From assembly GCF_000212735.1 (NCBI RefSeq), contig NC_015510.1, positions 1,984,001-2,048,000 on the forward strand: 64,000 nt of DNA, written 5' to 3'. Within the stretch, counting starts at the first letter, position 1. Each line of letters starts with the position of its first letter. The notes under the pieces are model-generated. The model worked only from the letters and a program-made list of their open reading frames with translations. It had not been told where the DNA came from and made no database searches. Positions 1 through 64,000 of the stretch are shown piece by piece. Source of the DNA: Haliscomenobacter hydrossis DSM 1100 (lineage in GTDB: Bacteria; Bacteroidota; Bacteroidia; Chitinophagales; Saprospiraceae). The position numbers were made by a program, and so were the translations under genes.

Positions 1-2
1 TC

Positions 3-503
3 AATGGCGCCATTCGGGCTTTCCGGGATAGTTTTGCGCTGCGCGAAACCCCACCTTTTGCGGGAAGTTACGACCTCTACAATTTCATCAAAAAAGTAGT
101 GCCCGACTCGCTGCAATACTACCTGGAAGATTCCTGGCTCAAAATTGCGCTGTACGAAAACCGCATCATCAGTGCCAAAGCCAAAAAACTGGATGGAGAT
201 CGTTACGAGGTGACGCTCAAGGTGAAATCGCGCAAGATGTACGCCGATGAAAAAGGCAATGAGTCCGAGGCCAAAAACATGAACGACTACATTGACATTG
301 GTGTATTTGCTGAAGACAAGGTAGCGAAGGATGGCAAAAAGCTGACCCAAGCGCTTTATTTTCAAAAACACCGCCTGAAAACCGGCGAACACGAAATTAA
401 AGTAGTGGTCAAAGGAAAACCCGAAAAGGCGGGCATTGATCCGTACAATAAACTGATCGATCGGATACCGGAAGACAATCGGAATACGGTGGATTTGGAG
501 TGA
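3..503 (+). CDS. M1-type aminopeptidase family protein, C-terminal fragment (gene enters from left edge)
   Basis: The reading frame is open from the first bases of the window to a TGA at 501-503, giving the last 166 residues of a larger protein. The fragment reads like the end of the membrane-linked M1 metallopeptidase proteins of Bacteroidota, in which a zinc peptidase is often fused to an ABC-transporter permease. The visible part is the beta-rich tail after the catalytic domain: a short helical stretch (YDLYNFIKKVVPDSLQYYLED), then strands with many Lys and Glu, ending in PEDNRNTVDLE. The HExxH zinc site would lie upstream of the window and is not visible, so the family call rests on the tail alone. 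A near copy of the last 35 bases recurs at about 9776. Confidence 0.6.
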   Translation, partial: NGAIRAFRDSFALRETPPFAGSYDLYNFIKKVVPDSLQYYLEDSWLKIALYENRIISAKAKKLDGDRYEVTLKVKSRKMYADEKGNESEAKNMNDYIDIGVFAEDKVAKDGKKLTQALYFQKHRLKTGEHEIKVVVKGKPEKAGIDPYNKLIDRIPEDNRNTVDLE

Positions 504-586
504 AAATGGGGGTTGTGCCTTGGTCGCTTTTGGCCAAGGTACAACTTGTGTTTTTGTTTGTACGGCTTTAGCGCTTGTTTGAGTTT

Positions 587-748
587 TTAATATTGCATTT
601 CAGTAGAGTGGAATTTTTTGCCCCTTGGGAGCTTCAACCACTCCGCAGCACTTTGCCCTGTGCTGAATTTGCGCCACACTACAAAAGCAATCAGGGCAAT
701 TCCCGGGTATAGTGCCCAGGTTGGAATTGCGCGGCTGTTCTTGGCCAT
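587..748 (-). CDS. small single-pass membrane protein, 53 aa
   Basis: This short frame starts with ATG at 748 and ends with TAA at 587-589. It encodes MAKNSRAIPTW, one hydrophobic span of about 16 residues (residues 11-25, with WALYPGIALIAFVVW), then a basic, soluble tail with GKKFHST. A Lys/Arg-flanked single span and a plausible upstream promoter on the minus strand (TAacTTTA, one base off the Bacteroidota -7 consensus, about 40 bases before the ATG) favour a real gene over chance. It lies convergent to the peptidase gene and runs away from the membrane/nuclease pair that follows. No family is recognised. The overlapping plus-strand frame of 86 codons has no such pattern and was left out. 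Confidence 0.45.
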   Translation of the reverse strand: MAKNSRAIPTWALYPGIALIAFVVWRKFSTGQSAAEWLKLPRGKKFHSTEMQY

Positions 749-868
749 GTTGATTGTTTGGGAATGTTATGCGTGGGGTAAAGTTACAAAAAATTGGGGA
801 CTGCAATCACTCTATTTTGCTATTCCCAGCCAGTTTAATACGATATTATGCATAATTAGCAAATTTAA

Positions 869-912
869 TGAGTACTAATAGTTGCAATTACAGTACTCAA
901 AGGTTAGTTTTG
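869..912 (+). promoter_or_regulatory. promoter with an operator-like inverted repeat
   Basis: A TTG at 882-884 and a TAgtTTTG at 905-912 are spaced by 20 bases, which is the Bacteroidota -33/-7 arrangement. An 8-base inverted repeat, TGAGTACT (869-876) and AGTACTCA (892-899), brackets the -33 element. This suggests repressor control of the two genes starting at 1015 and 1746. Transcription would begin near 918, leaving a leader of about 100 bases. Confidence 0.55.
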
Positions 913-1014
913 TTCTTGATCAACTTTTTCTTAAAAAAGTTAAAAAGAGATGAAACTGGTGCGAGTTTACCAGCAATGGCTATGACTCATATACTGAGGT
1001 ATAAAAAAATACTA

Positions 1015-1686
1015 ATGGAGCTTTTTAGAAAAATATGGAACTGGATTCTGAGCATATGGAAAGACCCAGTATGGAGTAAAGTGATTTCAGCAGGAATTAT
1101 TTTATTGATTTCAACTGTTTGGTTGAAATATAGCAACCTTACGTTCAAAGAAATATATAATGGGCTCATCGAAGGTCTAGCTTTTAAGGCTCCAATATTC
1201 GTTTTCTTGTCATTAATCGCTGCCTATTTCTTGTTGAAATTATTTCAAAAGTCATTCAAACGAAAATCTGATCCAATTTGGAATGAACAAGTTGGTAATT
1301 ATAAATTTAGTGAATTATATCATATACTAGCTAACCAAAATTTCCCTGTAGAAACAAGAGGAATGTCATGGTTGGGAAGAAAGCCACCGGAAGATGATTT
1401 GTTATCGATGTTTTATACGTATATCACTCTCTTTAATAGAGGTTTAAGCTTGGATGACGAATTAAATGGCGGCGGTTATTTGTATGGTGTATTAGCACCG
1501 AAATTGGTTAGCTATGGGTTAATTGATAAAATAGAAGCTAAAAATCTACGAATAGATGTAATGGACATAAAATATCAAACATCGGAATTAGGTCATAAAT
1601 TTTATGCCCTACTAGAAAAAAGCATACATTTAAACCCCGAAGATGAGAAAAAAATCAAGCACAAACAAGGTGCAAAACGTTCATAA
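1015..1686 (+). CDS. two-TM membrane protein of unknown function, possible effector
   Basis: The product is 223 residues from the ATG at 1015. That start is preferred over upstream codons because the protein then begins MELFRKIWNW directly before the first membrane span. Two hydrophobic spans are clear: about residues 22-38 (VISAGIILLISTVWL) and 57-75 (APIFVFLSLIAAYFLLKLF). A soluble domain of about 150 residues follows, with a GLSLDDELNGGGYLYG turn and a helical end rich in Lys, resembling a small winged-helix-like domain. No family is recognised. The next gene starts 59 bases downstream and is probably co-transcribed from the promoter at 882-912. The codon use is AT-rich, unlike the genes beyond 10 kb, which suggests transfer. 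A membrane protein paired with a nuclease-like protein is a layout seen in defence systems, but that role is inferred. Confidence 0.7.
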   Translation: MELFRKIWNWILSIWKDPVWSKVISAGIILLISTVWLKYSNLTFKEIYNGLIEGLAFKAPIFVFLSLIAAYFLLKLFQKSFKRKSDPIWNEQVGNYKFSELYHILANQNFPVETRGMSWLGRKPPEDDLLSMFYTYITLFNRGLSLDDELNGGGYLYGVLAPKLVSYGLIDKIEAKNLRIDVMDIKYQTSELGHKFYALLEKSIHLNPEDEKKIKHKQGAKRS

Positions 1687-1745
1687 TGGGCATGACTGTT
1701 ATAGTGAAGGTGCACCTGTTTTAGGAAAAGCGAAATAAAAAACAA

Positions 1746-3227
1746 ATGATATACTTTACTGATATTTTTGAAGCTGACGAGTCAAAGTTAAATGCATATG
1801 GGGCATTTAATATTTCACTCATTAATGATCTACCTTTATTCATAGACCCCTTCCTTTTATTTGGGAGTAGTAAAAACGAATATCAACATTTGCACGAAGA
1901 CATATTAAGGTATATTGCATTTTTAAAAGAGCGTTCAAATGGAGGGGACATTCCTATGAGCCAAATTATTGCTTGGTATGTATTTCCAGAAATAAAGCAA
2001 AATTGGTTAGGGTATAGTTTGGTCGGTAATAGAGGCAGTGGTTTAGGTAAAAAGTTTGGAAAAAGTTTTTCTTCATCTCTTGATTTTTTGTTTAAAGACA
2101 TTGGAAACGAGACCATATCAGTAACCTCTCACATAGAAAAAACTTGTCTGTTTGAAGTTGGAATCGGTAGAGACAATATCAGTGATTTAACCTGCAATCT
2201 AATAAAAAATTACCTTCTTGAATATACTCAGAAATTTTCTCTGGAAAATATTGACCCAAAGTACCTTGCGTCTGTAAAAGTTGAAAAGGTCTACTTTGAT
2301 TATACTTTAGAACGTTGGATGCCAGGGACTTTTACTCTTCCAGTATTAGACGCTGACTATGTTTTACTGACTCCAAAAGATATTTTAACAAAAGATGATA
2401 ATTGGATAAATCGGGGTGACTTAAATGCAAAGTTCAACGAAATTTATTCAGCCATACCAAACTCACAATTGAGATTTGAGATTGAAAATTATTTCAAGCA
2501 AAATTTACCAGCACCAACACCTAACAAATCGCTTTCGGATAAAGAAAAAAACGAAGCCATAAGTAGAGTACTCCGAAAGTATCCTGAGATTATTGACTAT
2601 TTCATCAAATATAAAGAAACAAATAAGGAAGGTGCTAGACGAATTTCAAATGAAAAAGTTGATGAAGTTTATAATCTATTTATTAAAAACACGTCACGTT
2701 TTATCGAATTACTGAAAAACGAAACTCCATTTTATGCTATATCCCATATTAATTCTTATTCAGAGGCAATGAAAAGGGTGGAATTTATGAAAACTGTAAT
2801 AGAAGATATGGACGGTTATAGGTTGTTTTATCACAAGGGTGCGCCAATAAAACGGGAGGCAGATTTGCAGATTATTTATAGGCTTACATGGTATGCGACT
2901 GACTATGATGTAAACAGAGAAGTCAATAATGGAAGAGGCCCTGTTGACTACACGATTTCAAAAGGCTCAAAAGATAAGACACTAGTTGAATTTAAACTTG
3001 CGTCAAATTCCCAGTTAAAGAAGAACTTATTAAATCAAGTTGAAATTTATAAGAAAGCAAACAAGACTGAATCCAGCATTAAGGTGATTTTATACTTTGA
3101 TGATAGTGAGTATCGTAAAGTTGTTTCAATATTGAAGGAATTAAACCTATCAGAAGATAAAAGTATTATTTTGATTGACGCAGGTGCTGATAATAAAGTA
3201 TCTGCATCAAAAGCCACTGAGCACTGA
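1746..3227 (+). CDS. conserved protein with C-terminal PD-(D/E)XK nuclease-like domain
   Basis: The protein has 493 residues. The N-terminal part (about 1-250) begins with a segment carrying GAFNISLINDLPLFIDPFLLF, which I remember as a conserved block in otherwise unnamed proteins of many bacteria. The middle (260-350) is helical. The C-terminal part fits a PD-(D/E)XK fold: Glu371 in KREADLQ, Asp401 in GPVDYTI, then Glu415 and Lys417 in LVEFKLA, followed by a QVEIYKKA helix as in restriction-like nucleases. The protein is probably soluble and may bind or cut nucleic acid. The gene follows the two-TM gene, shares its low GC, and probably forms one operon with it. The last ten residues (KVSASKATEH) look like an unconserved extension. 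The nuclease fold is inferred from motif spacing; the role is unknown. Confidence 0.75.
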   Translation: MIYFTDIFEADESKLNAYGAFNISLINDLPLFIDPFLLFGSSKNEYQHLHEDILRYIAFLKERSNGGDIPMSQIIAWYVFPEIKQNWLGYSLVGNRGSGLGKKFGKSFSSSLDFLFKDIGNETISVTSHIEKTCLFEVGIGRDNISDLTCNLIKNYLLEYTQKFSLENIDPKYLASVKVEKVYFDYTLERWMPGTFTLPVLDADYVLLTPKDILTKDDNWINRGDLNAKFNEIYSAIPNSQLRFEIENYFKQNLPAPTPNKSLSDKEKNEAISRVLRKYPEIIDYFIKYKETNKEGARRISNEKVDEVYNLFIKNTSRFIELLKNETPFYAISHINSYSEAMKRVEFMKTVIEDMDGYRLFYHKGAPIKREADLQIIYRLTWYATDYDVNREVNNGRGPVDYTISKGSKDKTLVEFKLASNSQLKKNLLNQVEIYKKANKTESSIKVILYFDDSEYRKVVSILKELNLSEDKSIILIDAGADNKVSASKATEH

Positions 3228-3426
3228 TGATCCCGAGAAAATCTCACTACCACCAATCGATGTCAAAATCTAATCATCAAGGCCAGATCAGCCATCAGCG
3301 CGGAGATGACCTTGACCCTTTAAATAAATTTTTATTCGATGAATGAAGTTGTTAAGCGAAATCGCTTTAGATGTTGCCAATAGTGTTTTACATAATCAAA
3401 TATTTTTAAATTTCAAACTTAAAGTT

Positions 3427-3434
3427 TAGCTTTG
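3427..3434 (+). promoter_or_regulatory. putative -7 promoter element
   Basis: TAgcTTTG matches the Bacteroidota -7 consensus TAnnTTTG and lies 38 bases before the lipoprotein start at 3472. Twenty bases upstream the -33 position reads TTTT rather than TTG, so the match is partial. The 3228-3426 stretch before it shows no gene. Confidence 0.4.
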
Positions 3435-3471
3435 CTGCATATCACTCATAGCGAATAAAAGGAACTATGCA

Positions 3472-3843
3472 ATGAAAAGGATTCCTGGATTTATTGTACT
3501 TCTTACGACCACACTTTTTTTGACAACTTGTGGAGTTCAACAAAATCTAAGCATTTCACACAGATTAAGTCCAGGCATGACGAAATCAGAAGTGGAAGCA
3601 ATCATGGGCCCTCCCGTCAAGAGCGACTTCTACAAAAATGTTGAAGAGTGGCATTATTGTAAAACGGGAATGTCCGCAGACGAATTTTTAGCCTTATTCT
3701 TTTACGAAGGAAAATTGATAGAGAAACTTAATTATACTGTAACGATAGCTGATACAGGAGGGTCTTTTGGCTCGTGTTCAAAGTTCATCAAAATGGGTAA
3801 CTACCGTGAGCCGGACAAAATTATTGAATTAAGGTTAAAATAA
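3472..3843 (+). CDS. small outer-membrane-assembly-like (SmpA/BamE-fold) lipoprotein
   Basis: The protein has 123 residues. A signal peptide ends in a lipobox (FLTTC, Cys about residue 21), so it should be a lipoprotein anchored in the cell envelope. The mature part contains the block LSPGMTKSEVEAIMGPP, the hallmark helix-turn of the SmpA/OmlA and related BLIP-like folds. An EEWHYC strand and a DEFLALFFYEGKLIEKL strand pair follow, as in BamE-type domains. True BamE supports beta-barrel insertion, but many stand-alone members have no known role, so the specific job is open. It lies alone between the nuclease-like gene and an unknown gene, with its own putative promoter. Confidence 0.7.
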   Translation: MKRIPGFIVLLTTTLFLTTCGVQQNLSISHRLSPGMTKSEVEAIMGPPVKSDFYKNVEEWHYCKTGMSADEFLALFFYEGKLIEKLNYTVTIADTGGSFGSCSKFIKMGNYREPDKIIELRLK

Positions 3844-3920
3844 TCAGTAGGTAACGCTACTTAACAATAGGCAATCTCAGAAGCACAAATCGTCCTTAAT
3901 AACTTTTAAACTTCAAAAAT

Positions 3921-4280
3921 ATGGCCCTTGGCGACTTCTTCAGAATCAATATGCCCTACGGCATGGAGAAAAACGATAAAAACGAATGGTTCGTTTTCAA
4001 TCGAGAATATAAACCGCTTGGATTCAATACCAATTCACACATAGAGTACGAAAACCACCCCGTTTTTGTAAAGTACAAAGGATTGACAGAAAAGAAGCTG
4101 CAAAAATTGGCATGCTTCGAAGATGGTTACATCAGACGGAATGAAAAAGGAGAAATCTATATGGTTTGGTTCTATTCGGATGCAACAAACCCGAAAGACA
4201 CCCCAAAATATTGGAATGATTACTTTGACAGGATAAAAATTTTATCCAAGTTCAAAAGTGACGAGCCCCGGAACGAATAA
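3921..4280 (+). CDS. hypothetical protein, 119 aa
   Basis: This is a soluble protein of 119 residues starting at the ATG at 3921. It begins MALGDFFRINMPYGMEKNDK, with aromatic and Asn/Tyr-rich strands (NEWFVFNREYKPLGFN, IYMVWFYSD) that suggest a compact alpha/beta or beta-rich fold. I recall similar short proteins from other Bacteroidota but know no function. There is no signal peptide and no membrane span. The gene stops two bases before the stop of the convergent TPR gene. AT-rich codon use matches its neighbours in the island. Confidence 0.6.
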   Translation: MALGDFFRINMPYGMEKNDKNEWFVFNREYKPLGFNTNSHIEYENHPVFVKYKGLTEKKLQKLACFEDGYIRRNEKGEIYMVWFYSDATNPKDTPKYWNDYFDRIKILSKFKSDEPRNE

Positions 4281-4282
4281 AA

Positions 4283-5719
4283 TTATTCATCAGGAAAAAT
4301 CCAAATAGACCGAACAGTGCATTTAGATTTTATAACCTCTTCATCTTCGTATTCATATTTTCCCGTCCCCATATAAACACCTAAACCATCGCCATCTATA
4401 AAGGCAGTATTTAAGAGTAAAAAAACCTTTTCACTTATTTTTCCATTATGCCAAAGCCCTGCATTAGCTACCATGTCTGGGTTAGGTCCCCATACATTAA
4501 ACGTTTTTTGGTTAACTAGCCTAACTTTTGATAACGGATCTCCAATTTTAATTCCATAATTTAGTCTCCAATCTGAGCCAAGATTGTCGAATTCTACGCG
4601 GATAATTTTTTGCATTTTCTCATTTTCCCATCTTATACTTACTTGATTTTTAGTAGATGGAAAAATCAAAGTAGTATACATATAGTTTCCTTCTCCTACG
4701 TAACTATTAGAATTTTTCACATTATTTACCCCTACAATTCCAGCCAAATCTTTGAATGAGACGTCAAAAGGGATTCGACCGTATCTCTCTCCTGGCACAA
4801 TAATCCAGTCATTGGGATATGCAGTATTCGGCTTTTTAAGTGATAGGGGACAATTGTCTTCAACTAAGGCTTTAGCTTCCTCGTTTTTATATTCAATGGC
4901 TTGAAACAAACTTATACACGCTTCTTCATCTTTGCCAAGTTCTAGTTGACTAGAACCAAGATTAAGATAGAATATTCCAAGTTCCTCTCTCCATTTATCA
5001 ATTTTAAATTTTTCAATTCCGATATCATTTTGATCCAGGGTAGCAAGTCCATTTTGAATCAATTTTTGATTTATACCTATACATTGTTTAAAGTCAGTTA
5101 TAGCGCCTTGTAAGTCATTAATATTTACTTTAGCTTTTCCTCTCATGAAGATAAAACCATGCCTCTGAGGGTTCTTTGAAAATGCATTTGTGTAAGCTTC
5201 TATTTCTTTGTGGTAATTTCCTAAATTTCTATATATTTCTGCTTGCCAACCATAATTTGAATCTGTTGGTAAGAGTTTTATTGATTCCTCTATAGCAGGT
5301 AAAGCTTTGTTATAGTTTTTTGCTTCGACGTAAATGAAGGCTATATTTTCATATGCTTCGGCAGCTTTATCTGGTCTTTTATTACCATATAACTCTGTTA
5401 GTTTGTACAAATCAGATAGGATTAAATAATGATTGGTCTTAAATTTTGGACTAAACGACCTTTGGAGATATCTGAGTTGATAAAGGTCTGGATTTTGAGG
5501 TTCTAACTCTATAGCCTGATCAAGCAATTTGAATTGAAGATCATTAAAGGTCATTTGTCCTCCATTGTTCACCTTATATATAGAATCTAAAAAGATATTT
5601 CTTTTAGTATTGCCCTGTATTGTGTTCTGACATGATAAATCAGAAAATGTAGAGCAAATAATGAAGAGTACCAAAATAGAATTGCTAATTTTAGATGCAA
5701 AAAAGTTTAATGTTTTCAT
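4283..5719 (-). CDS. secreted or lipid-anchored TPR-repeat protein
   Basis: The protein has 478 residues. It starts with a long hydrophobic signal (ILVLFIICSTF) followed by SDLSCQ, where Cys30 could be a lipobox cysteine. Residues about 45-290 hold TPR-like helical pairs, for example NYNKALPAIEESIKLLPTD, EIEAYTNAFSKNPQ and AITDFKQCIGIN, and then a repeat ending in ACISLFQAIEYKNEEA. The C-terminal 170 residues form a separate beta-rich domain with an alternating aromatic pattern (NYMYTTLIFPSTKNQVSIRWENE; GDGLGVYMGTGKYEYEDEE), which I do not recognise. The TPR part probably acts as a protein-binding scaffold in the periplasm or at the outer membrane. It is transcribed towards the convergent gene at 3921 with almost no gap. 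Confidence 0.7.
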   Translation of the reverse strand: MKTLNFFASKISNSILVLFIICSTFSDLSCQNTIQGNTKRNIFLDSIYKVNNGGQMTFNDLQFKLLDQAIELEPQNPDLYQLRYLQRSFSPKFKTNHYLILSDLYKLTELYGNKRPDKAAEAYENIAFIYVEAKNYNKALPAIEESIKLLPTDSNYGWQAEIYRNLGNYHKEIEAYTNAFSKNPQRHGFIFMRGKAKVNINDLQGAITDFKQCIGINQKLIQNGLATLDQNDIGIEKFKIDKWREELGIFYLNLGSSQLELGKDEEACISLFQAIEYKNEEAKALVEDNCPLSLKKPNTAYPNDWIIVPGERYGRIPFDVSFKDLAGIVGVNNVKNSNSYVGEGNYMYTTLIFPSTKNQVSIRWENEKMQKIIRVEFDNLGSDWRLNYGIKIGDPLSKVRLVNQKTFNVWGPNPDMVANAGLWHNGKISEKVFLLLNTAFIDGDGLGVYMGTGKYEYEDEEVIKSKCTVRSIWIFPDE

Positions 5720-5748
5720 AAATGCAAGTTTAATTTAAAATAACATAC

Positions 5749-5801
5749 CCGCTAGTCCAAGTCTTCCCCATTAACCCGCTCGACCAAGTCTTCCTCATTA
5801 A
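5749..5801 (+). repeat. two tandem copies of a degenerate 26-bp dispersed repeat
   Basis: Two units, 5749-5774 and 5776-5801, each start CCGCT and continue nGnCCAAGTCTTCC and YCATTAA. Three further copies lie at 9577, 9634 and 9665, an inverted partial copy at 10069-10086 and a worn one near 15567. After the second unit comes TCGCCAGGCTGAAACGCTGG, shared with the 9.6 kb cluster. The repeats mark the edges of accessory blocks. Confidence 0.65.
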
Positions 5802-5911
5802 TCGCCAGGCTGAAACGCTGGTGCAGTGTCTCTCATGACCTGCACCTATTATCCCCGCGTCTTCAAGACGCAAGAGCATGCAAAATACTAAAAAAGACCG
5901 ACAATCCCCCT

Positions 5912-6690
5912 TCACGATTGATCATCAAACCCTGGCAGATATACAAAGCTGCTCCCTGGCAAATACGGCTCCAGTAAGTCAAGCTCCAGCAAACATCCCT
6001 GATTTTCAAACACATAATTCCGAGCACTGCTGTACAGATACGCTTCCGCTTTATCCACCCATCCGGCCCGAACCGGGTTTTGATGAATGTAGTCTACTTT
6101 TTGCCAAATTACTTTGGGTGAAACCAGCGCAATGGGATGATTGTCTTGTATCCAAAATTGATAAGTGCTGGAACCTTATTTATCGACAGAATTCAACGCT
6201 GAGATTTTGGATTTCAGCGACTTATTTTTGAAGCGCAATGCAGCGCATTGTAATGAAAAAATAAGGAAGATGAAATTCAAAAGATCAAGTTGAAAATGTC
6301 GATTAATAAGGTTCCAGCACTTAAGTTCGATTATTGGCATGGAATCGAGCAAAGTATCGAAATACATGTAACATCCATTCCTTGCGGCTTTCGTTTCCTT
6401 TTGCAATTGCTTCCAAAATCTGCCGGGAGGTAAATTTTTTAAAATCTCGAAGCACTTCCGACAGTGTTAACTCCCCTTCCGCTCTGACAATCATGTGGAT
6501 GTGATTGCTCATGATCACGTAGGCACAAATGATCAGTCCTTTTTCTTTCCGGCAATAGGCCAGGCTTTCAAGCACGATATCTCGGTAAGTTTTTCTGGTG
6601 AATACATCTACCCAACCCACAACCGTACAGGTAACGTAATTCAAACCATGCTGATCCAGGATGCGGTAACGCGGCAGATGGTTTTTGCAT
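5912..6690 (-). pseudogene. REP-associated tyrosine transposase (RAYT, IS200-like Y1 family), broken by MITE and frameshift
   Basis: Read on the minus strand, the two halves join into one RAYT of about 205 residues once the MITE and one copy of its TA duplication are removed. The first half has the HUH motif NHIHMIV and the block LNYVTCTVVGWVDVFTRKTY. The second half (5912-6162) has YQFWIQDNHPIAL and the catalytic-tyrosine block VDYIHQNPVRAGW. Two lesions are visible. The MITE puts a stop straight after HANNRT. Near the start, ATG at 6690 runs into five A's; four A's would give MQNHLPRYRILDQHGL in frame, so one extra A (6682-6686) shifts the frame. Such proteins process hairpin (REP) DNA through a 5'-phosphotyrosine. 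This copy should be inactive, but its relatives may have moved the hairpins nearby. Confidence 0.85.
6164..6321. mobile_element. 158-bp MITE with TA target duplication (IS630/Tc1-mariner type ends)
   Basis: The element has 25-bp terminal inverted repeats beginning AGTGCTGGAACCTTATT with a single mismatch (T/A) at position 18. It is flanked on both sides by TA (6162-6163 and 6322-6323). Deleting the element plus one TA restores the codons Asn-Arg-Thr-Tyr-Gln-Phe of the RAYT gene exactly, which proves the insertion boundary. TA duplication is typical of IS630/Tc1-mariner elements. The 158 bp encode no transposase, so it must have moved in trans. No second copy and no matching full element were seen here. 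Confidence 0.9.
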
Positions 6691-6821
6691 TAAAATAATG
6701 TTTTTTTCTAAATACCTGTATTGAGCTTGTGCTTTTTTCGGGCCAGTGTGCTTCCAATAGGCGTAATGCCAATCACTTCACTTTTACCGCTAGTCGGTTC
6801 ATTTGGTCAGTAACAGTTATA

Positions 6822-7157
6822 CTATGTACGTGGCTTTGGCTGAACAAGGCTTTTTAACTCTTTGATTTCTGATCTTAGTTCTGCCAGTTCTGCCTGAATG
6901 GCTTCGAGTTGGTTCATGATTTTATCTCCACGTTCGGTTTCTCCGAAGATCAACTGGGGATCAATACCATGCTCTTGCACGAGAAGGTCGGTAATTCTTC
7001 TGAACGTTTTTTCATTGCCTCCGTTGAGCGCAAGACTGACTACCCCTTGAGCCAAACCAAAGCGTCTCGACAGATCTTTTTGGTTGATAGCTAAAGTTTT
7101 GAGTATGCCTTTTACCCGTAGGTACATCATTTGCTCGTTGTCAGAATTCAAGGTCAT
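6822..7157 (-). CDS. XRE-family helix-turn-helix regulator with coiled-coil tail
   Basis: The protein has 111 residues. Residues about 13-65 form a Cro/CI-type HTH (LRVKGILKTLAINQKDLSRRFGLAQGVVSLALNGG), followed by a linker with GIDPQLIFG. The C-terminal part is a Glu/Leu-rich coiled coil (IMNQLEAIQAELAELRSEIKELKSL) likely used for dimerisation. The start chosen is the ATG at 7157; a downstream Met pair at about residue 10 is possible. It is divergent from the candidate toxin gene at 7289, and the shared intergenic DNA contains palindromic half-sites, so it probably represses itself and that operon. Confidence 0.85.
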   Translation of the reverse strand: MTLNSDNEQMMYLRVKGILKTLAINQKDLSRRFGLAQGVVSLALNGGNEKTFRRITDLLVQEHGIDPQLIFGETERGDKIMNQLEAIQAELAELRSEIKELKSLVQPKPRT

Positions 7158-7177
7158 TTTTAGTTTTTTTCTAAAAA

Positions 7178-7209
7178 ATAGATTTTTAATCTATAAAAAT
7201 CTATCTTTG
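7178..7209 (+). promoter_or_regulatory. palindromic operator overlapping a TATCTTTG promoter
   Basis: A palindrome ATAGATT-TTT-AATCTAT (7178-7194) is followed by a third half-site AAAAATCTAT (7195-7204), which runs into the -7 element TATCTTTG (7202-7209). No -33 TTG is present at the usual distance. A repressor bound here would cover the promoter of the 7289 operon; the divergent XRE protein is the obvious candidate. Confidence 0.55.
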
Positions 7210-7288
7210 CACCAGCATAGGAACTGATCGACAAATTAAGCACTTTATTAAGGGATTTCTACATCCGGAACATGGTAAATGGAAATAG

Positions 7289-7819
7289 ATGAATACTGTT
7301 TCAAAAAAGCATCAGTTCAAACTTGAACCAAAACAGCCATGGCAACCTCCCTACAAAAGCGTCTTGCTTTTCATTGCACTCTGTTGTATCTTGGGACTCG
7401 TTGCTTATTGGAAAGGGGTTGATTTTTTGGAAATGGATGATAGTGGTCAGCCTAAACTGGCTACATCCAGAGAAAAACAAATGGAGCAACGCCTAAAAAG
7501 ACTACAACAATGTGAGCAATACGTAATTCGGGCAAAAGTCAGTGGTTATTATCCCTGTTACAATTGTGGAAAAGACACGACCATTTTTCTTTTAGCGGGC
7601 GAAGTTTGGAAATATGGCGTAACCATTCAGGGGGAAAATAAACGGTATCGCAAATGGTTAGAGAAAATGAACCTGCGTTATCGGGTTCAATACAGAGGTA
7701 CAATTCAAGAGTGCTTGCGTCAAGAAACTTTGAAAATTTATAAGTACCCGCTTTTGCCTGAAAACCTTAAACGAAAACTACCTTTAATTCGCCCCCCAGG
7801 AAATAAAAATGATCTCTAA
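7289..7819 (+). CDS. membrane-anchored protein, possible toxin with GIY-YIG-like C-terminal domain
   Basis: The protein has 176 residues. One membrane span lies at about 24-41 (SVLLFIALCCILGLVAYW), then a charged coiled coil (60-78). The C-terminal 95 residues carry CYNCG (Cys90, Cys93), GEVWKYGVT (104-112), an Arg-rich helix, YRVQYRGT, and conserved-looking Glu141 and Glu146, ending in LPENLKRKLPLIRPPGNK. I remember this block, with KYGVT and a PPGNK end, from the C-termini of Bacteroidota polymorphic toxins; its order resembles a GIY-YIG nuclease core, but the classic GIY and YIG strings are absent. The next gene overlaps it by 11 bases, as in toxin-immunity pairs. The toxin role is an inference. 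Confidence 0.6.
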   Translation: MNTVSKKHQFKLEPKQPWQPPYKSVLLFIALCCILGLVAYWKGVDFLEMDDSGQPKLATSREKQMEQRLKRLQQCEQYVIRAKVSGYYPCYNCGKDTTIFLLAGEVWKYGVTIQGENKRYRKWLEKMNLRYRVQYRGTIQECLRQETLKIYKYPLLPENLKRKLPLIRPPGNKNDL

Positions 7820-8255
7820 AACTGAGCATATGTATGCACCTTTTGTGATTTCTTCAATTGCAGATGAGGATGAAGTGGGCAAAAAAGTTGAAACCGATTT
7901 GCTGATCCAAGAATTTCTCAATCAGCACCTCAAGCTCTCTACCTACGGGGAAGGGCTAACTGGCATTGCTTTTGTGTACATTGTTACCCCACCAATTGAC
8001 GTCATTCATCAAGATGAAATTATCTATAGGGCCAAAAAAAAGGAACTCTATATTGAAATGAGACTGTCTTATGAAAAAGTAGTGGCTGCAAGCGATGCGG
8101 AAGTGTTGCAGATGATGGCGCAAAAGTATCTGCAAACCTTTCAGGACAAATCGCTCTGGAAGAAGTTGAAAGGTTTTGATTGTAAGGGTTTTTCGAGGGA
8201 TGTGCAACGCTTGTTTGAGGAGCAGGAGTGGTTGAAAGTGGTGGAACTTGTTTGA
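7809..8255 (+). CDS. small soluble protein, candidate immunity protein (Imm44-like)
   Basis: The protein has 148 residues and starts inside the end of the previous gene, so the two are translationally coupled. It is acidic and soluble, with a beta-rich first half (MYAPFVISSI, GIAFVYIVTPP, LYIEMRLSYEKVVAASD) and a helical second half (VLQMMAQKYLQTFQ, SRDVQRLFEEQEW). The string YIEMRLSYEKVVAASDAEVLQMM resembles predicted Imm44-type immunity proteins of polymorphic toxin loci, from memory. Size, acidity, overlap and order after a candidate toxin support an immunity role. It could also be a simple chaperone-like partner. Confidence 0.6.
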   Translation: MISKTEHMYAPFVISSIADEDEVGKKVETDLLIQEFLNQHLKLSTYGEGLTGIAFVYIVTPPIDVIHQDEIIYRAKKKELYIEMRLSYEKVVAASDAEVLQMMAQKYLQTFQDKSLWKKLKGFDCKGFSRDVQRLFEEQEWLKVVELV

Positions 8256-8272
8256 AAATCTTTGATCTCGAA

Positions 8273-8442
8273 ATGGATAAAATCATCACCTACCAAAACA
8301 TCATCACCACCTTACTGGTATCTGCGTTGTTATTATTGTCGCTTTAGCCTTTCTCATCCTCCATTCCTCCCAATTTGCCCTGGTCAAAACTTGCCAAAAG
8401 TGCCTTGCCCCACCGCACTATCCCCACTACCTTCGTATCTGA
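8273..8442 (+). pseudogene. remnant of a small single-pass membrane protein, frameshifted
   Basis: ATG at 8273 reads MDKIITYQNIITTLLVSALL and stops at TAG after 24 codons. In a second frame the hydrophobic run continues as VIIVALAFLILHSS and ends with a KTCQKCLAPPHYPHYL tail at TGA 8440-8442. Joining the frames in the TTGTTATTATTG stretch gives one N-terminal membrane span and a CxxC tail, about 55 residues. Either a frameshift broke a small gene or the match is chance. Confidence 0.35.
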
Positions 8443-8466
8443 TTCTTCCAAACACAAACTTTGAGG

Positions 8467-9471
8467 ATGTCAGATTACCCACACAAGTCTCACGATGAAT
8501 TTTTCAAAGCTTCCTTTGGGCAGCTGGAGATTGCGCGGGATTATCTGGAGCAGTTGCTGCCAAGAGAGGTGCACCAAAGCCTGGATTTGAGCCAACTGAA
8601 GCGGGTGAATGGGAGTTGGGTTACACCCGAGTTGGAAGAGTATTTCTCCGACGTCGTTTACCACTGTCCAATAAAAGAAGGCAAGCGGCAGGTTTGGGCT
8701 TCGTTTTTGTTGGAGCACAAAAGTGCTCCTGAAACTTTCCCCCACTTGCAGCTGCTGCGTTATCTTGTGGAAACCTGGCAAGAGCAACGCAAACAAAAGC
8801 AGACGCTTACCCCGATCATCCCAATTGTGGTGTATCATGGCGTATGGAAGTGGCACAAGCGGGATTTAAGCAGTTATTTTGGCAAAGATTTACCCCCGAG
8901 TTTACTGCCTTATTTACCGCGTTTCGACTACATCCTCACCAATGTACGGGCGCTTTCCGATGAGCAAATTTTGGAACTAAAACAGGGCTTGCTCATCAAT
9001 GCCTTGCTCATGCTCAAACACATTTGGGAGCCGCAATTCGTTCTTGAGCATCCTGAATTGATCTTTATTCACCTAGAGCCCCAAAACCAACAGGTTAGCG
9101 ACTTTGTCGTTTCCCTGCTTGCATATCTTTTCAAAAACACCGAAATTGAGCGGGAAACCATCAACAGATTCATCAAGCACTTGCCGGATAATTTAAATCA
9201 CAATGTGATGAGTACTTACGATATGATTAAAGCGGAAGGTATTGAACAAGGAATCGAACAAGGCATCGAGCAAGGTGCTGAGCTCAAAGAGCGCGAAGTC
9301 ATCAAAAATCTATGGTCATTCCAGGAGTTTTCCCTGGAGAAAATTGCATTGCTATCTGGCGCTAGCTTGGAGCGCGTAATCGAAATCCTTTCAGCGCATC
9401 TACAGGCAGAGGGGCTAAATGAGGCTGTTGCTGCTCAAACACTAGAAGCTTATCAGGCTAAGTTTGTTTAG
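8467..9471 (+). CDS. Rpn-family recombination-promoting nuclease / PD-(D/E)XK transposase-like protein
   Basis: The protein has 334 residues from the ATG at 8467; an in-frame TTG at 8461 is less likely. The N-terminal domain has the family pattern: HKSHDEFFKASFG, an acidic strand FSDVVY with Asp62, and the catalytic LLEHKS with Glu83 and Lys85. The block PIIPIVVYHG follows. The C-terminus carries the usual glutamate/glutamine repeat (GIEQGIEQGIEQGAEL), which varies in copy number in this family, then a helical end. Rpn proteins are single-strand-cutting nucleases that raise recombination rates and are often spread by transfer. It sits alone between the candidate toxin pair and a field of repeats. 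Confidence 0.88.
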   Translation: MSDYPHKSHDEFFKASFGQLEIARDYLEQLLPREVHQSLDLSQLKRVNGSWVTPELEEYFSDVVYHCPIKEGKRQVWASFLLEHKSAPETFPHLQLLRYLVETWQEQRKQKQTLTPIIPIVVYHGVWKWHKRDLSSYFGKDLPPSLLPYLPRFDYILTNVRALSDEQILELKQGLLINALLMLKHIWEPQFVLEHPELIFIHLEPQNQQVSDFVVSLLAYLFKNTEIERETINRFIKHLPDNLNHNVMSTYDMIKAEGIEQGIEQGIEQGAELKEREVIKNLWSFQEFSLEKIALLSGASLERVIEILSAHLQAEGLNEAVAAQTLEAYQAKFV

Positions 9472-9576
9472 GTTGATCTTGCTATCCTGTCGCTTTGGTT
9501 GAATAAGAAAAAAAGCGGACGCAATTCGCAACAGCATTCTAGAGTTTAAGTTGTTGGCGGATTCTTTTTGAATACC

Positions 9577-9690
9577 CCGCTAGTCCAAGTCTTCCCCATT
9601 AATCGCCAGGCTGAAACGCTGGTGCATGGTCCCCCGCTCGTCCAGGTCTTCCTCATTACCCCACCCGCTGGTACAAGTCTCACCCATTAA
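9577..9690 (+). repeat. cluster of three degenerate 26-bp repeats with shared spacer
   Basis: Units begin CCGCT at 9577, 9634 and 9665; the first is identical to the unit at 5749 and the others are diverged. The spacer TCGCCAGGCTGAAACGCTGG after the first unit also follows the 5.8 kb pair. An inverted partial unit (GAAGACTTGGACTAGCGG) sits at 10069-10086. TGTTTTGGnGCCGAAGAC occurs twice, near 9749 and 10058. The region looks like a scrap-heap of repeated insertions with no gene. Confidence 0.6.
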
Positions 9691-9775
9691 CGCTCATGGC
9701 ACAACGCTGGTACGGGTCATGAGAGACACCGTACCAGCCGTAGCCCGTTGTTTTGGGGCCGAAGACACCAGTGGG

Positions 9776-9817
9776 GTACCGGAAGACAACCGGAATACGG
9801 TGGATTTGGATAAATAA
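9776..9817 (+). other. orphan copy of the 3' end of the left-edge peptidase gene
   Basis: About 35 bases here match the end of the M1 peptidase gene at 468-500 with three differences and keep the frame, encoding VPEDNRNTVDLDK and then TAA. Nothing upstream in this frame resembles a peptidase. It is probably a relic of a related gene tail carried or left behind by rearrangement. Confidence 0.5.
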
Positions 9818-9819
9818 AC

Positions 9820-10000
9820 ATGAATCATCCCGAATTTTTTAGGGCCACAAAAGCGACACTTTTTTAGCACAAAGAACACAAAGGAAAGCACAAAGATCAC
9901 AAGGTGGCGGTTGTCTTAGTGCACTTTGTGCTTTCCTTCGTGTCCTTTGTGCTACTTTTTTGATCCGCTTTGGTCTTTTTAAAAATTCGGGATGACTCAT
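9820..10000. repeat. about 180-bp palindromic intergenic repeat, copy 1
   Basis: The ends form an inverted repeat, ATCATCCCGAATTTTT at the left and AAAAATTCGGGATGA at the right. The inside also folds on itself, with CACAAAGnACACAAAGGAAAGC against GCACTTTGTGCTTTCC. A second copy at 29103-29284 shares most of the sequence. No open frame of note. It lies downstream of the CHRD gene's stop, where a long hairpin could end transcription. Confidence 0.75.
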
Positions 10001-10099
10001 ATTTTTTCGTTTATGCGGCTTTAGCACTAATTTGACCCAACAAATCTGTAGCCATTTGTTTTGGAGCCGAAGACTTGGACTAGCGGAGAAGCATTTTTT

Positions 10100-10177
10100 C
10101 ACCACAGATTCCACAGATTTACACAAATTATGAGCTATTTTGAATAAAATCCGTGTAAATCTGTGGAATCTGTGGTG
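10100..10177. repeat. long hairpin of the CACCACAGATT family
   Basis: CACCACAGATTCCACAGATT faces AATCTGTGGAATCTGTGGTG across a loop of about 35 bases, with an extra stem of ATTTACAC against GTGTAAAT. It belongs to the same family as hairpins at 19673-19752 and, more distantly, 23324-23417. It lies 49 bases past the CHRD gene stop, so it may act as its terminator. Confidence 0.75.
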
Positions 10178-10225
10178 AAATTATTCTTTTTATTGCCGCC
10201 GCAGGCGGGTGCTAAATAGTTACCA

Positions 10226-13200
10226 TTATTTCCGCATAAATCGCCGCGTAGCGATTCTACCATTGTTCATCAAGCTCAGGAAATAATTCCCTGCGGGCAA
10301 ATTCCCCAATTCAATGGACTCCAGATTGAGGCTTTGTGCAGGCAATGCTATCCGGCGCTGCACCACTCTTCTGCCAAAAGCATCACTGACCCAGATGAGT
10401 CCATCGATGGCTTCTTCGGCACGAATGCGCACATTCACCTGATCTTCAACCAGGGTAGGGAAAACGACCATTTCACTCACGCCAGGCGTCAGGTCGGACG
10501 TGCCCGTTACAACACCCCTGGTCAGGGTAACCGAAGCCGTAGGGCTGGCATTGATCAAGCTGCCGTCGGATGCTTTTACCCGATGGTAGAGGGTGATGGA
10601 TCCTCCTGCCGGAATCCCGACGCTAGCCAACAGCGTATCGACGGCACCATACGTCAAGGAAATGGACAAGGCATCGGCTACGTTGCGGCGGAAAGCCACC
10701 AGGGCAAAAGCCGGGTCTGCGGCGAGTTCCCAAATGTAGGCCAATTGATTTTTGTCGGTTCCGGCGTCCCATTTTGGTTCCAACAAAGTCGACGATTTGC
10801 CTTCCAGCGTGAGGGTTGCCCCATTGGGGGGAAAACTGATGTTGCCCGCAACGGGGAAACGATTGATTTCTGGCAAAATTTGGCCGCGTACTTCTCCGCT
10901 GCGCGAAAACGTGCTGTGTACATTGGCATACAAGCCACCGGAATACAGCGCGGTAAGCTGATCAGCCGTCAAATCGTATTTGTTGTCGACAGCCGCGTAG
11001 GTTCCTCCCAATTGGTTTTCATCCAGGGTTGGTTTGAGCGGAATGATGACAGGACCGTTTTTGCCAACGGTATTGCTGTGGATATGCGAGCCTACTTCCG
11101 TGGCGTAGGTTCCGCGCAAGCCGGCAAAACGCCCGGTCACCGTCAACTGACTGCCCGACAACTCCAGCTTAAGCGCTCCATTACCCGTAGAGGTAACTGG
11201 TTGCACTTCATTTTCACCGGATAAAGTAGCAGTAAAATAAGCGGTAGCCAAAGGCAAAAATTGACCCCGAATCTCACCACCTCTGAAAGCGCTGGTGTGG
11301 ATGTTGGCATAATGTGAACGATTGCGCAAAGTATCGATGTACCCAGCGGTCATGGCAAAGGTGTTGTCCGCCGCAGTAAAGACCCCGGAACGATTGTTGG
11401 CCAAAATGCTTGCTTTTAACTCCTTTACGATCGAACCATTCGAACCTGCAATACCCCGGTGGATGTGTGATCCGCCCGCTACATCTGCCGCAAAATCGGC
11501 ACTCAGTCCGGCAAAAGCACCCGTGACAATCCCGGTACCACCATTGACTTCAAGGACGGTCATGCCCGCAGCGCTGGTATTGACGGCTGGCCCTTCACTG
11601 GCTCCGGAGAGTGGCGCTACAAAATAAGTTGTGGCTTCGTGCAACAATTGGCTGCGCAATTCTCCCGAACGCTGGTTGGCAGAATGTACATTGACGTACA
11701 ATTGACGCGCTTTGAGCTGATTGACCTGATCAGCCGTAAGGGTGAAGGTATTGTTTTTGGCTTCGAATTTTCCACCCAGTGCATTGGCATCAATGGTGGT
11801 GGTCAAAGGAAATTGAATTCCTCCCGAAGCACCGGCGTATCCCACATGAATGTGTGCACCACCACCGACATCGGTGGCCAGGGCACTGCCCAGGTTTCTG
11901 AATGAACCAGAAACCACCAATTCTGTACCGATCAGCTCCGCCTTGACGGCACCGGAACCCCGCGAAACAGCTTCAGGAACTTCAAAAATGCCGGAGAGGT
12001 AAGCCGAAAAATTGACGTGCTTTTCGGGTAAAAGTTGGCCGCGCAATTCACCACTGGGATAAAGCAAGGAATGAACGTTAAAATAAGTCCCCCGGCTCAA
12101 CATTCTTTGCACCTCGACACCGCCAATGTTCAATACATTAGCCGCTGCATCGAGCGTCCCCGAACGATTATTGGCAGAGGTGGTAAATGTTACCCCTCTG
12201 AGGATGCCCCCGTTTTCGCCCGCGAGACCACGGTGAATGTGGGCACCGCCACCAACGTTGACGGCTACATCTCCTTCCAGGTTGTTGAAAGCCCCGGATA
12301 CGATGATGTTGGCCGTATCAACTATTTCAACAATGACCATACCACTCGCCAGGGTAGTGACGGAAGGGTTTTCGTTGCTCCCCGAAAGGTGACCCCGGAA
12401 AACTGCTCGGGTACTATTGCTGACGACTTGTCCACGAATTTCGCCCGATCGGGCTTTTTGGGTATGGACATTGGCGTACAAACGGCGGCTCCTTAATGCG
12501 GCCAATTGATCCGCGGTAAGGGTAAAGGTGTTGTTTTGAGCTTCAAAAATGCCACCTTTCAAATCGGCATTCACGGTAGCCTTCAGTGGAATTTGAATGC
12601 CACCATTTTGGCCAGCGTAGCCCAGGTGAAGGTGTGCTCCACCGCCTACATCTGCCGCAAATTCACCTTCCAGTCTGGCGAACGAGCCACTCAGCACGAT
12701 GTCATTGCCCCGCAATTCAATGGCCACGGCACCGCTGGCCTGGGTCATGACCACCGGGTTCTCATAGCTGCCCATCAGGTTGGCGGCATAATAGGCCTCG
12801 GCATTGCGCAACAATTGCCCACGAATTTCGCCAGAGGGGTATTTGCGCGAGTGAACGTTGACGTACAGCTGGCGATTGTTTAAGGCCGTCAACTGTGCAG
12901 GGGTCAGTTTGAATCTATTTTTTGCCGGGTCAAAACTCCCGGAAAATGGGTTAACTCCTGGAGTGGATACCAATCCTATTTGGATGCCTCCGTTTTGTCC
13001 CGCATAACCCAGGTGCAGGTGTGCCCCACCGGATACATTAACGGCTAAACTATCCGTCAATCCAGAAAAAGCACCACTCACTACCAAAGAATCACCGATC
13101 AGGATTGCCGTAACCTGTCCATTGGCCAGGGTTGGAATAGGGTTGGTTTCTCCGCGGCCGGTTAAGGTAGCCTGGAAAATAACGGTGTCTACGACCACTG

Positions 13201-13870
13201 GTGCGGTATAGGTAACCACGAGTGCCGGAGTCCCACTGCCGCTGTTGCGGGAATTTAAACGCACGGCTGAGCTAGCAGTACTTTCGTCACCAATCAGGAT
13301 CCAGCCAAAATTACTGGCTGTACCCGAAATCCAGTCCTGTACATCTTTCACCATATTGGGCCCCGTCCAGGTAGAGACGCTACCCGCATTCACACTTGCA
13401 GTAGCACTGGATGCAGGGACAAAATCTCCTCCCGGAGTTGTCCACGATTTGGTGTTGAAGGTGCTAAAAGCCCAGGTTGCATCATTGGTACCTGGGCTGG
13501 CTCCTCCACCTTCTTCTCCGCTTGCGTCAGAATTACCTTCGCCCCAGGTGGTATTCACCCGATGGGCATTGATCCCCGTACCGGATGCCTTGGACCCAGT
13601 AAGTTGTAGTTTTACATCGGTTATGGTCGCATTGTCTGGAATTGATTCAAGTTCAAATTGTAAGAGCGCCCGGCGGATGCCGTTGACAGTAGCCTCGGTT
13701 TTACCAACAAAAAGGTAACTGCCAGCGCCGTTGCTCTTGCTGCCTTCGCTGAAAATGGTGTTGTCCTTACTTGCCGCAAGGGTAAGGGTTGTGGATTGCG
13801 CATGAAGGTTGTTCTTGCCCAAGAATCCTACCATCAATAGCAATAGAATACGGGTGTACATGTTTTTCAT
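10226..13870 (-). CDS. secreted multi-CHRD-domain protein with type IX secretion sorting domain
   Basis: The protein has 1214 residues from the ATG at 13870 (MKNMYTRILLLLMVGFLG); an upstream in-frame start would precede the signal peptide. A signal peptide ends at LHAQ. Residues about 25-230 resemble a DNRLRE-type carbohydrate-related module (TLAASKDNTIFSE, RALLQFELESIPDNATI, VKDVQDWISG, NSRNSGSGTPALVVTY). Six CHRD domains of about 125 residues follow, each with a GGAHLHLG or GGSHIHRG motif and an end such as YVNVHS...SGEIRGQ. The last 85 residues are a Por-type C-terminal sorting domain (VFPTLVEDQVNVRI, DAFGRRV, LPAGNYFLSL) that sends the protein to the cell surface or outside. CHRD is named from chordin; its role in bacteria is unknown, probably adhesion or matrix. 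No partner gene is adjacent. Confidence 0.9.
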   Translation of the reverse strand: MKNMYTRILLLLMVGFLGKNNLHAQSTTLTLAASKDNTIFSEGSKSNGAGSYLFVGKTEATVNGIRRALLQFELESIPDNATITDVKLQLTGSKASGTGINAHRVNTTWGEGNSDASGEEGGGASPGTNDATWAFSTFNTKSWTTPGGDFVPASSATASVNAGSVSTWTGPNMVKDVQDWISGTASNFGWILIGDESTASSAVRLNSRNSGSGTPALVVTYTAPVVVDTVIFQATLTGRGETNPIPTLANGQVTAILIGDSLVVSGAFSGLTDSLAVNVSGGAHLHLGYAGQNGGIQIGLVSTPGVNPFSGSFDPAKNRFKLTPAQLTALNNRQLYVNVHSRKYPSGEIRGQLLRNAEAYYAANLMGSYENPVVMTQASGAVAIELRGNDIVLSGSFARLEGEFAADVGGGAHLHLGYAGQNGGIQIPLKATVNADLKGGIFEAQNNTFTLTADQLAALRSRRLYANVHTQKARSGEIRGQVVSNSTRAVFRGHLSGSNENPSVTTLASGMVIVEIVDTANIIVSGAFNNLEGDVAVNVGGGAHIHRGLAGENGGILRGVTFTTSANNRSGTLDAAANVLNIGGVEVQRMLSRGTYFNVHSLLYPSGELRGQLLPEKHVNFSAYLSGIFEVPEAVSRGSGAVKAELIGTELVVSGSFRNLGSALATDVGGGAHIHVGYAGASGGIQFPLTTTIDANALGGKFEAKNNTFTLTADQVNQLKARQLYVNVHSANQRSGELRSQLLHEATTYFVAPLSGASEGPAVNTSAAGMTVLEVNGGTGIVTGAFAGLSADFAADVAGGSHIHRGIAGSNGSIVKELKASILANNRSGVFTAADNTFAMTAGYIDTLRNRSHYANIHTSAFRGGEIRGQFLPLATAYFTATLSGENEVQPVTSTGNGALKLELSGSQLTVTGRFAGLRGTYATEVGSHIHSNTVGKNGPVIIPLKPTLDENQLGGTYAAVDNKYDLTADQLTALYSGGLYANVHSTFSRSGEVRGQILPEINRFPVAGNISFPPNGATLTLEGKSSTLLEPKWDAGTDKNQLAYIWELAADPAFALVAFRRNVADALSISLTYGAVDTLLASVGIPAGGSITLYHRVKASDGSLINASPTASVTLTRGVVTGTSDLTPGVSEMVVFPTLVEDQVNVRIRAEEAIDGLIWVSDAFGRRVVQRRIALPAQSLNLESIELGNLPAGNYFLSLMNNGRIATRRFMRK

Positions 13871-14025
13871 AAAATGTAGGTTGTTTATACCGTGTAATGG
13901 GATATGAAGGTTTTGGTTCAAAAGATATTAAACCATGTTATCCCCATACAACACTTCGGCAAGGCGGGTTGCTTCATTTAAAATAAATCTATTGAGTGCC
14001 TGACAAAATCGGGGCACAAGGAGCC

Positions 14026-14121
14026 TAATCTGCGGAATCTATACATTTTAACCCACATTCCGCAGATTAAAGATTGATAATCTGCGGAATCTATGTATTT
14101 TCACCCATATTCCGCAGGTTA
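14026..14121. repeat. two tandem ~45-bp hairpins (TAATCTGCGGAAT family)
   Basis: Unit one (14026-14070) pairs TAATCTGCGGAAT with ATTCCGCAGATTA; unit two (14076-14121) pairs ATAATCTGCGGAAT with ATTCCGCAGGTTA. Loops are 18-20 bases and similar in both. They end ten bases before the ATG of the ATPase gene at 14132, inside its probable 5' leader. The rest of 13871-14025 shows no gene. Confidence 0.75.
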
Positions 14122-14131
14122 AAAAGAAAAT

Positions 14132-15553
14132 ATGATCGGACGTAAAAAAGAAATGGAGGTTCTGGCTAACGTTTTTGCTTCTAAAAAGCCAGAATTAGTA
14201 GCCGTTTTTGGTAGAAGACGGGTAGGAAAAACGTATTTGATTGGGTCATTTTTTGAAGGAAAAATTGACTTCGAGTTGACGGGTTTGAAAGATGGTACGA
14301 AAGAACAGCAATTGAGAAATTTTGCGTATAGCCTCAAAGATGCTCAAAAATCAGCGACATTGCCGCCGCCGCCCATTGATTGGTTGGAAGCATTTCACCA
14401 ATTGAAAACACATCTTGAATCCTTGGGTAATCCCGAAAAACGAAAGGTTGTTTTCATCGACGAAGTACCGTGGATGGCAAGCGGAAAATCCGACTTTTTG
14501 ACGGGCTTTAGTTATTTTTGGAATAGTTATGCGGCAAAAACGAATATTGTTGTGGTGATTTGTGGCTCGGCTACAGCCTGGATGATTCAAAAAATCATCA
14601 ATGACAAAGGTGGATTGCACAACCGGGTCACCTGCCGTATTCACTTGCAACCTTTTACATTGGCTGAAACAGAAGCCTATTTTTTAGAAAAACACATCGT
14701 TTTTGATCGTTACCAATTGCTCTTGCTTTATATGACGATGGGCGGCATCCCACATTATTTAAATCAGGTTATGGGAGGCAAAAGCGCCATTCAAAATATT
14801 GATGAAATATGTTTTCACACCGATGGTTTGTTGCGGACAGAATTTGATAATCTGTACAGTTCCTTATTTGCCCATCCCGAGCGCTATGAGTCGATTATTT
14901 CAGCACTTTCGTCCACATGGAAAGGTATGAGCCGCTTGGAGATTATTGCAAAGACTAAGATTTTAGATGGCGGTGGTTTGACCATGATGTTGCAAGAGCT
15001 CGAACAGTCGGGTTTTATTTCGTCGTACATTCCTTTTGGAAAAAAGAAGAAGGATACACTTTTTAGGCTAACGGATTGTTATTCTCTGTTTTATCTAAAA
15101 TTCATTCGAAACATTCCCGCCAAAGAAACAATTGCTTGGCAATCATTGAGTCAAACCCAAACCTGGATTACCTGGAGTGGTTATGCTTTTGAAAATATTT
15201 GTTTTCATCACATTGATAACATTAAAGCAGCTTTGGGTATAGCAGGTGTTCACACCAATCAATACAGTTTTTTGTCAAAACCAAGCGACGAAAACGAAGG
15301 CGCACAAATTGACCTCTTAATTGACCGACAGGATAATGTTATCTCTTTATGTGAAGTCAAATTCTACAACGATGAGCTCGTTTTAACGAAAGCCGACGCT
15401 GATAATTTACGCCGAAAAAAGAGCATTTTCCGTCACGTTACGGGTACTAAAAAGCAAATTTTTGTTGTAGTGATCACAACTTTTGGCTTGCTGAACAACA
15501 AACACAGTTTGGGTCTGATGGACAATGTATTGGATATGAATGCTTTGTTTTAA
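14132..15553 (+). CDS. ATP-binding protein, archaeal-ATPase/DUF234 type with nuclease-like C-terminus
   Basis: The protein has 473 residues. Walker A is GRRRVGKTY (27-35) and Walker B is VVFIDEVPWM (about 106-115), followed by a sensor-like stretch VVVICGSATAWM. The middle holds a winged-helix region (SRLEIIAKTKILDGGGLTMMLQELEQSGFI). The C-terminal part fits the DUF234/PD-(D/E)XK tail: Asp about 394 in AQIDLLID and Glu/Lys about 408/410 in LCEVKFY. Proteins of this family are scattered by transfer, often with toxin-like or defence neighbours, but their substrates are unknown. It stands alone here, directly behind two hairpins. AT-richer codon use than the metabolic genes downstream suggests acquisition. 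Confidence 0.85.
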   Translation: MIGRKKEMEVLANVFASKKPELVAVFGRRRVGKTYLIGSFFEGKIDFELTGLKDGTKEQQLRNFAYSLKDAQKSATLPPPPIDWLEAFHQLKTHLESLGNPEKRKVVFIDEVPWMASGKSDFLTGFSYFWNSYAAKTNIVVVICGSATAWMIQKIINDKGGLHNRVTCRIHLQPFTLAETEAYFLEKHIVFDRYQLLLLYMTMGGIPHYLNQVMGGKSAIQNIDEICFHTDGLLRTEFDNLYSSLFAHPERYESIISALSSTWKGMSRLEIIAKTKILDGGGLTMMLQELEQSGFISSYIPFGKKKKDTLFRLTDCYSLFYLKFIRNIPAKETIAWQSLSQTQTWITWSGYAFENICFHHIDNIKAALGIAGVHTNQYSFLSKPSDENEGAQIDLLIDRQDNVISLCEVKFYNDELVLTKADADNLRRKKSIFRHVTGTKKQIFVVVITTFGLLNNKHSLGLMDNVLDMNALF

Positions 15554-15704
15554 AGAGGAAATAACTCGCTAGCCTAAGTCTTTCCAAACCAACCAAAACA
15601 TTGTGCTGCCGCTGGAACAACGTCTCGTAACTTATTCCAGCAACAAACTTGCGCCAGCGGGGGGAGGCAATTTGATTGCCCCCATCAATTAAACCTTATG
15701 CTGT

Positions 15705-17261
15705 TTAAGATTTTATACCCCCTACCCATGATTCTAAGACATTTATATCCGTTAGAGCCGTAGTGGAGCATTGAAAAGGATTTATATCCAAAACAATAAA
15801 ATCAGCCCATTTCCCCATAGTTAAATCTCCGTTGGTGTGATCGGCACCAATGACTTGTGCGGCACCGAGGGTATACGCGTGGAGTGCTTCGGCAAGCTCA
15901 ATTCGCTCTTCACCCGCAATGAGTTCCCCTTGCACATCTACCCGTTCGATGGCATTGCGTATGCCCATCAGGGGGGTAAAATCACTGACTACGGGAGCAT
16001 CTGATGAAAAGGCCAAACGTACGCCCGCGTCCAGTACACTCCGGTAGGGGTAAACGCGCTGGAGGTAAACATCGGGAAGGTATTTGCGGAAATTTGGCCC
16101 CAATTCATACAAAAAGATGGGCTGTGAAACACAACTTACATTCAGGTCACGCATCAGCTTCAAATGATCCTCGGAAGGCAACCCTAGGTGCTCAATGCGG
16201 TGCGCCAAAGTTCGGGCTTTGTGTCGATCCAGTTGGGCATACATCCTCAAGACCTGTTCAATGGCCGCATCACCAATGGCATGGGTAGCCATGCGCAATC
16301 CGGCAGCTTGGGCGCTATGTGCCAAATCGAGGAAAAAATCATCGGCCAGGCGCAACATTCCCCGTTCCTTGCCACCCCGATAAGGTGTAAAAAGCGCGGC
16401 GGTTTTTCCACTCAGCCCCCCGTCGGCAAAAAGTTTGACGGTATCGATGTTCAAAAAATCGGAATGGTAGGGTTCGGGGAGCGGCAGTGCGGTAGTGCCT
16501 CCATCCGGCACCAAAATTGGAATGGCGTTGATGCGGATTTTCAACTCGCCGGCGGCATCCAGGGCCTTGTACACCGCCAGCAAATCGGGCATCACCGCCG
16601 GATCCGTTGCCGAAGTGATGCCTTTGCGCAGGAGGGCATCCTGTGCTGCCAAAATCATTTCGCGATAAGCGGCAGGAGTGGGTGGCGGAATCAGCCGGGT
16701 GATCATGCCCAGGGCCGTTTCGGTCAATACGCCAGATGGATTTCCCAGGGCATCTAGCCTGACTTCACCACCCGGTGGCGGGCTGAGGTCCGGCAACAAA
16801 TTTAAGGCCACTGAGTTGAGCACCCCGATATGGGCGCAAGTACGGATGACGTAACAAGGCCGATCTGGTACGGCGTGATCCAGATCATGCCGATCGGGCA
16901 TGCGGCCTTCCGCCATCAGGGCTTCGTTGAATCCACGGGCCAAAATCCAGGGCCGTTGGGGGTTACGAGCGGCAAAATCCCTAAGGCGATCCTGCATTTC
17001 CACAATGCTGCGCACCCCGCGCAGGTCGAGCAGGTATGTCAACAAATCACCTACTTTCCAGATGTGGATGTGCGGGTCTTGAAACCCCGGGAAAAGACTT
17101 TTGCCTTGCAGGTCATAATATGTTACTCCCGCACCAGCTTGGGTCAATAATGGTTCCAAAAGACCTATTCCCGCCACTTTTCCTGCTTTGATCCAAATTG
17201 CCTCTACCGTGCTTTCGGTTGCAGTTGGATGAATCTGTCCGTTGTATATAATTTGGTTCAT
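15705..17261 (-). CDS. amidohydrolase family protein (YtcJ-like)
   Basis: The protein has 518 residues from the ATG at 17261; TTG at 17270 is the longer option. It has the metal site HIH in FPGFQDPHIHIWKVG near residue 65, a mid-protein carboxylated-lysine region around KLFADGGLSGKTAALFTPY, a THAIGDAAIEQVLRMY strand, RIEHLGLP and the late Asp in LAFSSDAPVVSDF, and ends with WADFIVLDINPF. This order is typical of YtcJ-like exo-type amidohydrolases, which act on small amides or N-formyl compounds; the true substrate is unknown. It is probably cytoplasmic. It is divergent from the rhomboid gene and stands before the aminotransferase cluster, where hydrolysis of an amide could feed it, an inference from position only. 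Confidence 0.88.
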   Translation of the reverse strand: MNQIIYNGQIHPTATESTVEAIWIKAGKVAGIGLLEPLLTQAGAGVTYYDLQGKSLFPGFQDPHIHIWKVGDLLTYLLDLRGVRSIVEMQDRLRDFAARNPQRPWILARGFNEALMAEGRMPDRHDLDHAVPDRPCYVIRTCAHIGVLNSVALNLLPDLSPPPGGEVRLDALGNPSGVLTETALGMITRLIPPPTPAAYREMILAAQDALLRKGITSATDPAVMPDLLAVYKALDAAGELKIRINAIPILVPDGGTTALPLPEPYHSDFLNIDTVKLFADGGLSGKTAALFTPYRGGKERGMLRLADDFFLDLAHSAQAAGLRMATHAIGDAAIEQVLRMYAQLDRHKARTLAHRIEHLGLPSEDHLKLMRDLNVSCVSQPIFLYELGPNFRKYLPDVYLQRVYPYRSVLDAGVRLAFSSDAPVVSDFTPLMGIRNAIERVDVQGELIAGEERIELAEALHAYTLGAAQVIGADHTNGDLTMGKWADFIVLDINPFQCSTTALTDINVLESWVGGIKS

Positions 17262-17370
17262 TGGCAGCAATAATTAATTGATATCTTTCAGGAACTCAAG
17301 GCAAAAAACAGCTGTTAAAGTTAAAACTATTCAATAAAACAATTTGGTCATTTGATAAAAACGAACTCCA

Positions 17371-18216
17371 ATGAATGATCTCGGATTGATTGGATTTATA
17401 CTGCTCCTGGCAAATTTTTTGTTTTCGTACAAAGGTTTTACCAACCCGCAGGTATTTGCAGCATACAAATTTGAGGTAGACAGCATTCTCTTCCACAAAG
17501 ATTTCAAACGCTTGGTCTCTTCCGCTTTTTTACACGTCAATTGGATGCACCTCATCTTCAACATGCTGAGTTTGTATGCGTTCAGTAACCTGCTTGAAAA
17601 TCAGTTGGGGGGGCTCAATTTTGTACTGCTCTACTTGACCAGTTTAGTGGGTGGAAATCTACTCGCCTTGTTTGTGCATCGACAACACGGCAGTTACAGT
17701 GCCGTCGGGGCATCTGGTGCGGTTTGTGGCGTCATTTTTGCCTCGATTGCCTTATTTCCCGGCATAGAGGTGGGCACTTTTTTCCTGCCGTTTCAATTCC
17801 CGGGTTGGTTATTTGGCCTGTTGTATGTTGCTATTTCCATTTACGGGATCAAATCCAAAAGAGGCAATATTGGCCACGAGGCGCATTTAGGCGGTGCTTT
17901 GATTGGGGTATTGCTGGCCTGTTACATGCAGCCTGAGGCACTAGCTTATAACCTTTTTACCATCGCGATCATCGCCCTCCCGATGCTGGCTTTTATCCTG
18001 ATCATCCTGGCCCGGCCTGACGTTTTAGTGACGGACAATTTTAATTTCAAAAAAAACAAACGATACTACACCCTGGAAGATAGAACCAATGAAGAAAGAA
18101 CCAATCGTCAACAGGAAGTAGACCGATTGCTCGATAAAATCAAGCAAAAAGGCTTGAACAGTTTGACCGCCAAAGAGCAACAAACGCTGCAAGAAAATTC
18201 GAAAAAGAATCGCTAG
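17371..18216 (+). CDS. rhomboid family intramembrane serine protease
   Basis: The protein has 281 residues with about six membrane spans. The catalytic dyad is Ser115 in GASGAVCG and His172 in GHEAHLGGALIG. HVNWMHLIFNM (55-65) supplies the conserved histidines and the Asn of the oxyanion region. A cytoplasmic tail of about 70 residues after LILARPDVLV is rich in charge and ends in a small domain (LLDKIKQKGLNSLTAKEQQTLQE) found at the end of many Bacteroidota rhomboids. It cuts single-pass membrane proteins inside the bilayer; substrates are unknown. It converges on the aminotransferase gene with a 13-base gap. Confidence 0.93.
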   Translation: MNDLGLIGFILLLANFLFSYKGFTNPQVFAAYKFEVDSILFHKDFKRLVSSAFLHVNWMHLIFNMLSLYAFSNLLENQLGGLNFVLLYLTSLVGGNLLALFVHRQHGSYSAVGASGAVCGVIFASIALFPGIEVGTFFLPFQFPGWLFGLLYVAISIYGIKSKRGNIGHEAHLGGALIGVLLACYMQPEALAYNLFTIAIIALPMLAFILIILARPDVLVTDNFNFKKNKRYYTLEDRTNEERTNRQQEVDRLLDKIKQKGLNSLTAKEQQTLQENSKKNR

Positions 18217-18229
18217 GAACAGGGATTTT

Positions 18230-19597
18230 TTAGCCCAAAAGTCCCCGTTTTTCATGCGCCCGCCGAATCGCATCCTCCAGCACCAACAAGCCTTCGGCCA
18301 GTTGATTGCGGGTGATGACCAGCGGTGGCAACAACCGGATACAGTTGGAATACAAACCGGCCCGAATGAGCAGAATGCCATGGGCAGTTGCGTCTTTGAT
18401 GATTTCCAGGGTCAACTCAGGGTCAGGGGTTTTGCTTTGACGGTCTTTGACAAACTCCACCAAACGCATCGCGCCCAAACCCCGTACATCGCCCACGAGC
18501 GGATATTTCTTTTTCCAAGACTCCAGCGTGCGGCGCATCTGCTCCCCTACCCTTTCCGTTTTTTGCTGAAACCCGCTGCTGATGATGGTTTTTACCGCCT
18601 CAATGGCCGCTACACAAGCAACGGGGCTACCACCGTAGGTACCGCCTATGCCGCCGGGGTGGGGTGAATCCATGATTTCGGCTTTGCCAATCAGGGCAGC
18701 AATGGGCATACCCGCGCCCATACTTTTGGCCGTGGTGATCATATCCGGGGCGACGCCAGCGTGCTCACAGGCCCAGAGTTTACCCGTACGGCCCATGCCA
18801 CATTGTATTTCGTCAAAAATCAGCACGATGCCATGCTGATCGGCTACCTCCCGCAATTTTTGCAAAAACGGCGCTGGAACCGGAATAAAGCCCCCTTCGC
18901 CCAATACGGGTTCGATGAGAATGGCGGCTACTGCCGTTGGATCTACTTGCGAGATCAGGGCTTCGTCAATGCGTGCGATGCAATAATCGAGGTATTTCTG
19001 GGCGCTCATGCCTGCGGGAACGCGGTACATATTGGGCGCAGGCAAGCGGTAGATGTCGCTGACCATGGAGCCAAAACCTTTTTTGAACAGGTTGTATTTG
19101 CTGGTCAAACTCAGGGTCAAGTGGGTACGCCCGTGGTAAGCGCCTTCAAACACAATCACCGCCGGACGCTGGGTGTAGTACTTGGCAATGTTGATGGCAT
19201 TTTCCACCGCTTCGGAGCCTGAATTGCAGAGCAGAGTCTTTTTGGCAAAATCCCCCGGCGCGATGCGGTTGAGCAACTCCGCCAACTGGATCGGTGCCTC
19301 CATCGTGGTTACGATTTGGCAGGTATGGATGAATTTATCCAATTGCCGCTTCACCGCGTTGACCACATTGCTGGGTGAGTGGCCCACGTTGATCATGCCA
19401 ATGCCCCCGGCAAAGTCGAGCAGGGTGTTGCCATCTACGTCTTTGATCACGGCACCTCGTGCTGAGTCGACCACTACATCGGTTGACCGGGCTGCGCCAG
19501 CGGGCAGGGCTGCCACTCTGCGGGCGAGTACTTCCTGGCTTTTTGGGCCGGGAATGGCGGTCAACAGCTGGATGCTAGGTTTGGTTTTGGTTTCCAT
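18230..19597 (-). CDS. class III aminotransferase, 4-aminobutyrate aminotransferase type (copy 1)
   Basis: The protein has 455 residues. It has the PLP aldimine lysine Lys291 (TTAKSMGAGMPIAA), the pyridine-nitrogen Asp262 in LIFDEIQCGMGRTGK, the cofactor phosphate block NSGSEAVENAINIAK and EGAYHGRTHLT. These fit GabT-like enzymes, which move the amino group of 4-aminobutyrate (or another omega-amino acid) to 2-oxoglutarate, giving a semialdehyde. The adjacent aldehyde dehydrogenases would oxidise that product. The exact substrate cannot be read from sequence; beta-alanine or 5-aminovalerate are possible. It is the last gene of a leftward cluster, separated from the GNAT gene by a long hairpin. 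Confidence 0.9.
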   Translation of the reverse strand: METKTKPSIQLLTAIPGPKSQEVLARRVAALPAGAARSTDVVVDSARGAVIKDVDGNTLLDFAGGIGMINVGHSPSNVVNAVKRQLDKFIHTCQIVTTMEAPIQLAELLNRIAPGDFAKKTLLCNSGSEAVENAINIAKYYTQRPAVIVFEGAYHGRTHLTLSLTSKYNLFKKGFGSMVSDIYRLPAPNMYRVPAGMSAQKYLDYCIARIDEALISQVDPTAVAAILIEPVLGEGGFIPVPAPFLQKLREVADQHGIVLIFDEIQCGMGRTGKLWACEHAGVAPDMITTAKSMGAGMPIAALIGKAEIMDSPHPGGIGGTYGGSPVACVAAIEAVKTIISSGFQQKTERVGEQMRRTLESWKKKYPLVGDVRGLGAMRLVEFVKDRQSKTPDPELTLEIIKDATAHGILLIRAGLYSNCIRLLPPLVITRNQLAEGLLVLEDAIRRAHEKRGLLG

Positions 19598-19672
19598 ATC
19601 CTGAATTTGATTTGATCAACACAAATGATAAATTTTTTGTCCCTGCCTGCGGCGGCACTAAAAGAATAATTT

Positions 19673-19752
19673 CACCACAGATTTGCACGGATTAGCACAG
19701 ATTTTTTGGATGCAACGAAAAAATCTGTGCTAATCTGTGTGAATCTGTGGTG
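19673..19752. repeat. long hairpin of the CACCACAGATT family
   Basis: CACCACAGATTtGCACGGATTAGCACAGATTTTTT faces AAAAAATCTGTGCTAATCtGTGTGAATCTGTGGTG in halves of about 35 bases, with a loop of 10. The outer 11 bases match the 10.1 kb hairpin. Both are next to a GCCGCCGCAGG-type GC-rich run (19643-19656 and 10194-10205). It fills the gap between the aminotransferase start and the GNAT stop. Confidence 0.8.
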
Positions 19753-19774
19753 AATAAAATCTCCCGCAGGCCAA

Positions 19775-20434
19775 TCATACTTCTTTTTCTACGGCCAAAA
19801 TCATCAACACCCCGCCATTGCCACATTGGGGATCATCGAGATACTGGTGAATCAAGCCTTGAGGTTCGGCACCCATGCGCATTTGAGTACCCACCGTGGG
19901 GTCATATATTTTCCCTGCCAACAATTGTTGGTAATACGCATCCAGGCTCATTTCATGGGCGTAATTGGCATAGCCATTGGGCATTCCCACGATGATTTGC
20001 CCCTTGAGTCCGAGCTGTCGACAAATCTCCTGCCGCGCACGGTATAGCTGCCGGGCCAAGCCCCGACCCCGGTAATCGGGATGAACCCCCATGTCCATGC
20101 CATAGAGCCAATCGCCCTCTGGCTCGTGGGTATTCAGCCACAAGTTATCCGACACCTCCAAAAAAGTATGGTCTTCCAAACTGAGGTGATAGCGGATCGA
20201 ACTGGTCATGCCGACCACTTTTTCGCCATCCAACACCACCAATTGTCCGGCCGGAAAAACCTCCAGGTGGTGCAGGTAATGGCGTTCGGCCATACGCTCT
20301 GCTTCGGCGAGGCGTGGAAAAACGATGCGTTGCAAGGCATCCAAAGCCACGGCGTGATGCGCTTCGGTTTGCTGAATGATCAAGCCCTGATCCAATATTT
20401 TTTTGTACACCTTTCTAGCTTTAAAGGTCGCCAA
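19775..20434 (-). CDS. GNAT family N-acetyltransferase
   Basis: The protein has 219 residues. The acetyl-CoA site is MGVHPDYRGRGLARQLYRARQ (about 123-143, with the R/Q-x-x-G-x-A pattern), preceded by a strand GDWLYGMD. The sequence resembles the GNAT half of fused GNAT/carbon-nitrogen-hydrolase proteins, including AQLYDP-like KIYDPTVGTQM, but here the hydrolase half is missing. It would acetylate an amine, plausibly a polyamine or diamine given the neighbours. No ATG is available: the frame opens with TTG at 20434, overlapping the dehydrogenase stop by 14 bases, or GTG at 20410. Either way it is coupled to the gene before it. Confidence 0.8.
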   Translation of the reverse strand: MATFKARKVYKKILDQGLIIQQTEAHHAVALDALQRIVFPRLAEAERMAERHYLHHLEVFPAGQLVVLDGEKVVGMTSSIRYHLSLEDHTFLEVSDNLWLNTHEPEGDWLYGMDMGVHPDYRGRGLARQLYRARQEICRQLGLKGQIIVGMPNGYANYAHEMSLDAYYQQLLAGKIYDPTVGTQMRMGAEPQGLIHQYLDDPQCGNGGVLMILAVEKEV

Positions 20435-21851
20435 TACTGATCAATTTCTTCTCCAGATACTCGTGTAAACCTTCTTCGCCACATTCGTAACCCAGGCCAC
20501 TTTGTTTCCAGCCGCCAAAGGGTGCTTCGGTGGCGTGGGCCGCCCATTCGTTGATGCCCACGATGCCAAATTCGAGGGCTTCGGATACCTTGATGGAAGT
20601 GCGCAAGTCGTTGGTCCAGAGGTAGCTCGCCAAGCCGTACTCGGTGTCGTTGGCCAGGAAAATGGCCTCTTCCGTGCTGGCAAAGGGGGTGATGCCCATC
20701 ACCGGACCAAATACTTCTTTGCGGAAAATGTCCTGCTCCGGTGTGACATCCGAGAGTACCGTAGGGCTATAAAAAAAGCCTTTGTTAAACTGCGTGGGCC
20801 GATTTCCGCCAGTGCTCAGTTTAGCTCCCTGGGCGATGCTGTTTTGTACCAGCTGCTCCACTTGTTCGCGTTGACGGGCATTGATCAGGGGACCAATTTG
20901 GGTGCTTGCATCCTGACCGTCCCCCAGTTTTAATTGCGCCATGTACATGCTGACTCGCGCTACAAAATCAGTGTAAATATCCTGGTGCACCAAAAAACGC
21001 TGAGGCGACACACAAACCTGGCCACAGTTGCGGGATTTGGCCATGGCGGCACTTTTGGCTACTGCTTCGAGATTTACATCGGGGAAAATCAAACAAGGCG
21101 CATTGCCGCCCAATTCCAAAGAGAGTTTGGTATTGGTGCGGGAGGCACCTTCCAGCAGGAGTTTGCCCACCCGGGTACTGCCTACAAAGTGGATTTTGCG
21201 CACTTCGGGGCGTGCCAGCAGGGTTTCTCCTATTTCGCTGGCATTGCCCAATACCAGATTCGCTACACCCGCCGGGATGCCCGCTGCTACCAACAATTCC
21301 ATTAAGGCCATGGCCGTCAGAGGTGTGTATTCGCTGGGTTTGGCCACAATGGTACAGCCTGCGGCCAGCGCAGCCGCCCATACCCGACAAAGGTTCCAAA
21401 CCGGGAAATTCCAGGCCGTGATGATGCCCACCACCCCAATGGGTTGAGCGATGACCGACATGCGTTTGTTGTTGCGACTGGCGGGAATGACCCGGCCGTA
21501 GTTGCGTTTGGCTTCTTCTGCGTACCACTCAAAAAACTGGGCAGCGACCACCCATTCACCGACGGCCTCCGCCAGGGGTTTACCCGCTTCGGATACCGTG
21601 ATCTGCCCCAGTTCTTTGCTGCGCGCACGCATTAGGTCCGCCACTTTTTTCAGGATGTCGGCGCGTTGCCAGGCATTGGTATTTTTCCAAACGGGAAAAG
21701 CAGCCTGGGCGACATCAACTGCTAGCTGGGCATCGGCAGTGCCACCAAAAGGCACACTGGTGATGACGGCTTCGGTAGCCGGGTTGATGACGGGCCAAGT
21801 GTCGCCGGAGAGGGCGTCGAGCCAGGTGCCGTTGATGTGGTTTTTTTGCAT
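20421..21851 (-). CDS. aldehyde dehydrogenase, succinate-semialdehyde dehydrogenase type (copy 1)
   Basis: The protein has 476 residues from the ATG at 21851 (MQKNHINGTWLDA). The frame is open for 38 more codons upstream, but these translate the Pro/Asn-rich intergenic repeat and are not part of the protein. Signatures are ITAWNFPVWN, HFVGSTRVGK, the general base Glu in LELGGNAPCLIF and the catalytic Cys in NCGQVCVSPQRF. The enzyme should oxidise a semialdehyde made by the flanking aminotransferases to the acid with NAD(P). Its 5' end starts only three bases after the G-rich repeat array, leaving no Shine-Dalgarno and a C-rich leader. Cytoplasmic. Confidence 0.92.
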   Translation of the reverse strand: MQKNHINGTWLDALSGDTWPVINPATEAVITSVPFGGTADAQLAVDVAQAAFPVWKNTNAWQRADILKKVADLMRARSKELGQITVSEAGKPLAEAVGEWVVAAQFFEWYAEEAKRNYGRVIPASRNNKRMSVIAQPIGVVGIITAWNFPVWNLCRVWAAALAAGCTIVAKPSEYTPLTAMALMELLVAAGIPAGVANLVLGNASEIGETLLARPEVRKIHFVGSTRVGKLLLEGASRTNTKLSLELGGNAPCLIFPDVNLEAVAKSAAMAKSRNCGQVCVSPQRFLVHQDIYTDFVARVSMYMAQLKLGDGQDASTQIGPLINARQREQVEQLVQNSIAQGAKLSTGGNRPTQFNKGFFYSPTVLSDVTPEQDIFRKEVFGPVMGITPFASTEEAIFLANDTEYGLASYLWTNDLRTSIKVSEALEFGIVGINEWAAHATEAPFGGWKQSGLGYECGEEGLHEYLEKKLISIGDL

Positions 21852-21853
21852 GT

Positions 21854-21997
21854 TTGAGGGTTTGAGGGTTCGGGGGTTCGGGGGTTCGTAGTTCGAGGGT
21901 TCGGGGGTTCGAGGGTTCGGGGGTTCGGGTAAAATTGTGTGCAACCCACGAACCTTCGAACTCACGAACCTCCGAACCCTCGAACCCTCGAACCCTA
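21854..21997. repeat. G-rich telomere-like hairpin array at the aminotransferase stop
   Basis: On the plus strand the left half is built of GGGTTyG units (GAGGGTTCG, GGGGGTTCG), the right half of CGAACCCTCG units, with a loop of about 20 bases (TAAAATTGTGTGCAA). Read in the direction of the aminotransferase gene (minus), the stop TAA is followed at once by TAGGGTTCGAGGG. The whole gap between two genes is repeat. The G-rich strand has more than four GGG runs and could form a G-quadruplex. Confidence 0.85.
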
Positions 21998-23287
21998 TTA
22001 AAACTTAAGCAATTCTTCCCGCATAATTTCCAGCCCCTTCTTCAACATCGGCTGGCTGATCACCAAAGGACAAAGCACCCGAATTACGTTGCCGTACACC
22101 CCCGCACTGATCAGAAACAGGCCACGTGCCGCACAAGCTGTTACCAGGTTTTTGGTCAAATCCGGGTCGGGTAAATTGGGATTTTGGTTTTTGACCAATT
22201 CGATGGCCACCATTGCCCCGAGTCCACGTACCTCGCCGATGGCAGGGCATTCTTTTTTCAGTTTGTTGAAAAAATTCAGGAGGGTTTTGCCCACTTGTTC
22301 GCCCTTGCGGTTTATGTCGATTTGTTGCATGTATTCGATCGAAGCGAGTGCTCCAGCGCAGGCTACCGGGTTCCCGGCATAGGTACCGCCAAGTGTGCCG
22401 GGCAAGGCTTTGTCCATGACCTCGGCTTTGCCCATTACGGCGGCGATCGGGATGCCCGAACCCATTGATTTAGCCCAGGTGGAAATATCCGGAATGACGC
22501 CATAGTGCTCGTAAGCGGCCCATTTTCCGGTGCGGCCAAAGCCGGATTGTACCTCGTCTAAAATCAGGAGAATGCCGTGTTGTTTGCAGATTTCGTGCAA
22601 GCCTTGCAGGTAACGCGGAGGTACGATGTAGAAGCCACCTTCACCTTGCACGGGTTCGAGGATCACGGCGGCTACATTATCTGGCGCAACTACCGTGCTC
22701 AGGTATTTTTTGAAATTCTCCAGTTCCTGCTCCACAAAAGTGTCGAATGCCTGACCATGTCCATTGTGGTAATAATCGGGGAAGGGCAAACGGTATATTT
22801 CGGGAGCAAAAGGGCCGCATCCCGTTTTGTAACTCACCTTGGAGGTCAAACTCATGCCCATGAGCGTGCGCCCATGAAAACCTCCGGTGTAGCAAATGAT
22901 GCCTTGTCGGCCAGTGGCCTGGCGGGCAATTTTTACGGCGTTTTCCACGGCTTCGGCACCCGTGCTGACAAACATAACTTTGGTGGCTTCGCCATGGGGC
23001 AAAATTTCGACCAGCTTTTCTGCCAACAGTACATAAGGTTCGTGGGTGAGCACGTTAAAAAAAGTATGCATCAGGGTCTGCGCCTGTTTAGCGATGGCCC
23101 GGCTGACGGGCGTAGGGCAATGGCCAGCATTCAGCACGCCGATGCCGCCGCTAAAATCGATGTACTCCACTCCCTCGGCATCATAAAATACGGCTCCTTT
23201 GGCGGAAGCGGCATTGAGCGTGGAAGTGGTGTACATGGCCTTTGGTAGCACGCGGTTGCGGCGCTCCATCAATTCTTTGGATGTCAT
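21998..23287 (-). CDS. class III aminotransferase, 4-aminobutyrate aminotransferase type (copy 2)
   Basis: The protein has 429 residues. It has Lys273 (STWAKSMGSGIPIAA) as the PLP lysine, Asp245 in LILDEVQSGFGRTGK, and STGAEAVENAVKIAR and TGGFHGRTLMGMS for cofactor and fold. It is closer to classic GabT than copy 1, and the two differ throughout, so they are paralogues rather than a recent duplication. It probably makes succinate semialdehyde or a similar product for the dehydrogenases on each side. The stop TAA is directly joined to the G-rich hairpin array. A further hairpin lies between its start and the next gene upstream. Confidence 0.9.
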   Translation of the reverse strand: MTSKELMERRNRVLPKAMYTTSTLNAASAKGAVFYDAEGVEYIDFSGGIGVLNAGHCPTPVSRAIAKQAQTLMHTFFNVLTHEPYVLLAEKLVEILPHGEATKVMFVSTGAEAVENAVKIARQATGRQGIICYTGGFHGRTLMGMSLTSKVSYKTGCGPFAPEIYRLPFPDYYHNGHGQAFDTFVEQELENFKKYLSTVVAPDNVAAVILEPVQGEGGFYIVPPRYLQGLHEICKQHGILLILDEVQSGFGRTGKWAAYEHYGVIPDISTWAKSMGSGIPIAAVMGKAEVMDKALPGTLGGTYAGNPVACAGALASIEYMQQIDINRKGEQVGKTLLNFFNKLKKECPAIGEVRGLGAMVAIELVKNQNPNLPDPDLTKNLVTACAARGLFLISAGVYGNVIRVLCPLVISQPMLKKGLEIMREELLKF

Positions 23288-23323
23288 GCTTTGAACTTTT
23301 CCAACACGATCCTACTTTTAAAT

Positions 23324-23417
23324 TTCACACAGATTAAACACGGATTTTTTTCGCAGATTTTACACAGATTTTTTCTGTGTAAAATCCGTGATTTCATCTG
23401 CGTGAAATCTGTGTGAA
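23324..23417. repeat. long hairpin of the TTCACACAGATT type
   Basis: TTCACACAGATT at the left pairs with AATCTGTGTGAA at the right; inner arms CGGATTTTnnnCGCAGATTTTACACAG and CTGTGTAAAATCCGTG also pair, with a very short central loop near TTTTTT. It is a relative of the CACCACAGATT family, with C-A-C-A-C in place of C-A-C-C-A-C. It lies between copy 2 of the aminotransferase and the second dehydrogenase. Confidence 0.75.
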
Positions 23418-23451
23418 TTAAAAATATTCAGCAGTGTATATTTCCTTTCTG

Positions 23452-24816
23452 TTAATTGACATAATGGGTTTTCACCGTACAGAATTCCCTGATGCCTGCT
23501 TCCGCAAGCTCCCGACCATAACCCGATTTTTTTACCCCCCCAATCGGCAAACGGGAATCAGAACGCACCACGGCATTGACAAAGACACTGCCTACTTCCA
23601 ATTGGCGAGCGAGCGTTTTGGCTTTGTCCAGGTCTTGTGTCCAAATGGCTGTACTAAGCCCGTAGCGGGAAAGGTTGGCCAAATGGATGGCTTCTTGTTC
23701 TGAGCTAAACGAAGTGATGGTCGCCAAAGGGCCAAAGGTCTCTTCCCGAAAAGCTACCGAATCGGGACTGACATTATCGAGCAGGGTGGGTGCAAAATTG
23801 CAGCCCTCGCGCACACCTCCGCAGAGCAAAGTTGCGCCCTGCGTCAAGGCCTTTTGCAATTGGTGTTCCAAAGCCTCGGCTAAATCGAGAAGAGCCAGCG
23901 GACCCAATTTGGTTGCTGAATCAAGCGGATCACCTTGTTTCAGCCCCTGAATCAAGTGCAATACCTTCTCGGTGAAAGCGACTTTTACGTCCTGGTGCAC
24001 CAAAAAACGTTTGGCGGCAATGCAAACCTGTCCGGCGTTCATCATGCGCGACTGTACGGCAGCGGCGGCGGCTTTATCCAAATCAGCATCGGGCAGCACA
24101 ATGAGGGCATCGCTGCCGCCAAGTTCCAATACCGATTTTTTGAGGTGACTACCCGCCAGAGCAGCAACCGAAGCACCCGCCCGTTCACTGCCCGTAAGGG
24201 TGACCATCCCTACGCGGTCGTCGGCTACCAGGCGTTGTACGGCATCCACATCGGCAATGAGGGCCTGGAATACCCCTTCAGGAAACCCCGCTGCACGAAA
24301 CGCCGTTTCGATGGCCAGGGCGCAACCAAAAACATTGGGGGCGTGCTTGAGCAGCGTAACATTGCCCGCCATGAGTGCCGGTACTCCGTAGCGAAATACT
24401 TGCCAAAAAGGAAAATTCCAGGGCATGATGCCCAGGATAATGCCGATGGGTTCGTAACTGACTCCGCTGTAATGAGTGGCATCGGTGGGGATGGCTTCAT
24501 CCTGCAAGAGTGTTGCGGCGTGTTGGGCGTAGTAAGTGCATTGTGTAGCGCATTTTTCAATTTCGCCGAGTGATTCAGGCAGGATTTTGCCCATTTCCTC
24601 GGTCATCAGGAGGGCGAGCTCGGCTTTGTGCTCGCGCAGGTAATCGGCCAGGTGCTCAAAACAGCTGGCTCTTTCGGCAAAACTGCGGGTGGCCCATTCG
24701 CGTTGTGCGATTTCCGCCCATTCCAGTTTGACTTCGAGTTGGACTGCGCTGGCTTCCATGTATTCTCCTACGATTTCCTGGGTGTAGGGGTTGAGGGATT
24801 TGAAGAATTTTGGCAT
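23452..24816 (-). CDS. aldehyde dehydrogenase, NAD-type succinate-semialdehyde dehydrogenase (copy 2)
   Basis: The protein has 454 residues from the ATG at 24816 (MPKFFKSLNPYTQEIVGEY); an 11-codon upstream extension is unlikely. It has MPWNFPFWQVFRY, TLTGSERAGA, LELGGSDALIVL with the general-base Glu, and NAGQVCIAAKRF with the catalytic Cys. This pattern, short and with a SDALIV turn, fits the Sad/GabD2-like group that oxidises succinate semialdehyde and related short aldehydes. It is the first gene of the leftward catabolic cluster after the Lrp gene. Cytoplasmic. Confidence 0.92.
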   Translation of the reverse strand: MPKFFKSLNPYTQEIVGEYMEASAVQLEVKLEWAEIAQREWATRSFAERASCFEHLADYLREHKAELALLMTEEMGKILPESLGEIEKCATQCTYYAQHAATLLQDEAIPTDATHYSGVSYEPIGIILGIMPWNFPFWQVFRYGVPALMAGNVTLLKHAPNVFGCALAIETAFRAAGFPEGVFQALIADVDAVQRLVADDRVGMVTLTGSERAGASVAALAGSHLKKSVLELGGSDALIVLPDADLDKAAAAAVQSRMMNAGQVCIAAKRFLVHQDVKVAFTEKVLHLIQGLKQGDPLDSATKLGPLALLDLAEALEHQLQKALTQGATLLCGGVREGCNFAPTLLDNVSPDSVAFREETFGPLATITSFSSEQEAIHLANLSRYGLSTAIWTQDLDKAKTLARQLEVGSVFVNAVVRSDSRLPIGGVKKSGYGRELAEAGIREFCTVKTHYVN

Positions 24817-24832
24817 GATGTTCACCTTTTTC

Positions 24833-24892
24833 CCCACGACTAAAGTCATGGGTTATACTGTGTGTGTGGCCTCCCACGACTGAAGTCGTGGG
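24833..24892. repeat. pair of CCCACGACTnAAGTCGTGGG hairpins
   Basis: A 20-base palindrome with one mismatch (24833-24852) and a perfect one, CCCACGACTGAAGTCGTGGG (24873-24892), are separated by 20 bases rich in TG. The unit resembles REP hairpins used by IS200-like or RAYT enzymes. They lie in the gap between the Lrp stop and the dehydrogenase start. Confidence 0.75.
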
Positions 24893-24936
24893 TTGGCGAA
24901 GTTTACATATAATTTTGCAAGCTGGCGATGCACACC

Positions 24937-25422
24937 CTAACCCACACTCACACTCACACCTGTTCTTCCCCATTTATAGACTTTCAGGTACATGTTGATT
25001 TCGTATTTGCGCACGTGGCTGATTTTGTCCATTTGGCTGCGCAAAATGTCCATCAGGTGGGTATTGTCGCGGCACATGACGTTGATTTCCAGTTGGAAGT
25101 CGCCGGTACGGAGGGCAAGGAAGCTGACTTCGGGCAGTTCCAGCAGTTCCTGGGCAACCCTTTCCACATTGGCCACGGTATCCACTTGCACTTGAATGGC
25201 GGCGTAGGCATTGAGTCCTACCCTTTCTGGTTCTACCCGGCCAACAATGGTGAGGATGCCACAATCCACGAGGTTCATGTAGCGCTTGCTGACGGTGCTA
25301 ACCGCCATTCCCATTTCTTTGGCCAAGTCAGAAAAAGATTTTCGACCGTCTGCTTGCAAGGATTGCAAAATGATCTGATCGATTTCGTCTGGTTGGTAAT
25401 GATTTGAATTGGTGTTTTCCAA
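24937..25422 (-). CDS. Lrp/AsnC family transcriptional regulator
   Basis: The protein has about 161 residues. It begins with an HTH (DEIDQIILQSLQADGRKSFSDLAKEMGMAVSTVSKRYMNLVDCGIL) and continues with an AsnC/RAM effector domain (LNAYAAIQVQVDTV, FLALRTGDFQLEINVMCRD, MYLKVYKWG). No ATG is available: TTG at 25422 fits the usual short N-terminus, TTG at 25455 gives 11 more residues. The last five residues come from an ACACTC-type repeat. It is divergent from the GntP permease and upstream of the dehydrogenase/aminotransferase cluster, and is likely to control both, perhaps in response to an amino acid. Confidence 0.88.
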   Translation of the reverse strand: MENTNSNHYQPDEIDQIILQSLQADGRKSFSDLAKEMGMAVSTVSKRYMNLVDCGILTIVGRVEPERVGLNAYAAIQVQVDTVANVERVAQELLELPEVSFLALRTGDFQLEINVMCRDNTHLMDILRSQMDKISHVRKYEINMYLKVYKWGRTGVSVSVG

Positions 25423-25492
25423 TGTGGGTTGTATTATTGGAGTAAAAATATACAATCCTTTGAAACGAGAGGGATCGGGAAGAAAAAATTTT

Positions 25493-25523
25493 GATTTCGC
25501 TGGTCGAAAATCGAATTTTTTTT
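25493..25523 (+). terminator. possible attenuator hairpin before the permease gene
   Basis: GATTTCG pairs with CGAAAATC (one bulged A) around CTGGT and is followed by GAATTTTTTTT. It lies 34 bases before the permease ATG at 25557. It could be a leader terminator, or chance in AT-rich DNA. Confidence 0.35.
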
Positions 25524-25556
25524 GAACATCTCGTCCTTTTAAGCAAAATATGGCCT

Positions 25557-26894
25557 ATGTCTACCCTCTGGTTGTGCAGTTTGTTGTTTGGTAGTGTCGG
25601 ATTTATCGTGTGGTGTACGGCGCGTTGGCGCATGAATCCCTTTTTGGTTTTGTTTCTTACCGCTTTGCTGTTGGGACTCATTTCAGGGATGCCTCTGGAC
25701 AAAATAGTGGAGACCCTAAAGGATGGTTTTGGTGAAACCATGAAAAAAATTGGCTTGGTCATCATTCTCGGCACGGTGCTGGGGGTGCTGCTGGAGCGTA
25801 GTGGTGCAACCTTGCGGATGGCGAATTTCATTCTCGGCCTGGTGGGGGAAAAACGGGCACCCGCCGCCCTGTCCATCACAGGCTTTTTAGTAGGCTTGCC
25901 GATTTTTTGCGATTCGGGGTTCATCATCCTCAATGGGCTCAAACAATCCCTGGTGAAGCGCACTACTTTTGGCATGCCCTTGATGACTTTGTGTTTGGCA
26001 ACCTCACTTTACGGGGTACATTGCCTGGTGCCTCCTCATCCGGGCATTGCGGCTGCGGGAGCAACACTGGGGGCGGATTTGGGGATGGTCATGCTGTTAG
26101 GGATCGTGATTTCGATTCCATTGACGGTCTTGGGTTACTTTTGGGCGCTGCGTTTTGGCACAAAAATAGTAGATGACTCTGTTCCAAAGGAGGAAGAAAA
26201 TCCAGTCGATCCGGGGCCCTTGCCCTCCAGTTGGCGTGCCTTTTTTCCGGTATTACTGCCCATTTTTTTGATTGGATTAAAGTCAGTCGCGTTTCTGGGA
26301 GTAGCCCCAGATGCGGAAAAGAGCGCGTGGTTGAAAATGCTGAGTTTGATTGGTGATCCGGTGATTGCCTTACTCTGTGCCATTGGACTGGCAGTCATTT
26401 TGTTGTCTACGCACAAGAGCCAAAAGTCCATCCAAAAATGGTTTGGCGAAGGGGTAGAAAAGGCTGGACCAATTCTGGCGATCATTGCGGGAGGAGGCAC
26501 TTTTGGGGCCATGCTCAAAGCGGCAGACCTGAGTGGCGCGCTGGCCGAAAGTATTGCCTCCTGGCAACTGGGTTTGTTTTTTCCTTTCTTGTTGGCGATG
26601 GTGCTCAAAACGGCACAAGGTTCTTCAACTGTTGCGGTGATAACCGCCGCGACGATTGTGGCTCCGGCGCTGTCGAGTTTGGGCTTGGATAACGAATGGG
26701 GGCGGGTTTTGGCGGTGTTGTCCCTGGGTGCAGGTTCGATGGTCGTTTCACACGCCAATGACGCGTATTTCTGGGTGATTTCAACTTTCTCGAACCTGCG
26801 CTCGGATGTCATGTTCAAGTTATATACGCCAGTGACCGCGTTGATGGGAGTGGCAGCACAGTTGATCATTTGGGTTTTAAGTCTTGTATTTTAA
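25557..26894 (+). CDS. GntP family gluconate/organic-acid permease
   Basis: The protein has 445 residues from the ATG at 25557 (MSTLWLCSLLFG); the frame is open 22 codons further up but these are not hydrophobic like a GntP start. About 12 membrane spans are visible. Family marks are GLISGMPLDKIVETLKDGFGETMKKIGLVIILGTVLGVLLERSG, GLPIFCDSGFIIL, LVPPHPGIAAAG and AQGSSTVAVITAATI near the end, with HANDAYFW. These proteins import gluconate or related sugar acids by proton symport; some take amino or hydroxy acids. The divergent Lrp gene and amine catabolism next door suggest an acid substrate of that pathway, which is inference. Confidence 0.93.
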   Translation: MSTLWLCSLLFGSVGFIVWCTARWRMNPFLVLFLTALLLGLISGMPLDKIVETLKDGFGETMKKIGLVIILGTVLGVLLERSGATLRMANFILGLVGEKRAPAALSITGFLVGLPIFCDSGFIILNGLKQSLVKRTTFGMPLMTLCLATSLYGVHCLVPPHPGIAAAGATLGADLGMVMLLGIVISIPLTVLGYFWALRFGTKIVDDSVPKEEENPVDPGPLPSSWRAFFPVLLPIFLIGLKSVAFLGVAPDAEKSAWLKMLSLIGDPVIALLCAIGLAVILLSTHKSQKSIQKWFGEGVEKAGPILAIIAGGGTFGAMLKAADLSGALAESIASWQLGLFFPFLLAMVLKTAQGSSTVAVITAATIVAPALSSLGLDNEWGRVLAVLSLGAGSMVVSHANDAYFWVISTFSNLRSDVMFKLYTPVTALMGVAAQLIIWVLSLVF

Positions 26895-26972
26895 GTTTGT
26901 CAATGGTGCGGAGTAAAGCAGGTGTTTCATTCTGAAAAAATGATAAATTTTACCCTATTCAATAGATGTTAC

Positions 26973-29093
26973 ATGAACAAGTTGGCTCTGATTCTATTTT
27001 GCCTCCTGTGCTGCTCTTTTCTTCAGGCACAAAAACCCATTCTACCCAGCGACCAATCCGAGTGGTGGAAACGCAACAACCTGCGGCTCATTCAAATGAA
27101 CCTTCCTGACTACGAGGCGGCCACGATTGATGCCGATACCATTGTCAAAGATTTGCTCACTTTCTCGGCCAATACCCTGATCATCAATGCCGGAGGCATC
27201 ATGGCTTTTTATGAAAGCAAGCTGGATTTTCACTACCTCAACCCCTACATGAAGCCCGGCGAATTGGGACGGATTGTAACGCGTTGCCATGAAAAAGGTA
27301 TCCGGGTGATCGTAAGATTCGACTTTAGCCGGGCAGATGCCAGCATCTTCCAAAAACATCCCGACTGGTTTTACCTCTCCCCTGCCGGCAAAAGAATGAT
27401 CAATACCGACAAATACGTAGTGAGTATCAATGCACCCTACGTGCAGGAAAAGGCCTTTGAAATCATCGCCGAAGTCATCGACAACTACAATGTGGACGGC
27501 ATTTTCCTCAACATGCCCGGCTACCAAACCCGCAACTCCTATGAAAACACCTATGAAGGGATCGACCAGAACCCTTATGATAAAGCTGCCTTTAAAAAAT
27601 GGAGTGGAGGATTGGAACTCCCCCTTAAGGAAGACAAAAACGATCCCGTTTTCCGGAAATACGAAGATTTTAAAAAAGAAAGCATCAGCTTATGGTCAAA
27701 AAGGCTGCACGAAACCGTGAAAGGACGCAAAAAGAAAGTGGCCATTTGCACCTACCTTGAAGACTACGTGGACATCATCCGCCACGAAAGCCAGACCCAT
27801 GGCTTACCCTACTGGCCTTACACGGGCAGCGACAATACCAACCACATTGAACAAACTTTTCCAGACAAGATTATCAGCAATGCCAGCATCCAGCAGATCT
27901 CTTTCCGCAGCCGCTACAATGCCGCCGAACCCGAAGAAATAGCCATCCGTTTGTGGGAAAACCTGGCCAACGGTTCGGGAACCGACGTGAGCCTGATGGG
28001 TGACCTGCGGGGTTATGAAGACGAGCGGAATTTTGCCGTGATGAAAAAAATCTACGGTTTCCAAAAAAAATGGGAGCCTTATTTCGGCAAATACGAGTCC
28101 GTGGCCAAAATTGCAGTCATCGCTCCGGGTTATTGGCCGAGCGGATTGCCCATGGAAGAATACCGTGGCATCCAGCTGATGTTGAAAGAGGCACACATTC
28201 CTTTTGACATCATTCAGGACAATCACCTCGCCAAACTTCAGGAAAAACTCAAAAAATACCAGGTATTAATCCTGCCAGACATCCAATATTTATCGGCTAA
28301 AGATTTGCAGGCATTGCAAAAACTTTCAAACGAGGGCGTTCAGTTGATGGCCACCAACCGCAGCCTCTTTGATGCCCCCACTGAATTGAAAAGTCTGTTT
28401 GGAGCCACCATCGAAAAAGACGTAAACGACGGCGATGGCAATTACCTGCGCCCGGATAACCCCCAAATCTTCACCCATTTTGTTGGGCAAAGTATGGTAC
28501 ACTTCAAGTACAATCTCGGTTTGTATCATTTTGAAAAAACCGACCAGGTTTTACTACCGATTCTGGCCAAAGGTCGTCCTGGCCCGCCGGAGTTGATCGG
28601 AGGTCACGATCCCATCAACTTTTATGCCGCAGGAATCCATCAGACTAGCCAAAGTCACAATATCCTGATGCCCCTCAATATTGGCCGCATCTATTACCAA
28701 ACTGGCTACGAACAACACAAATTCCTTTTTCTGGATCTGTTAAAACACCTCTATCCCGCAGTCGATCAACAGCTCATCAGCAAGGCTCACCCACGGGTTG
28801 AAATGATCCTGAATGAATACATGCCGAATACCACAGCAGTAAACATCGCCACCCCATTCCGTTCGGCTGGACATATCTTGCACCTGATCAATTTGACTGG
28901 CTTTAGTGGGAATACTTATTTCGAGCCCCTGCCCATACTTGATACCGAAGTGAAAATTCAACTGGATTACCGTCCCCGTAAAGTTTGGAGCCTCCGCACG
29001 GAGAAGACCTTGCCTTTTGTATACCAGAGCGGCTACATCAGCTTCAACATTGCTCGCCTAAGCGATTACGAAGGGATTGTTTTGGAAAGGTGA
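26973..29093 (+). CDS. secreted glycoside-hydrolase-like protein (GHL6 type)
   Basis: The protein has 706 residues from the ATG at 26973, with a signal peptide (LALILFCLLCCSFLQA-Q). The N-terminal 350 residues look like a TIM barrel: LLTFSANTLIINAGGIMAFY, CHEKGIRVIVRFDFSRA, HPDWFYLSP, NYNVDGIFLNMPGYQ. Such proteins are called hypothetical glycosyl hydrolase 6. A flavodoxin-like or beta-galactosidase-trimerisation-like part follows (IAVIAPGYWP, FDIIQDNHLAKL, YQVLILPDIQYLS), then a beta-sandwich C-terminus with WSLRTEKTLPF. It would act on sugars outside the cell or in the periplasm; the substrate is not known. It lies after the permease with a 78-base gap and before a convergent hairpin. Confidence 0.75.
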   Translation: MNKLALILFCLLCCSFLQAQKPILPSDQSEWWKRNNLRLIQMNLPDYEAATIDADTIVKDLLTFSANTLIINAGGIMAFYESKLDFHYLNPYMKPGELGRIVTRCHEKGIRVIVRFDFSRADASIFQKHPDWFYLSPAGKRMINTDKYVVSINAPYVQEKAFEIIAEVIDNYNVDGIFLNMPGYQTRNSYENTYEGIDQNPYDKAAFKKWSGGLELPLKEDKNDPVFRKYEDFKKESISLWSKRLHETVKGRKKKVAICTYLEDYVDIIRHESQTHGLPYWPYTGSDNTNHIEQTFPDKIISNASIQQISFRSRYNAAEPEEIAIRLWENLANGSGTDVSLMGDLRGYEDERNFAVMKKIYGFQKKWEPYFGKYESVAKIAVIAPGYWPSGLPMEEYRGIQLMLKEAHIPFDIIQDNHLAKLQEKLKKYQVLILPDIQYLSAKDLQALQKLSNEGVQLMATNRSLFDAPTELKSLFGATIEKDVNDGDGNYLRPDNPQIFTHFVGQSMVHFKYNLGLYHFEKTDQVLLPILAKGRPGPPELIGGHDPINFYAAGIHQTSQSHNILMPLNIGRIYYQTGYEQHKFLFLDLLKHLYPAVDQQLISKAHPRVEMILNEYMPNTTAVNIATPFRSAGHILHLINLTGFSGNTYFEPLPILDTEVKIQLDYRPRKVWSLRTEKTLPFVYQSGYISFNIARLSDYEGIVLER

Positions 29094-29102
29094 GCAGGAA
29101 AC

Positions 29103-29284
29103 ATTCGTCATCCCGAATTTTTTAGTGCAACAAAAGCGACACTTTTTTAACACAAAGGGCACAAAGAAAGGCACAAGGAACACAATGCAGCACTTGTCTT
29201 TGTGCACTTTGTGCTTTCCTTTGTGTCCTTTGTGCTACTTTTTTGATCCGCTTTGGTCTTTTTAAAAATTCGGGTTGATTCATG
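29103..29284. repeat. about 180-bp palindromic intergenic repeat, copy 2
   Basis: It starts TCGTCATCCCGAATTTTTTAG and ends TTTAAAAATTCGGGTTGATTCA, with the same CACAAAG and GCACTTTGTGCTTTCCTTTG core as 9820-10000. Identity between the copies is high, with changes mostly in the outer loop. It separates the convergent ends of the glycoside-hydrolase-like gene and lepA, a likely bidirectional terminator. Confidence 0.8.
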
Positions 29285-29285
29285 T

Positions 29286-31079
29286 TTAATCCGTCAATTT
29301 CAATACATCCAAAAATGCCTTCTGCGGCACTTCTACACTACCAATCTGACGCATCTTTTTCTTTCCTTCTTTCTGCTTTTCAAGCAGTTTACGTTTACGC
29401 GAGATGTCCCCACCATAACACTTGGCCGTTACGTCTTTGCGCAGGGCGGAGATGGTTTCACGGGCAATAATCTTGGCACCCACGGCCGCCTGGATGGCAA
29501 TGAGAAATTGTTGGCGGGGCAGCAGTTCTTTGAGGCGCGTACAAATCTTGCGGCCAAACGACTCTGCCTTGGAGCGGTGAACCAGTGCTGAAAGTGCATC
29601 CACATTTTCGCCATTCAACTTGATCTCCAGTTTGACCAGGTCGGAAGCCCGGTAGTCGATCATGGAATAGTCGAAAGAAGCATACCCGCGCGAAATTGAT
29701 TTGAGGCGATCGTAAAAATCGAATACAATTTCGGCCAGTGGCAACTCAAAAGTCAACTCAACCCGGTACGTCGTAAGGTAAGTTTGGCGCGTCAGAATTC
29801 CCCGTTTTTCCATACACAGGGTCATGATCGTCCCGATGTATTCCGGTTTGGTAATGATTTGCGCACGGATATAAGGTTCTTGTACTTCTTGCAGGTAGTT
29901 GGGATCCGGAAGATCAGCTGGAGTGCGTACCGGAAAGGCTTCCCCTTTGGTATTGGTTGCAAAATACGATACGTTGGGTACGGTCGTAATTACTTCCATG
30001 TTGAATTCCCGCGAAAGGCGTTCCTGAATGATCTCCAGGTGCAACATGCCCAGGAAACCACAACGGAAACCAAAACCCAGTGCTACGGAAGTTTCGGGTT
30101 CAAAGACCAGCGAAGCATCGTTGAGCTGGAGTTTTTCAAGGCTATCGCGCAGGTCTTCAAAATCATCGTTGTCGATGGGGAAAAGGCCCGCAAATACCAT
30201 CGGTTTGACATCCTCAAAACCGTGGATGGCTTCCGTACAAGGATTGATCGCGTTGGTGATGGTATCCCCTACTTTGATCTCGCGTGATTCCTTGATGCCT
30301 GTAATAATGTATCCCACGTTGCCCGCTTCCAAATAGGGCTGCGGAATCAGGTTCATTTGCAGAATCCCCAATTCGTCGACCTCATATTCTTTACTGGTGT
30401 GGAAAAACCGAACTTTTTCACCTTTGCGCATGCGCCCATTGAGGATGCGGAAATAGGCAATTACCCCCCGGAAAGAGTTGAATACGGAGTCAAAAATAAG
30501 TGCTTGCAGGGGGGCTTCGGGGTCTCCTTTGGGTGCCGGGACGCGGTTTACCACTGCGGTCATAATTTCTTGAATGCCGATTCCCGTTTTGCCGGAGGCC
30601 AACAAAATGTCTTCTTTGGTGCAACCAATCAGGTCGATGATCTGGTCGGAGACCTCATCGATCATGGCGCTTTCCATGTCAATTTTATTCAACACCGGAA
30701 TGATTTCCAGGTCGTGCTCAATAGCGAGGTAAAGGTTGGAAATGGTCTGTGCCTGAATGCCTTGGGATGCATCTACGAGCAAGAGCGCCCCTTCACAAGC
30801 GGCAATCGAACGGGATACTTCATAGGAAAAGTCAACGTGACCGGGGGTATCGATCATATTGAAGACATATACTTCCCCATCGGTATGCACATAGCGCATT
30901 TGGATGGCGTGGCTTTTGATGGTGATCCCACGCTCGCGCTCCAGATCCATGTTATCCAGGGTCTGGGCAACCATGTTGCGCTTGTCAATGGTTTTAGTGA
31001 ATTCCAACAAACGGTCAGACAAGGTACTTTTACCGTGGTCGATATGGGCAATTACACAAAAATTTCGAATGTTCTTCAT
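29286..31079 (-). CDS. lepA: elongation factor 4 (LepA), ribosome back-translocating GTPase
   Basis: The protein has 597 residues from the ATG at 31079 ([20 protein letters not shown]); 45 upstream codons are spurious. The G domain has HIDHGKST (P-loop), [17 protein letters not shown] and NKIDM. Later blocks [21 protein letters not shown] and the C-terminal LepA-specific [18 protein letters not shown] are all present, so the length and domains are complete. It helps rearrange stalled or mis-translocated ribosomes at high salt or low temperature. Cytoplasmic and membrane-associated. Confidence 0.98.
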
Positions 31080-31276
31080 ATTCCCTCTATATACGTACCT
31101 ACACGAAACAAGTTTCGGGGCATTTGGATCGCAAAGTTCTAAAAAAATCTGGAAATCTATGCTTCCGAATTTCGGGGCAAAGGTAGGAATATTATTGAAA
31201 AGAAGGTACAGCACTTTAAGGGTACTGCACCTCTAACAGCTATTGAATGGTTAAAGTAAGTGCTTTGGAGCGCCAT

Positions 31277-32170
31277 TTAGTGTGCCACTCGTTTTTTTGG
31301 CGCAGCCTGGTTGACAATTTGTTCAAACATAGCCGCAGTGCTGATTGCTTCACCCGTTGTGGCCTCGTCGTCGTCATCTTCATTGACAGCAGCAGGGTGA
31401 ACCCTCAACTTGGGATTCGTGGAGATAAAATCCAATTCATTGTATTCGTAAATTGACCATTCTCCCCATTTGTACTCCAGGGCAGTCAGGCTTTCGATCC
31501 AATCTCCGGAATTGAGGTAAGTGATGGGTTTGCCATTGCGCTCTAGCGATTTGATTTGAGCACGGTGAATATGGCCACAAACCACGTAATCGTAGCCCTT
31601 TTCGGCAGCCAATTCGATGGCTTTTTCTTCAAAATCGTCGACAAATTTGATGGCTTCTTTTACGCTGTATTTTATTTTTTGGGAAAAAGACAAGCGGGGA
31701 AGCCCAAAGAACGCCCTTAGTTTATTGATCCAGCGGTTGAATACAATCAAATAATCGTACCCCTTGCCCCCTAACTTGGAGATGAAAGGAGAATATTTGA
31801 TGAACAAATCAAAAATGTCTCCATGAAAAATCCAGTAAGATTTTCCTTTGATTTGTAACTCCAGCGTGTCGCGAAGGTGGATGTTGCCCGAAGAAAAGTT
31901 GGAATACCGCCGCAAGGCGTCATCGTGATTGCCCGTGATGTAGTAGACCTGAGTGCCTTTGGCCGCCATGCGCAGGATGCGCTGGATGATGTCGAGGTGT
32001 TCTTTCGGAAAGTAACTTTTGCGGAATTGCCACATGTCAATGAAATCTCCATTGAGGATCAGTGCACCTACTTTGATGTTTCTCAAGTAGTTGAGTAATT
32101 CTACGGCGTGGCAACCGTAGGTTCCAAGATGTGCATCAGACAGTATTACAATATCGAGTTCCCTTTTCAT
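31277..32170 (-). CDS. UDP-2,3-diacylglucosamine diphosphatase-like metallophosphoesterase
   Basis: The protein has 297 residues with the full calcineurin-like set: SDAHLG (11-16), LNGDFIDMW, TGNHDD, FHGDIFD and CGHIHRA. The FFGLPRLSFSQKIKYSVKEA insert and size fit the LpxH-like enzymes of Bacteroidota, which split UDP-2,3-diacylglucosamine to lipid X in lipid A synthesis on the inner membrane. It could instead be a related phosphatase. It is separated from lepA by about 200 bases with no gene, and the C-terminal tail (PAAVNEDDDDEATTGEA) is acidic and unusual. Confidence 0.85.
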   Translation of the reverse strand: MKRELDIVILSDAHLGTYGCHAVELLNYLRNIKVGALILNGDFIDMWQFRKSYFPKEHLDIIQRILRMAAKGTQVYYITGNHDDALRRYSNFSSGNIHLRDTLELQIKGKSYWIFHGDIFDLFIKYSPFISKLGGKGYDYLIVFNRWINKLRAFFGLPRLSFSQKIKYSVKEAIKFVDDFEEKAIELAAEKGYDYVVCGHIHRAQIKSLERNGKPITYLNSGDWIESLTALEYKWGEWSIYEYNELDFISTNPKLRVHPAAVNEDDDDEATTGEAISTAAMFEQIVNQAAPKKRVAH

Positions 32171-32331
32171 TTTGCCTATCGTGGTCGTCCAGTGGATTTT
32201 GAATAGGACAAAAGTGCGAACCTTATATTAACTGAATATGAACAATTGATTATTAAATGATTAAAAATGAGTCAAAAGATAATAGCTGTTCCGATTTTTA
32301 CTTATATGCAAAAATCGAAACAGTCTAAAGA

Positions 32332-32751
32332 CTAGTTGGCTGGAACCAAGATGCGGGTAAATTGCGGCCCTGGATCTGATACGGAGTGGAGATAAATGGT
32401 GTCTCGCGCAATTCTCTGGATACGAGACACTTGCGGCCCTTCAATCAGGTCCATTACCAATTCTTTTCCATTGTTTTGTACGTGCCAATTGCCTTTTTGT
32501 AAGGTATCATCGAGTTGAAATACGGCAGAACCATCGTCAAACAGGTCGAGTTTGGCCAGGCTTAAAGCCTGCATCATCGTTTCCATGTAACTACGCTGAG
32601 CGGGGTCTGTTTGGTCTTTGAAGTTTTCCTTTTTCATAGAAACCAAATCATAGCGCCAGCTACCGATCAGTTCTTTTTTGACTTTTTGTTCTTTGATACA
32701 AGAACAAAGCAGCAGGGGAAGAAGTAAAAGGGTACTGAGATTTCGGGACAT
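32332..32751 (-). CDS. small lipocalin-like lipoprotein
   Basis: The protein has 139 residues. A short signal peptide ends in the lipobox LLLCSC (Cys about 18). The mature part starts with a helix and then has the pattern ELIGSWRYDLVSM, KLDLFDDGSAVFQLDD, GNWHVQNNGKELVMDL, typical of small lipocalin-like beta-barrels that check stress or hold a ligand. Function unknown. It lies downstream of the AraC gene in the same direction with a 44-base gap and may be co-transcribed. Confidence 0.7.
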   Translation of the reverse strand: MSRNLSTLLLLPLLLCSCIKEQKVKKELIGSWRYDLVSMKKENFKDQTDPAQRSYMETMMQALSLAKLDLFDDGSAVFQLDDTLQKGNWHVQNNGKELVMDLIEGPQVSRIQRIARDTIYLHSVSDPGPQFTRILVPAN

Positions 32752-32795
32752 AATCGTTTTTTTGGATGCGATAAAATGGGATTACGGCTCTGAGC

Positions 32796-33665
32796 CTATT
32801 CTACAATTTTCCGCAAGTTTTGGCGAAAAGCCCGCGGGCTCGTCCCCACCACCAGGCGGAATTGTTTGTTGAAGTGCGACAGGTTGTTGAATCCACTGTC
32901 GTAACTTACGGCGGCGATGCTAAGGTGTTCGTCGGAGAGGAGCTGGCAAGCTTGAGCCACCCGAACCTCGTTCACAAAATGGGTAAAAGTTTTGCCGGTC
33001 AGCCGCTTGAAATAGCGGCAAAAAGCCGGAACGGTCATATTTACTCGACGGGAGACCTCGTCTAAAGTCACTTCCTGTTGAAAATTCGCTTCGACGTATT
33101 CGTAGACTTCCTGGATTCTTTCCAGGTGCTGGGCTTGCACTTCAAAAGCAAAACCATCGGCGTTCAGCGAGCGGTATTCATCGGTTTGGCCCAATACACG
33201 CAATACCTTGATCAATTCCATCAGGCGGTCAAAAGGCTCCATGTGCGCCATAGCGCGCAATTGTGCTCCAGCCCATTCACGGGTTTGCCCATGGAAGATG
33301 ATGCCCTTGCGCGAGCGTTCAAACAGGTGGTGAACTTCACGGAGCTCCGGCGCCTTCAAAAAATCTTTACCCAAAAAGTCTTCTTTCATTTGTACCACGA
33401 TTTCAACCTGGTCCTTGAAGTGCCCCTCGGTAAAACCCAGGTGGGGCAAATTAGGTCCCAAAAAAATCAGGTCGCCGTCTTCGTAATAGGAGATATGATT
33501 GCCAATGTGGCGTTTACCTTTGCCTTTCGAGATGTACACAATTTCGTATTCCGGGTGAAAGTGCCAAAAGGGCTTGTGTACAGGATCCAGGTCCGTAAAT
33601 TCTCGGATGGCGAAGGAACTTCCGAATACTGGATCAATTTTTTCTAACAGTGGTTTCATACTCAA
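32796..33665 (-). CDS. AraC family transcriptional regulator with cupin sensor domain
   Basis: The protein has 289 residues. The N-terminal cupin (HKPFWHFHPEYEIVYISKGKGKRHIGNHISYYEDGDLIFLGP) carries HFHPE-type metal or ligand residues. Residues about 185-285 are two HTH helices (VTLDEVSRRVNMTVPAFCRYFKRLTGKTF and IAAVSYDSGFNNLSHFNKQFRLVVGTSPRAFR). The gene is divergent from the FAD oxidase and phosphonatase-like pair, so it is the likely regulator of that pair, with a signal that may be a small sugar or amine. The dry region 33666-33904 between them has A/T-rich sequence, with no clean -33/-7 seen. Confidence 0.92.
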   Translation of the reverse strand: MSMKPLLEKIDPVFGSSFAIREFTDLDPVHKPFWHFHPEYEIVYISKGKGKRHIGNHISYYEDGDLIFLGPNLPHLGFTEGHFKDQVEIVVQMKEDFLGKDFLKAPELREVHHLFERSRKGIIFHGQTREWAGAQLRAMAHMEPFDRLMELIKVLRVLGQTDEYRSLNADGFAFEVQAQHLERIQEVYEYVEANFQQEVTLDEVSRRVNMTVPAFCRYFKRLTGKTFTHFVNEVRVAQACQLLSDEHLSIAAVSYDSGFNNLSHFNKQFRLVVGTSPRAFRQNLRKIVE

Positions 33666-33904
33666 TTGATCAACTAAAACTGAATTAACTCCTTTTTGAC
33701 GAAAAAATTGTCATAAAGTCAAATTTGCATTACAAATTGGCTCGCAAGTAGCAGGAAAATCGGGAACGAAATGTCGTACTTGTGTAAAACTTAACTTACA
33801 TTTTGCTTACATTTAAAACCAAAAAGATAACAGTTTTGATGATGTGGTCTATTTTTGCGGAAAATTTACCATTAGTCAAAAAACATTTACAATCATTTAA
33901 TTCC

Positions 33905-35065
33905 ATGCTCAATCAAGCAGACTTATTGGTGGTGGGTGCCGGAATTTTAGGGACAGGTCACGCTTTGCAAGCACTGCGTAGCGGTTATTCCGTAATCCTG
34001 ACCGAAAAAGACAATGCTCCACAGGAAGCGACCGTGCGGAACTTCGGGCAAGCGGTCATTTCTGGTTTGTCTAGGGGCAAATGGAAACAATACGGGTTGG
34101 ATAGTTTGGCGCTCTATCAAGAGATTCAAACCGAATTTGACCTGGGCATTCGCAACAATGGCTCCTATTACATTGCCTCCAATGCCGATGAGTTGCAGCT
34201 CATTGAGGAATTGTATGCCATCAATGTTCAAGACAATTACAGTTGTCAGTTGTTGAATAAAGCCGAATGTTTGCAACGTTTTGCCACTTTGCGCTCCGAA
34301 TATTGCCTCGCAGCGCTCTATTTTCCGCTGGAACTGAGCATCGAACCCCGCACGATGATTCATCGTTTGTTGGTCTACCTACAACAAAAATATCCCGACA
34401 CCTTTCAATATTTGCCCAATACATCCATCTGTGCTTGTACTTCTGTAAACGGAGGCGCTATGGCCGAAACCACCAAAGGAAAAAAGCTGAAGGCAAGTAA
34501 AATCATCATTTGTTCGGGTAGCGAATTTCGTTTGCTTTACCCGGAAATTTTCCAGAACAGCAACCTGGTTGTTTCGAAATTGCAAATGATGCAAACTTAT
34601 CCACTGCCGGGAATACAACTGCCAGGAAACATCCTGACTGGCTTATCCATCCGACGGTACGAGAGTTTTCAACAATGCCCCAGTTGGGCCAAAAAAGATG
34701 ATGCAGTATATGACCCAAAGCTGCTGGACTACGGCATCCATATCCTGTTCAAACAAGCGCTGGATGGTTCCATCATCATTGGAGATTCCCATGAGTATGC
34801 ACCGGCATCAGCAGTCGATCAGTTGGGTTTCGATGTGCATACGGAGATCAATGATTTGATGCTGAACGAAGCCCAACGCATCCTCAATTTGCCCGATTGG
34901 CGCATCCAGAAATACTGGAATGGCTTTTATGCCCAGGTCAAGGGAGCAGACATGTTTCATCTTCAGGTAGATGAAAACATTCAGATTTTAACCGGAATTG
35001 GGGGCAAAGGAATGACCTCCGGGCTGGGTTTAGCCGGACACAACATTACACAAACATTCGCATGA
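33905..35065 (+). CDS. FAD-dependent oxidoreductase of the HpnW type (phosphonate-associated)
   Basis: The protein has 386 residues from the ATG at 33905, directly before the FAD motif LLVVGAGILGTG; 34 upstream codons are unlikely. Other marks are NGSYYIASN, the GSEFRLLYPE block and a C-terminal GGKGMTSGLGLAG. I know this family as the TIGR03364-type DAO enzyme found beside a phosphonatase-like hydrolase in phosphonate loci. Relatives oxidise N-methylated aminoethylphosphonate to phosphonoacetaldehyde. Its stop overlaps the start of the next gene (ATGA), so the two are coupled. Cytoplasmic; flavin-linked. The exact substrate is inferred from the family. Confidence 0.85.
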   Translation: MLNQADLLVVGAGILGTGHALQALRSGYSVILTEKDNAPQEATVRNFGQAVISGLSRGKWKQYGLDSLALYQEIQTEFDLGIRNNGSYYIASNADELQLIEELYAINVQDNYSCQLLNKAECLQRFATLRSEYCLAALYFPLELSIEPRTMIHRLLVYLQQKYPDTFQYLPNTSICACTSVNGGAMAETTKGKKLKASKIIICSGSEFRLLYPEIFQNSNLVVSKLQMMQTYPLPGIQLPGNILTGLSIRRYESFQQCPSWAKKDDAVYDPKLLDYGIHILFKQALDGSIIIGDSHEYAPASAVDQLGFDVHTEINDLMLNEAQRILNLPDWRIQKYWNGFYAQVKGADMFHLQVDENIQILTGIGGKGMTSGLGLAGHNITQTFA

Positions 35066-35787
35066 TGAAGAATCCAATTGAATTGGTGGTTTTTGATATG
35101 GCAGGCACCACCGTTCGCGACGAACACGAAGTTGAAGCCTGCTTTCGAGCTGCGGCAGTAAAAACCGGCCTTGAAATGACGGATGAAGAAACTTTGGCGG
35201 TACAGGGCTGGGCCAAACGTTTTGTGTTCGAAACCTACTGGGCCCGGCAATTGGGTACCCGCGATGAAACCTGGTTGCAACACGTTGACCATTCTTTCTA
35301 TACGTTTACAGAAATTCTGGAAAATCACTACCTCACTCAGCCAGTTGTACCTACAGTTGGCACTTTAGACGTCTTTGCTTTTTTGCGCGAACGGGGCATA
35401 AAAATTGCACTTACTACGGGCTTTTACCGCAAAGTGACGGACATTATTCTCGAGCGTCTAGGGTGGTTGCAAGGCCTGGATGAACATTACCTCAACACTG
35501 GAAATTCGGTCATTGATTGTTCCATTTCCAGCGACCAGGTAAGCAATGGAAGGCCTGCTCCGGATATGATTTTTAAAGCGATGGCAATGTTGAACATTTC
35601 AACCGCTGAAAAAGTAATCAATATTGGGGACACCCCATCGGATATTCAATCCGGAAAGAACGCTAGGACTGCTTACAATCTTGCGGTAAGCAATGGCACA
35701 CATCCTGCTGAACTCCTCCTACCTCACCATCCGGATAAGCTACTGGAAACCACAGCTGGACTTATCGAGTTCATTAAATTATTATAA
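35062..35787 (+). CDS. phosphonatase-like HAD hydrolase
   Basis: The protein has 241 residues. HAD motif I is VVFDMAGTTVRD, with the nucleophile Asp and the GTT(V)R step of the phosphonatase-like group (TIGR03351). Motif II is ALTTGFYR and motif III/IV is INIGDTPSDIQSGKNA. It lacks the extra Schiff-base lysine region that I could certify as PhnX, so it is called PhnX-like. With the oxidase before it, the pair would turn an alkylated aminoethylphosphonate into phosphonoacetaldehyde and then acetaldehyde plus phosphate. It starts inside the stop of the oxidase gene. Confidence 0.88.
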   Translation: MMKNPIELVVFDMAGTTVRDEHEVEACFRAAAVKTGLEMTDEETLAVQGWAKRFVFETYWARQLGTRDETWLQHVDHSFYTFTEILENHYLTQPVVPTVGTLDVFAFLRERGIKIALTTGFYRKVTDIILERLGWLQGLDEHYLNTGNSVIDCSISSDQVSNGRPAPDMIFKAMAMLNISTAEKVINIGDTPSDIQSGKNARTAYNLAVSNGTHPAELLLPHHPDKLLETTAGLIEFIKLL

Positions 35788-35991
35788 CTCCGCTAGTTAT
35801 TATTGTATTAGAAGAATGTTACAGAAAAATATTTATCTGATTAAAAAAAATACGGATAAAGCTTCCCTAGTTTGTGAAAAACATTTACATTTGCTTCATG
35901 GACGCAGTGAAAATTTACGCCCAGCGAAAAAAAATTGATTTATTTTTTACTTATGCTAAGTAAATTTTTAACTTTGCGGCGCAATTTTTTA

Positions 35992-36023
35992 TTTGCATCA
36001 TTCATAAAATAGTATTACATTTG
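35992..36023 (+). promoter_or_regulatory. consensus Bacteroidota promoter
   Basis: TTTG at 35992-35995 and TAcaTTTG at 36016-36023 are exactly 20 bases apart, the ideal spacing. Transcription would begin near 36029. Another -7-like TAacTTTG lies at 35969-35976 and a TACATTTG at 35886-35893, without a fitting -33. The stretch 35788-35991 shows no gene. Confidence 0.65.
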
Positions 36024-36028
36024 CTCTG

Positions 36029-36177
36029 AATTACTCTATTGTCAATAGATCGACCCAAAATGGGCGAAATCACCAACGAATTAATCGTTATTGATTTCGA
36101 GAATCTCGATAAAGAGCATTAACTGGGGTTTAGTTTTACTTAGGGCCGGGGGTCTCAATGACCTTCCGGTCTTTTTT
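36029..36177 (+). ncRNA. candidate small RNA or 5' leader, about 150 nt, with a 20-codon ORF
   Basis: A transcript from the 36016 promoter would run about 150 bases and end at a strong hairpin with a run of U. Inside is a short frame, ATG 36060 to TAA 36120-36122, giving MGEITNELIVIDFENLDKEH. This could be a leader peptide of a transcription attenuator for the nucleotidase gene that starts 40 bases later, or the transcript may be a stand-alone small RNA. No known family (6S, tmRNA, SRP) fits. Confidence 0.45.
36144..36177 (+). terminator. intrinsic terminator
   Basis: GGCCGGGGGTC pairs with GACCTTCCGGTC (one bulge, four G-T pairs) around TCAAT, followed by six T's (36172-36177). It lies between the 36016 promoter and the nucleotidase start, so read-through must be regulated or that gene needs another promoter. 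Confidence 0.65.
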
Positions 36178-36217
36178 ATTTGTATATTTTCGCCTACCTT
36201 GTATTCTAAAACCTTGT

Positions 36218-37756
36218 ATGAAAAAATTGATGCCCATTGGGCTACTTCTGCTCTTGCCGTTGTTATGGGGCTGTGCAGTCAAAGCACCTCAACGTACCCC
36301 TCAACCCATCGACTTTATCTTGCTTCAACTCAATGATGTATACGAAATAGCGCCACTGGAAGGTGGCAATGCCGGTGGACTCGCCAGGGTAGCCAGCCTG
36401 CGCAAAGACTTGCTCAAAGAGACCCCCAACGTGGTTACCGTCATCGCCGGAGATTTTCTTTCACCCAGTCTTATCGCCAATTTGAGTCTTGAAACTGGCG
36501 AAAAAATTGCTGGCCTGCAAATGGTTGAGACCCTTAATGCGATGGGCCTGGATTACGCAACTTTTGGCAATCACGAGTTTGATTTGCGGGATTCTGCGTT
36601 ATTACAAAAAAGAATCAACCAATGCAATTTCCGTTATGTAACGGCCAATGTGCGGAGGGTCTATACTGGTGGAGCGATTGCTCCTTTCAAACAAATGGTC
36701 AAGGGAAAATCGGAGCTTGTGCCCGATTTCATTACCCACACTTTTAAAAACAACCTGGGTGATTCCATGCGTTTAGCCCTTACTGGTCTTTTGTTGCCAT
36801 TTACCAAACGACCTTATGTGCACTATTTGCCGATAGAAGAAAATTTCCGTCGGGTTATTACTCAAGCCAAAACCCAAAGCGATGTCTTAGTGGCGCTCAC
36901 TCACCTCTCCGCAGCCGATGACCGGGCCCTGGCCGCAGCCGTACCTGGAGTTCCTCTGTTCATGGGGGGGCATGACCACACCCACCAGGATCACTATGTG
37001 GAAAATACCATCATCACAAAGGCGGATGCCAATGCCAAAACGGTGTACATCCACCGCTGTCGTTTTGATCCACAATCCAAACTCTTGCGCATCCAGTCTT
37101 CGTTAAAATACATCAACCCTTCCATTCCTTCTGACCCGACGACCCAGGCAGTAGTAGACAAATGGGTGTCCAAAGTTGACCAAACCCTGCGCAGCAACGG
37201 GTATCAGCCGGAACTCAAGCTGGCCGACCTCAAAGAAACCCTGGAATGTAAGGAGAGCGATATCCGCAGCAGACAAACCAACTTTGGGGACATGACGGTT
37301 CAGGCCATGGAAAATGCCTGGCCTGGTGCTGACGCTTACCTGATCAACTCGGGTTCCATGCGTATGGACGACGACTTATCCGGATCCATCACCGTTTATG
37401 ATGTCGTGCGGTCTTTTCCTTTCGGCGGTGGTTTTGCCCGTCAAGAACTGCCCGGATCGGAATTGAAAAACCTGCTCGACGTGGGTTTGGAAAAAAATCG
37501 GGGGGAAGGAGGCTATTTACAAGTAGGACACATCAGCAAAGTCAATGGCAACTGGCAGATTCGTGGCAAGGCCATCGACGACAAACAACTCTATAAAATA
37601 GTGATTTCATCATTTGTTGCCGGAGGCAGCGAAGCCAACCTGGGCTTTCTGGCCAAGTACAAAGCCGATGAACCCAAAATGCTTACCACCATTAAAGGCA
37701 AGCAGGTCAAGAATGATGTGCGGGATGTGGTGATTGAGTTTTACACAGGGTTTTAG
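36218..37756 (+). CDS. 5'-nucleotidase/2',3'-cyclic phosphodiesterase family lipoprotein (UshA-like)
   Basis: The protein has 512 residues from the ATG at 36218. A signal peptide ends in the lipobox LLWGC, so it is a cell-envelope lipoprotein. The metallophosphatase domain has LQLNDVYEI in place of the usual NDxH (the metal His of that motif is Tyr here), IAGDFLSPS, GNHEFDLRD and MGGHDHTH. The C-terminal 5'-nucleotidase substrate domain has LINSGSMRMDDDLSG and FGGGFARQELPG. It would release phosphate and nucleosides from extracellular nucleotides. The stop TAG is made by the first unit of the following TTTTAGGG array. The D-x-H to D-V-Y change is worth noting. Confidence 0.88.
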   Translation: MKKLMPIGLLLLLPLLWGCAVKAPQRTPQPIDFILLQLNDVYEIAPLEGGNAGGLARVASLRKDLLKETPNVVTVIAGDFLSPSLIANLSLETGEKIAGLQMVETLNAMGLDYATFGNHEFDLRDSALLQKRINQCNFRYVTANVRRVYTGGAIAPFKQMVKGKSELVPDFITHTFKNNLGDSMRLALTGLLLPFTKRPYVHYLPIEENFRRVITQAKTQSDVLVALTHLSAADDRALAAAVPGVPLFMGGHDHTHQDHYVENTIITKADANAKTVYIHRCRFDPQSKLLRIQSSLKYINPSIPSDPTTQAVVDKWVSKVDQTLRSNGYQPELKLADLKETLECKESDIRSRQTNFGDMTVQAMENAWPGADAYLINSGSMRMDDDLSGSITVYDVVRSFPFGGGFARQELPGSELKNLLDVGLEKNRGEGGYLQVGHISKVNGNWQIRGKAIDDKQLYKIVISSFVAGGSEANLGFLAKYKADEPKMLTTIKGKQVKNDVRDVVIEFYTGF

Positions 37757-37864
37757 GGTTTTAGGGTTTTAGGGTTTTAGGGTCTTAGGGTCTTAGGGTT
37801 GATCACAACATTCAATAATTGCGACCAACCCTAAAACCATAAGACCCTAAAACCTTAAGACCCG
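37747..37864. repeat. TTTTAGGG telomere-like array folding back as a hairpin
   Basis: Seven GGG runs are spaced by TTTTA (four times) and then TCTTA, from 37748 to 37799; a loop of about 25 bases follows, and a C-rich arm of CCCTAAAACC and CCCTAAAACCTTAAGACCC units from 37826 to 37864. The first repeat supplies the nucleotidase stop codon TAG (37754-37756), and the array ends four bases before the stop of the convergent BNR gene. The G-rich strand fits a G-quadruplex motif (GGG-N5 repeated). Confidence 0.9.
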
Positions 37865-37867
37865 AAT

Positions 37868-40800
37868 TTATTCGACCACCGCCGGCAAATTCAAGCCCTT
37901 AAATGCCGCATTGTATCCCTGAATCTCCTGCTTGAGGGCTTGCAAGGATTGTTGGTGTTTACCCCATTCGGCGCTGAGGTCCGCCAAACGCTCGCGGGTG
38001 CCCTGGGTAATGCGCGGGTCGTGCGCGTCCACTTTGCCGCGTACATCAAACAGCTCGACACTGAGTTTGCTCGGCCAGTTGATCACATCCTGCCCATTTT
38101 TGGTGCGGGGTTCTATCAAATTGCTTTCCAATTCATTGATTTTTTTGACCAGATCCTGGCCTTTTTTCAGCACATCGGCAGCCGAGGTATTGTCTTTGAG
38201 TACCTCATTGTAGGCTTCTACCTGTTTTCTAACCTTCCGAAGTTGAGCGACTGCCTTGTGAATGTCATTGATGTGATCCCCAAGTTTTTGCAGCATGGCC
38301 TGTTGGGCTTGCCAATCGGTGGCACTGTTGACCAAACGAGGATCGGGCAAAACCGTTACCATTTGCTCCGAAACCTGCCCGCGATGGCTCAGTCGAAGTT
38401 TGTATTGGCCTGGGGCTACGCGGTGCCCGCGATAGTCGCCATAGATAAAAACGCCGGGCACATCTAACAAACCGTCAGTTCTGAAATCCCAGGCAAAGCG
38501 ATTGATGCCAGCCGCTGACGGAAGTACGGGCTCTGGAGCCGGGCCACCGGGATAGGGTTTGAAGTTTTCGTCTTTTTTATTGCTGAGTTTGCGGATTACC
38601 TTACCCGCTGCATCCAATACCTCGATGCGCAACAAGTTGGTATCAGCTTTTTCCTTGAGGTAGTAGTCAAAAATGACTCCCTCTGCCGGGTTCATACCAA
38701 TACCGGGCGCGCCTTCACCCGACAAATAAGCCGAGCCCCCGCTGAAACGTCGACTGGCCTGAGGTTTGAACAATAGGGCTGTGGCGGTTCCAATGACCCC
38801 TTTGGCCTGTTGCAAAGCCCCCAGGTCATCCAAAATCCAGAAAGCCCGACCAGCAGTAGAAGCCACCAGGTCGTTGTTGCGGATTTGTAAATCGGTAACG
38901 GGCACTACGGGCAAGTTGAGCTGTAGCCGGCTCCATTGCAGGCCCCCATCATAAGAGAGGTAAAAGCCCCGTTCTGCTCCGGCATACAACAAACCTTTGG
39001 TCTGTTTATCTTCCCGAATGACTTTGATGAAATCGTCGGTGTCAACTCCGATAGCAATTTTGCTCCAGGTTTTGCCGTAGTCGGTGGTTTTGTAAGTATA
39101 AGAAACGAAGTCGTTGAACTTGTAGCGGGTAGCCGAAATATAGGCAGTTCCCGGATCGTGGGGCGATACCTCAATCGATTGGATCATACTTTCGGGCAGA
39201 TCCTTTGGCGTAACGTTGCTCCAGGTCCGGCCATCATCACGGGTCAGGTACACCAGGCCACAATCCGAGCCGGTGTAGATCACTCCTTTTTCCAGGCTGG
39301 ATTCAATCAGATAATATATGGTGTTGTAGTTTTCACCCCCGGCGCCTTCATTGGTCAGCGGGCCACCACCAATGTCTTGCTTGGTGGTATCGTTGCGGGT
39401 GAGGTCGGGGCTGATTTTTTCCCAACTCAAACCAGCATCGCGGGTACGAAAAACAACGTTGCCCGTATGGTAGATCACTTTGGGGTCATGTGGCGAGCTG
39501 ACGATGGGCGCATTCCAATTGAAGCGGTACTTCATCTGTTTGGGTGGATTGGCCAGGTTCAGGGAAGAATAAGCCATGACGTCTTTGCGCTCATTGGTGC
39601 GGGTATCCAAGGCTTCAATCAAACCCTGGTAACAGCCCCCCAACATGACCTCGGGATTATTGGGGTCAAAGGCGATAAAAGCACTTTCACAACCGGGCCC
39701 TTCAAACCAATCGGTTTGGGTAATGCCATACCCGTTGTTGCGGCTGGCAATGACCACCGACGTGTTGTCTTGCTGGCCTCCATATACTCGATAAGGAAAC
39801 AAGTTATCCGTATTGACCCGATAAAACTGTGCGGTAGGTTGATTGCCCTGGGTTGACCAGCTGCGTCCGGCATTGAAGGAAATCTCCCCTCCCCCATCGT
39901 CTCCCAGAATCATGTTCTGGTTGTTGTTGGGGTTGATCCACAGATCGTGGGTATCACCATGACCGACCCGGATGGTGCTGAACGTACGTCCGCCGTCAAT
40001 GGAGCGCGTCATAGGAGCGTTGAGGACGTAGACAATATCGGCATTGCTGGGATCGGCAAACACCTCCATATAATACCAGGAACGCGAATTGATGTTTTGA
40101 TCGGAGCTCAATAAGGCCCAGGATTCTCCGCCGTTGTCCGAGCGGTACAAACCCGCTTTGGATTTTTCGGCCTCCACAATGGCAAAAACGCGGTTGGGGT
40201 TGACGGGCGAAACGGAAACGCCGATTTTGCCCATTTCTTTAGGCAAACCTTCGTTGATTTTTTTCCAGGTTTCTCCGCCGTCGGTAGACTTCCAAATCAT
40301 GGAGCCAGGGCCACCACTTTCGACTTTCCAGGGGGTGCGGCGGTGTTGCCAGGTAGCGGCGTACAAAATGCGTGGATTGGTTCGATCCATACTCAAGCTG
40401 GAAGCACCGGAGTTTTCGTCGACGTACAATACTTTTTTCCAGGTTGTGCCCCCATCGGAAGACTTGTAAATTCCCCGATCGGCGCCAGGCCCATGCAAGG
40501 GGCCTTGAGCGGCAACATACACCAGATCGGGATTGTGGGGATGTACCACCACGTCGGAGATGTGGCGGGTTTTTTCCAAACCCATGTTTTTCCAGGTTTT
40601 CCCGGCATCGGTGGATTTGTACACGCCATCGCCGTAAGTGGTCATTACGCCGCGCACCGCGTGCTCACCCATGCCTACGTAGATGACATTGGGATCGGAG
40701 TCGGCCACGGCAATATCGCCCACCGAGCTGGATTTGAACTGGCCGTCGGAGATATTGCGCCAGTTGAGGCCAGCGTCTTCAGTTTTCCAGAGACCACCAC

Positions 40801-41035
40801 CGGTATACCCGCAATAATACAGGTTTTCATTTTGGATGACGCCCGAAACGGCATTGGAGCGCCCGCCGCGAAAGGGGCCGATATTGCGCCATCTCAGTCC
40901 GGCGTAGTTTTTGGCATCAAAGGTATTGGTGCTGGGCGGCGGCGTGGCTGGTGCCGGGGCATTCTTTTTTTGTCCCCAAAGGTTGTTGCTGAGCAGCAAC
41001 AGCGCTAGCAATAAGAGTTTGTAAAGGTTTTGCAT
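37868..41035 (-). CDS. large secreted BNR/sortilin-like repeat glycosidase-like protein
   Basis: The protein has 1055 residues with a signal peptide ([16 protein letters not shown]). Residues about 45-720 hold many BNR Asp-box motifs (SxDGGxTW), for instance [33 protein letters not shown] and [10 protein letters not shown], as in the VPS10/sortilin and photosystem-repair-like propellers of Bacteroidota. The last 150 residues form a helical tail with a long coiled-coil-like run ([41 protein letters not shown]), common to this family. Likely a secreted or surface propeller that binds or cuts glycans or peptides; no catalytic set is certain. It converges on the nucleotidase gene with the TTTTAGGG array between them. 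Confidence 0.85.
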
Positions 41036-41097
41036 GATTTTGGTCAGGTTATGTAGACTTGATCAAAAATAGCAAACCCTTTGCAAGAATCTTTTAT

Positions 41098-41526
41098 TTA
41101 TTTGGAAAGAATCTCCGAATAAAAATTCCCTTCCCGGTATTCATAAAGCACGTGGCGAACCGTTGGCGTGAGGTTTTTGGGTAAATTATCGAGGTAGAAC
41201 CATTCTGCTTCTTTGAACTTGTGGGTTTCACGTGCTTGTAATTCTCCATCCCAATGATAGGCTTTGAAATACATGACGATGCGTTGCTGTTGATTTTTGA
41301 TCTTGTGCAAAACATGCACCAGGTGCAGGTCTTCGGGTTTTAGGACAATTCCGGCTTCTTCAAAACTTTCCCTGATGACGGATTGTCGTGCAGATTCGCG
41401 CAATTCAACATTTCCACCTACCAGCGTATAGTTGCCCCCATTGGGCTTCGTTTGTTTTAACAGCAAGATTTGCCCTTTGTGGTAAAGGATCAAACGCGCT
41501 TTGACATTGATGTTGCCCGAAATCAT
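41098..41526 (-). CDS. Nudix hydrolase
   Basis: The protein has 142 residues from the ATG at 41526 (MISGNINVKARLILYH). The frame is open to 41703 but the extra part has no conservation pattern and would overlap the promoter of the next gene. The Nudix box reads GGNVELRESARQSVIRESFEEAGI, matching GX5EX7REUXEEXGU. Such enzymes split a nucleoside diphosphate linked to a group X with Mg; the substrate is unknown. The upstream half of the strand, RLILYHKGQILLLKQ, is the usual first strand. Confidence 0.9.
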   Translation of the reverse strand: MISGNINVKARLILYHKGQILLLKQTKPNGGNYTLVGGNVELRESARQSVIRESFEEAGIVLKPEDLHLVHVLHKIKNQQQRIVMYFKAYHWDGELQARETHKFKEAEWFYLDNLPKNLTPTVRHVLYEYREGNFYSEILSK

Positions 41527-41660
41527 TGGTTTACCGGGTTTATAAGATGATCGTAGCTCTGTCGTTAAAAATTTAAGGCTACTAGAAGGCCAAATATAGC
41601 AACACTTGGGGATTCGGATCATTAAAACTTTACGATGACACTCAGCTAAGTATTTTTTAT

Positions 41661-41668
41661 TATTTTTG
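41661..41668 (+). promoter_or_regulatory. putative -7 element for the cysteine-synthase-like gene
   Basis: TAttTTTG matches the -7 consensus, 67 bases before the ATG at 41735. No TTG is found at the -33 position, so support is moderate. Confidence 0.35.
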
Positions 41669-41734
41669 TGGTTGATTTCCCGTGAACTTGCCTGAAATGC
41701 CATTAACCTTAACTATTTAACCAAAAGAGCGCTT

Positions 41735-42916
41735 ATGCATTACGAAAACGTTCTGGCGACTATAGGCAATACACCTTTGATTCGGATGAATCGTATTGCG
41801 CAGGAAATCCCGGCCAAAGTATTCGCTAAGGTAGAATCCTACAACCCTGGTCAAAGTGCCAAAGATCGCATTGCCCTATTCATGATTGAAGAGGCAGAGC
41901 GTGCTGGCAAACTTAAACCTGGTGGCACTATTGTAGAAGCAACTTCCGGAAATACGGGTTTTAGCATTGCTATGGTCAGTTCCATCAAGGGTTACCGTTG
42001 CATCCTCACCCTTACCAGCAAAGCTTCACCAGAAAAAATATCGCTGCTCAAATCCATGGGTGCCCAAGTGGTGATTTGTCCGGTTGATGTAGAACCCGCA
42101 GATCCTCGTTCTTATTATTCGGCAGCTGAGCGCATCGCCCACGAAACGCCCAATTCTTTTTATTTGGCCCAGAATTTCAATTTGGACAATGCCGAAGCGC
42201 ATTACCGCACTACGGGGCCAGAGATTTGGAAACAAACCAGGGGAAAAATCACCCATTTCGTCTGCTGTGCAGGCACAGGTGGAACCCTTTCTGGTACGGC
42301 ACGTTACCTCAAAGAAAAAAATCCAGACGTCAAAATTATCGGTGTAGATGCTTATGGCTCGGTGTTGAAAAAATTCTGGGAAACCCACGAATATGACCCC
42401 AACGAAATCAAACCCTACAAGGTAGAAGGCTTGGGAAAAAACATCATCCCCCACAACATGAACTTTGAACTGGTGGATGATTTTGTCAAAGTCACCGACA
42501 AAGACAGCGCCTTTCAAACCCGCGATTTGGCCAAATACGAAGGCTTGATGGTCGGCTATTCCAGCGGATCGGCGATGCAGGCGGTTTTTGAAATCGCCGA
42601 TGAGTTGAGCAAAGATGACGTGGTGGTCGTGCTGTTTTCAGACCACGGCTCACGTTACCTGGGTAAGATTTTCAACGATGAGTGGATGGTTGAACAAGGC
42701 TGGCTGGAATGTGAACCCGCCGAGGCAGCAGCCGGAATGGGCAGTACGCCTCCGGTGAAGCACTTCGAGCATTATGCTCCTGCGGAAGCAACCGGATCAG
42801 CGGCTTATTTCTACAGCTACGAAGCCATGCGCGATCGGTACATCAAGTACTACCGCACGTATCGGCTGAAGTATAAAAAATACATTCGGCTGACGCGGCA
42901 AACGTTGGGGCTTTAG
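41735..42916 (+). CDS. cysteine synthase / cystathionine beta-synthase family PLP enzyme
   Basis: The protein has 393 residues. Lys43 in NPGQSAKDRIAL is the PLP lysine, EATSGNTGFSIAM binds substrate and phosphate, and GTGGTLSGTARYL is the glycine loop. After the catalytic core (about 320 residues) a tail of about 70 residues is extra relative to CysK and has PPVKHFEHYAP and YEAMRDRYIKYYRTYRLKYKKY, which I do not recognise. It would make cysteine from O-acetylserine, or cystathionine from serine and homocysteine; both fit the fold. Cytoplasmic. Its stop TAG is the first base group of the following G-rich hairpin (TAGGGTTCGGGGG). Confidence 0.88.
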   Translation: MHYENVLATIGNTPLIRMNRIAQEIPAKVFAKVESYNPGQSAKDRIALFMIEEAERAGKLKPGGTIVEATSGNTGFSIAMVSSIKGYRCILTLTSKASPEKISLLKSMGAQVVICPVDVEPADPRSYYSAAERIAHETPNSFYLAQNFNLDNAEAHYRTTGPEIWKQTRGKITHFVCCAGTGGTLSGTARYLKEKNPDVKIIGVDAYGSVLKKFWETHEYDPNEIKPYKVEGLGKNIIPHNMNFELVDDFVKVTDKDSAFQTRDLAKYEGLMVGYSSGSAMQAVFEIADELSKDDVVVVLFSDHGSRYLGKIFNDEWMVEQGWLECEPAEAAAGMGSTPPVKHFEHYAPAEATGSAAYFYSYEAMRDRYIKYYRTYRLKYKKYIRLTRQTLGL

Positions 42917-43013
42917 GGTTCGGGGGTTCGAAGTTCGGGGGTTTAGCACCACTCCCGAACCCACGAACTTCGAACCCCTCAACCCACGACCCCCCGAACT
43001 CCGAACCCTTTTT
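42914..43013 (+). repeat. G-rich hairpin array at the cysteine-synthase-like stop
   Basis: From the stop codon the plus strand reads TAGGGTTCGGGGGTTCGAAG and continues to GGGGG; a short loop (TTTAGCACCACTCC) follows, then CCGAACCCACGAACTTCGAA and more C-rich units to 43008. Five T's follow (43009-43013), as in an intrinsic terminator. The same GGTTCGGG unit builds the 21.9 kb array. Confidence 0.85.
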
Positions 43014-43077
43014 CCTTGACAAAACCATTCCCGCCGCTTATTTTTGCGCTGGAATAAAAAAATATCCGACCAAACAT

Positions 43078-43746
43078 ATGAAGACAGAAAAAACCAAAGC
43101 GTATTTGTCGAACGAAGATGTTTCTGTGCCCTTGTTTAAAAACAAGTGGGTAGATCGTTTTACCCGTACGCACATTGCGATTCCGGTGTCGATTTTCTTT
43201 GTGTATTCCGCTTGCTTGCTGTATTACACTGCGGCCAAAACCGAATTGACCTGGCCAGTGGTGACCGGGCTGTTTTTTGCCGGCTTGTTGTTGTTCACTT
43301 ATGTGGAATACCTCGTACACCGCTATGTGTACCACATGGAGGGCGATACGCCTACCAAGAAAGAAGTGCAATACAAAATGCACGGCGTACACCACGATTA
43401 TCCAAAGGACAAACAACGCCTGGCGATGCCTCCTTTTTTGAGCATCACCATTGCCACCATTTTGCTACTGATCTTTGAATTGATTCTGGACAAATATTCC
43501 TTCTCTTTCCTGGCGGGATTTCTGGTGGGTTATGCCATGTATCTGCTGGTACACTACTCGGTGCACATTTTCCGTATGCCCAACAATTTCATGAAAGCTT
43601 TGTGGATCAACCACTCCATTCACCACTATAGCCCGGAGGATGCCATGTTTGGCGTTTCTTCTCCGCTGTGGGATTACGTGTTCGGAACGACTCCGAAGAA
43701 GAAGGGGATTAAGACGGCGGAGATTGTGGTGAATGATAATCTCTGA
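43078..43746 (+). CDS. fatty acid hydroxylase / sterol desaturase family membrane enzyme
   Basis: The protein has 222 residues with four membrane spans. The histidine cluster of di-iron desaturase-type enzymes is complete: EYLVHRYVYHME (HxxxH), MHGVHHDYP (HxxHH), LLVHYSVHIFRM and INHSIHHYSPED. ATG at 43078 is preceded by a fit spacing and AAAACATATG-like leader. It probably hydroxylates the 2-position of a fatty acid in a sphingolipid or ornithine-type lipid at the inner membrane; sphingolipids occur in this phylum. Transcribed in the direction of the cysteine-synthase-like gene, but separated from it by the hairpin terminator. Confidence 0.85.
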   Translation: MKTEKTKAYLSNEDVSVPLFKNKWVDRFTRTHIAIPVSIFFVYSACLLYYTAAKTELTWPVVTGLFFAGLLLFTYVEYLVHRYVYHMEGDTPTKKEVQYKMHGVHHDYPKDKQRLAMPPFLSITIATILLLIFELILDKYSFSFLAGFLVGYAMYLLVHYSVHIFRMPNNFMKALWINHSIHHYSPEDAMFGVSSPLWDYVFGTTPKKKGIKTAEIVVNDNL

Positions 43747-43766
43747 GGTTTCGTTTTTAAGGAATG

Positions 43767-43809
43767 AAAAATCCGCAGCTGAACGAATAGGTCTGGCTGC
43801 GGATTTTTT
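43767..43809. terminator. intrinsic terminator after the hydroxylase-like gene
   Basis: AAAAATCCGCAGC (43767-43779) pairs with GCTGCGGATTTTT (43796-43808) around a loop of 16 bases, and the run of T's continues to 43809. A/T-rich symmetry makes it usable in both directions. Confidence 0.85.
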
Positions 43810-44253
43810 GTTTGTATAAACTCCATTATTAGGATTGTCTTTCTCCATTTTTGTAAATCTTCACCTTGTAAGGCAACGCAAAAAAGTCTATTTTTTTTTC
43901 AAAAAACCTATTAATCAACTAATTAAGTAGCAACGAACATTATGCAAGAATTGTAGTTTAATTAAATGTACTGATTTATAATTGATCCATAAATTCCTAT
44001 GCAGCTCCTGATTCCCTTAGTTGAATTATTGAGTCGCCATCGATTAAAAAATCACATCCCTACTTTACTCAGAGTCAGGCGGAGTAGCATCCTGTTTTTT
44101 ACAAAAAACATTCAAACAACAAAGTCAGATCATCTTGGAAAGCTGTTGGGTCTTCAAACCCATCACTCAAAAGCAATATACTTTATTTTGATTATGAGTT
44201 TTTTATCACTCAAAATTGCTCAACATTCGTTCACACCAAAAAAAATCCATCTG
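43810..44253 (+). other. AT-rich intergenic stretch before the TPR gene
   Basis: About 440 bases without a supportable gene. The frame of the TPR gene stays open back to 43999, but the extra codons are Lys/Ser/His-rich without pattern and precede the signal peptide. The DNA is AT-rich with several TTTTT and ATTAAT runs; no clean -33/-7 promoter was found. Confidence 0.4.
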
Positions 44254-45033
44254 ATGAAAATGTTCATGTTCCTCACTTGCTTGTGGTTTTTTTTGCTTAG
44301 CCATGGGGCTCAGGCTCACCACGAGAGTCTCACCATTCGTTTTGCTGACCTTGATACAACGCTACAAAATATTGAGAAAAAAATCTATCGCTCCTTTGTA
44401 GCATCGACCAAGGAAACCAACCTAAGTACCTTGCTTGCGCAGCAAAAACGCCTGGAAAAGGCGGTGGAAAGCAAGACGCAGTTGGCTGATTACTGGTTGG
44501 CCTACTCCTACTACTACAAATCGGTTTATCACTTGCAGCAAGATGACGAAAAAAACGCCGAAATCAGTGTCAAAGAAGGAATCAAAATCCTGGAACAGAA
44601 AAACAGCAAAAATGCAGAGGATTTAAGCCTCCTGGCCATGCTACAAAGTTTTTCTATCCAGTTTACATCGGGAATGAATGCGGGAATCATTTCGGGGCGT
44701 GCCAAGAAGAATGTTCAAAGTGCCCTGGAAATGGATCCGCAAAATTTGCGAGCACACCTCGTAGCCGGGCAGCTCGATTTTTACACGCCAGCTATTTACG
44801 GAGGGGGAAAAAAGGCAGAGGAGTATTTCAAAAAAGCCATTTCCTTGGCGGATCAAAAAGTGAAAAACAACTATCTGCCAAGCTGGGGAAAATCAACCGC
44901 CTATACTTTTTTGATCCATCACTATTTGGACAAAAAGAACATGGATCAGGCTGCCAAGTACCACAAAGAAGCTACGGCATTGTATCCCAACGACCATCAA
45001 CTGGCTGAGTTAGGTAAAAAAATCAAACCTTAA
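44254..45033 (+). CDS. periplasmic TPR-like protein
   Basis: The protein has 259 residues from the ATG at 44254, which starts a signal peptide (MFLTCLWFFLLSHGAQA, cut about residue 20). The mature part has several TPR-like helical pairs: KTQLADYWLAYSYYYKSVYHL, DEKNAEISVKEGIKILEQKN, KNVQSALEMDPQNLRAHLVAGQLDFYTPAIYGGG and DQAAKYHKEATALYPNDHQLA. YTPAIYGGG-KAEEYFKKAI is a block I recall from proteins encoded next to TonB receptors in this phylum. Here the receptor gene follows after 47 bases, and the two probably work as a periplasmic scaffold plus importer. Confidence 0.75.
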   Translation: MKMFMFLTCLWFFLLSHGAQAHHESLTIRFADLDTTLQNIEKKIYRSFVASTKETNLSTLLAQQKRLEKAVESKTQLADYWLAYSYYYKSVYHLQQDDEKNAEISVKEGIKILEQKNSKNAEDLSLLAMLQSFSIQFTSGMNAGIISGRAKKNVQSALEMDPQNLRAHLVAGQLDFYTPAIYGGGKKAEEYFKKAISLADQKVKNNYLPSWGKSTAYTFLIHHYLDKKNMDQAAKYHKEATALYPNDHQLAELGKKIKP

Positions 45034-45080
45034 ATGTTCCTTGGGTGAATCCCATCCAAGCCTCCCTAAACACAAGCATT

Positions 45081-47240
45081 ATGGTAGCTCCTCGACTACT
45101 ATCAATCATCATGCTGAGCCTTTTCTGCTTGCCTGGCAGCATATGGAGCCAAAAAACCATTGCTGGCACAGTGAAAGATAAACGTGGTCAGCCCATCTTC
45201 GCAGCCAACATATTCCTCAAAAACAATCAGGAAATCGGAGTTACTACGGAGTTGGACGGCAGTTTCCTGTTGCAGGTTCCTCAACTTAGGGACACGCTGG
45301 TCATATCTTATCTTGGATTCGAGGATGCAATCATCCCCTTGCATAAGGAAATATTGGCACTAGAGGTCAAACTACAGGAAAGCACTAATGTATTGACTAC
45401 CCTGCAAATTGAGGCCAAACGCCCCGTTGCACAAGAGTTTGCCTTGGTGGAATTGAGTAAACTTGATGTATATACCATTCCATTCTCCTTTGCCGATCCA
45501 CTCAAAGCCACCAGCATTCTACCTAGCTCAACCAATACCGACGAATCGGCCAATGTCTCACTCCGGGGCTCCAGCAGTGAACGCGGAATAGTGGTACTGA
45601 ATGGCGTGCCCATTGCCAATCCTGTGCGCGCTACCAACCTGGATGGCAACGGCTTTTTCAGCATTTTTAATCCTGAAATTGCCGAAAAAGTCAGTGTATA
45701 CGCCAGTAACCCATCCCTGGCTTACGGCAATGCGACCTCTGGCATGGTTGAAATTGAAACTGCAGAACAAGTGGAGGAAAACTTCACACAAGCTTCTCTG
45801 GGCTTAGCCAACTTTGGCCTGTTTCACGGCCGTAAATTGGGTAAAAAGAACCATGTATTCGCCTACACCAACAATCAGTATTCGGATGTCTTTTTGCAAG
45901 TCAATACGGGTAGTTTTCCACAATTGCGCAGCTTTCGTGTCAATGATGCTGGCATTTTGTGGAATGCCCAGCTCAAACCCAATATGAACTTGAGTTGGTA
46001 TGCTTACGGATTGAGGGAAAATAATACTTTGCAACTCAATATTTTCGGCCAGCAAGACGCTGCCGAGTCGATGGCTCGGCGACACTTTCAAGTAGCTAAA
46101 TTGCATTGGTACAATACCGCCTGGGCTTTTACCGTCAACGCCGCAGGTGATTTCAGTCGGAATGAGTTCCGCTTTGGCAACTTGGACAACCGGGAGCGAA
46201 GCCAGCGTTGGTATGGTTCCTTCAACGCCCGATACAATGTGATCAATAATTGGTACTTGCAGGGAGGAATTACTTCTGAATATACCCAATTGCGCATCCA
46301 GGGACAAGTAGCGGAGCAATCCTTTAACTTTGCGGCAGAGGCTCCGACCCGTTTCCTGGATCAAGAACGCAGCAACAACAATATCGAGCTTTACCTGATC
46401 AGCAGAAGCAAGTGGTTTGATAAAAAATTCTCATTTATTACGGGTCTACGTAAGAACATCCCTACTTCAGCCCTACAAAATTCGTATTTCTCGCGGCAGT
46501 ACATCGCGAAGTATAATTTCCCCAGCAAACATGCCATTGCTGCTACCTTCGGCAACTACAATGGTTACTTTAATCCAGATTTATTCAATCCAGAATTCGT
46601 TCAGGTGAGTGCCCGCCAAGGAGCACTGGAGTACGAATACCGCAGTAAAAAACTGGAGATCAATGCGGCGGTATTTGGCAAAACCGAAACAGGTGGATTC
46701 AACCAGCTCCTACAATTGGCTGACTTTGCCGAACAACGCATCCAAGGACTGGAGTTGCTGTGGAAGTACCGCTGGAGTCCGCGCTTTGAATGCTGGCTTT
46801 CCAGTGCTTACCTCAACGTAGAAAACCGCAATGCCGAGGGACTGAAATTTCGCGGCAGTAACGATCTGGATTACTTCCTCCGTCTTTTCTTAACCTACCA
46901 AGATGAACAAGGCTGGAATGCCTCGGTTGCCTGGGTTCATCGGCAGGGCTTGTGGTATACGCCTATTTTAGGCGGCAGCAGCGACCCAGCATCAGGAATC
47001 AATCGGCCTATTTTTGGTGACGCCAATAGCGCCCAGTTCAACAATTACCACAACATTAGTCTGAATTTGAGCAAAATGATCAAAACCCAGGCGGGTTCTT
47101 TACTCTGTTACGCTACCTTGAACAATACGTTCAATTTCCTCAACGCACAAGCTCAACGTTTGAATGCGGCTTTCACGCCCATTGGGTTTGAATACTTGCA
47201 ACAACGTTCCATATATCTTGGGGCAGTATACAAATGGTGA
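45081..47240 (+). CDS. TonB-dependent outer-membrane receptor with carboxypeptidase-like N-domain
   Basis: The protein has 719 residues from the ATG at 45081 (MVAPRLLSIIMLSLFCLPGSIWSQ signal); GTG at 45045 is an extension. Residues about 28-110 are a CarboxypepD_reg-like domain (TIAGTVKDKRGQPIFAANIFLKNN, DTLVISYLGFED). The plug follows (NVSLRGSSSERGIVVLNGVPIANPV, GNATSGMVEIETAEQ). The rest is a beta-barrel with many aromatic strands, ending QQRSIYLGAVYKW with the aromatic terminus needed by the BAM machine. It imports an unknown large or scarce substrate; no SusD is adjacent, so not a glycan SusCD pair. Probably co-transcribed with the TPR gene. Confidence 0.92.
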   Translation: MVAPRLLSIIMLSLFCLPGSIWSQKTIAGTVKDKRGQPIFAANIFLKNNQEIGVTTELDGSFLLQVPQLRDTLVISYLGFEDAIIPLHKEILALEVKLQESTNVLTTLQIEAKRPVAQEFALVELSKLDVYTIPFSFADPLKATSILPSSTNTDESANVSLRGSSSERGIVVLNGVPIANPVRATNLDGNGFFSIFNPEIAEKVSVYASNPSLAYGNATSGMVEIETAEQVEENFTQASLGLANFGLFHGRKLGKKNHVFAYTNNQYSDVFLQVNTGSFPQLRSFRVNDAGILWNAQLKPNMNLSWYAYGLRENNTLQLNIFGQQDAAESMARRHFQVAKLHWYNTAWAFTVNAAGDFSRNEFRFGNLDNRERSQRWYGSFNARYNVINNWYLQGGITSEYTQLRIQGQVAEQSFNFAAEAPTRFLDQERSNNNIELYLISRSKWFDKKFSFITGLRKNIPTSALQNSYFSRQYIAKYNFPSKHAIAATFGNYNGYFNPDLFNPEFVQVSARQGALEYEYRSKKLEINAAVFGKTETGGFNQLLQLADFAEQRIQGLELLWKYRWSPRFECWLSSAYLNVENRNAEGLKFRGSNDLDYFLRLFLTYQDEQGWNASVAWVHRQGLWYTPILGGSSDPASGINRPIFGDANSAQFNNYHNISLNLSKMIKTQAGSLLCYATLNNTFNFLNAQAQRLNAAFTPIGFEYLQQRSIYLGAVYKW

Positions 47241-47356
47241 TCTGGCCTTTCGTAGGCTGGAAATTATAAAAAGATTCGAAGCTAGGCCATGAAACTTTCA
47301 GCGAGGGTTGCCCCTCGCCTCCAGTCCATTTGGTTTTGTGGGAACAAGAAATTTGG

Positions 47357-48475
47357 TTACGCTTTGATCTTTTTCAACAAATTAGCGTTTTTGGGATACC
47401 TTAGTTTCCAGATGTGTTTGGGGGCTTCTTCACCCAACAAAAATCCGTACAGGCGCAATTGCTCTACATTGTCGCAGATGACCTTGAAGATACCAGCCAA
47501 TGGAATCGCAAACACCATACCGGGCAGCCCCCAAAGCATGCCACTGAGCAACAAGGCAATGAGTGAACTGAGCGGGTTCAGGTTCACGCTTGATCCGACA
47601 ATTTTGGGCGTGATGAAATTGTTTTCCAAAAACTGGACGAAAATGCACACCCCAAATGCACCAACTGCGTACATCACAGAATCTTTGGTCACCAGGGCAA
47701 TGGCAACGGGTATCAGACTGCCAATCATCACCCCCACATAAGGAATGATGTTCAGTACCCCGGCAATGAAGGCCAACAATACGGCGTATTTTAAACCCAA
47801 AAACAAAAAGCCAATGGAGTTCAAGACGGTCAGGATCAGGATGACGATGACCATTCCCTGCAGGTATTGTTGAGAAACACCTGAAATCTTTCGAATGATT
47901 GTCAATACATTTTCAGGGTTGCTCGGGGCCATAAATTCAATCGACTTCTTGAATTTTTCTCGATACAACAGCAAAAAAAACATAAAGAACGGGATGAGCG
48001 CTAGCCCAGCTACCGCTGCACCCGTTGCAGAGAATATGTTCATGGCACTACTTGCGCCTTGGTCAATGATTTTGTCGGTTTTTTCGCTGAGCCAAGTGGA
48101 TTGTGCTTCTCGGCTAATCTGGTAATGTTGTTCAATGTAGGTAGAGATCTTCGTCCCTTTTTTCTCTAAAGCATCTTGCATCATCGGTAGATCATCGGCA
48201 AAAGACATGATCTGCCAGGACAAAAAACTGCACAAGGTAAATACGCCCATGAGCACCACTAGAACGCCAAACAAAGCAGACAACAACGTGGGGACTTTCC
48301 ACTGCTCTAGCTTAACCACAAGGGGCAACATCAGAAATGCAAACAACATGGCGGCAATCAGCGGAATGAGCAGTGACTGGGCCCAATAAAGCCCGCAGAG
48401 CAGCAAACCTATAAACAACAGAAAATAAGCTGCACGGATATAAAATGGAGGGGGATCGGCGGACGTAAAAGACAT
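47357..48475 (-). CDS. AI-2E family transporter-like permease
   Basis: The protein has 372 residues with about eight membrane spans: three at the N-terminus (YFLLFIGLLLCGLYWAQSLLIPLIAAMLFAFLMLP), a long soluble helical middle (about 100-150) and later spans with VVILILTVLNSIGFLFLGLKYAVLLAFIAGVLNIIPYVGVMIGSLIP. The blocks INPLSSLIALLLSGMLWG and GLPGMVFAIPLAGIFKVI are the family end. Members export small molecules or ions (AI-2, Na/H, or lipids); the role cannot be told here. Downstream it faces the TonB receptor gene, convergent with about 115 bases between. Confidence 0.9.
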   Translation of the reverse strand: MSFTSADPPPFYIRAAYFLLFIGLLLCGLYWAQSLLIPLIAAMLFAFLMLPLVVKLEQWKVPTLLSALFGVLVVLMGVFTLCSFLSWQIMSFADDLPMMQDALEKKGTKISTYIEQHYQISREAQSTWLSEKTDKIIDQGASSAMNIFSATGAAVAGLALIPFFMFFLLLYREKFKKSIEFMAPSNPENVLTIIRKISGVSQQYLQGMVIVILILTVLNSIGFLFLGLKYAVLLAFIAGVLNIIPYVGVMIGSLIPVAIALVTKDSVMYAVGAFGVCIFVQFLENNFITPKIVGSSVNLNPLSSLIALLLSGMLWGLPGMVFAIPLAGIFKVICDNVEQLRLYGFLLGEEAPKHIWKLRYPKNANLLKKIKA

Positions 48476-48516
48476 AGGAATGCAGTTGATGGTTAGCGAA
48501 TCGACATGTTTAAAAA

Positions 48517-48537
48517 GCCACCCGTCTAGCGGGTGGC
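48517..48537 (-). terminator. intrinsic terminator of the coiled-coil lipoprotein gene
   Basis: GCCACCCG pairs with CGGGTGGC around TCTAG. On the minus strand the stem is followed by TTTTTA (from taaaaa at 48511-48516). It sits 27 bases past the stop of the gene at 48564. Confidence 0.85.
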
Positions 48538-48563
48538 CTTAAAAAGCTACTGTGTGGTGCAAG

Positions 48564-49004
48564 CTAGTTTTTGTTTGTCTTAAGGTCGTTTGCGATACGC
48601 TCCATGCGGTATGCAACGTCATTTTTGAATTCAGCCCAACCTTCTTCAATGTTTTCGCCCACCTGGTTCAGGTCTTCTTGAATGGCCAGGCGGTCGCGTT
48701 CAAGTGCACGACGGCGCTCTTCCCAACGAATTTTTTCTTTGGCGGTGGCTTTTTCCATTTTTCTATCGAGTTCCGCGATCGCCTGATCGATTTCCTCTCC
48801 TTGACGGCGCAGTTCAGTGGCCAGGGCATCACGCTCGATGCGCAGTGCTTCTTTGGTGTTCTGTGCTGCATCTTTAAGGTTTTCTCCAGCTTGATCAAGC
48901 TCTTTTTGGGCTGCCGTTTCTTTGTTGTTCGGTTGACAAGCGCTGAATGACCACAAACTGCCCAAGATGAGCAGGAGAATCAGGATGACATTTTTATTTT
49001 TCAT
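48564..49004 (-). CDS. coiled-coil lipoprotein of unknown function
   Basis: The protein has 146 residues from the ATG at 49004. A signal peptide ends in the lipobox LWSFSAC, giving a lipoprotein. The mature part is one long charged helix with heptads of Ala/Leu and Arg/Glu (DQAGENLKDAAQNTKEALRIERDALATELRRQGEEIDQAIAELDRKMEKAT, then another helix QVGENIEEGWAEFKNDVAYRMERIAND). It is likely a periplasmic or outer-membrane coiled coil that bridges the envelope. Its own terminator follows. No family is certain. Confidence 0.75.
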   Translation of the reverse strand: MKNKNVILILLLILGSLWSFSACQPNNKETAAQKELDQAGENLKDAAQNTKEALRIERDALATELRRQGEEIDQAIAELDRKMEKATAKEKIRWEERRRALERDRLAIQEDLNQVGENIEEGWAEFKNDVAYRMERIANDLKTNKN

Positions 49005-49166
49005 TGGAATAAAATTTAGATGAATAGAATTGGATGAGCGGCAGGAAAATTGAATCCGCATTCTTGCTTATCCATCAAAAATGTCATGCCCGTTCTGGTG
49101 TGCTGAAAAGAAGAGACAAATTGGGGAATAGTGTAGAAAAACGTAGACTTCTAACTCAAACGCCCC

Positions 49167-50603
49167 TTATGATTTTATCCAAACCGTAAACCTGGCGCCT
49201 TTCCCCTCTTCTGATTGGACTTCTATATTGCCGCCATGCAATTGGATGATGCTGAGGGCACCAGCCAGACCAAGCCCCACCCCATTGGGTTTATTGGAAA
49301 AATAAGGTTCAAAAATGCGGTTTTGTACCTCCCGCGAAATACCCGGGCCATTGTCGAGGATGGAGATGCCGATCTGGTTGTGCACTTTGCTGGTGCTAAT
49401 GGTCAGCTCGCCCTTCCCAGCTTCCATGATTTCAATGCCGTTGATGATGATGTTGAGTAGCGCAATTTTGAGCTTCTCGGCATCAACGTTTGCTACATTG
49501 ACCTTTGGATCAAAGTGTTTGGTCAGCTGGATGTTTTTCAAAGCAATCCGATCGGTGGCCATTTCTATGGTTTGATCCAGCAGCTCGTGCAAGGAGGTAA
49601 GGCGCAAGGTCAGTTGGCCAGGGTTACTGGTTTGTAGCAATGCCGTGACCAGGTGGCCAATACGTTTGCTGTTGCGCCCAATGATTTCGAGGTAATCCTC
49701 CAATTCGGCATCCTGGTTTTCCAGCAGCAATTGATTGATGGCAAGGTCGATGTTGGTCAGTGGATTGCGAATTTCATGGCCCAGGGTACGCATGAATCGC
49801 CCGGTAGCGGCAAGTTTTTCTGCCCTCAATAGTTCTTGTTCGGTTTTTTTGCGTCGGGTAAGGTCGTGAATGATGCATTGCAAGGTAAAGGTGTTTTCAT
49901 TGCCCGGCATCCGGAGGCAAGTGCATACGATGACACAAATGCGGTGCTTTCCATTGGCCGCAACCAGTTCTACCTCCAAATCGGGAATACCTTCCCCCTG
50001 CCCAATTTTCGCCCAAAACACCTCGCGGGTGAGTTCGCTGCGAAACAAATCGGTCAGGGTTTTGGTCAAAAATTCACTGCGGGAAAAGCCCAACATGTTA
50101 ATGGCAGCTTCATTGACATCGGTGAATTTGCCCTGAGCATCCAAGAGACAAATGGCATCCAGCGAACGTTCAAAAATACTGCGGTACTTTTCCTCACTTT
50201 CTTGCAGGGCTTGATGGACTGTGGCACGCTCCAGGGCATACCGAATGCTGCGCTCCAGTTTGGGGGAATCGAGTTCGTGTTTTTCCAGGTAGTCCGCTAC
50301 ACCGGAGCGAATGGCTTGTACATCTACTTCCGTATCCCCTTTACCCGTCAGCAAAATAATCGGTACCCGCAGGCCCAATTCCTTGGCCACCCGCAACAAA
50401 TCAAGTCCGGTGCGAAACCCGAGTAAATAATCGAAAAAACAAAGGTCAAATTTTTTTGCGGGGAGTAAATTCAAGGCCTGGTCGTAGGAAGCAGCCCAGG
50501 AAATTTCAAAGGATTGCCCAGTGATTCCGTGTAAATACTCGGAAGTCAGGAAAAAATCGTCTTCGTCATCATCAACAATTAGAATAGAAAGTACCCGAGC
50601 CAT
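49167..50603 (-). CDS. response-regulator/PAS hybrid sensor histidine kinase
   Basis: The protein has 478 residues from the ATG at 50603. Residues 1-120 are a receiver: Asp11/Asp12, Asp58 in FFDYLLG as phospho-acceptor, and TGKGD. A PAS domain (about 140-260; FTDVNEAAINMLGFSRSEFL) follows, then a HisKA helix with GHEIRNPLTN, and the ATPase domain with NIIINGIEIM (N), DNGPGIS (G1) and GVGLGLAGAL (G2). It has no membrane span, so it senses inside the cell. It is the last gene of the rpoN-led operon, 10 bases after the previous stop. The N-terminal receiver with a kinase tail suggests phospho-relay within the operon. Confidence 0.93.
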   Translation of the reverse strand: MARVLSILIVDDDEDDFFLTSEYLHGITGQSFEISWAASYDQALNLLPAKKFDLCFFDYLLGFRTGLDLLRVAKELGLRVPIILLTGKGDTEVDVQAIRSGVADYLEKHELDSPKLERSIRYALERATVHQALQESEEKYRSIFERSLDAICLLDAQGKFTDVNEAAINMLGFSRSEFLTKTLTDLFRSELTREVFWAKIGQGEGIPDLEVELVAANGKHRICVIVCTCLRMPGNENTFTLQCIIHDLTRRKKTEQELLRAEKLAATGRFMRTLGHEIRNPLTNIDLAINQLLLENQDAELEDYLEIIGRNSKRIGHLVTALLQTSNPGQLTLRLTSLHELLDQTIEMATDRIALKNIQLTKHFDPKVNVANVDAEKLKIALLNIIINGIEIMEAGKGELTISTSKVHNQIGISILDNGPGISREVQNRIFEPYFSNKPNGVGLGLAGALSIIQLHGGNIEVQSEEGKGARFTVWIKS

Positions 50604-50613
50604 AATTATCTTT

Positions 50614-52065
50614 TTATGCAAAAGGCAAAACAACGGTAAATATTGCACCTACTCCTTTTTCCCCACGGGCTTTGATGCCCCCCCGGTGGTTGTCTACCAC
50701 TTTTTTACAGATGGCCAACCCGATTCCGGAGCCTTGGTATTCTGAGAGGCCGTGCAATCGCTGAAAGATGTTGAAAATCCGTTCGGCGTTTTCCTGGTCA
50801 AACCCGATCCCATTGTCTTCAAATTCCAACATACAATAATCGGTATCGGGCAACAATTCCAGTTCAGGCATTGCCGGGGCTTGTATTTTGTAGTAACGCA
50901 GCTGGATAATCGGCGGGATATCTACACGGACAAATTTGCAGGCATTGTCCAGCAGATTTTGGAAAAGTTGACGCATCTGAGACGGTATGGCCGGGATGAC
51001 CGGAAGGTCGCTGGGAATGTCCAGCTTAATATTGGGGTGATCCGTTAAATTGTGGTCGGACAATACCTCATGTAAAATTTGTCCCAAATCCGTTGGTATC
51101 AACTCTTCCGTGTTGCGGGTTGCCCGGGAGTACGACAACAAATCGTCGAGTAGCCGTTCCATCCGTTGAGCAGATACCAGAATACGTTCGAGATAGATTT
51201 TACCCTGGCCCGTAAGTACTTCGGCATAACGATCGGCCAGTAATTTTCCAAAGGATTGAATTTTGCGCAAGGGGGCATGTAGGTCGTGGGAGGCTACATA
51301 AGCAAAGTTTTCGAGTTCCTGATTCGAGCGGTCGATGCGTTTGTTCAGCAATTCCAGTTCTCTTTGTTTGCGGTTCAAGGCCGTCACGTCTTTGATCAGT
51401 AAGACTCCGGTCAAATTGTTGGCTTCGGTTTCGCGATTTCCGGCAGAATAAAGGGAGGTGGTGTAAAAACTGCCTTCGATTTCGTGTTCAAAATCATTGC
51501 GCTTGTCCTGGTTGAATATTTCATTGATGTGGCTCTTCAAGAAGGAGAATTTCCCACTATCAATGAGATCGTTCAGGTTTTTGCCTACAAAATTCTCTTC
51601 GTCGCTGAAGCGAATGTAACGGGGACTACCTTCGGTAAGAATGATGTTGTAATCTTTGTCAAAAATAAAAATCTCATTGTCAGACAGGGAATTGGACAGG
51701 GCTTGGTAGAGCTTTAGCGTCCGCTCATTGGTGTTGACTAGCTGTTTTTGCGCAGTAACATCCGCTACGGTCAGGATCATTTTACTTTCGTGCTGCACCC
51801 GGTTGAGTGTCAGCCATTTCATGGAGTCGGGTAGAAAAAAATCGGTTGTAATGGGTTCCTTGCTTAAAAGCGCTTCAACAACGTCGAAGGGAAAAAATGC
51901 ATCAATGGAAAGTCCTCCTGGCACATCGATGTTCAACATTTGGCACGCCGAGGGGTTGGCATCCCGACAAATCCAGTTTACATTTTCGGTGGAGGTATAG
52001 ACAGATTCAAACAGGAGCAGTCCAATCGGCGATTCGCGAAAAATGTGTACATATTCATCCGTCAT
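50614..52065 (-). CDS. soluble PAS-domain sensor histidine kinase
   Basis: The protein has 483 residues. The first 110 residues are a PAS-like domain (VHIFRESPIGLLLFESVYTS, CRDANPSACQMLNID), a second PAS follows (FIFDKDYNIILTEGSPRYIRFSDEENFVGKNLNDL), then a coiled-coil-like linker. The HisKA box is VASHDLHAPLRKIQSF, with DLHAPL as in phytochrome-type kinases. ATPase motifs are NLLDNACKF (N), FEDNGIGFD (G1) and GSGIGLAICKK (G2). No membrane span. It lies 7 bases after the activator gene stop and is co-transcribed with it, so it is a plausible kinase for that activator. Confidence 0.93.
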   Translation of the reverse strand: MTDEYVHIFRESPIGLLLFESVYTSTENVNWICRDANPSACQMLNIDVPGGLSIDAFFPFDVVEALLSKEPITTDFFLPDSMKWLTLNRVQHESKMILTVADVTAQKQLVNTNERTLKLYQALSNSLSDNEIFIFDKDYNIILTEGSPRYIRFSDEENFVGKNLNDLIDSGKFSFLKSHINEIFNQDKRNDFEHEIEGSFYTTSLYSAGNRETEANNLTGVLLIKDVTALNRKQRELELLNKRIDRSNQELENFAYVASHDLHAPLRKIQSFGKLLADRYAEVLTGQGKIYLERILVSAQRMERLLDDLLSYSRATRNTEELIPTDLGQILHEVLSDHNLTDHPNIKLDIPSDLPVIPAIPSQMRQLFQNLLDNACKFVRVDIPPIIQLRYYKIQAPAMPELELLPDTDYCMLEFEDNGIGFDQENAERIFNIFQRLHGLSEYQGSGIGLAICKKVVDNHRGGIKARGEKGVGAIFTVVLPFA

Positions 52066-52072
52066 AATAACC

Positions 52073-53587
52073 CTATTTGATGTTGTAAATGCGCAGCTTG
52101 TTGTAGAGGGTCTTTCGATCGATCCCCAACAATTGAGCTGCTTTACTCTTATTGAACCGCGTTTGATACAACACTTGCATGATCATTTGGTATTCAGCAC
52201 CTTGCGCGATTGATTTCAGGTCGGTGTGTGCCGGAATAGCAGGCGTTTCCGGTACAGGCGTTGGCAATGGGATAGCGGCAGGTCTGATTTCCGGAATTGG
52301 AGGCAGCACTAAAGACTCCACTTTTTCTACTGGTTCCAGGTCTTTGCCCTCCTCTATCCCCAAGCGCTTGTAGTAGGCTATTTCAAAAGGCAGAGATTTG
52401 GACTCCACCCAAGGGCCATCGGTGAGTAGAGCGGCACGTTTGATGACATTTTTGAGTTCACGGATATTGCCATACCAAGGGTAATTCATAAAAATCTGCT
52501 CCACTTCGGCTGTAAATCCTTTGAGCTCTCGGTTGAGCTCTAGTGCCGTTTGACGCAGGAACTGCAGGGCAAAAAGTACAATGTCTTCGCGGCGCTCGCG
52601 CAAGGCAGGCATCTCGATGCTGAATTCGTTGAAGCGATGGTAGAGGTCTTCCCGGAATTTTCCTTTCCGGCAGGCATCCATCAGACGTTCGTTGCTGGCG
52701 ATGATGATGCGCACATCCAGGGCAATTTCTTTGGTTCCGCCAATGCGTTTCACCCGGCGCTCCTGCACCACCCTCAACAGCGATACTTGCACATCGTAGG
52801 GCAAATTGGCTACCTCATCAAGGAAAATTGTACCGCCGTTGGCCAATTCGAAATGCCCAATTTTGGTCTGTAAAGCCCCCGTAAATGCCCCTTTTTCATG
52901 GCCAAAAAGCTCGCTGTTGGCCAAGTCTTTGGAGATGGCGCCACAATCCATGGCCACGAAGTGCTGATTTTTACGGGAACTGCGATCGTGAATCATGCGG
53001 GCAACAGATTCTTTGCCCGCGCCACTTTCACCGTAAATAATCACGCTGTAATTGGTAGGTGCCACCAGGTCAATTTGTTTGTACAAAGCTTGTGCAAGCG
53101 GGCTTTGCCCAATGATGTATCCATTGTCGACGGGTACATTCGACGGTTTGGGTTTAAGGGGCTTGGTCTTTTCTATCTCTGCGGTGCTCGAATTGGCAGC
53201 TGCGTATGCAGTGTCGTTTTTTGGCCCCACCAGTGCTCGCTGAATGCTCAGCAGAATTTCGTCGGGAACGATGGGTTTGGTAATGTAGTCCAGCGCACCT
53301 TGTTTCATTACATTGACCGCAGTGCGGATATCCGAATATCCGGTCATGACCAATACCGGAAGCGCGGGGTGGTGTTCGCGAAAGTGTGCCAATAGCTGAG
53401 TGCCGTCCATATCCCCCAGCCTGAAATCAGTGATCGCCAAATCGTGTTCCTGGGCTTCAGCAGCAGCGATACCCGCAGCCCCACTGTGGGCCGTCACAAC
53501 CTCGTACCCTTTGCGGCTTAAGAACCGCTGGAGCAGCGTACACAGATCCAGATCATCGTCAATTACAAGGATTTTTGCTTGGCTCAT
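52073..53587 (-). CDS. sigma-54-dependent transcriptional activator (NtrC-like response regulator)
   Basis: The protein has 504 residues. The receiver (1-120) has Asp10/Asp11 and [12 protein letters not shown] with the acceptor Asp. The AAA+ domain has Walker [17 protein letters not shown], the sigma-54 contact loop [19 protein letters not shown] (Walker B) and the R-finger region [12 protein letters not shown]. The C-terminus is a Fis-type HTH ([26 protein letters not shown]). It opens sigma-54 promoters after phosphorylation. Its start overlaps the rpoN stop by four bases (ATGA), so activator and sigma factor are translated together. A Pro-rich linker (about 430-460) joins AAA+ and HTH. Confidence 0.96.
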
Positions 53588-55038
53588 ACCAGTTTTCGCA
53601 TTTTAGCTGAAGGGATGTGTAAAATTTCTCGGTATTTGGCAATGGTTCGGCGCGCCAGTATGTAACCCTGTTCCGCCAGTTTTTCAACAATTTCCTGGTC
53701 GGAAATAGGGTGCAGTTTGTCTTCCCCGGCAATGATCGTTTCAATACAATCCATAATTTCTTTGTTGGTAACCAGGTTGCCATCAGCTTTGGCCATACCC
53801 TGATTAAACAGCGATTTTAAATGAACAACGCCAAAATCCGTTTGGGCATATTTGGAGCTGGTCACGCGTGAAATGGTTGAAACGTCGAATCCGGTTTGTT
53901 CCGCTACATCTTTCAAACCCATGGGCCGCATGCGCTTGGGGTCTCCAGATTCAAAATACTCGGGTTGTAGGTTTACAATGGCTTGCATGGTCAGGAGCAT
54001 GGAGTTTTCACGCAGGCGAATCATGTCCAGAAACCAAACTGCCGAATTGAGCTTGGATTTCATGTACTGCACAGTGGTTTGTTGGGGGCCGGCGGGTTTT
54101 GAAGCGCGCAACTGATCGAGTTTTGCCATCATACCCGGGCTGAGTCGCAACTCCATATTGCTGTTCAGGAGGGCAACTTTAAACGTGTCGTCCTCCGTTT
54201 TTTCCACAATCAACTCTGGAATGATGTTTTGATTTTTGTACAGCAGGCGCTCATCCGTGTCGATGGGTTTGGGGTTGAGTTTGGTGATGAGCTCGATGGC
54301 GTCCTTTACCTCGGCGGAGGTAATGCCCAGCGCCGCTACAATGGTCGGATAATTCCGCGCAGCCACGTCGTTGAGGTGTGCGTTGACAATGCGCCAGGCG
54401 TGTTGAATGTGTGGAGTATGGTTGGATTTGGCTTCGATTTGCAGCAACAAACATTCCCGCAGATCGCGCGCGCCTACCCCGGTAGGTTCCAGGGATTGTA
54501 CCGTTTCCAATTGGGCTTGCAACTCGTCGTCTGATACCAATATTTGGTGTAAAAACGACAAATTATCGGCAAGATCCTCCGATGGAATGCGCAAGTAACC
54601 ATCGTCGTCCAGGCTGTCTACGATGTAGTTGGCCACTAAAAGTTCGCGCTCGGAAAGTACCTGAGCCGTCAATTGTTGGCGCAATTGTTCGCGGAAATCA
54701 TTTTGTTCGACCAGATTTGTCAAAAAAGGGGACTCCTCAGCAGATTTTCGTTCAACTACGCTATGGTAATCCGGGGTATGATCATCTTGTTGGTAGCCTT
54801 CCAAGTAACCACCCCGCTCATCTTCGATGCGGGTATCGTTTTCTGGGTTGCTTTCAGGAGGGTTTTTTAATTCTACAGCGGAGGCGCTGGCTTCAAGAAT
54901 CGGGTTATCTTCCAGCTCATCACGAATTTTTTGCTCCAATTCCAAGGGATTGCATTGGATGAAGTTCAGCAATTGGATTTGCTGAGGAGACAGTTTCAAC
55001 AACTGCTTTTGACCGATTTGCTGATTTTGGCGTATCAT
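53584..55038 (-). CDS. rpoN: RNA polymerase sigma-54 factor RpoN
   Basis: The protein has 484 residues from the ATG at 55038 (MIRQNQQIGQKQLLKLSPQQIQLLNFIQ); 34 upstream codons are not conserved. Region I is the Gln/Leu-rich start, an acidic spacer follows (EDERGGYLEGYQQDDHTPD), then the core-binding domain with GVGARDLRECLLLQIE and MKSKLNSAVWFLDMIRLRENS. The HTH is VAEQTGFDVSTISRVTSSKY and the RpoN box is ARRTIAKYREILHIPSA. Complete. It is the first gene of an operon with its activator and two kinases, which is rarer than the usual link to lptB/hpf genes. It points to a dedicated sigma-54 signalling unit. Confidence 0.97.
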   Translation of the reverse strand: MIRQNQQIGQKQLLKLSPQQIQLLNFIQCNPLELEQKIRDELEDNPILEASASAVELKNPPESNPENDTRIEDERGGYLEGYQQDDHTPDYHSVVERKSAEESPFLTNLVEQNDFREQLRQQLTAQVLSERELLVANYIVDSLDDDGYLRIPSEDLADNLSFLHQILVSDDELQAQLETVQSLEPTGVGARDLRECLLLQIEAKSNHTPHIQHAWRIVNAHLNDVAARNYPTIVAALGITSAEVKDAIELITKLNPKPIDTDERLLYKNQNIIPELIVEKTEDDTFKVALLNSNMELRLSPGMMAKLDQLRASKPAGPQQTTVQYMKSKLNSAVWFLDMIRLRENSMLLTMQAIVNLQPEYFESGDPKRMRPMGLKDVAEQTGFDVSTISRVTSSKYAQTDFGVVHLKSLFNQGMAKADGNLVTNKEIMDCIETIIAGEDKLHPISDQEIVEKLAEQGYILARRTIAKYREILHIPSAKMRKLV

Positions 55039-55235
55039 TACCAATAGTCTAAAAAAAATGTACCAGTCATTCAAACTCCTCAATTCGGGGAATATTGTAG
55101 AAAAATATTTACAATTTGGGGAATGACATTTTGGGTACAACTTATGTCTTTTTAATGACGTTGTATCTTCAATTCTAAGCTACTAAACTTCATAAACTGT
55201 AAAATACTTTCCCTCACCTATTTTCATTTGATTGG

Positions 55236-56639
55236 ATGCGATCCTCAATAGTTTATCTCTTTGTGGGATTTTTTGTATCGATTCTGCTCCTGATTGGGGT
55301 AGGCATCTATTGGTACAGTACTTTTCTAAACTGGAAAAAAGCCAATCAGGTACTGGAGCACAATTTTGAAATCCTCCAACAAACTGAAGATGTCCTCTCT
55401 TTGTTAAAAGACATTGAAGCGGGGGAGCGAGGATACATCATCACCAGAGACTGGTCTTTTTTTGAACCATTCCAACTTGCGAGAATCGAATTACCCAAAC
55501 AATTGGATCATTTGGATGCGTTGATGGCAGATACCAAAACGCAGCAAAACCGCATGAATAAGCTGCGTCTGCTGGTGCAAAAGCGCATTTATTATGCCAA
55601 AAAAGCCGTGAATGCCGCACTGGCCGATCCGCAGGTAGACCCACACCTCAAAGTAATATACATGCGGAAAGGTAAAGAAACCATGGATTCGATGCGTTTG
55701 CAGGTACAGGAGCTCAAACACACCGAATTGGCCAAACGCCCTTCCCTGAGCCTGCACAAGGTGAAATTTGCACTACAATCAACCATCGCTTTGGTACTTT
55801 CTTTTGGCCTTAGTTTGGCCTTGTTCATAGGCACCTTTTACAAAATGATGCAAGAATTGTTTCGGCGCATAAAAACAGAAAAACAACTGGAACGGAACCT
55901 CACGGCCTTGGAACAAAGCAACCAGCACCTCGATGCTTTTAATTACGTCACCGTTCATCACTTGCAAGAACCCTTGCGCAAACTCAACATTTTTTGTGAT
56001 CGCCTCCAGCAGAAATACCACGATGAACTCCCGGCTGATGTGCAATTTTTGGTACAAAAACTCAATGGCTCTGCCTTGGAAATGCGCGAATTGATCCAAG
56101 ATTTGACGACTTACACTGCGTTGGGGAAACAAAGTGATCCGCAAGAGCATGTTGAGTTGGAGCTGGAAAGTATTGTTGAAGCGGTAGTGGAAGAATATGC
56201 CGAAGAAATTGCCGAAAAAAATGCTTACCTTGACGTTGAACATCCGCTGCCTTCCATCATCGGAAACCCGGAGCAGTTGCGTTTGCTTTTTACCCACTTG
56301 TTGACCAATAGTCTAAAATTTTCCAAGCCAGATGTACCACTACAGATTCGCATTACCTCCTCTTCTGCTTCAGGCCGCGCAATTCCTGGCGTATTGGAAC
56401 GAGACCACGACCGCAGTTTTCAGCAAATCAACTTTTCCGACAATGGCATTGGTATTGACAAAAAATACATGCATGTAATCTTTGAGTTGTTTCAACGTTT
56501 GAATAAAGACAAACAAATCCCCGGAACAGGTGTTGGATTGACCATTTGTAAAAAAATAATCTTAAACCACGATGGCTATATTGCCGTGAGAAGCGAGCCA
56601 AATCAAGGAACTACCTTTATGCTATTTTTTCCCCTTTAA
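55236..56639 (+). CDS. CHASE3-domain sensor histidine kinase with atypical H-box
   Basis: The protein has 467 residues. TM1 is about 5-27 (IVYLFVGFFVSILLLIGVGIYWY), a CHASE3 domain follows (about 30-180; LSLLKDIEAGERGYIITRDWSFFEPF), then TM2 (about 186-206; ALVLSFGLSLALFIGTFY). The dimerisation helix carries VHHLQEPLRKL: His241 is in place, but the residue after it, normally Asp or Glu, is His242. The ATPase domain has NSLKFS (N), FSDNGIGID (G1), FQRLN and GTGVGLTICKK (G2), so it should bind ATP. It senses outside the membrane through CHASE3 and is divergent from the rpoN operon. A response regulator gene follows 20 bases later. Confidence 0.93.
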   Translation: MRSSIVYLFVGFFVSILLLIGVGIYWYSTFLNWKKANQVLEHNFEILQQTEDVLSLLKDIEAGERGYIITRDWSFFEPFQLARIELPKQLDHLDALMADTKTQQNRMNKLRLLVQKRIYYAKKAVNAALADPQVDPHLKVIYMRKGKETMDSMRLQVQELKHTELAKRPSLSLHKVKFALQSTIALVLSFGLSLALFIGTFYKMMQELFRRIKTEKQLERNLTALEQSNQHLDAFNYVTVHHLQEPLRKLNIFCDRLQQKYHDELPADVQFLVQKLNGSALEMRELIQDLTTYTALGKQSDPQEHVELELESIVEAVVEEYAEEIAEKNAYLDVEHPLPSIIGNPEQLRLLFTHLLTNSLKFSKPDVPLQIRITSSSASGRAIPGVLERDHDRSFQQINFSDNGIGIDKKYMHVIFELFQRLNKDKQIPGTGVGLTICKKIILNHDGYIAVRSEPNQGTTFMLFFPL

Positions 56640-56659
56640 ACCAAAAAAACAGTACGTTT

Positions 56660-57094
56660 ATGCCCAAAAAAACCTTCCGAATTCTATTGGTAGACGATGA
56701 TCCGGATGACCGTTACCTGCTTCAAACCGCGTTTGAAGAAAGTGCAACGCCTTGTCAACTGGATTATGTGGAAGACGGAGATGAAATATTTGATTACCTA
56801 GACAAACACCTACAGCCCGACTCCAACGTCGAGCAACTTCCAGATTTGATTTTGTTGGATTTGAATATGCCCAAAAAGAATGGTTGGCAAGTATTGAATG
56901 AACTCAAGCAGTCTCCACTTTTTCGCCACATCCCGGTGATTATTCTCACCACGTCCAAATCGCCCGAACATGTGCGCAAGTCTTATCATCTCGGAGCGAG
57001 TTCTTTTATTTCTAAACCTTCTTCCTTCAGTAACTTGGTAGAAGTAACCAAAATCCTGGGGAAATATTGGATTGATGTGGTTACGTTTGTTTAA
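56660..57094 (+). CDS. single-domain response regulator (Rcp1-like)
   Basis: The protein has 144 residues, all one receiver domain: Asp12-Asp14 in LVDDDPDDR, Asp67 in LILLDLNMPKKNGW as acceptor, ILTTSKSP with Thr/Ser switch, and SFISKPSSF with the Lys. The extra loop around 45-58 (LQPDSNVEQLP) and DLNMPKKNGW are marks of the Rcp1-like group that pair with phytochrome-type or CHASE3 kinases. It lacks an output domain and so must act by binding another protein or by phospho-relay. The kinase gene before it is the probable partner. Confidence 0.95.
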   Translation: MPKKTFRILLVDDDPDDRYLLQTAFEESATPCQLDYVEDGDEIFDYLDKHLQPDSNVEQLPDLILLDLNMPKKNGWQVLNELKQSPLFRHIPVIILTTSKSPEHVRKSYHLGASSFISKPSSFSNLVEVTKILGKYWIDVVTFV

Positions 57095-57154
57095 GTGCCC
57101 TACGTACCCCTGCCACCGTATCACGGATTGTTTCCCTGACTTCAGCCCAGGAAA

Positions 57155-57478
57155 TTACCCCTTTTTACTACCTATTAGTCGACTAAGGTTTTCAGCTTTC
57201 TGTAAAATCCAGGGCATCGCTATGCGCAGGATGAGTGCTGTAATCGGATGGCGAGCCAATTTGTTGGGCATTGCGGTGAGGGCCAATTTGGTCACTTGGG
57301 TGGCCAATCCACGGTCTTGGATCGACTCGGTGGCTTGTTCTATAACCGACTTCAGCAGTTGAAGGGGCTGCAAGGAAGATTTTATGGCGTCCATCTCCTG
57401 TTTAATTCCACGGGTTTGATCTTCCAGTCGCGCCAGCAAGCGGTAACGTTCGGCCTGGATTTCAGGAATCTGCTTCAT
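57155..57478 (-). CDS. small helical protein of the YtxH/holin stress operon
   Basis: The protein has 107 residues, starting with ATG at 57478 inside the end of the holin-like gene (17-base overlap), so it is translated with it. It is helical and basic: LARLEDQTRGIKQEMDAIKSSLQPLQLLKSVIEQATESIQ, then KLALTAMPNKLARHPITALILRIAMPWILQKAE with one weak hydrophobic helix. No family name is sure; it resembles the third gene of YtxH/phage-holin-like trios in Bacteroidota. It is probably bound at the inner membrane. Transcription runs towards the response regulator gene, convergent. Confidence 0.65.
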   Translation of the reverse strand: MKQIPEIQAERYRLLARLEDQTRGIKQEMDAIKSSLQPLQLLKSVIEQATESIQDRGLATQVTKLALTAMPNKLARHPITALILRIAMPWILQKAENLSRLIGSKKG

Positions 57479-57842
57479 CACTGGTGTTGTTTTCCTGGAT
57501 TAATTTAAAGATGGTTTGCATCAAGATTTTCCGCACAAAATTGCGGGTGATGGCAATGGTCAAACCCGATAATAACAAAAAGATACCGGCTACAAAAAAA
57601 TAACCCAAAGCGGGCGCATTGAGCTGTGATCCTATCCAGATGGCGGCCCCTATGCCTATAAACAATAGGGTGATTGCGCCAAAAAATGCCCAAACCAGCA
57701 CCGAAATGATGCTTGAAGATAGGGACAAACCTTTTTCGGTGAGAGAGAGTAAAAACAAGTCCCTACGGGTGTCCAAATACTCCAAGACATGATGGAACAA
57801 TAATTCAAGATGTGATTTTTTTTCATCCGTGATGTCTTCCAT
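57462..57842 (-). CDS. phage-holin-like small membrane protein (holin-X type)
   Basis: The protein has 126 residues from the ATG at 57842 (MEDITDEKKSHLELL); 29 upstream codons are not conserved. A charged N-terminus of about 45 residues precedes two membrane spans (ISVLVWAFFGAITLLFIGIGAAIWIG and ALGYFFVAGIFLLLSGLTIAI), a layout known as actinobacterial-type holin-X. Such proteins are envelope stress genes rather than lysis genes in most bacteria. It is the middle gene of a YtxH-led operon. Confidence 0.75.
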   Translation of the reverse strand: MEDITDEKKSHLELLFHHVLEYLDTRRDLFLLSLTEKGLSLSSSIISVLVWAFFGAITLLFIGIGAAIWIGSQLNAPALGYFFVAGIFLLLSGLTIAITRNFVRKILMQTIFKLIQENNTSDEADS

Positions 57843-57966
57843 ACTGACCCGGTTTGTAGATGTGAATAAAAAAGCCTTAAAGAACGGAAGCAAAATAATT
57901 TCGCTTCCATTCCCAGGCAACAAACGCACTCAAAATGATAATGAAATCCCGATTATAAAAACTCGC

Positions 57967-58386
57967 TTACGAGAAATGGTTTTGCAAATCATTGACGGCA
58001 GAGCGGCCTTCTTTTACTGCTTGTTTGCCTATTTTTTTGCCATCTTCACTCACTTCTTCCAGGGTGTTTTCTGCTTCGTTGGCCAGGGCTGAGGCTTTGT
58101 TTTTGGTAGTAGACCACCAGGCGGCACCTCTTTTCAGAATGTGGCTGATAAAATCATCAACTTCATTGGCGGCAATTCCAGCGTCAGATTCAAGTTTGTT
58201 TTTGGTTTTGAACCAGCTCTGTTTGCCTTCTTTGATGAGCTCATCCATATAATCAACCGATTGATTCTTTGCTTTCAGAATTTTTTTGCGGGTTTCTTCA
58301 CCAGAAGTGGGTGCAAAAAGAATACCCAACGCGGCGCCAGTCGCAGCACCAGCAACAAACAAAGCCAAAAGATTTTTAGTAGACAT
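57967..58386 (-). CDS. YtxH-like envelope stress protein
   Basis: The protein has 139 residues. The N-terminal span (LLALFVAGAATGAALGILFAPTSGEETRKKI) with its glycine-rich helix and FAPTSGEETR is the mark of YtxH/gas-vesicle-like proteins. The rest is a long charged helix (LIKEGKQSWFKTKNKLESDAG; ALANEAENTLEEVSEDGKKIG). Members are induced by general stress in many bacteria. First gene of the leftward trio; upstream DNA (58387-58721) should hold its promoter. Confidence 0.88.
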   Translation of the reverse strand: MSTKNLLALFVAGAATGAALGILFAPTSGEETRKKILKAKNQSVDYMDELIKEGKQSWFKTKNKLESDAGIAANEVDDFISHILKRGAAWWSTTKNKASALANEAENTLEEVSEDGKKIGKQAVKEGRSAVNDLQNHFS

Positions 58387-58721
58387 GGTGTGGTGATTTT
58401 AAGTTAACAAATACGCAAATTCGGTACTGCTCGTTTTTAAGGGGAGCAATTGATTCGCCGTGCTTACCCTCCATCAGCTAATAAAGATGTGCCAGCCAAA
58501 AAGTGTGGCGATAATTTGTTCTTTTGTGGAAAAGTGTAGAAAATAATCCTCAAGCGCCCCAGAATGGGAAGGATTAGGGTGCAATTTTTTCCGGTTTACT
58601 GGTTTTTTTAATGTTTTCAGGAAAACAAGCCTGGAACAACTTTTGCTTATAATGCTTGTAATATGAGGTTAATGCACTATTTTTCACTGCACTTAATTAG
58701 CACCATTGCAAACAAATACAA
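58387..58721. other. divergent intergenic region, no gene seen
   Basis: The 335 bases between the YtxH start and the receiver start hold only AT-rich DNA with a weak hairpin (GCTCGTTTTTAAGGGGAGC near 58427) and no clean TTG-N20-TAnnTTTG. It probably holds promoters for both genes. Confidence 0.4.
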
Positions 58722-59069
58722 ATGAAAACCAATAAAACTTTGCTCATTATTGATGATGAAGTAGATGTATGTACGCTCTTAAGGCGCAGTTTCCGGGGAG
58801 AATTCAAAATTGTGGAAGCTGCGTATTTGCTGAATGACGCACTGAGCCTGGCCGAGCGCATTCACCCGGATATCGTTTTACTCGACAACAATCTGCCGGA
58901 TGGCCAGGGTATCGATTTCATTCAGCGGTTTAAGTCCATTAATCCATCCATGCGCATTGTGGTCATCAGCGCCATGGACTTGCATAGCGAGGCCATAGCG
59001 GCCGGTGCCAATGCCTTTTTGGGCAAACCCTTGAAGATGGAAGCGATTCGGGAGGCGATTTGTGCGTGA
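58722..59069 (+). CDS. single-domain response regulator
   Basis: The protein has 115 residues, one receiver domain: Asp11-Asp12 in IIDDEVDV, Asp55 in IVLLDNNLPDGQGI as acceptor, VISAMD with the Ser switch and FLGKPLK with the Lys. It has no output domain. It stands alone, with no kinase beside it, though the rpoN/CHASE3 block is about 1.6 kb away, and may be part of that network. After its stop comes the symporter fragment. Confidence 0.92.
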   Translation: MKTNKTLLIIDDEVDVCTLLRRSFRGEFKIVEAAYLLNDALSLAERIHPDIVLLDNNLPDGQGIDFIQRFKSINPSMRIVVISAMDLHSEAIAAGANAFLGKPLKMEAIREAICA

Positions 59070-59129
59070 GGCATTTAGTGATTTTCAGTTCAAAAAAAAG
59101 CCACAAAAGCCAGTCCTAGCCCTATAAAT

Positions 59130-59387
59130 TTACCCAACCACCTCCTCTTTCTCCTTCTCCGGCATCACGCCCTGCAATACCGCCGCGATCCCCATCACCA
59201 GCAAGCACCCGATCAGGTTCAACCACAAGTACGCTACCCGCACCGGAATTACCCAACCGAACAGGTTGAGGCTCATCTTGTATTCGCTCATCACGTACAC
59301 GACGATCACGATGATTTGGGTCAAAATGGCCGTAAGGAATGCCGCTCTACCCTTGACTTTGGGGGTGATTAGACATTTGGTCATCAA
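59130..59387 (-). pseudogene. C-terminal fragment of a sodium/solute symporter gene (displaced copy)
   Basis: On the minus strand this 258-base frame reads PKVKGRAAFLTAILTQIIVIVVYVMSEYKMSLN and onward to EKEKEEVVG, the same as the end of the symporter at the right edge with a few changes (ILTQ, KEEVVG). Upstream the match stops abruptly at about 59363, and the preceding codons (MMTKCLIT) are unrelated. The match covers about 270 bases at roughly 85-90 percent identity and includes the 3' untranslated tail down to 59091. So it is a diverged fragment, not a complete gene. Confidence 0.85.
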
Positions 59388-59410
59388 TCCTTTATAATGC
59401 TTTCAAAAAT

Positions 59411-59424
59411 TAGTACCTCACAAG
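59411..59424 (+). repeat. 14-bp direct repeat at the left edge of the ATPase cassette
   Basis: TTAGTACCTCACAA here matches TTAGTACCTTACAA at 63618-63631 in 13 of 14 bases. The two lie just inside the duplicated symporter ends, and could be attachment-site halves. Alone, 14 bases is weak evidence. Confidence 0.4.
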
Positions 59425-59474
59425 TCATGATCTCACGACCTTTCCAACTTCCAACATTATATTAAGTTTTGATT

Positions 59475-59556
59475 TTTTGACTATAAATTTGCAGTTATCA
59501 ATTTTTGACTATATTTTTGTAGTCAAAATATTTTAACTGGAAAATTATAGTCAAAA
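59475..59556 (+). promoter_or_regulatory. promoter with four TTTTGACTA operator boxes
   Basis: A TTTG (59488-59491) and TAttTTTG (59512-59519) are 20 bases apart, the perfect promoter spacing. Around it lie TTTTGACTATA (59475-59485), TTTTGACTATA (59503-59513), TAGTCAAAA (59520-59528) and TATAGTCAAAA (59546-59556). Boxes two and three form a palindrome over the -7 element; the fourth overlaps the ATG. This fits tight repression of the cassette. Confidence 0.65.
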
Positions 59557-60743
59557 TGAACAACTGGAAAAATCCTAAAATCATCGTAGGAAATGTCGCC
59601 AAAGGTGATTTTTACTTCCCTCGCTTGGACATTGAAGCCCAAATCTGGGAAGAACTAGACAAAGGGAGCCATATTTTATTGGCCGCTCCGCGCAGGGTCG
59701 GTAAAACCTCTGTCATGCTGTCCATGCTGGAAAACAGCCCCGCTGACACCCGTTGCATCTTCAAAAACATTCAGGGCGTTCAGTCGGAAGAGCAGTTTTA
59801 CCAACAGTTTTTTGAATCCATGCTGGAATGTTTGAACAAATTTCAACAAGGCATGGGCTGGTTCAAAGATCTATTCAAGCGCCTGAACATTCAGGAAATC
59901 AACTTAGAGGGCGTGAAATTCGGTGATAAAAAACCGCTAGACTACCCTGAAGAAATCCATAGGCTGTTGGTCAAGTTGAGCGAGAACAAAGTCAAAATTG
60001 TACTTTTTATGGACGAATTGCCCGAAGTACTGAACAATCTCTACAAAAAACAACAGATACAAGAAGCTAAAAGTATTTTGAACAATTTGAGAATGTGGCG
60101 ACAAAACCCGCTTTTTCACGGCTATTTTCATTTGGTTTTGGCAGGTTCAGTCGGAGTACATCACATCGTAAAAATCATCGAAGGGCGGACGGCGGACATC
60201 AACGATTTAAGCGTCATTGATTTTGAGGCATTGACGAAGGAGGAAGCCAGACAATACCTACATTGGGCAACTGGCGAGGCAACTGTACAATACAACGACG
60301 CCTTATCTGAGCACCTGCTGTCAAAAATCCACTATTTTATTCCTTATTTCATCAATTTGCTACTGGATGAAATCAACAAGGCCGCTCGTAAGTCGCAGAA
60401 TCCAAGCATTTCCAGGGCGGATATTGACGCTGCTTTTGATAAAGTGGTGAAAAACAGCGCACATTTCGAGGAATGGAAAAACCGCATTTTTGACTATTAC
60501 CCCAAACCGGAAGCTGATTTTTTAAACGAGGTGCTGACCTTTATCGCCCATTACGGGAAAATCAGCAAACAGGAACTCTACAACCTCGCCGTCAAACACC
60601 TATTGCAAAACAATTACATGACATTGGTCCGCGATCTGGAAAACGATGGCTACCTCGTGGAGCAGGGTGAGCACCACATTTACATTTCCCCTTTTTTACA
60701 AGCATTCTGGAAACAAGATAATCCTGTGTACCATGGAAAATAA
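59556..60743 (+). CDS. AAA-family ATP-binding protein, first of a pair
   Basis: The protein has 395 residues. Walker A is APRRVGKTSVM (about 44-54) and Walker B is KIVLFMDELPEVL (about 147-159), with an arginine-rich P-loop and the block FPRLDIEAQIWEEL before it. A sensor strand FHLVLAGSVGVHH and a winged-helix-like C-terminus (about 300-390; LNEVLTFIAHYGKISKQELYNLAVKH, DLENDGYLVEQGEHHIYISPFL) follow. It belongs to the STAND-like/archaeal-ATPase group. The start ATG overlaps the fourth operator box. Its stop overlaps the next start by 11 bases, so the two ATPases are made together. Function is unknown; see the cassette finding. Confidence 0.88.
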   Translation: MNNWKNPKIIVGNVAKGDFYFPRLDIEAQIWEELDKGSHILLAAPRRVGKTSVMLSMLENSPADTRCIFKNIQGVQSEEQFYQQFFESMLECLNKFQQGMGWFKDLFKRLNIQEINLEGVKFGDKKPLDYPEEIHRLLVKLSENKVKIVLFMDELPEVLNNLYKKQQIQEAKSILNNLRMWRQNPLFHGYFHLVLAGSVGVHHIVKIIEGRTADINDLSVIDFEALTKEEARQYLHWATGEATVQYNDALSEHLLSKIHYFIPYFINLLLDEINKAARKSQNPSISRADIDAAFDKVVKNSAHFEEWKNRIFDYYPKPEADFLNEVLTFIAHYGKISKQELYNLAVKHLLQNNYMTLVRDLENDGYLVEQGEHHIYISPFLQAFWKQDNPVYHGK

Positions 60744-63147
60744 ACAGTACGCAAGCCCGATGAATTTTATTGACAAACTGACGCTCTATCAGGCTGCCAA
60801 CACCAGCAATGCTGCCATCAAAAAGAATTTTTTGGTGCGCATTGCGGAATTTGAGTTGATCATTGCCGATTTGCGCTCTAAAAAAAGCAAAGACCCACTG
60901 CAACACGAACTCATTTTGGGTCGGCGGGGCAGCGGTAAGTCTACCTTGCTGAAGCGGATACAGGCAGAAATAGAGGAAGACCCCGATCTGAAGGCGCGCT
61001 ATTGGGCCATCAACCTGGCAGAAGAGCAGGCGGGTATTTATCGCCTCTCCGACCTCTGGTTTGAAGTGCTCAAAGAACTCAGATACCTTTCAAACACATC
61101 CAACACCCTGCGCGATTTTGATACCTTCGACAGTGACACGGCCTACACCCGCTACCTCTACGCTGAGATACACCACCTTTTAGCAGAAAAAGGGTACAAA
61201 GTGGTGTTACTCTTGGACAATCTCGACCGCATTTTGGAAAACTTCAATGAAGACGCCCATTTGTTCCGCGAATTCCTGATCAACTACAACGACCTCCAGA
61301 TTATCGGCGGCAGCACCCGCATGGACGAGCATTTTTGGCGATACGACAAGCCGTTTTACGATTTTTTCAGGATACACCGCCTGGAGGGGCTGACCTTTGA
61401 AGAGATAAACCACCTGCTCAACCACTGGAGCGCGGTCATGGAATTGCCCGAATTGAAGGATTATGCCCTGCGGCACCGTGGAAAAATAGAAGCCATTCGC
61501 ATCTTTACCAACGGGTTGCCGCGCGCCTTGCAGTTTTTTATCGAAATACTCCTACACGATTCGACACTCTACGGCTTTGATTACCTGAAAAAAATCATGG
61601 ACAAGGCCACACCCCTCTATCAGGAACGCCTGAACAACCTGACGGGACAACAACGCAAGATTGTGTTGGAAATGGCTTTCCATTACGAAGCCTGCCCTAC
61701 AAAAGTATTGGTGGAAAAATGCCGGATGGAAGGCAAAACCATCGCCGCCATTTTGAATAAATTGCAGGAATTTGGCATCGTTGAAACCCTAAAAACGGGC
61801 AACAAAAACAACCTGTACCGCATCGCCGAGCGCTTTTTTAACATGTGGCTCATTGTGACCCAAGGCAACCCCAACCAAAAACGCCGCGCCCGCTACCTGA
61901 CGCATTTTGTAGAAGCCTGGTATGATCCCAAAGAACTCCGAGACCTAGCTATGGCTCATATCGAAGACTTAAAGTCGGGCAAAATACCCTATGATAAAGC
62001 GTTTGTGTTGACCAAAGCCCTCACCCAATCGCAATTTATTGGCACGACTCTACGCGATGAACTGATAGATTACACCACGAAATTGGATGAAAGGAATATA
62101 AACAATCTTGAATTGCCCCGAAAATTTGACGAAATAAGCAAAGAAATAAGCGATTTCATGAGCATTAAAGATTATAAATCTGCCTTGGAAAAACTCGACG
62201 AAATAGAAAATGAAGAAGATGGAATTAAGTTTTGGGCTAAAGGCTTATGCTATAGCGGCCAGAATGACTATAAAAACGCGGAAAAACATTATCGATTAGC
62301 TATTGAAAAAGGTCAATTCAATGCTTCATATAGCTTGGCTAACTTATATAACCGTCAAAGCAAAACTGACTTGGCAGAAAAACATTATCTCTTAGCCATT
62401 GAAAAAGGGAATGTTGATTCTTTAACTAATCTGGCTGTTTTGTATCATGAACAAGACAAAACCGACCTAGCGGAAAAATATTTTCTCTTAGCCTTTGAAA
62501 ATGGGTATGTAGATGCTTTATATAATCTAGCTATTTTGTATCATGGTCGAGGCAAAACTGATCTCGCAGAAAAATATTATCGCTTAGCCATTGAGAAAGG
62601 TGATGGAGATGCTTTATTTAACCTGGCTGTTTTGTATTCAGAACAAAGCAAAACCGACCTAGCGGAAAAACATTATCTCTTAGCCATTGAGAAAGGTGAT
62701 ATAAATGCTTTGAATAATCTAGCCTACTTGTATTGGGAAACCAATCAAAAGAAAAAAAAGGCTTTACAACTTATCCAACAACATGCCGAAAAAGTAGATC
62801 GTGCCTTAGGTAATGTACTCATCTTAGAAATATGGAATGGCATGTTTGAAAATGTAACGGAGAAAACAGATGGCATTTTTGAAAAAAGTCAGTACGAGGG
62901 TTTAATTGATTTCATCGAAGCCCTGCTATGGCTGGGCCAAACCCATCTTGTCCTGTCCTTCTTTGAGAGCGAAACACACGGTGATGCCTTGCGCACCCGC
63001 TACGAGTTGCTGTACTATGCCACCCTGATATTGGCTGATAAAACAGAAGGGAATTTATTGATCAAAATCCCGCCCGAAACCCTGCCTACCGTGGAGGACA
63101 TCGTGCAAAAGGTGAAGGAAAAACGGGCGTTTTATGGTGTGGTGTAA
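60733..63147 (+). CDS. AAA-family ATP-binding protein with Sel1/TPR-like repeat tail, second of a pair
   Basis: The protein has 804 residues from the ATG at 60733; a 29-codon extension is unlikely. Walker A is GRRGSGKST (63-71), Walker B is VVLLLDNLDRIL (about 157-168), followed by IIGGSTRMDEHFW. A winged helix follows (about 330-380). Residues about 514-674 hold five near-identical 36-residue repeats (AEKHYLLAIEKGNVDSLTNL, AEKYFLLAFENGYVDALYNL and so on), Sel1/TPR-like helices that bind partners; nucleotide identity between them is high, so the number may vary between strains. The tail (690-804) is helical. Such architecture, ATPase plus repeat sensor, is common in defence STAND proteins, but I cannot assign a system. 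Confidence 0.85.
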   Translation: MENKQYASPMNFIDKLTLYQAANTSNAAIKKNFLVRIAEFELIIADLRSKKSKDPLQHELILGRRGSGKSTLLKRIQAEIEEDPDLKARYWAINLAEEQAGIYRLSDLWFEVLKELRYLSNTSNTLRDFDTFDSDTAYTRYLYAEIHHLLAEKGYKVVLLLDNLDRILENFNEDAHLFREFLINYNDLQIIGGSTRMDEHFWRYDKPFYDFFRIHRLEGLTFEEINHLLNHWSAVMELPELKDYALRHRGKIEAIRIFTNGLPRALQFFIEILLHDSTLYGFDYLKKIMDKATPLYQERLNNLTGQQRKIVLEMAFHYEACPTKVLVEKCRMEGKTIAAILNKLQEFGIVETLKTGNKNNLYRIAERFFNMWLIVTQGNPNQKRRARYLTHFVEAWYDPKELRDLAMAHIEDLKSGKIPYDKAFVLTKALTQSQFIGTTLRDELIDYTTKLDERNINNLELPRKFDEISKEISDFMSIKDYKSALEKLDEIENEEDGIKFWAKGLCYSGQNDYKNAEKHYRLAIEKGQFNASYSLANLYNRQSKTDLAEKHYLLAIEKGNVDSLTNLAVLYHEQDKTDLAEKYFLLAFENGYVDALYNLAILYHGRGKTDLAEKYYRLAIEKGDGDALFNLAVLYSEQSKTDLAEKHYLLAIEKGDINALNNLAYLYWETNQKKKKALQLIQQHAEKVDRALGNVLILEIWNGMFENVTEKTDGIFEKSQYEGLIDFIEALLWLGQTHLVLSFFESETHGDALRTRYELLYYATLILADKTEGNLLIKIPPETLPTVEDIVQKVKEKRAFYGVV

Positions 63148-63152
63148 AGATG

Positions 63153-63169
63153 GAGGCAGAAGCTGCCTC
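63153..63169. terminator. short hairpin between convergent cassette genes
   Basis: GAGGCAG-AAG-CTGCCTC, directly after the second ATPase stop (63145-63147) and overlapping the stop of the Uma2-like gene. There is no T-run, so it is a weak terminator or a stabilising hairpin. Confidence 0.45.
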
Positions 63170-63599
63170 AAGCGAAAACCCCTATTTCTAGACCCAAACA
63201 ATCCGAATAATCCGATTCTTCAATCACTTCATTTTGAGGCGTGATTTTGTACCAACCTTGTATCTCATAATCGTAATATTCCAATAAAGGCCGATACACC
63301 ACAAAAAAGATTTCCTGCAAATCAGGGTAATAATCAATCAGCTCTTCATAACGTTTCCGCTTGGCATTGTCACTGAACGGCTTTTTGAAGATTTCAATGC
63401 ACACTTTTGCGGTCTCTTCTTTGTCAAAAACGGTAACATCAGCAGATAAACTTTTTTCGTCGTCATCCCGCAAGGCCGCTTCTTGAATGGGCTGCCATTC
63501 TTTCAAATTAAGTTTACTCGTCAAATTGATCAAAATCTGACGAGCAATGATTTGGTGGGTTTTGGCAGGACGTACAGGCATATAGACGGCACTCATCAT
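63168..63599 (-). CDS. Uma2-like PD-(D/E)XK endonuclease-related protein
   Basis: The protein has 143 residues. It has the Uma2-type order: RPAKTHQIIARQILINLTSKL (helix), the acidic strand LSADVTVFD with Asp about 54, VCIEIFKK with Glu and Lys about 69/72, and YEELIDYYPDLQEIFFVVYRPL. That makes a PD-(D/E)XK fold of the sort found in orphan Uma2/DUF820 proteins, common in cyanobacteria and Bacteroidota. The E-x-K reads I-E-I-F-K, one residue longer than usual, so catalysis is doubtful. It lies on the opposite strand to the two ATPases and ends at the hairpin. Its coupling to them is inferred from position only. Confidence 0.7.
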   Translation of the reverse strand: MMSAVYMPVRPAKTHQIIARQILINLTSKLNLKEWQPIQEAALRDDDEKSLSADVTVFDKEETAKVCIEIFKKPFSDNAKRKRYEELIDYYPDLQEIFFVVYRPLLEYYDYEIQGWYKITPQNEVIEESDYSDCLGLEIGVFA

Positions 63600-63617
63600 T
63601 TTTTGCGGTTTTGACTT

Positions 63618-63631
63618 TTAGTACCTTACAA
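63618..63631 (+). repeat. 14-bp direct repeat at the right edge of the ATPase cassette
   Basis: TTAGTACCTTACAA, one base different from the copy at 59411-59424, lies 8 bases before the right copy of the symporter 3' end begins (about 63639). Confidence 0.4.
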
Positions 63632-63677
63632 AATAAAAGAAAAAAAGCCACAAAAGCTAATCCTAACCCCCATAATT

Positions 63678-64000
63678 TTACCCAACCACTCCCTCTTTCT
63701 CCTTCTCGGGCATCACCCCTTGCAACACCGCTGCGATCCCCATCACCAGCAAGCACCCGATCAAGTTCAACCACAGATACGCTACCCGCACCGGAATCAC
63801 CCAACCGAACAGGTTGAGGCTCATTTTGTACTCGCTCATCACATACACCACAATCACGATGATTTGGGTCAAAATGGCCGCCAGAAATGCCGCTCTACCT
63901 TTGACTTTGGGTAGAAAAAACGCCGTCAGGAACACCCCCAAGATGACCCCATAGAAGATCGAACCGATGATGTTTACAGCCTGAATCAGGTTGTCGAACA
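63678..64000 (-). CDS. sodium:solute symporter family protein, C-terminal part (gene continues past right edge)
   Basis: The last 107 residues are visible, from FDNLIQAVNIIGSIFYGVILG to EKEKEGVVG and the TAA at 63678-63680. Two hydrophobic spans (IIGSIFYGVILGVFLTAFF and AFLAAILTQIIVIVVYVM), then NLFGWVIPVRVAYLWLNLIGCLLVMGIAAVLQ, match the end of SSS-family sodium symporters. The substrate is unknown. Its 3' end is duplicated at 59091-59363 beyond the cassette. Confidence 0.85.
   Translation of the reverse strand, partial: FDNLIQAVNIIGSIFYGVILGVFLTAFFLPKVKGRAAFLAAILTQIIVIVVYVMSEYKMSLNLFGWVIPVRVAYLWLNLIGCLLVMGIAAVLQGVMPEKEKEGVVG

Follow-up and report, generated by a model that had tools for sequence, protein, structure and literature searches.

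A displaced symporter 3′ end beside a STAND ATPase-pair cassette in Haliscomenobacter hydrossis, a probable scar of one horizontal transfer

Introduction

Homology-facilitated illegitimate recombination, described in S. pneumoniae, A. baylyi, and P. stutzeri, joins incoming DNA by homology on one side and by microhomology on the other, and allows foreign DNA to be gained without mobility genes (PMC3240628). The illegitimate junctions published so far mostly carry 3–10 bp of microhomology, and in one E. coli study 56 of 60 clones gave PCR evidence of partial duplication, interpreted there as single crossovers. The locus described here shares the one-sided homology, the microhomology, and the gain of DNA without mobility genes. 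Unlike those cases, it has a 14-bp microhomology with 1–2 mismatches, which exceeds the usual 3–10 bp; its illegitimate end falls inside the recipient's anchor gene and so yields a partial duplication and not a deletion; and it is a natural scar, not a laboratory product. Also related is the displacement of T6SS effector modules in Vibrio cholerae (PMC5361080), in which a homology-anchored module pushes older sequence aside and leaves remnants beyond it; the authors suggest a similar mechanism for sequential effector module displacement. There, what remains at the variable locus itself is immunity genes and the 3′ end of an effector; the anchor here is an unrelated transporter gene.

The two STAND-like ATPases of our locus are encoded as an overlapping pair, unlike the archaeal STAND ATPases of known structure. 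ATPase 1 has the fold of two of these, 2fna and 2qen (TM 0.58–0.62 by query), which we take to be the 'MNS clade'. ATPase 2 has the ATPase-then-TPR order of the STAND-TPR structure 6mfv and, unlike it, a TPR block whose length varies and which is followed by a conserved C-terminal cap. The structure 6mfv is presumably that of PH0952, the protein of PMC6468293.

Layout of the locus

The window is a 64,000-nucleotide stretch of the Haliscomenobacter hydrossis DSM 1100 chromosome (NC_015510.1, positions 1,984,001 to 2,048,000), and the locus lies at its right end. The features below are given in window coordinates; G001, G002, and G004 are related genomes used for comparison.

58722–59069, + strand: resident response-regulator gene, flanking the slot on the left (Pfam Response_reg, 3.8e-20)
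59093–59363, − strand: displaced symporter 3′ end (90.4% identity to 63640–63911)
59350–59363, no strand: 14-bp microhomology at the join, symporter against response-regulator tail (regulator gene comparison)
59364–59430, + strand: putative donor response-regulator tail and spacer (alignment to the G004 regulator tail and spacer)
59410–59423, + strand: left 14-bp repeat, TTAGTACCTCACAA (aligns with G004 spacer or regulator-tail sequence)
59431–63168, + strand: ATPase-pair cassette common to G004 (nucleotide match to G004; left end 59431)
59475–59556, + strand: TTTTGACTATA / TATAGTCAAAA inverted repeats, immediately 5′ of ATPase 1 (sequence repeats)
59556–60743, + strand: ATPase 1, short STAND-type ATPase, 395 aa (Pfam AAA_35/ATPase_2)
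60733–63147, + strand: ATPase 2, STAND-type, 804 aa, carrying a TPR array and a C-terminal cap (Pfam TPR, weak ATPase_2)
61993–62892, + strand: divergent TPR block of ATPase 2, residues 421–720 (dS contrast)
63168–63599, − strand: small ORF, 143 aa (no family match)
63618–63631, + strand: right 14-bp repeat, TTAGTACCTTACAA, partner of the repeat at 59410
63640–64000, − strand: 3′ end of the intact symporter gene, which extends past the window

Much of a preliminary description of this DNA holds. The symporter 3′ end is indeed duplicated, its 3′ untranslated stretch included; two overlapping ATPase genes (59556–60743 and 60733–63147) lie between the copies; almost identical 14-bp repeats are present near the cassette ends, at 59410 and 63618; and family searches of the three main ORFs that lie there (the two ATPases and the 143-aa ORF) gave no recombinase or integrase. 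The divergence reported for the symporter copies is real too, although its size, put at 10–15 percent, is measured at 9.6%, just below that range. The label 'Uma2-like' for the small ORF did not survive, as Pfam gave 0 families at 1e-3 and a weak HSDR_N_2 match at E=0.11 alone. A search of 60 further family genomes, a draw that left out G001, G002, and G004, found no relative of this ORF.

Elsewhere in the genome the pattern TTAGTACCTYACAA of the 14-bp pair is absent. A 13/14 match between two spacers this short was reached in 3 of 3000 shuffles and in 1 of 2987 random window pairs. The repeats are not at the symporter break but at least 47 bp inside it, and a target-site duplication was dropped as an explanation because the left repeat aligns with G004 spacer sequence. 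An 8-bp repeat, CAAAAGCC, flanks the G004 cassette, likely by chance as judged by eye.

The duplicated symporter 3′ end

The intact gene (L003 7678–9426, reaching window-equivalent 65426) encodes a TIGR00813 sodium/solute symporter (2.2e-66). Its 3′ end matches the displaced copy over 272 columns (E 9.7e-99), and a search of the 8.77-Mb genome with the duplicated end returned these two copies alone. The displaced copy holds the last 77 codons and the stop (59130–59363), followed by the 3′ untranslated part, and joining both flanks restores an open symporter frame, GVILGVFLTAFFLPKVKGRAAFLT.

The left and right copies differ at 19 codons, 17 silently and 2 by replacement, with a dS of 0.44. Nine changes could be polarised to the fragment lineage, one of them a replacement, and neutral decay of the left copy was rejected by neutral simulation (P 0.0001–0.00075). 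With codon differences almost wholly silent and neutral decay excluded by the simulation, a duplicate that decayed in place does not account for the left copy. The copies stand about equally far from G004 (fragment 167/211, right copy 169/211) and from G002 (169/211 and 171/211). By these comparisons they diverged as working genes, under selection. The earlier suggestion that one of them came from another lineage is supported.

The left join

A response-regulator orthologue occupies the same place in G001, G002, and G004. The left break falls on a 14-bp patch of the symporter that is similar to the 3′ terminus of the neighbouring response-regulator gene in relatives: at 59350–59363 the left copy matches the G004 and G001 regulators at 12/14 positions, that of G002 at 11/14, and its own at 10/14. 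Register pairs of at least 12/14 between the left copy and a regulator numbered one in 89,526 for G004 and one in 94,686 for G001, both exactly at 59350–59363, and none in 89,526 for G002 or in 86,430 for the resident regulator. In the right copy the same patch matches the G001 regulator at 13/14 and that of G002 at 12/14; pairs of at least 12/14 were found there in three overlapping registers of 102,760 (G001) and one of 97,160 (G002), and nowhere against the G004 or resident regulators.

The 67 bp after the join (59364–59430) resemble the regulator tail and spacer that lie beside the same cassette in G004. Globally, 0 of 5000 shuffles aligned as well; locally, 66 of 5000 did, and the similarity is patchy beyond the first seven bases. 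In a second shuffle test the counts were 0 of 3000 for the G004 regulator tail and 59 of 3000 for the resident one, so that the resident tail, too, aligns somewhat better than random sequence. The microhomology is also found in G001 and G002, and against them the sequence after the join has no match beyond 6 bases (1403/3000 and 936/3000 shuffles). The idea of a regulator tail is post hoc, formed once the sequence had been seen, and the donor tail is recognised through its similarity to the single genome G004; no donor genome was found.

The cassette and its exchange between lineages

G004 carries the same cassette in the same slot, without the symporter fragment. Nucleotide identity to it is 91.2% over 59406–62700 and 83.9% over 62281–63168, and 117 of 127 columns are identical in the intergenic part upstream. 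Between H. hydrossis and G004, dS is 0.22 for ATPase 1 and 0.26 for residues 1–480 of ATPase 2, against 1.32 for the symporter, 1.40 for the regulator, 1.55 for YtxH, and 0.58 for an 852-aa gene; dS exceeds 1 in five of the six nearby genes tested and is 0.58 in the remaining one. With so low a dS at a slot shared with G004, where most neighbouring genes exceed 1, the cassette must have been exchanged between lineages; it is an arrival at this locus.

ATPase 1 has no match in 50,697 phage records, and six ATPase 2 peptide patterns have none in viral contigs. ATPase 2 is matched by 63 plasmid records; among the 15 of these listed, 11 match the TPR part, and the ATPase part is matched by three Moraxella osloensis plasmids and one Sphingobium plasmid. 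ComEC is present in the genome, which says little because 10 of 14 controls carry it too.

The two ATPases

Structure comparison finds a P-loop ATPase core with a STAND/ORC-like fold in both proteins. The AF2 model of ATPase 1 (pLDDT 89) has 2fna and 2qen as its top PDB matches (E 1e-11), and its C-terminal part resembles a winged helix by eye. ATPase 2 starts at the ATG at 60733, within the end of ATPase 1 (60743); it matches 6mfv with E 1.8e-9, but the whole-chain TM is only 0.26. A PDB sequence search with ATPase 1 and with residues 1–456 of ATPase 2 gave nothing at E 0.01. The C-terminal superstructure sensor of STAND proteins has a counterpart in the TPR block of ATPase 2, whereas ATPase 1 is without one. 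The TPR block has a dS of 0.65 against 0.22 and 0.17 on its two sides, and the TPR part probably senses something. Together the ATPase genes make up a conserved STAND module of Bacteroidota with a fast-changing TPR block; the pair corresponds to no named family in the libraries searched. The inverted repeats upstream of ATPase 1 are a possible autoregulatory operator.

PADLOC gave no strong match to a named defence family: the two ATPases drew six partial hits (E 1e-6 to 4e-4) and the 143-aa ORF none. A defence scan of 76 neighbours of 20 ATPase pairs (threshold E 1e-15), tallied without a control set, gave mad2 three times, mad3, type I methyltransferase, and type II methyltransferase twice each, and single AbiD, mad8, and ZorB-like matches. 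The ZorB-like neighbour is an OmpA-family protein. Since the tally has no control set, we draw no defence claim from it. A defence role of the pair is plausible. Tentatively, the pair might be a paired STAND immune receptor, with ATPase 2 as sensor (its TPR block turning over while ATPase and cap stay fixed) and ATPase 1 as helper. Such a pair would be controlled by a palindromic operator of its own and would pass from species to species at a single chromosomal site, carried by recombination in the flanking genes and not by a mobile element. In the literature we looked at, no description of such paired STANDs was found, which is not proof of absence.

Proposed origin and alternative explanations

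The layout is most likely the scar of one horizontal transfer, in which DNA of a sister lineage entered by symporter homology at one end and by microhomology at the other. The sister lineage would have held the ATPase-pair cassette and the small ORF between its response-regulator and symporter genes. A chromosome fragment with the regulator tail, cassette, ORF, and symporter 3′ part would have come into this lineage and recombined within the symporter through ordinary homology, while its regulator-tail end joined at the 14-bp near-match in the recipient symporter, some 270 bp inside the duplicated 3′ segment. This would have left the recipient's original symporter end, now the displaced left copy, next to the recipient's regulator and given the intact gene the donor's 3′ end. 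The incoming DNA may have been linear (homology-facilitated illegitimate recombination) or a circle with a single crossover, which give an identical product. The duplicate is observed, with codon differences that are nearly all silent, and so are the microhomology where the copy breaks off, the match to a regulator tail, the frame restored on joining the flanks, and the cassette's low dS; the order of events, the donor, and the form of the DNA are inferred. A homologous segment on one side (the symporter 3′ end, 90.4% identical between copies) and a short microhomology on the other (12/14 with G004 and G001) are both present, and the earlier proposals of a homologous exchange and of an old 3′ end displaced to the far side are upheld.

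The direct orientation of the copies would also suit an ordinary tandem symporter duplication, followed by truncation of the second copy and a separate insertion of the ATPase pair, and two full paralogues that diverged under selection before truncation would likewise show mostly silent differences. We consider it unlikely: the tandem duplicate in relatives that would have spoken for it was not found, G002 and G004 (orthologous complete locus) having one symporter each at this place; the fragment lineage shows no neutral decay; and duplication would not be expected to leave a regulator-like tail, or a microhomology, where the copy breaks off. Along the lines of the preliminary description, an integrase- or satellite-type element could instead have inserted at the symporter 3′ end, replaced it by a copy that it carried, and pushed the original aside. 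The displaced end on the far side and the genome-unique 14-bp repeats near both ends fit such an element, but the break is a symporter/regulator microhomology followed by sequence that resembles a response-regulator tail, no attachment-site repeat lies at the join, the 14-bp repeats are off the break, and G004 has the cassette in this slot without a symporter fragment. With no recombinase family match among the main ORFs and no match of ATPase 1 in phage records or of the ATPase 2 patterns in viral contigs, integration is very unlikely.

Symporter and regulator flank the cassette, so an unequal crossover at the microhomology between sister chromosomes, in a strain already holding regulator, cassette, and symporter, would give the same join if the first cassette was then lost, and the resident regulator tail does align to the spacer a little above chance. 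We judge this the least probable account, because the tail after the join fits the G004 regulator better than the resident one (0 against 59 of 3000), the resident regulator reaches only 10/14 at the break, fresh duplicates would be identical where dS is 0.44, and an extra deletion is required.

Significance

Gene-end duplicates that resemble integration footprints are easily taken for islands. Read at base resolution, the present locus illustrates how a picture of integration can arise with no mobile element involved, from homology at one end and a brief near-match at the other. It also points to a conserved STAND ATPase pair of the Bacteroidota, one without a family name in the libraries searched, whose sensor-like block is fast-changing.

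The duplicated symporter end

The window maps to C1:1984001-2048000 of the 8,771,651-bp genome (main contig 8,371,686 bp). The preliminary description had claimed that a symporter 3' end recurs here, and alignment bears this out: the two copies share 90.4% identity over 272 columns, and a search of the whole Haliscomenobacter hydrossis DSM 1100 genome found no third copy. On the right, the copy is the end of a full-length sodium/solute symporter gene (locus L003 7678-9426; TIGR00813, 2.2e-66). The interval from one copy to the other holds a spacer of 67 bp, a pair of ATPase genes with an 11-bp overlap, an ORF of 143 aa, and two near-identical 14-bp repeats, as set out here in window positions.

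58722-59069, plus strand, response-regulator gene (the regulator)
59093-59363, minus strand, cut-off symporter 3' end (left copy, or fragment)
59364-59430, 67-bp spacer
59410-59423, left 14-bp repeat
59431-63168, span of the ATPase cassette
59475-59556, strong inverted repeats near the ATPase 1 start
59556-60743, plus strand, ATPase 1
60733-63147, plus strand, ATPase 2
61993-62892, TPR block of ATPase 2 (residues 421-720)
63168-63599, minus strand, 143-aa ORF
63618-63631, right 14-bp repeat
63640-63911, minus strand, end of the intact symporter (right copy)

The window also holds a further direct duplicate of 189 bp (9816-10004 and 29099-29287; 88% identity, 19 kb apart) and long imperfect palindromes that are 77-88% self-complementary (19671-19754, 37764-37866, and 6162-6323).

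Divergence of the two copies

Across 77 codons the copies differ at 19, of which 17 are silent and two are replacements (dS 0.44, 95% interval 0.24-0.74; dN 0.011). When the changes were polarised over 70 codons with two other genomes of the genus, G004 and G002, as references, the fragment lineage carried nine changes with one replacement and the right-copy lineage seven with none, while two remained unpolarised. Nine random changes would bring a mean of 6.1-6.9 replacements in simulation, and the probability of at most one is 0.0001-0.00075, varying with transition bias. The distance to relatives is about equal for both copies. Decay of the left copy in place, in which the fragment would have gathered its differences where it now lies, is ruled out by the nearly wholly silent differences and the single replacement among nine changes. 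Together, these silent differences, the deficit of replacements, and the equal distances argue that the copies parted as working genes and were united afterwards.

The regulator–symporter slot in relatives

The interval between regulator and symporter was compared in five genomes of the genus, including that of H. hydrossis DSM 1100. The order in G002 is regulator, a 472-aa DUF3863/DUF3864 gene, and symporter; in G001 the regulator is followed by the start of the 472-aa gene, where the contig runs out. An 18,981-bp contig of G004 has the same ATPase cassette next to the regulator, then the 472-aa gene and the symporter, with neither the symporter fragment nor the 143-aa ORF in the slot. In G003 the nearest symporter relative is at 62% and the left neighbours differ by eye. 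Neither H. hydrossis DSM 1100 nor G003 yielded a copy of the 472-aa gene.

DUF3863/DUF3864 gene in the slot: L027 (G004) 4699-6114; L028 7031-8449; seen in G001 (partial), G002, and G004

Between H. hydrossis DSM 1100 and G004, ATPase 1 has a dS of 0.22 (0.16-0.30) and residues 1-480 of ATPase 2 one of 0.26 (0.19-0.34), and 117 of 127 columns match in the non-coding DNA upstream of ATPase 1. Six nearby genes served as reference: dS is 1.32 (1.04-1.80) for the symporter, 1.40 (lower bound 0.82) for the regulator, 1.55 (lower bound 0.97) for YtxH, and 2.4 and saturated for two genes further left, while the 852-aa gene on the right, which we take to be LmbE-like, is intermediate at 0.58 (0.50-0.68) and counts against a simple picture. 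The low cassette values and upstream identity, set against the higher dS nearby, indicate that the cassette was swapped between the two lineages, in the same slot, later than most of its surroundings.

The break and its microhomology

The left copy has CCCTTGACTTTGGG at the join, past which it departs from the symporter gene; regulator genes of relatives read CCCTTGAACTTGGG (G004), CCTTTGAATTTGGG (G001), and CCTTTGGATTTGGG (G002) at the matching place. All 14-mers of each symporter copy were scanned against each regulator gene at a threshold of 12/14. For the left copy, one pair reached it in G004 (of 89,526) and one in G001 (of 94,686), both exactly at 59350-59363, and none in G002 (of 89,526) or the strain's own regulator (of 86,430). 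The right copy gave the same patch, in three overlapping registers in G001 (of 102,760; best 13/14) and one in G002 (of 97,160), with none in G004 (of 97,160) or the own regulator (of 93,800).

The first bases past the break, GGTGATT..., are seven identical bases that continue the G004 regulator tail. Against the 54-bp G004 spacer, global alignment of the 67-bp spacer beats all shuffles (0/5000; repeat run 0/3000), local alignment being weaker (66/5000 as good). The spacer does not match the regulators of G001 and G002 past six bases (1403/3000 and 936/3000 shuffles), and no cassette was seen after the regulator in either genome. Against the own regulator 59/3000 shuffles did as well, and against the symporter itself 2528/3000. 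The flanks joined at the break give an open, symporter-like reading frame.

The ATPase pair

ATPase 1 (395 aa) has a confident structure model (pLDDT 89) that resembles the archaeal ATPases 2fna and 2qen (E 1e-11, TM 0.58-0.62, 13-17% identity). The model of ATPase 2 (804 aa; pLDDT 81.6, pTM 0.56) best matches a TPR superhelix and next the STAND-TPR structure 6mfv (E 1.8e-9, TM 0.26). PADLOC gave weak partial matches only. ATPase 1 has a match at E <=1e-3 in 83 of 395 genomes of the phylum. The pair is conserved: among the 30 loci of best ATPase 1 matches, own included, ATPase 2 lies downstream in 24, and in 23 of the 24 with E of about 1e-40 or better. Gene neighbourhoods vary among loci by eye. 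Four loci of one family of the phylum (L113, L115, L117, and L118) have seemingly the same neighbours, judged by gene length only: a gene of 439-441 aa on one flank and, at two of these loci, one of 475 aa. A relative of the pair adjoins an IS5 transposase on the mobilizable Moraxella osloensis plasmid p4 (L106 5010-8064), where the ATPase 1 gene start is apparently shortened.

The TPR block, compared between H. hydrossis DSM 1100 and G004, has dS 0.65 and dN 0.161; the preceding part of the gene has 0.22 and 0.010, and the following part 0.17 and 0.026. The block's divergence is roughly fourfold that of the remainder of the gene, and these values may be inflated where repeat gain or loss pairs non-orthologous repeats. 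Motifs mark five repeats here and six in G004, three of the latter 86-90% alike. A sensor under turnover would be the natural reading.

Strong inverted repeats near the ATPase 1 start also occur at L061, L104, L110-L112, L116-L124, and others. Of 36 pair loci, 21 have repeats just upstream of ATPase 1 that stand out (<=1/40 shuffles) and 15 do not; the set includes some closely related loci, and its start codons were assigned automatically. Variation of the core sequence from locus to locus suggests a separate putative operator for each pair, as would be expected of autoregulation.

Probable origin of the scar

The locus is very probably a genuine scar, well resolved, left by one-sided homologous transfer. 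The simplest account would be a single incoming fragment from a sister strain, carrying regulator tail, spacer, cassette, ORF, and symporter end, that underwent homologous recombination within the symporter and was joined at its opposite end via the 14-bp near-match. Alternatively, the donor fragment may have circularised at the microhomology and entered by one crossover, which would give exactly the same product. The first route, with homology on one side and microhomology on the other, is known as homology-facilitated illegitimate recombination. According to PMC3240628, these microhomologies are 3-10 bp in most cases, and partial duplications, indicated by PCR in 56 of 60 clones (14 sequenced), were explained as single crossovers of a circle missing part of the homology. 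A similar displacement is proposed for Vibrio cholerae T6SS modules in PMC5361080. For the one-sided transfer favoured here, the mechanism is already known and the place is new, and its cargo is a STAND pair.
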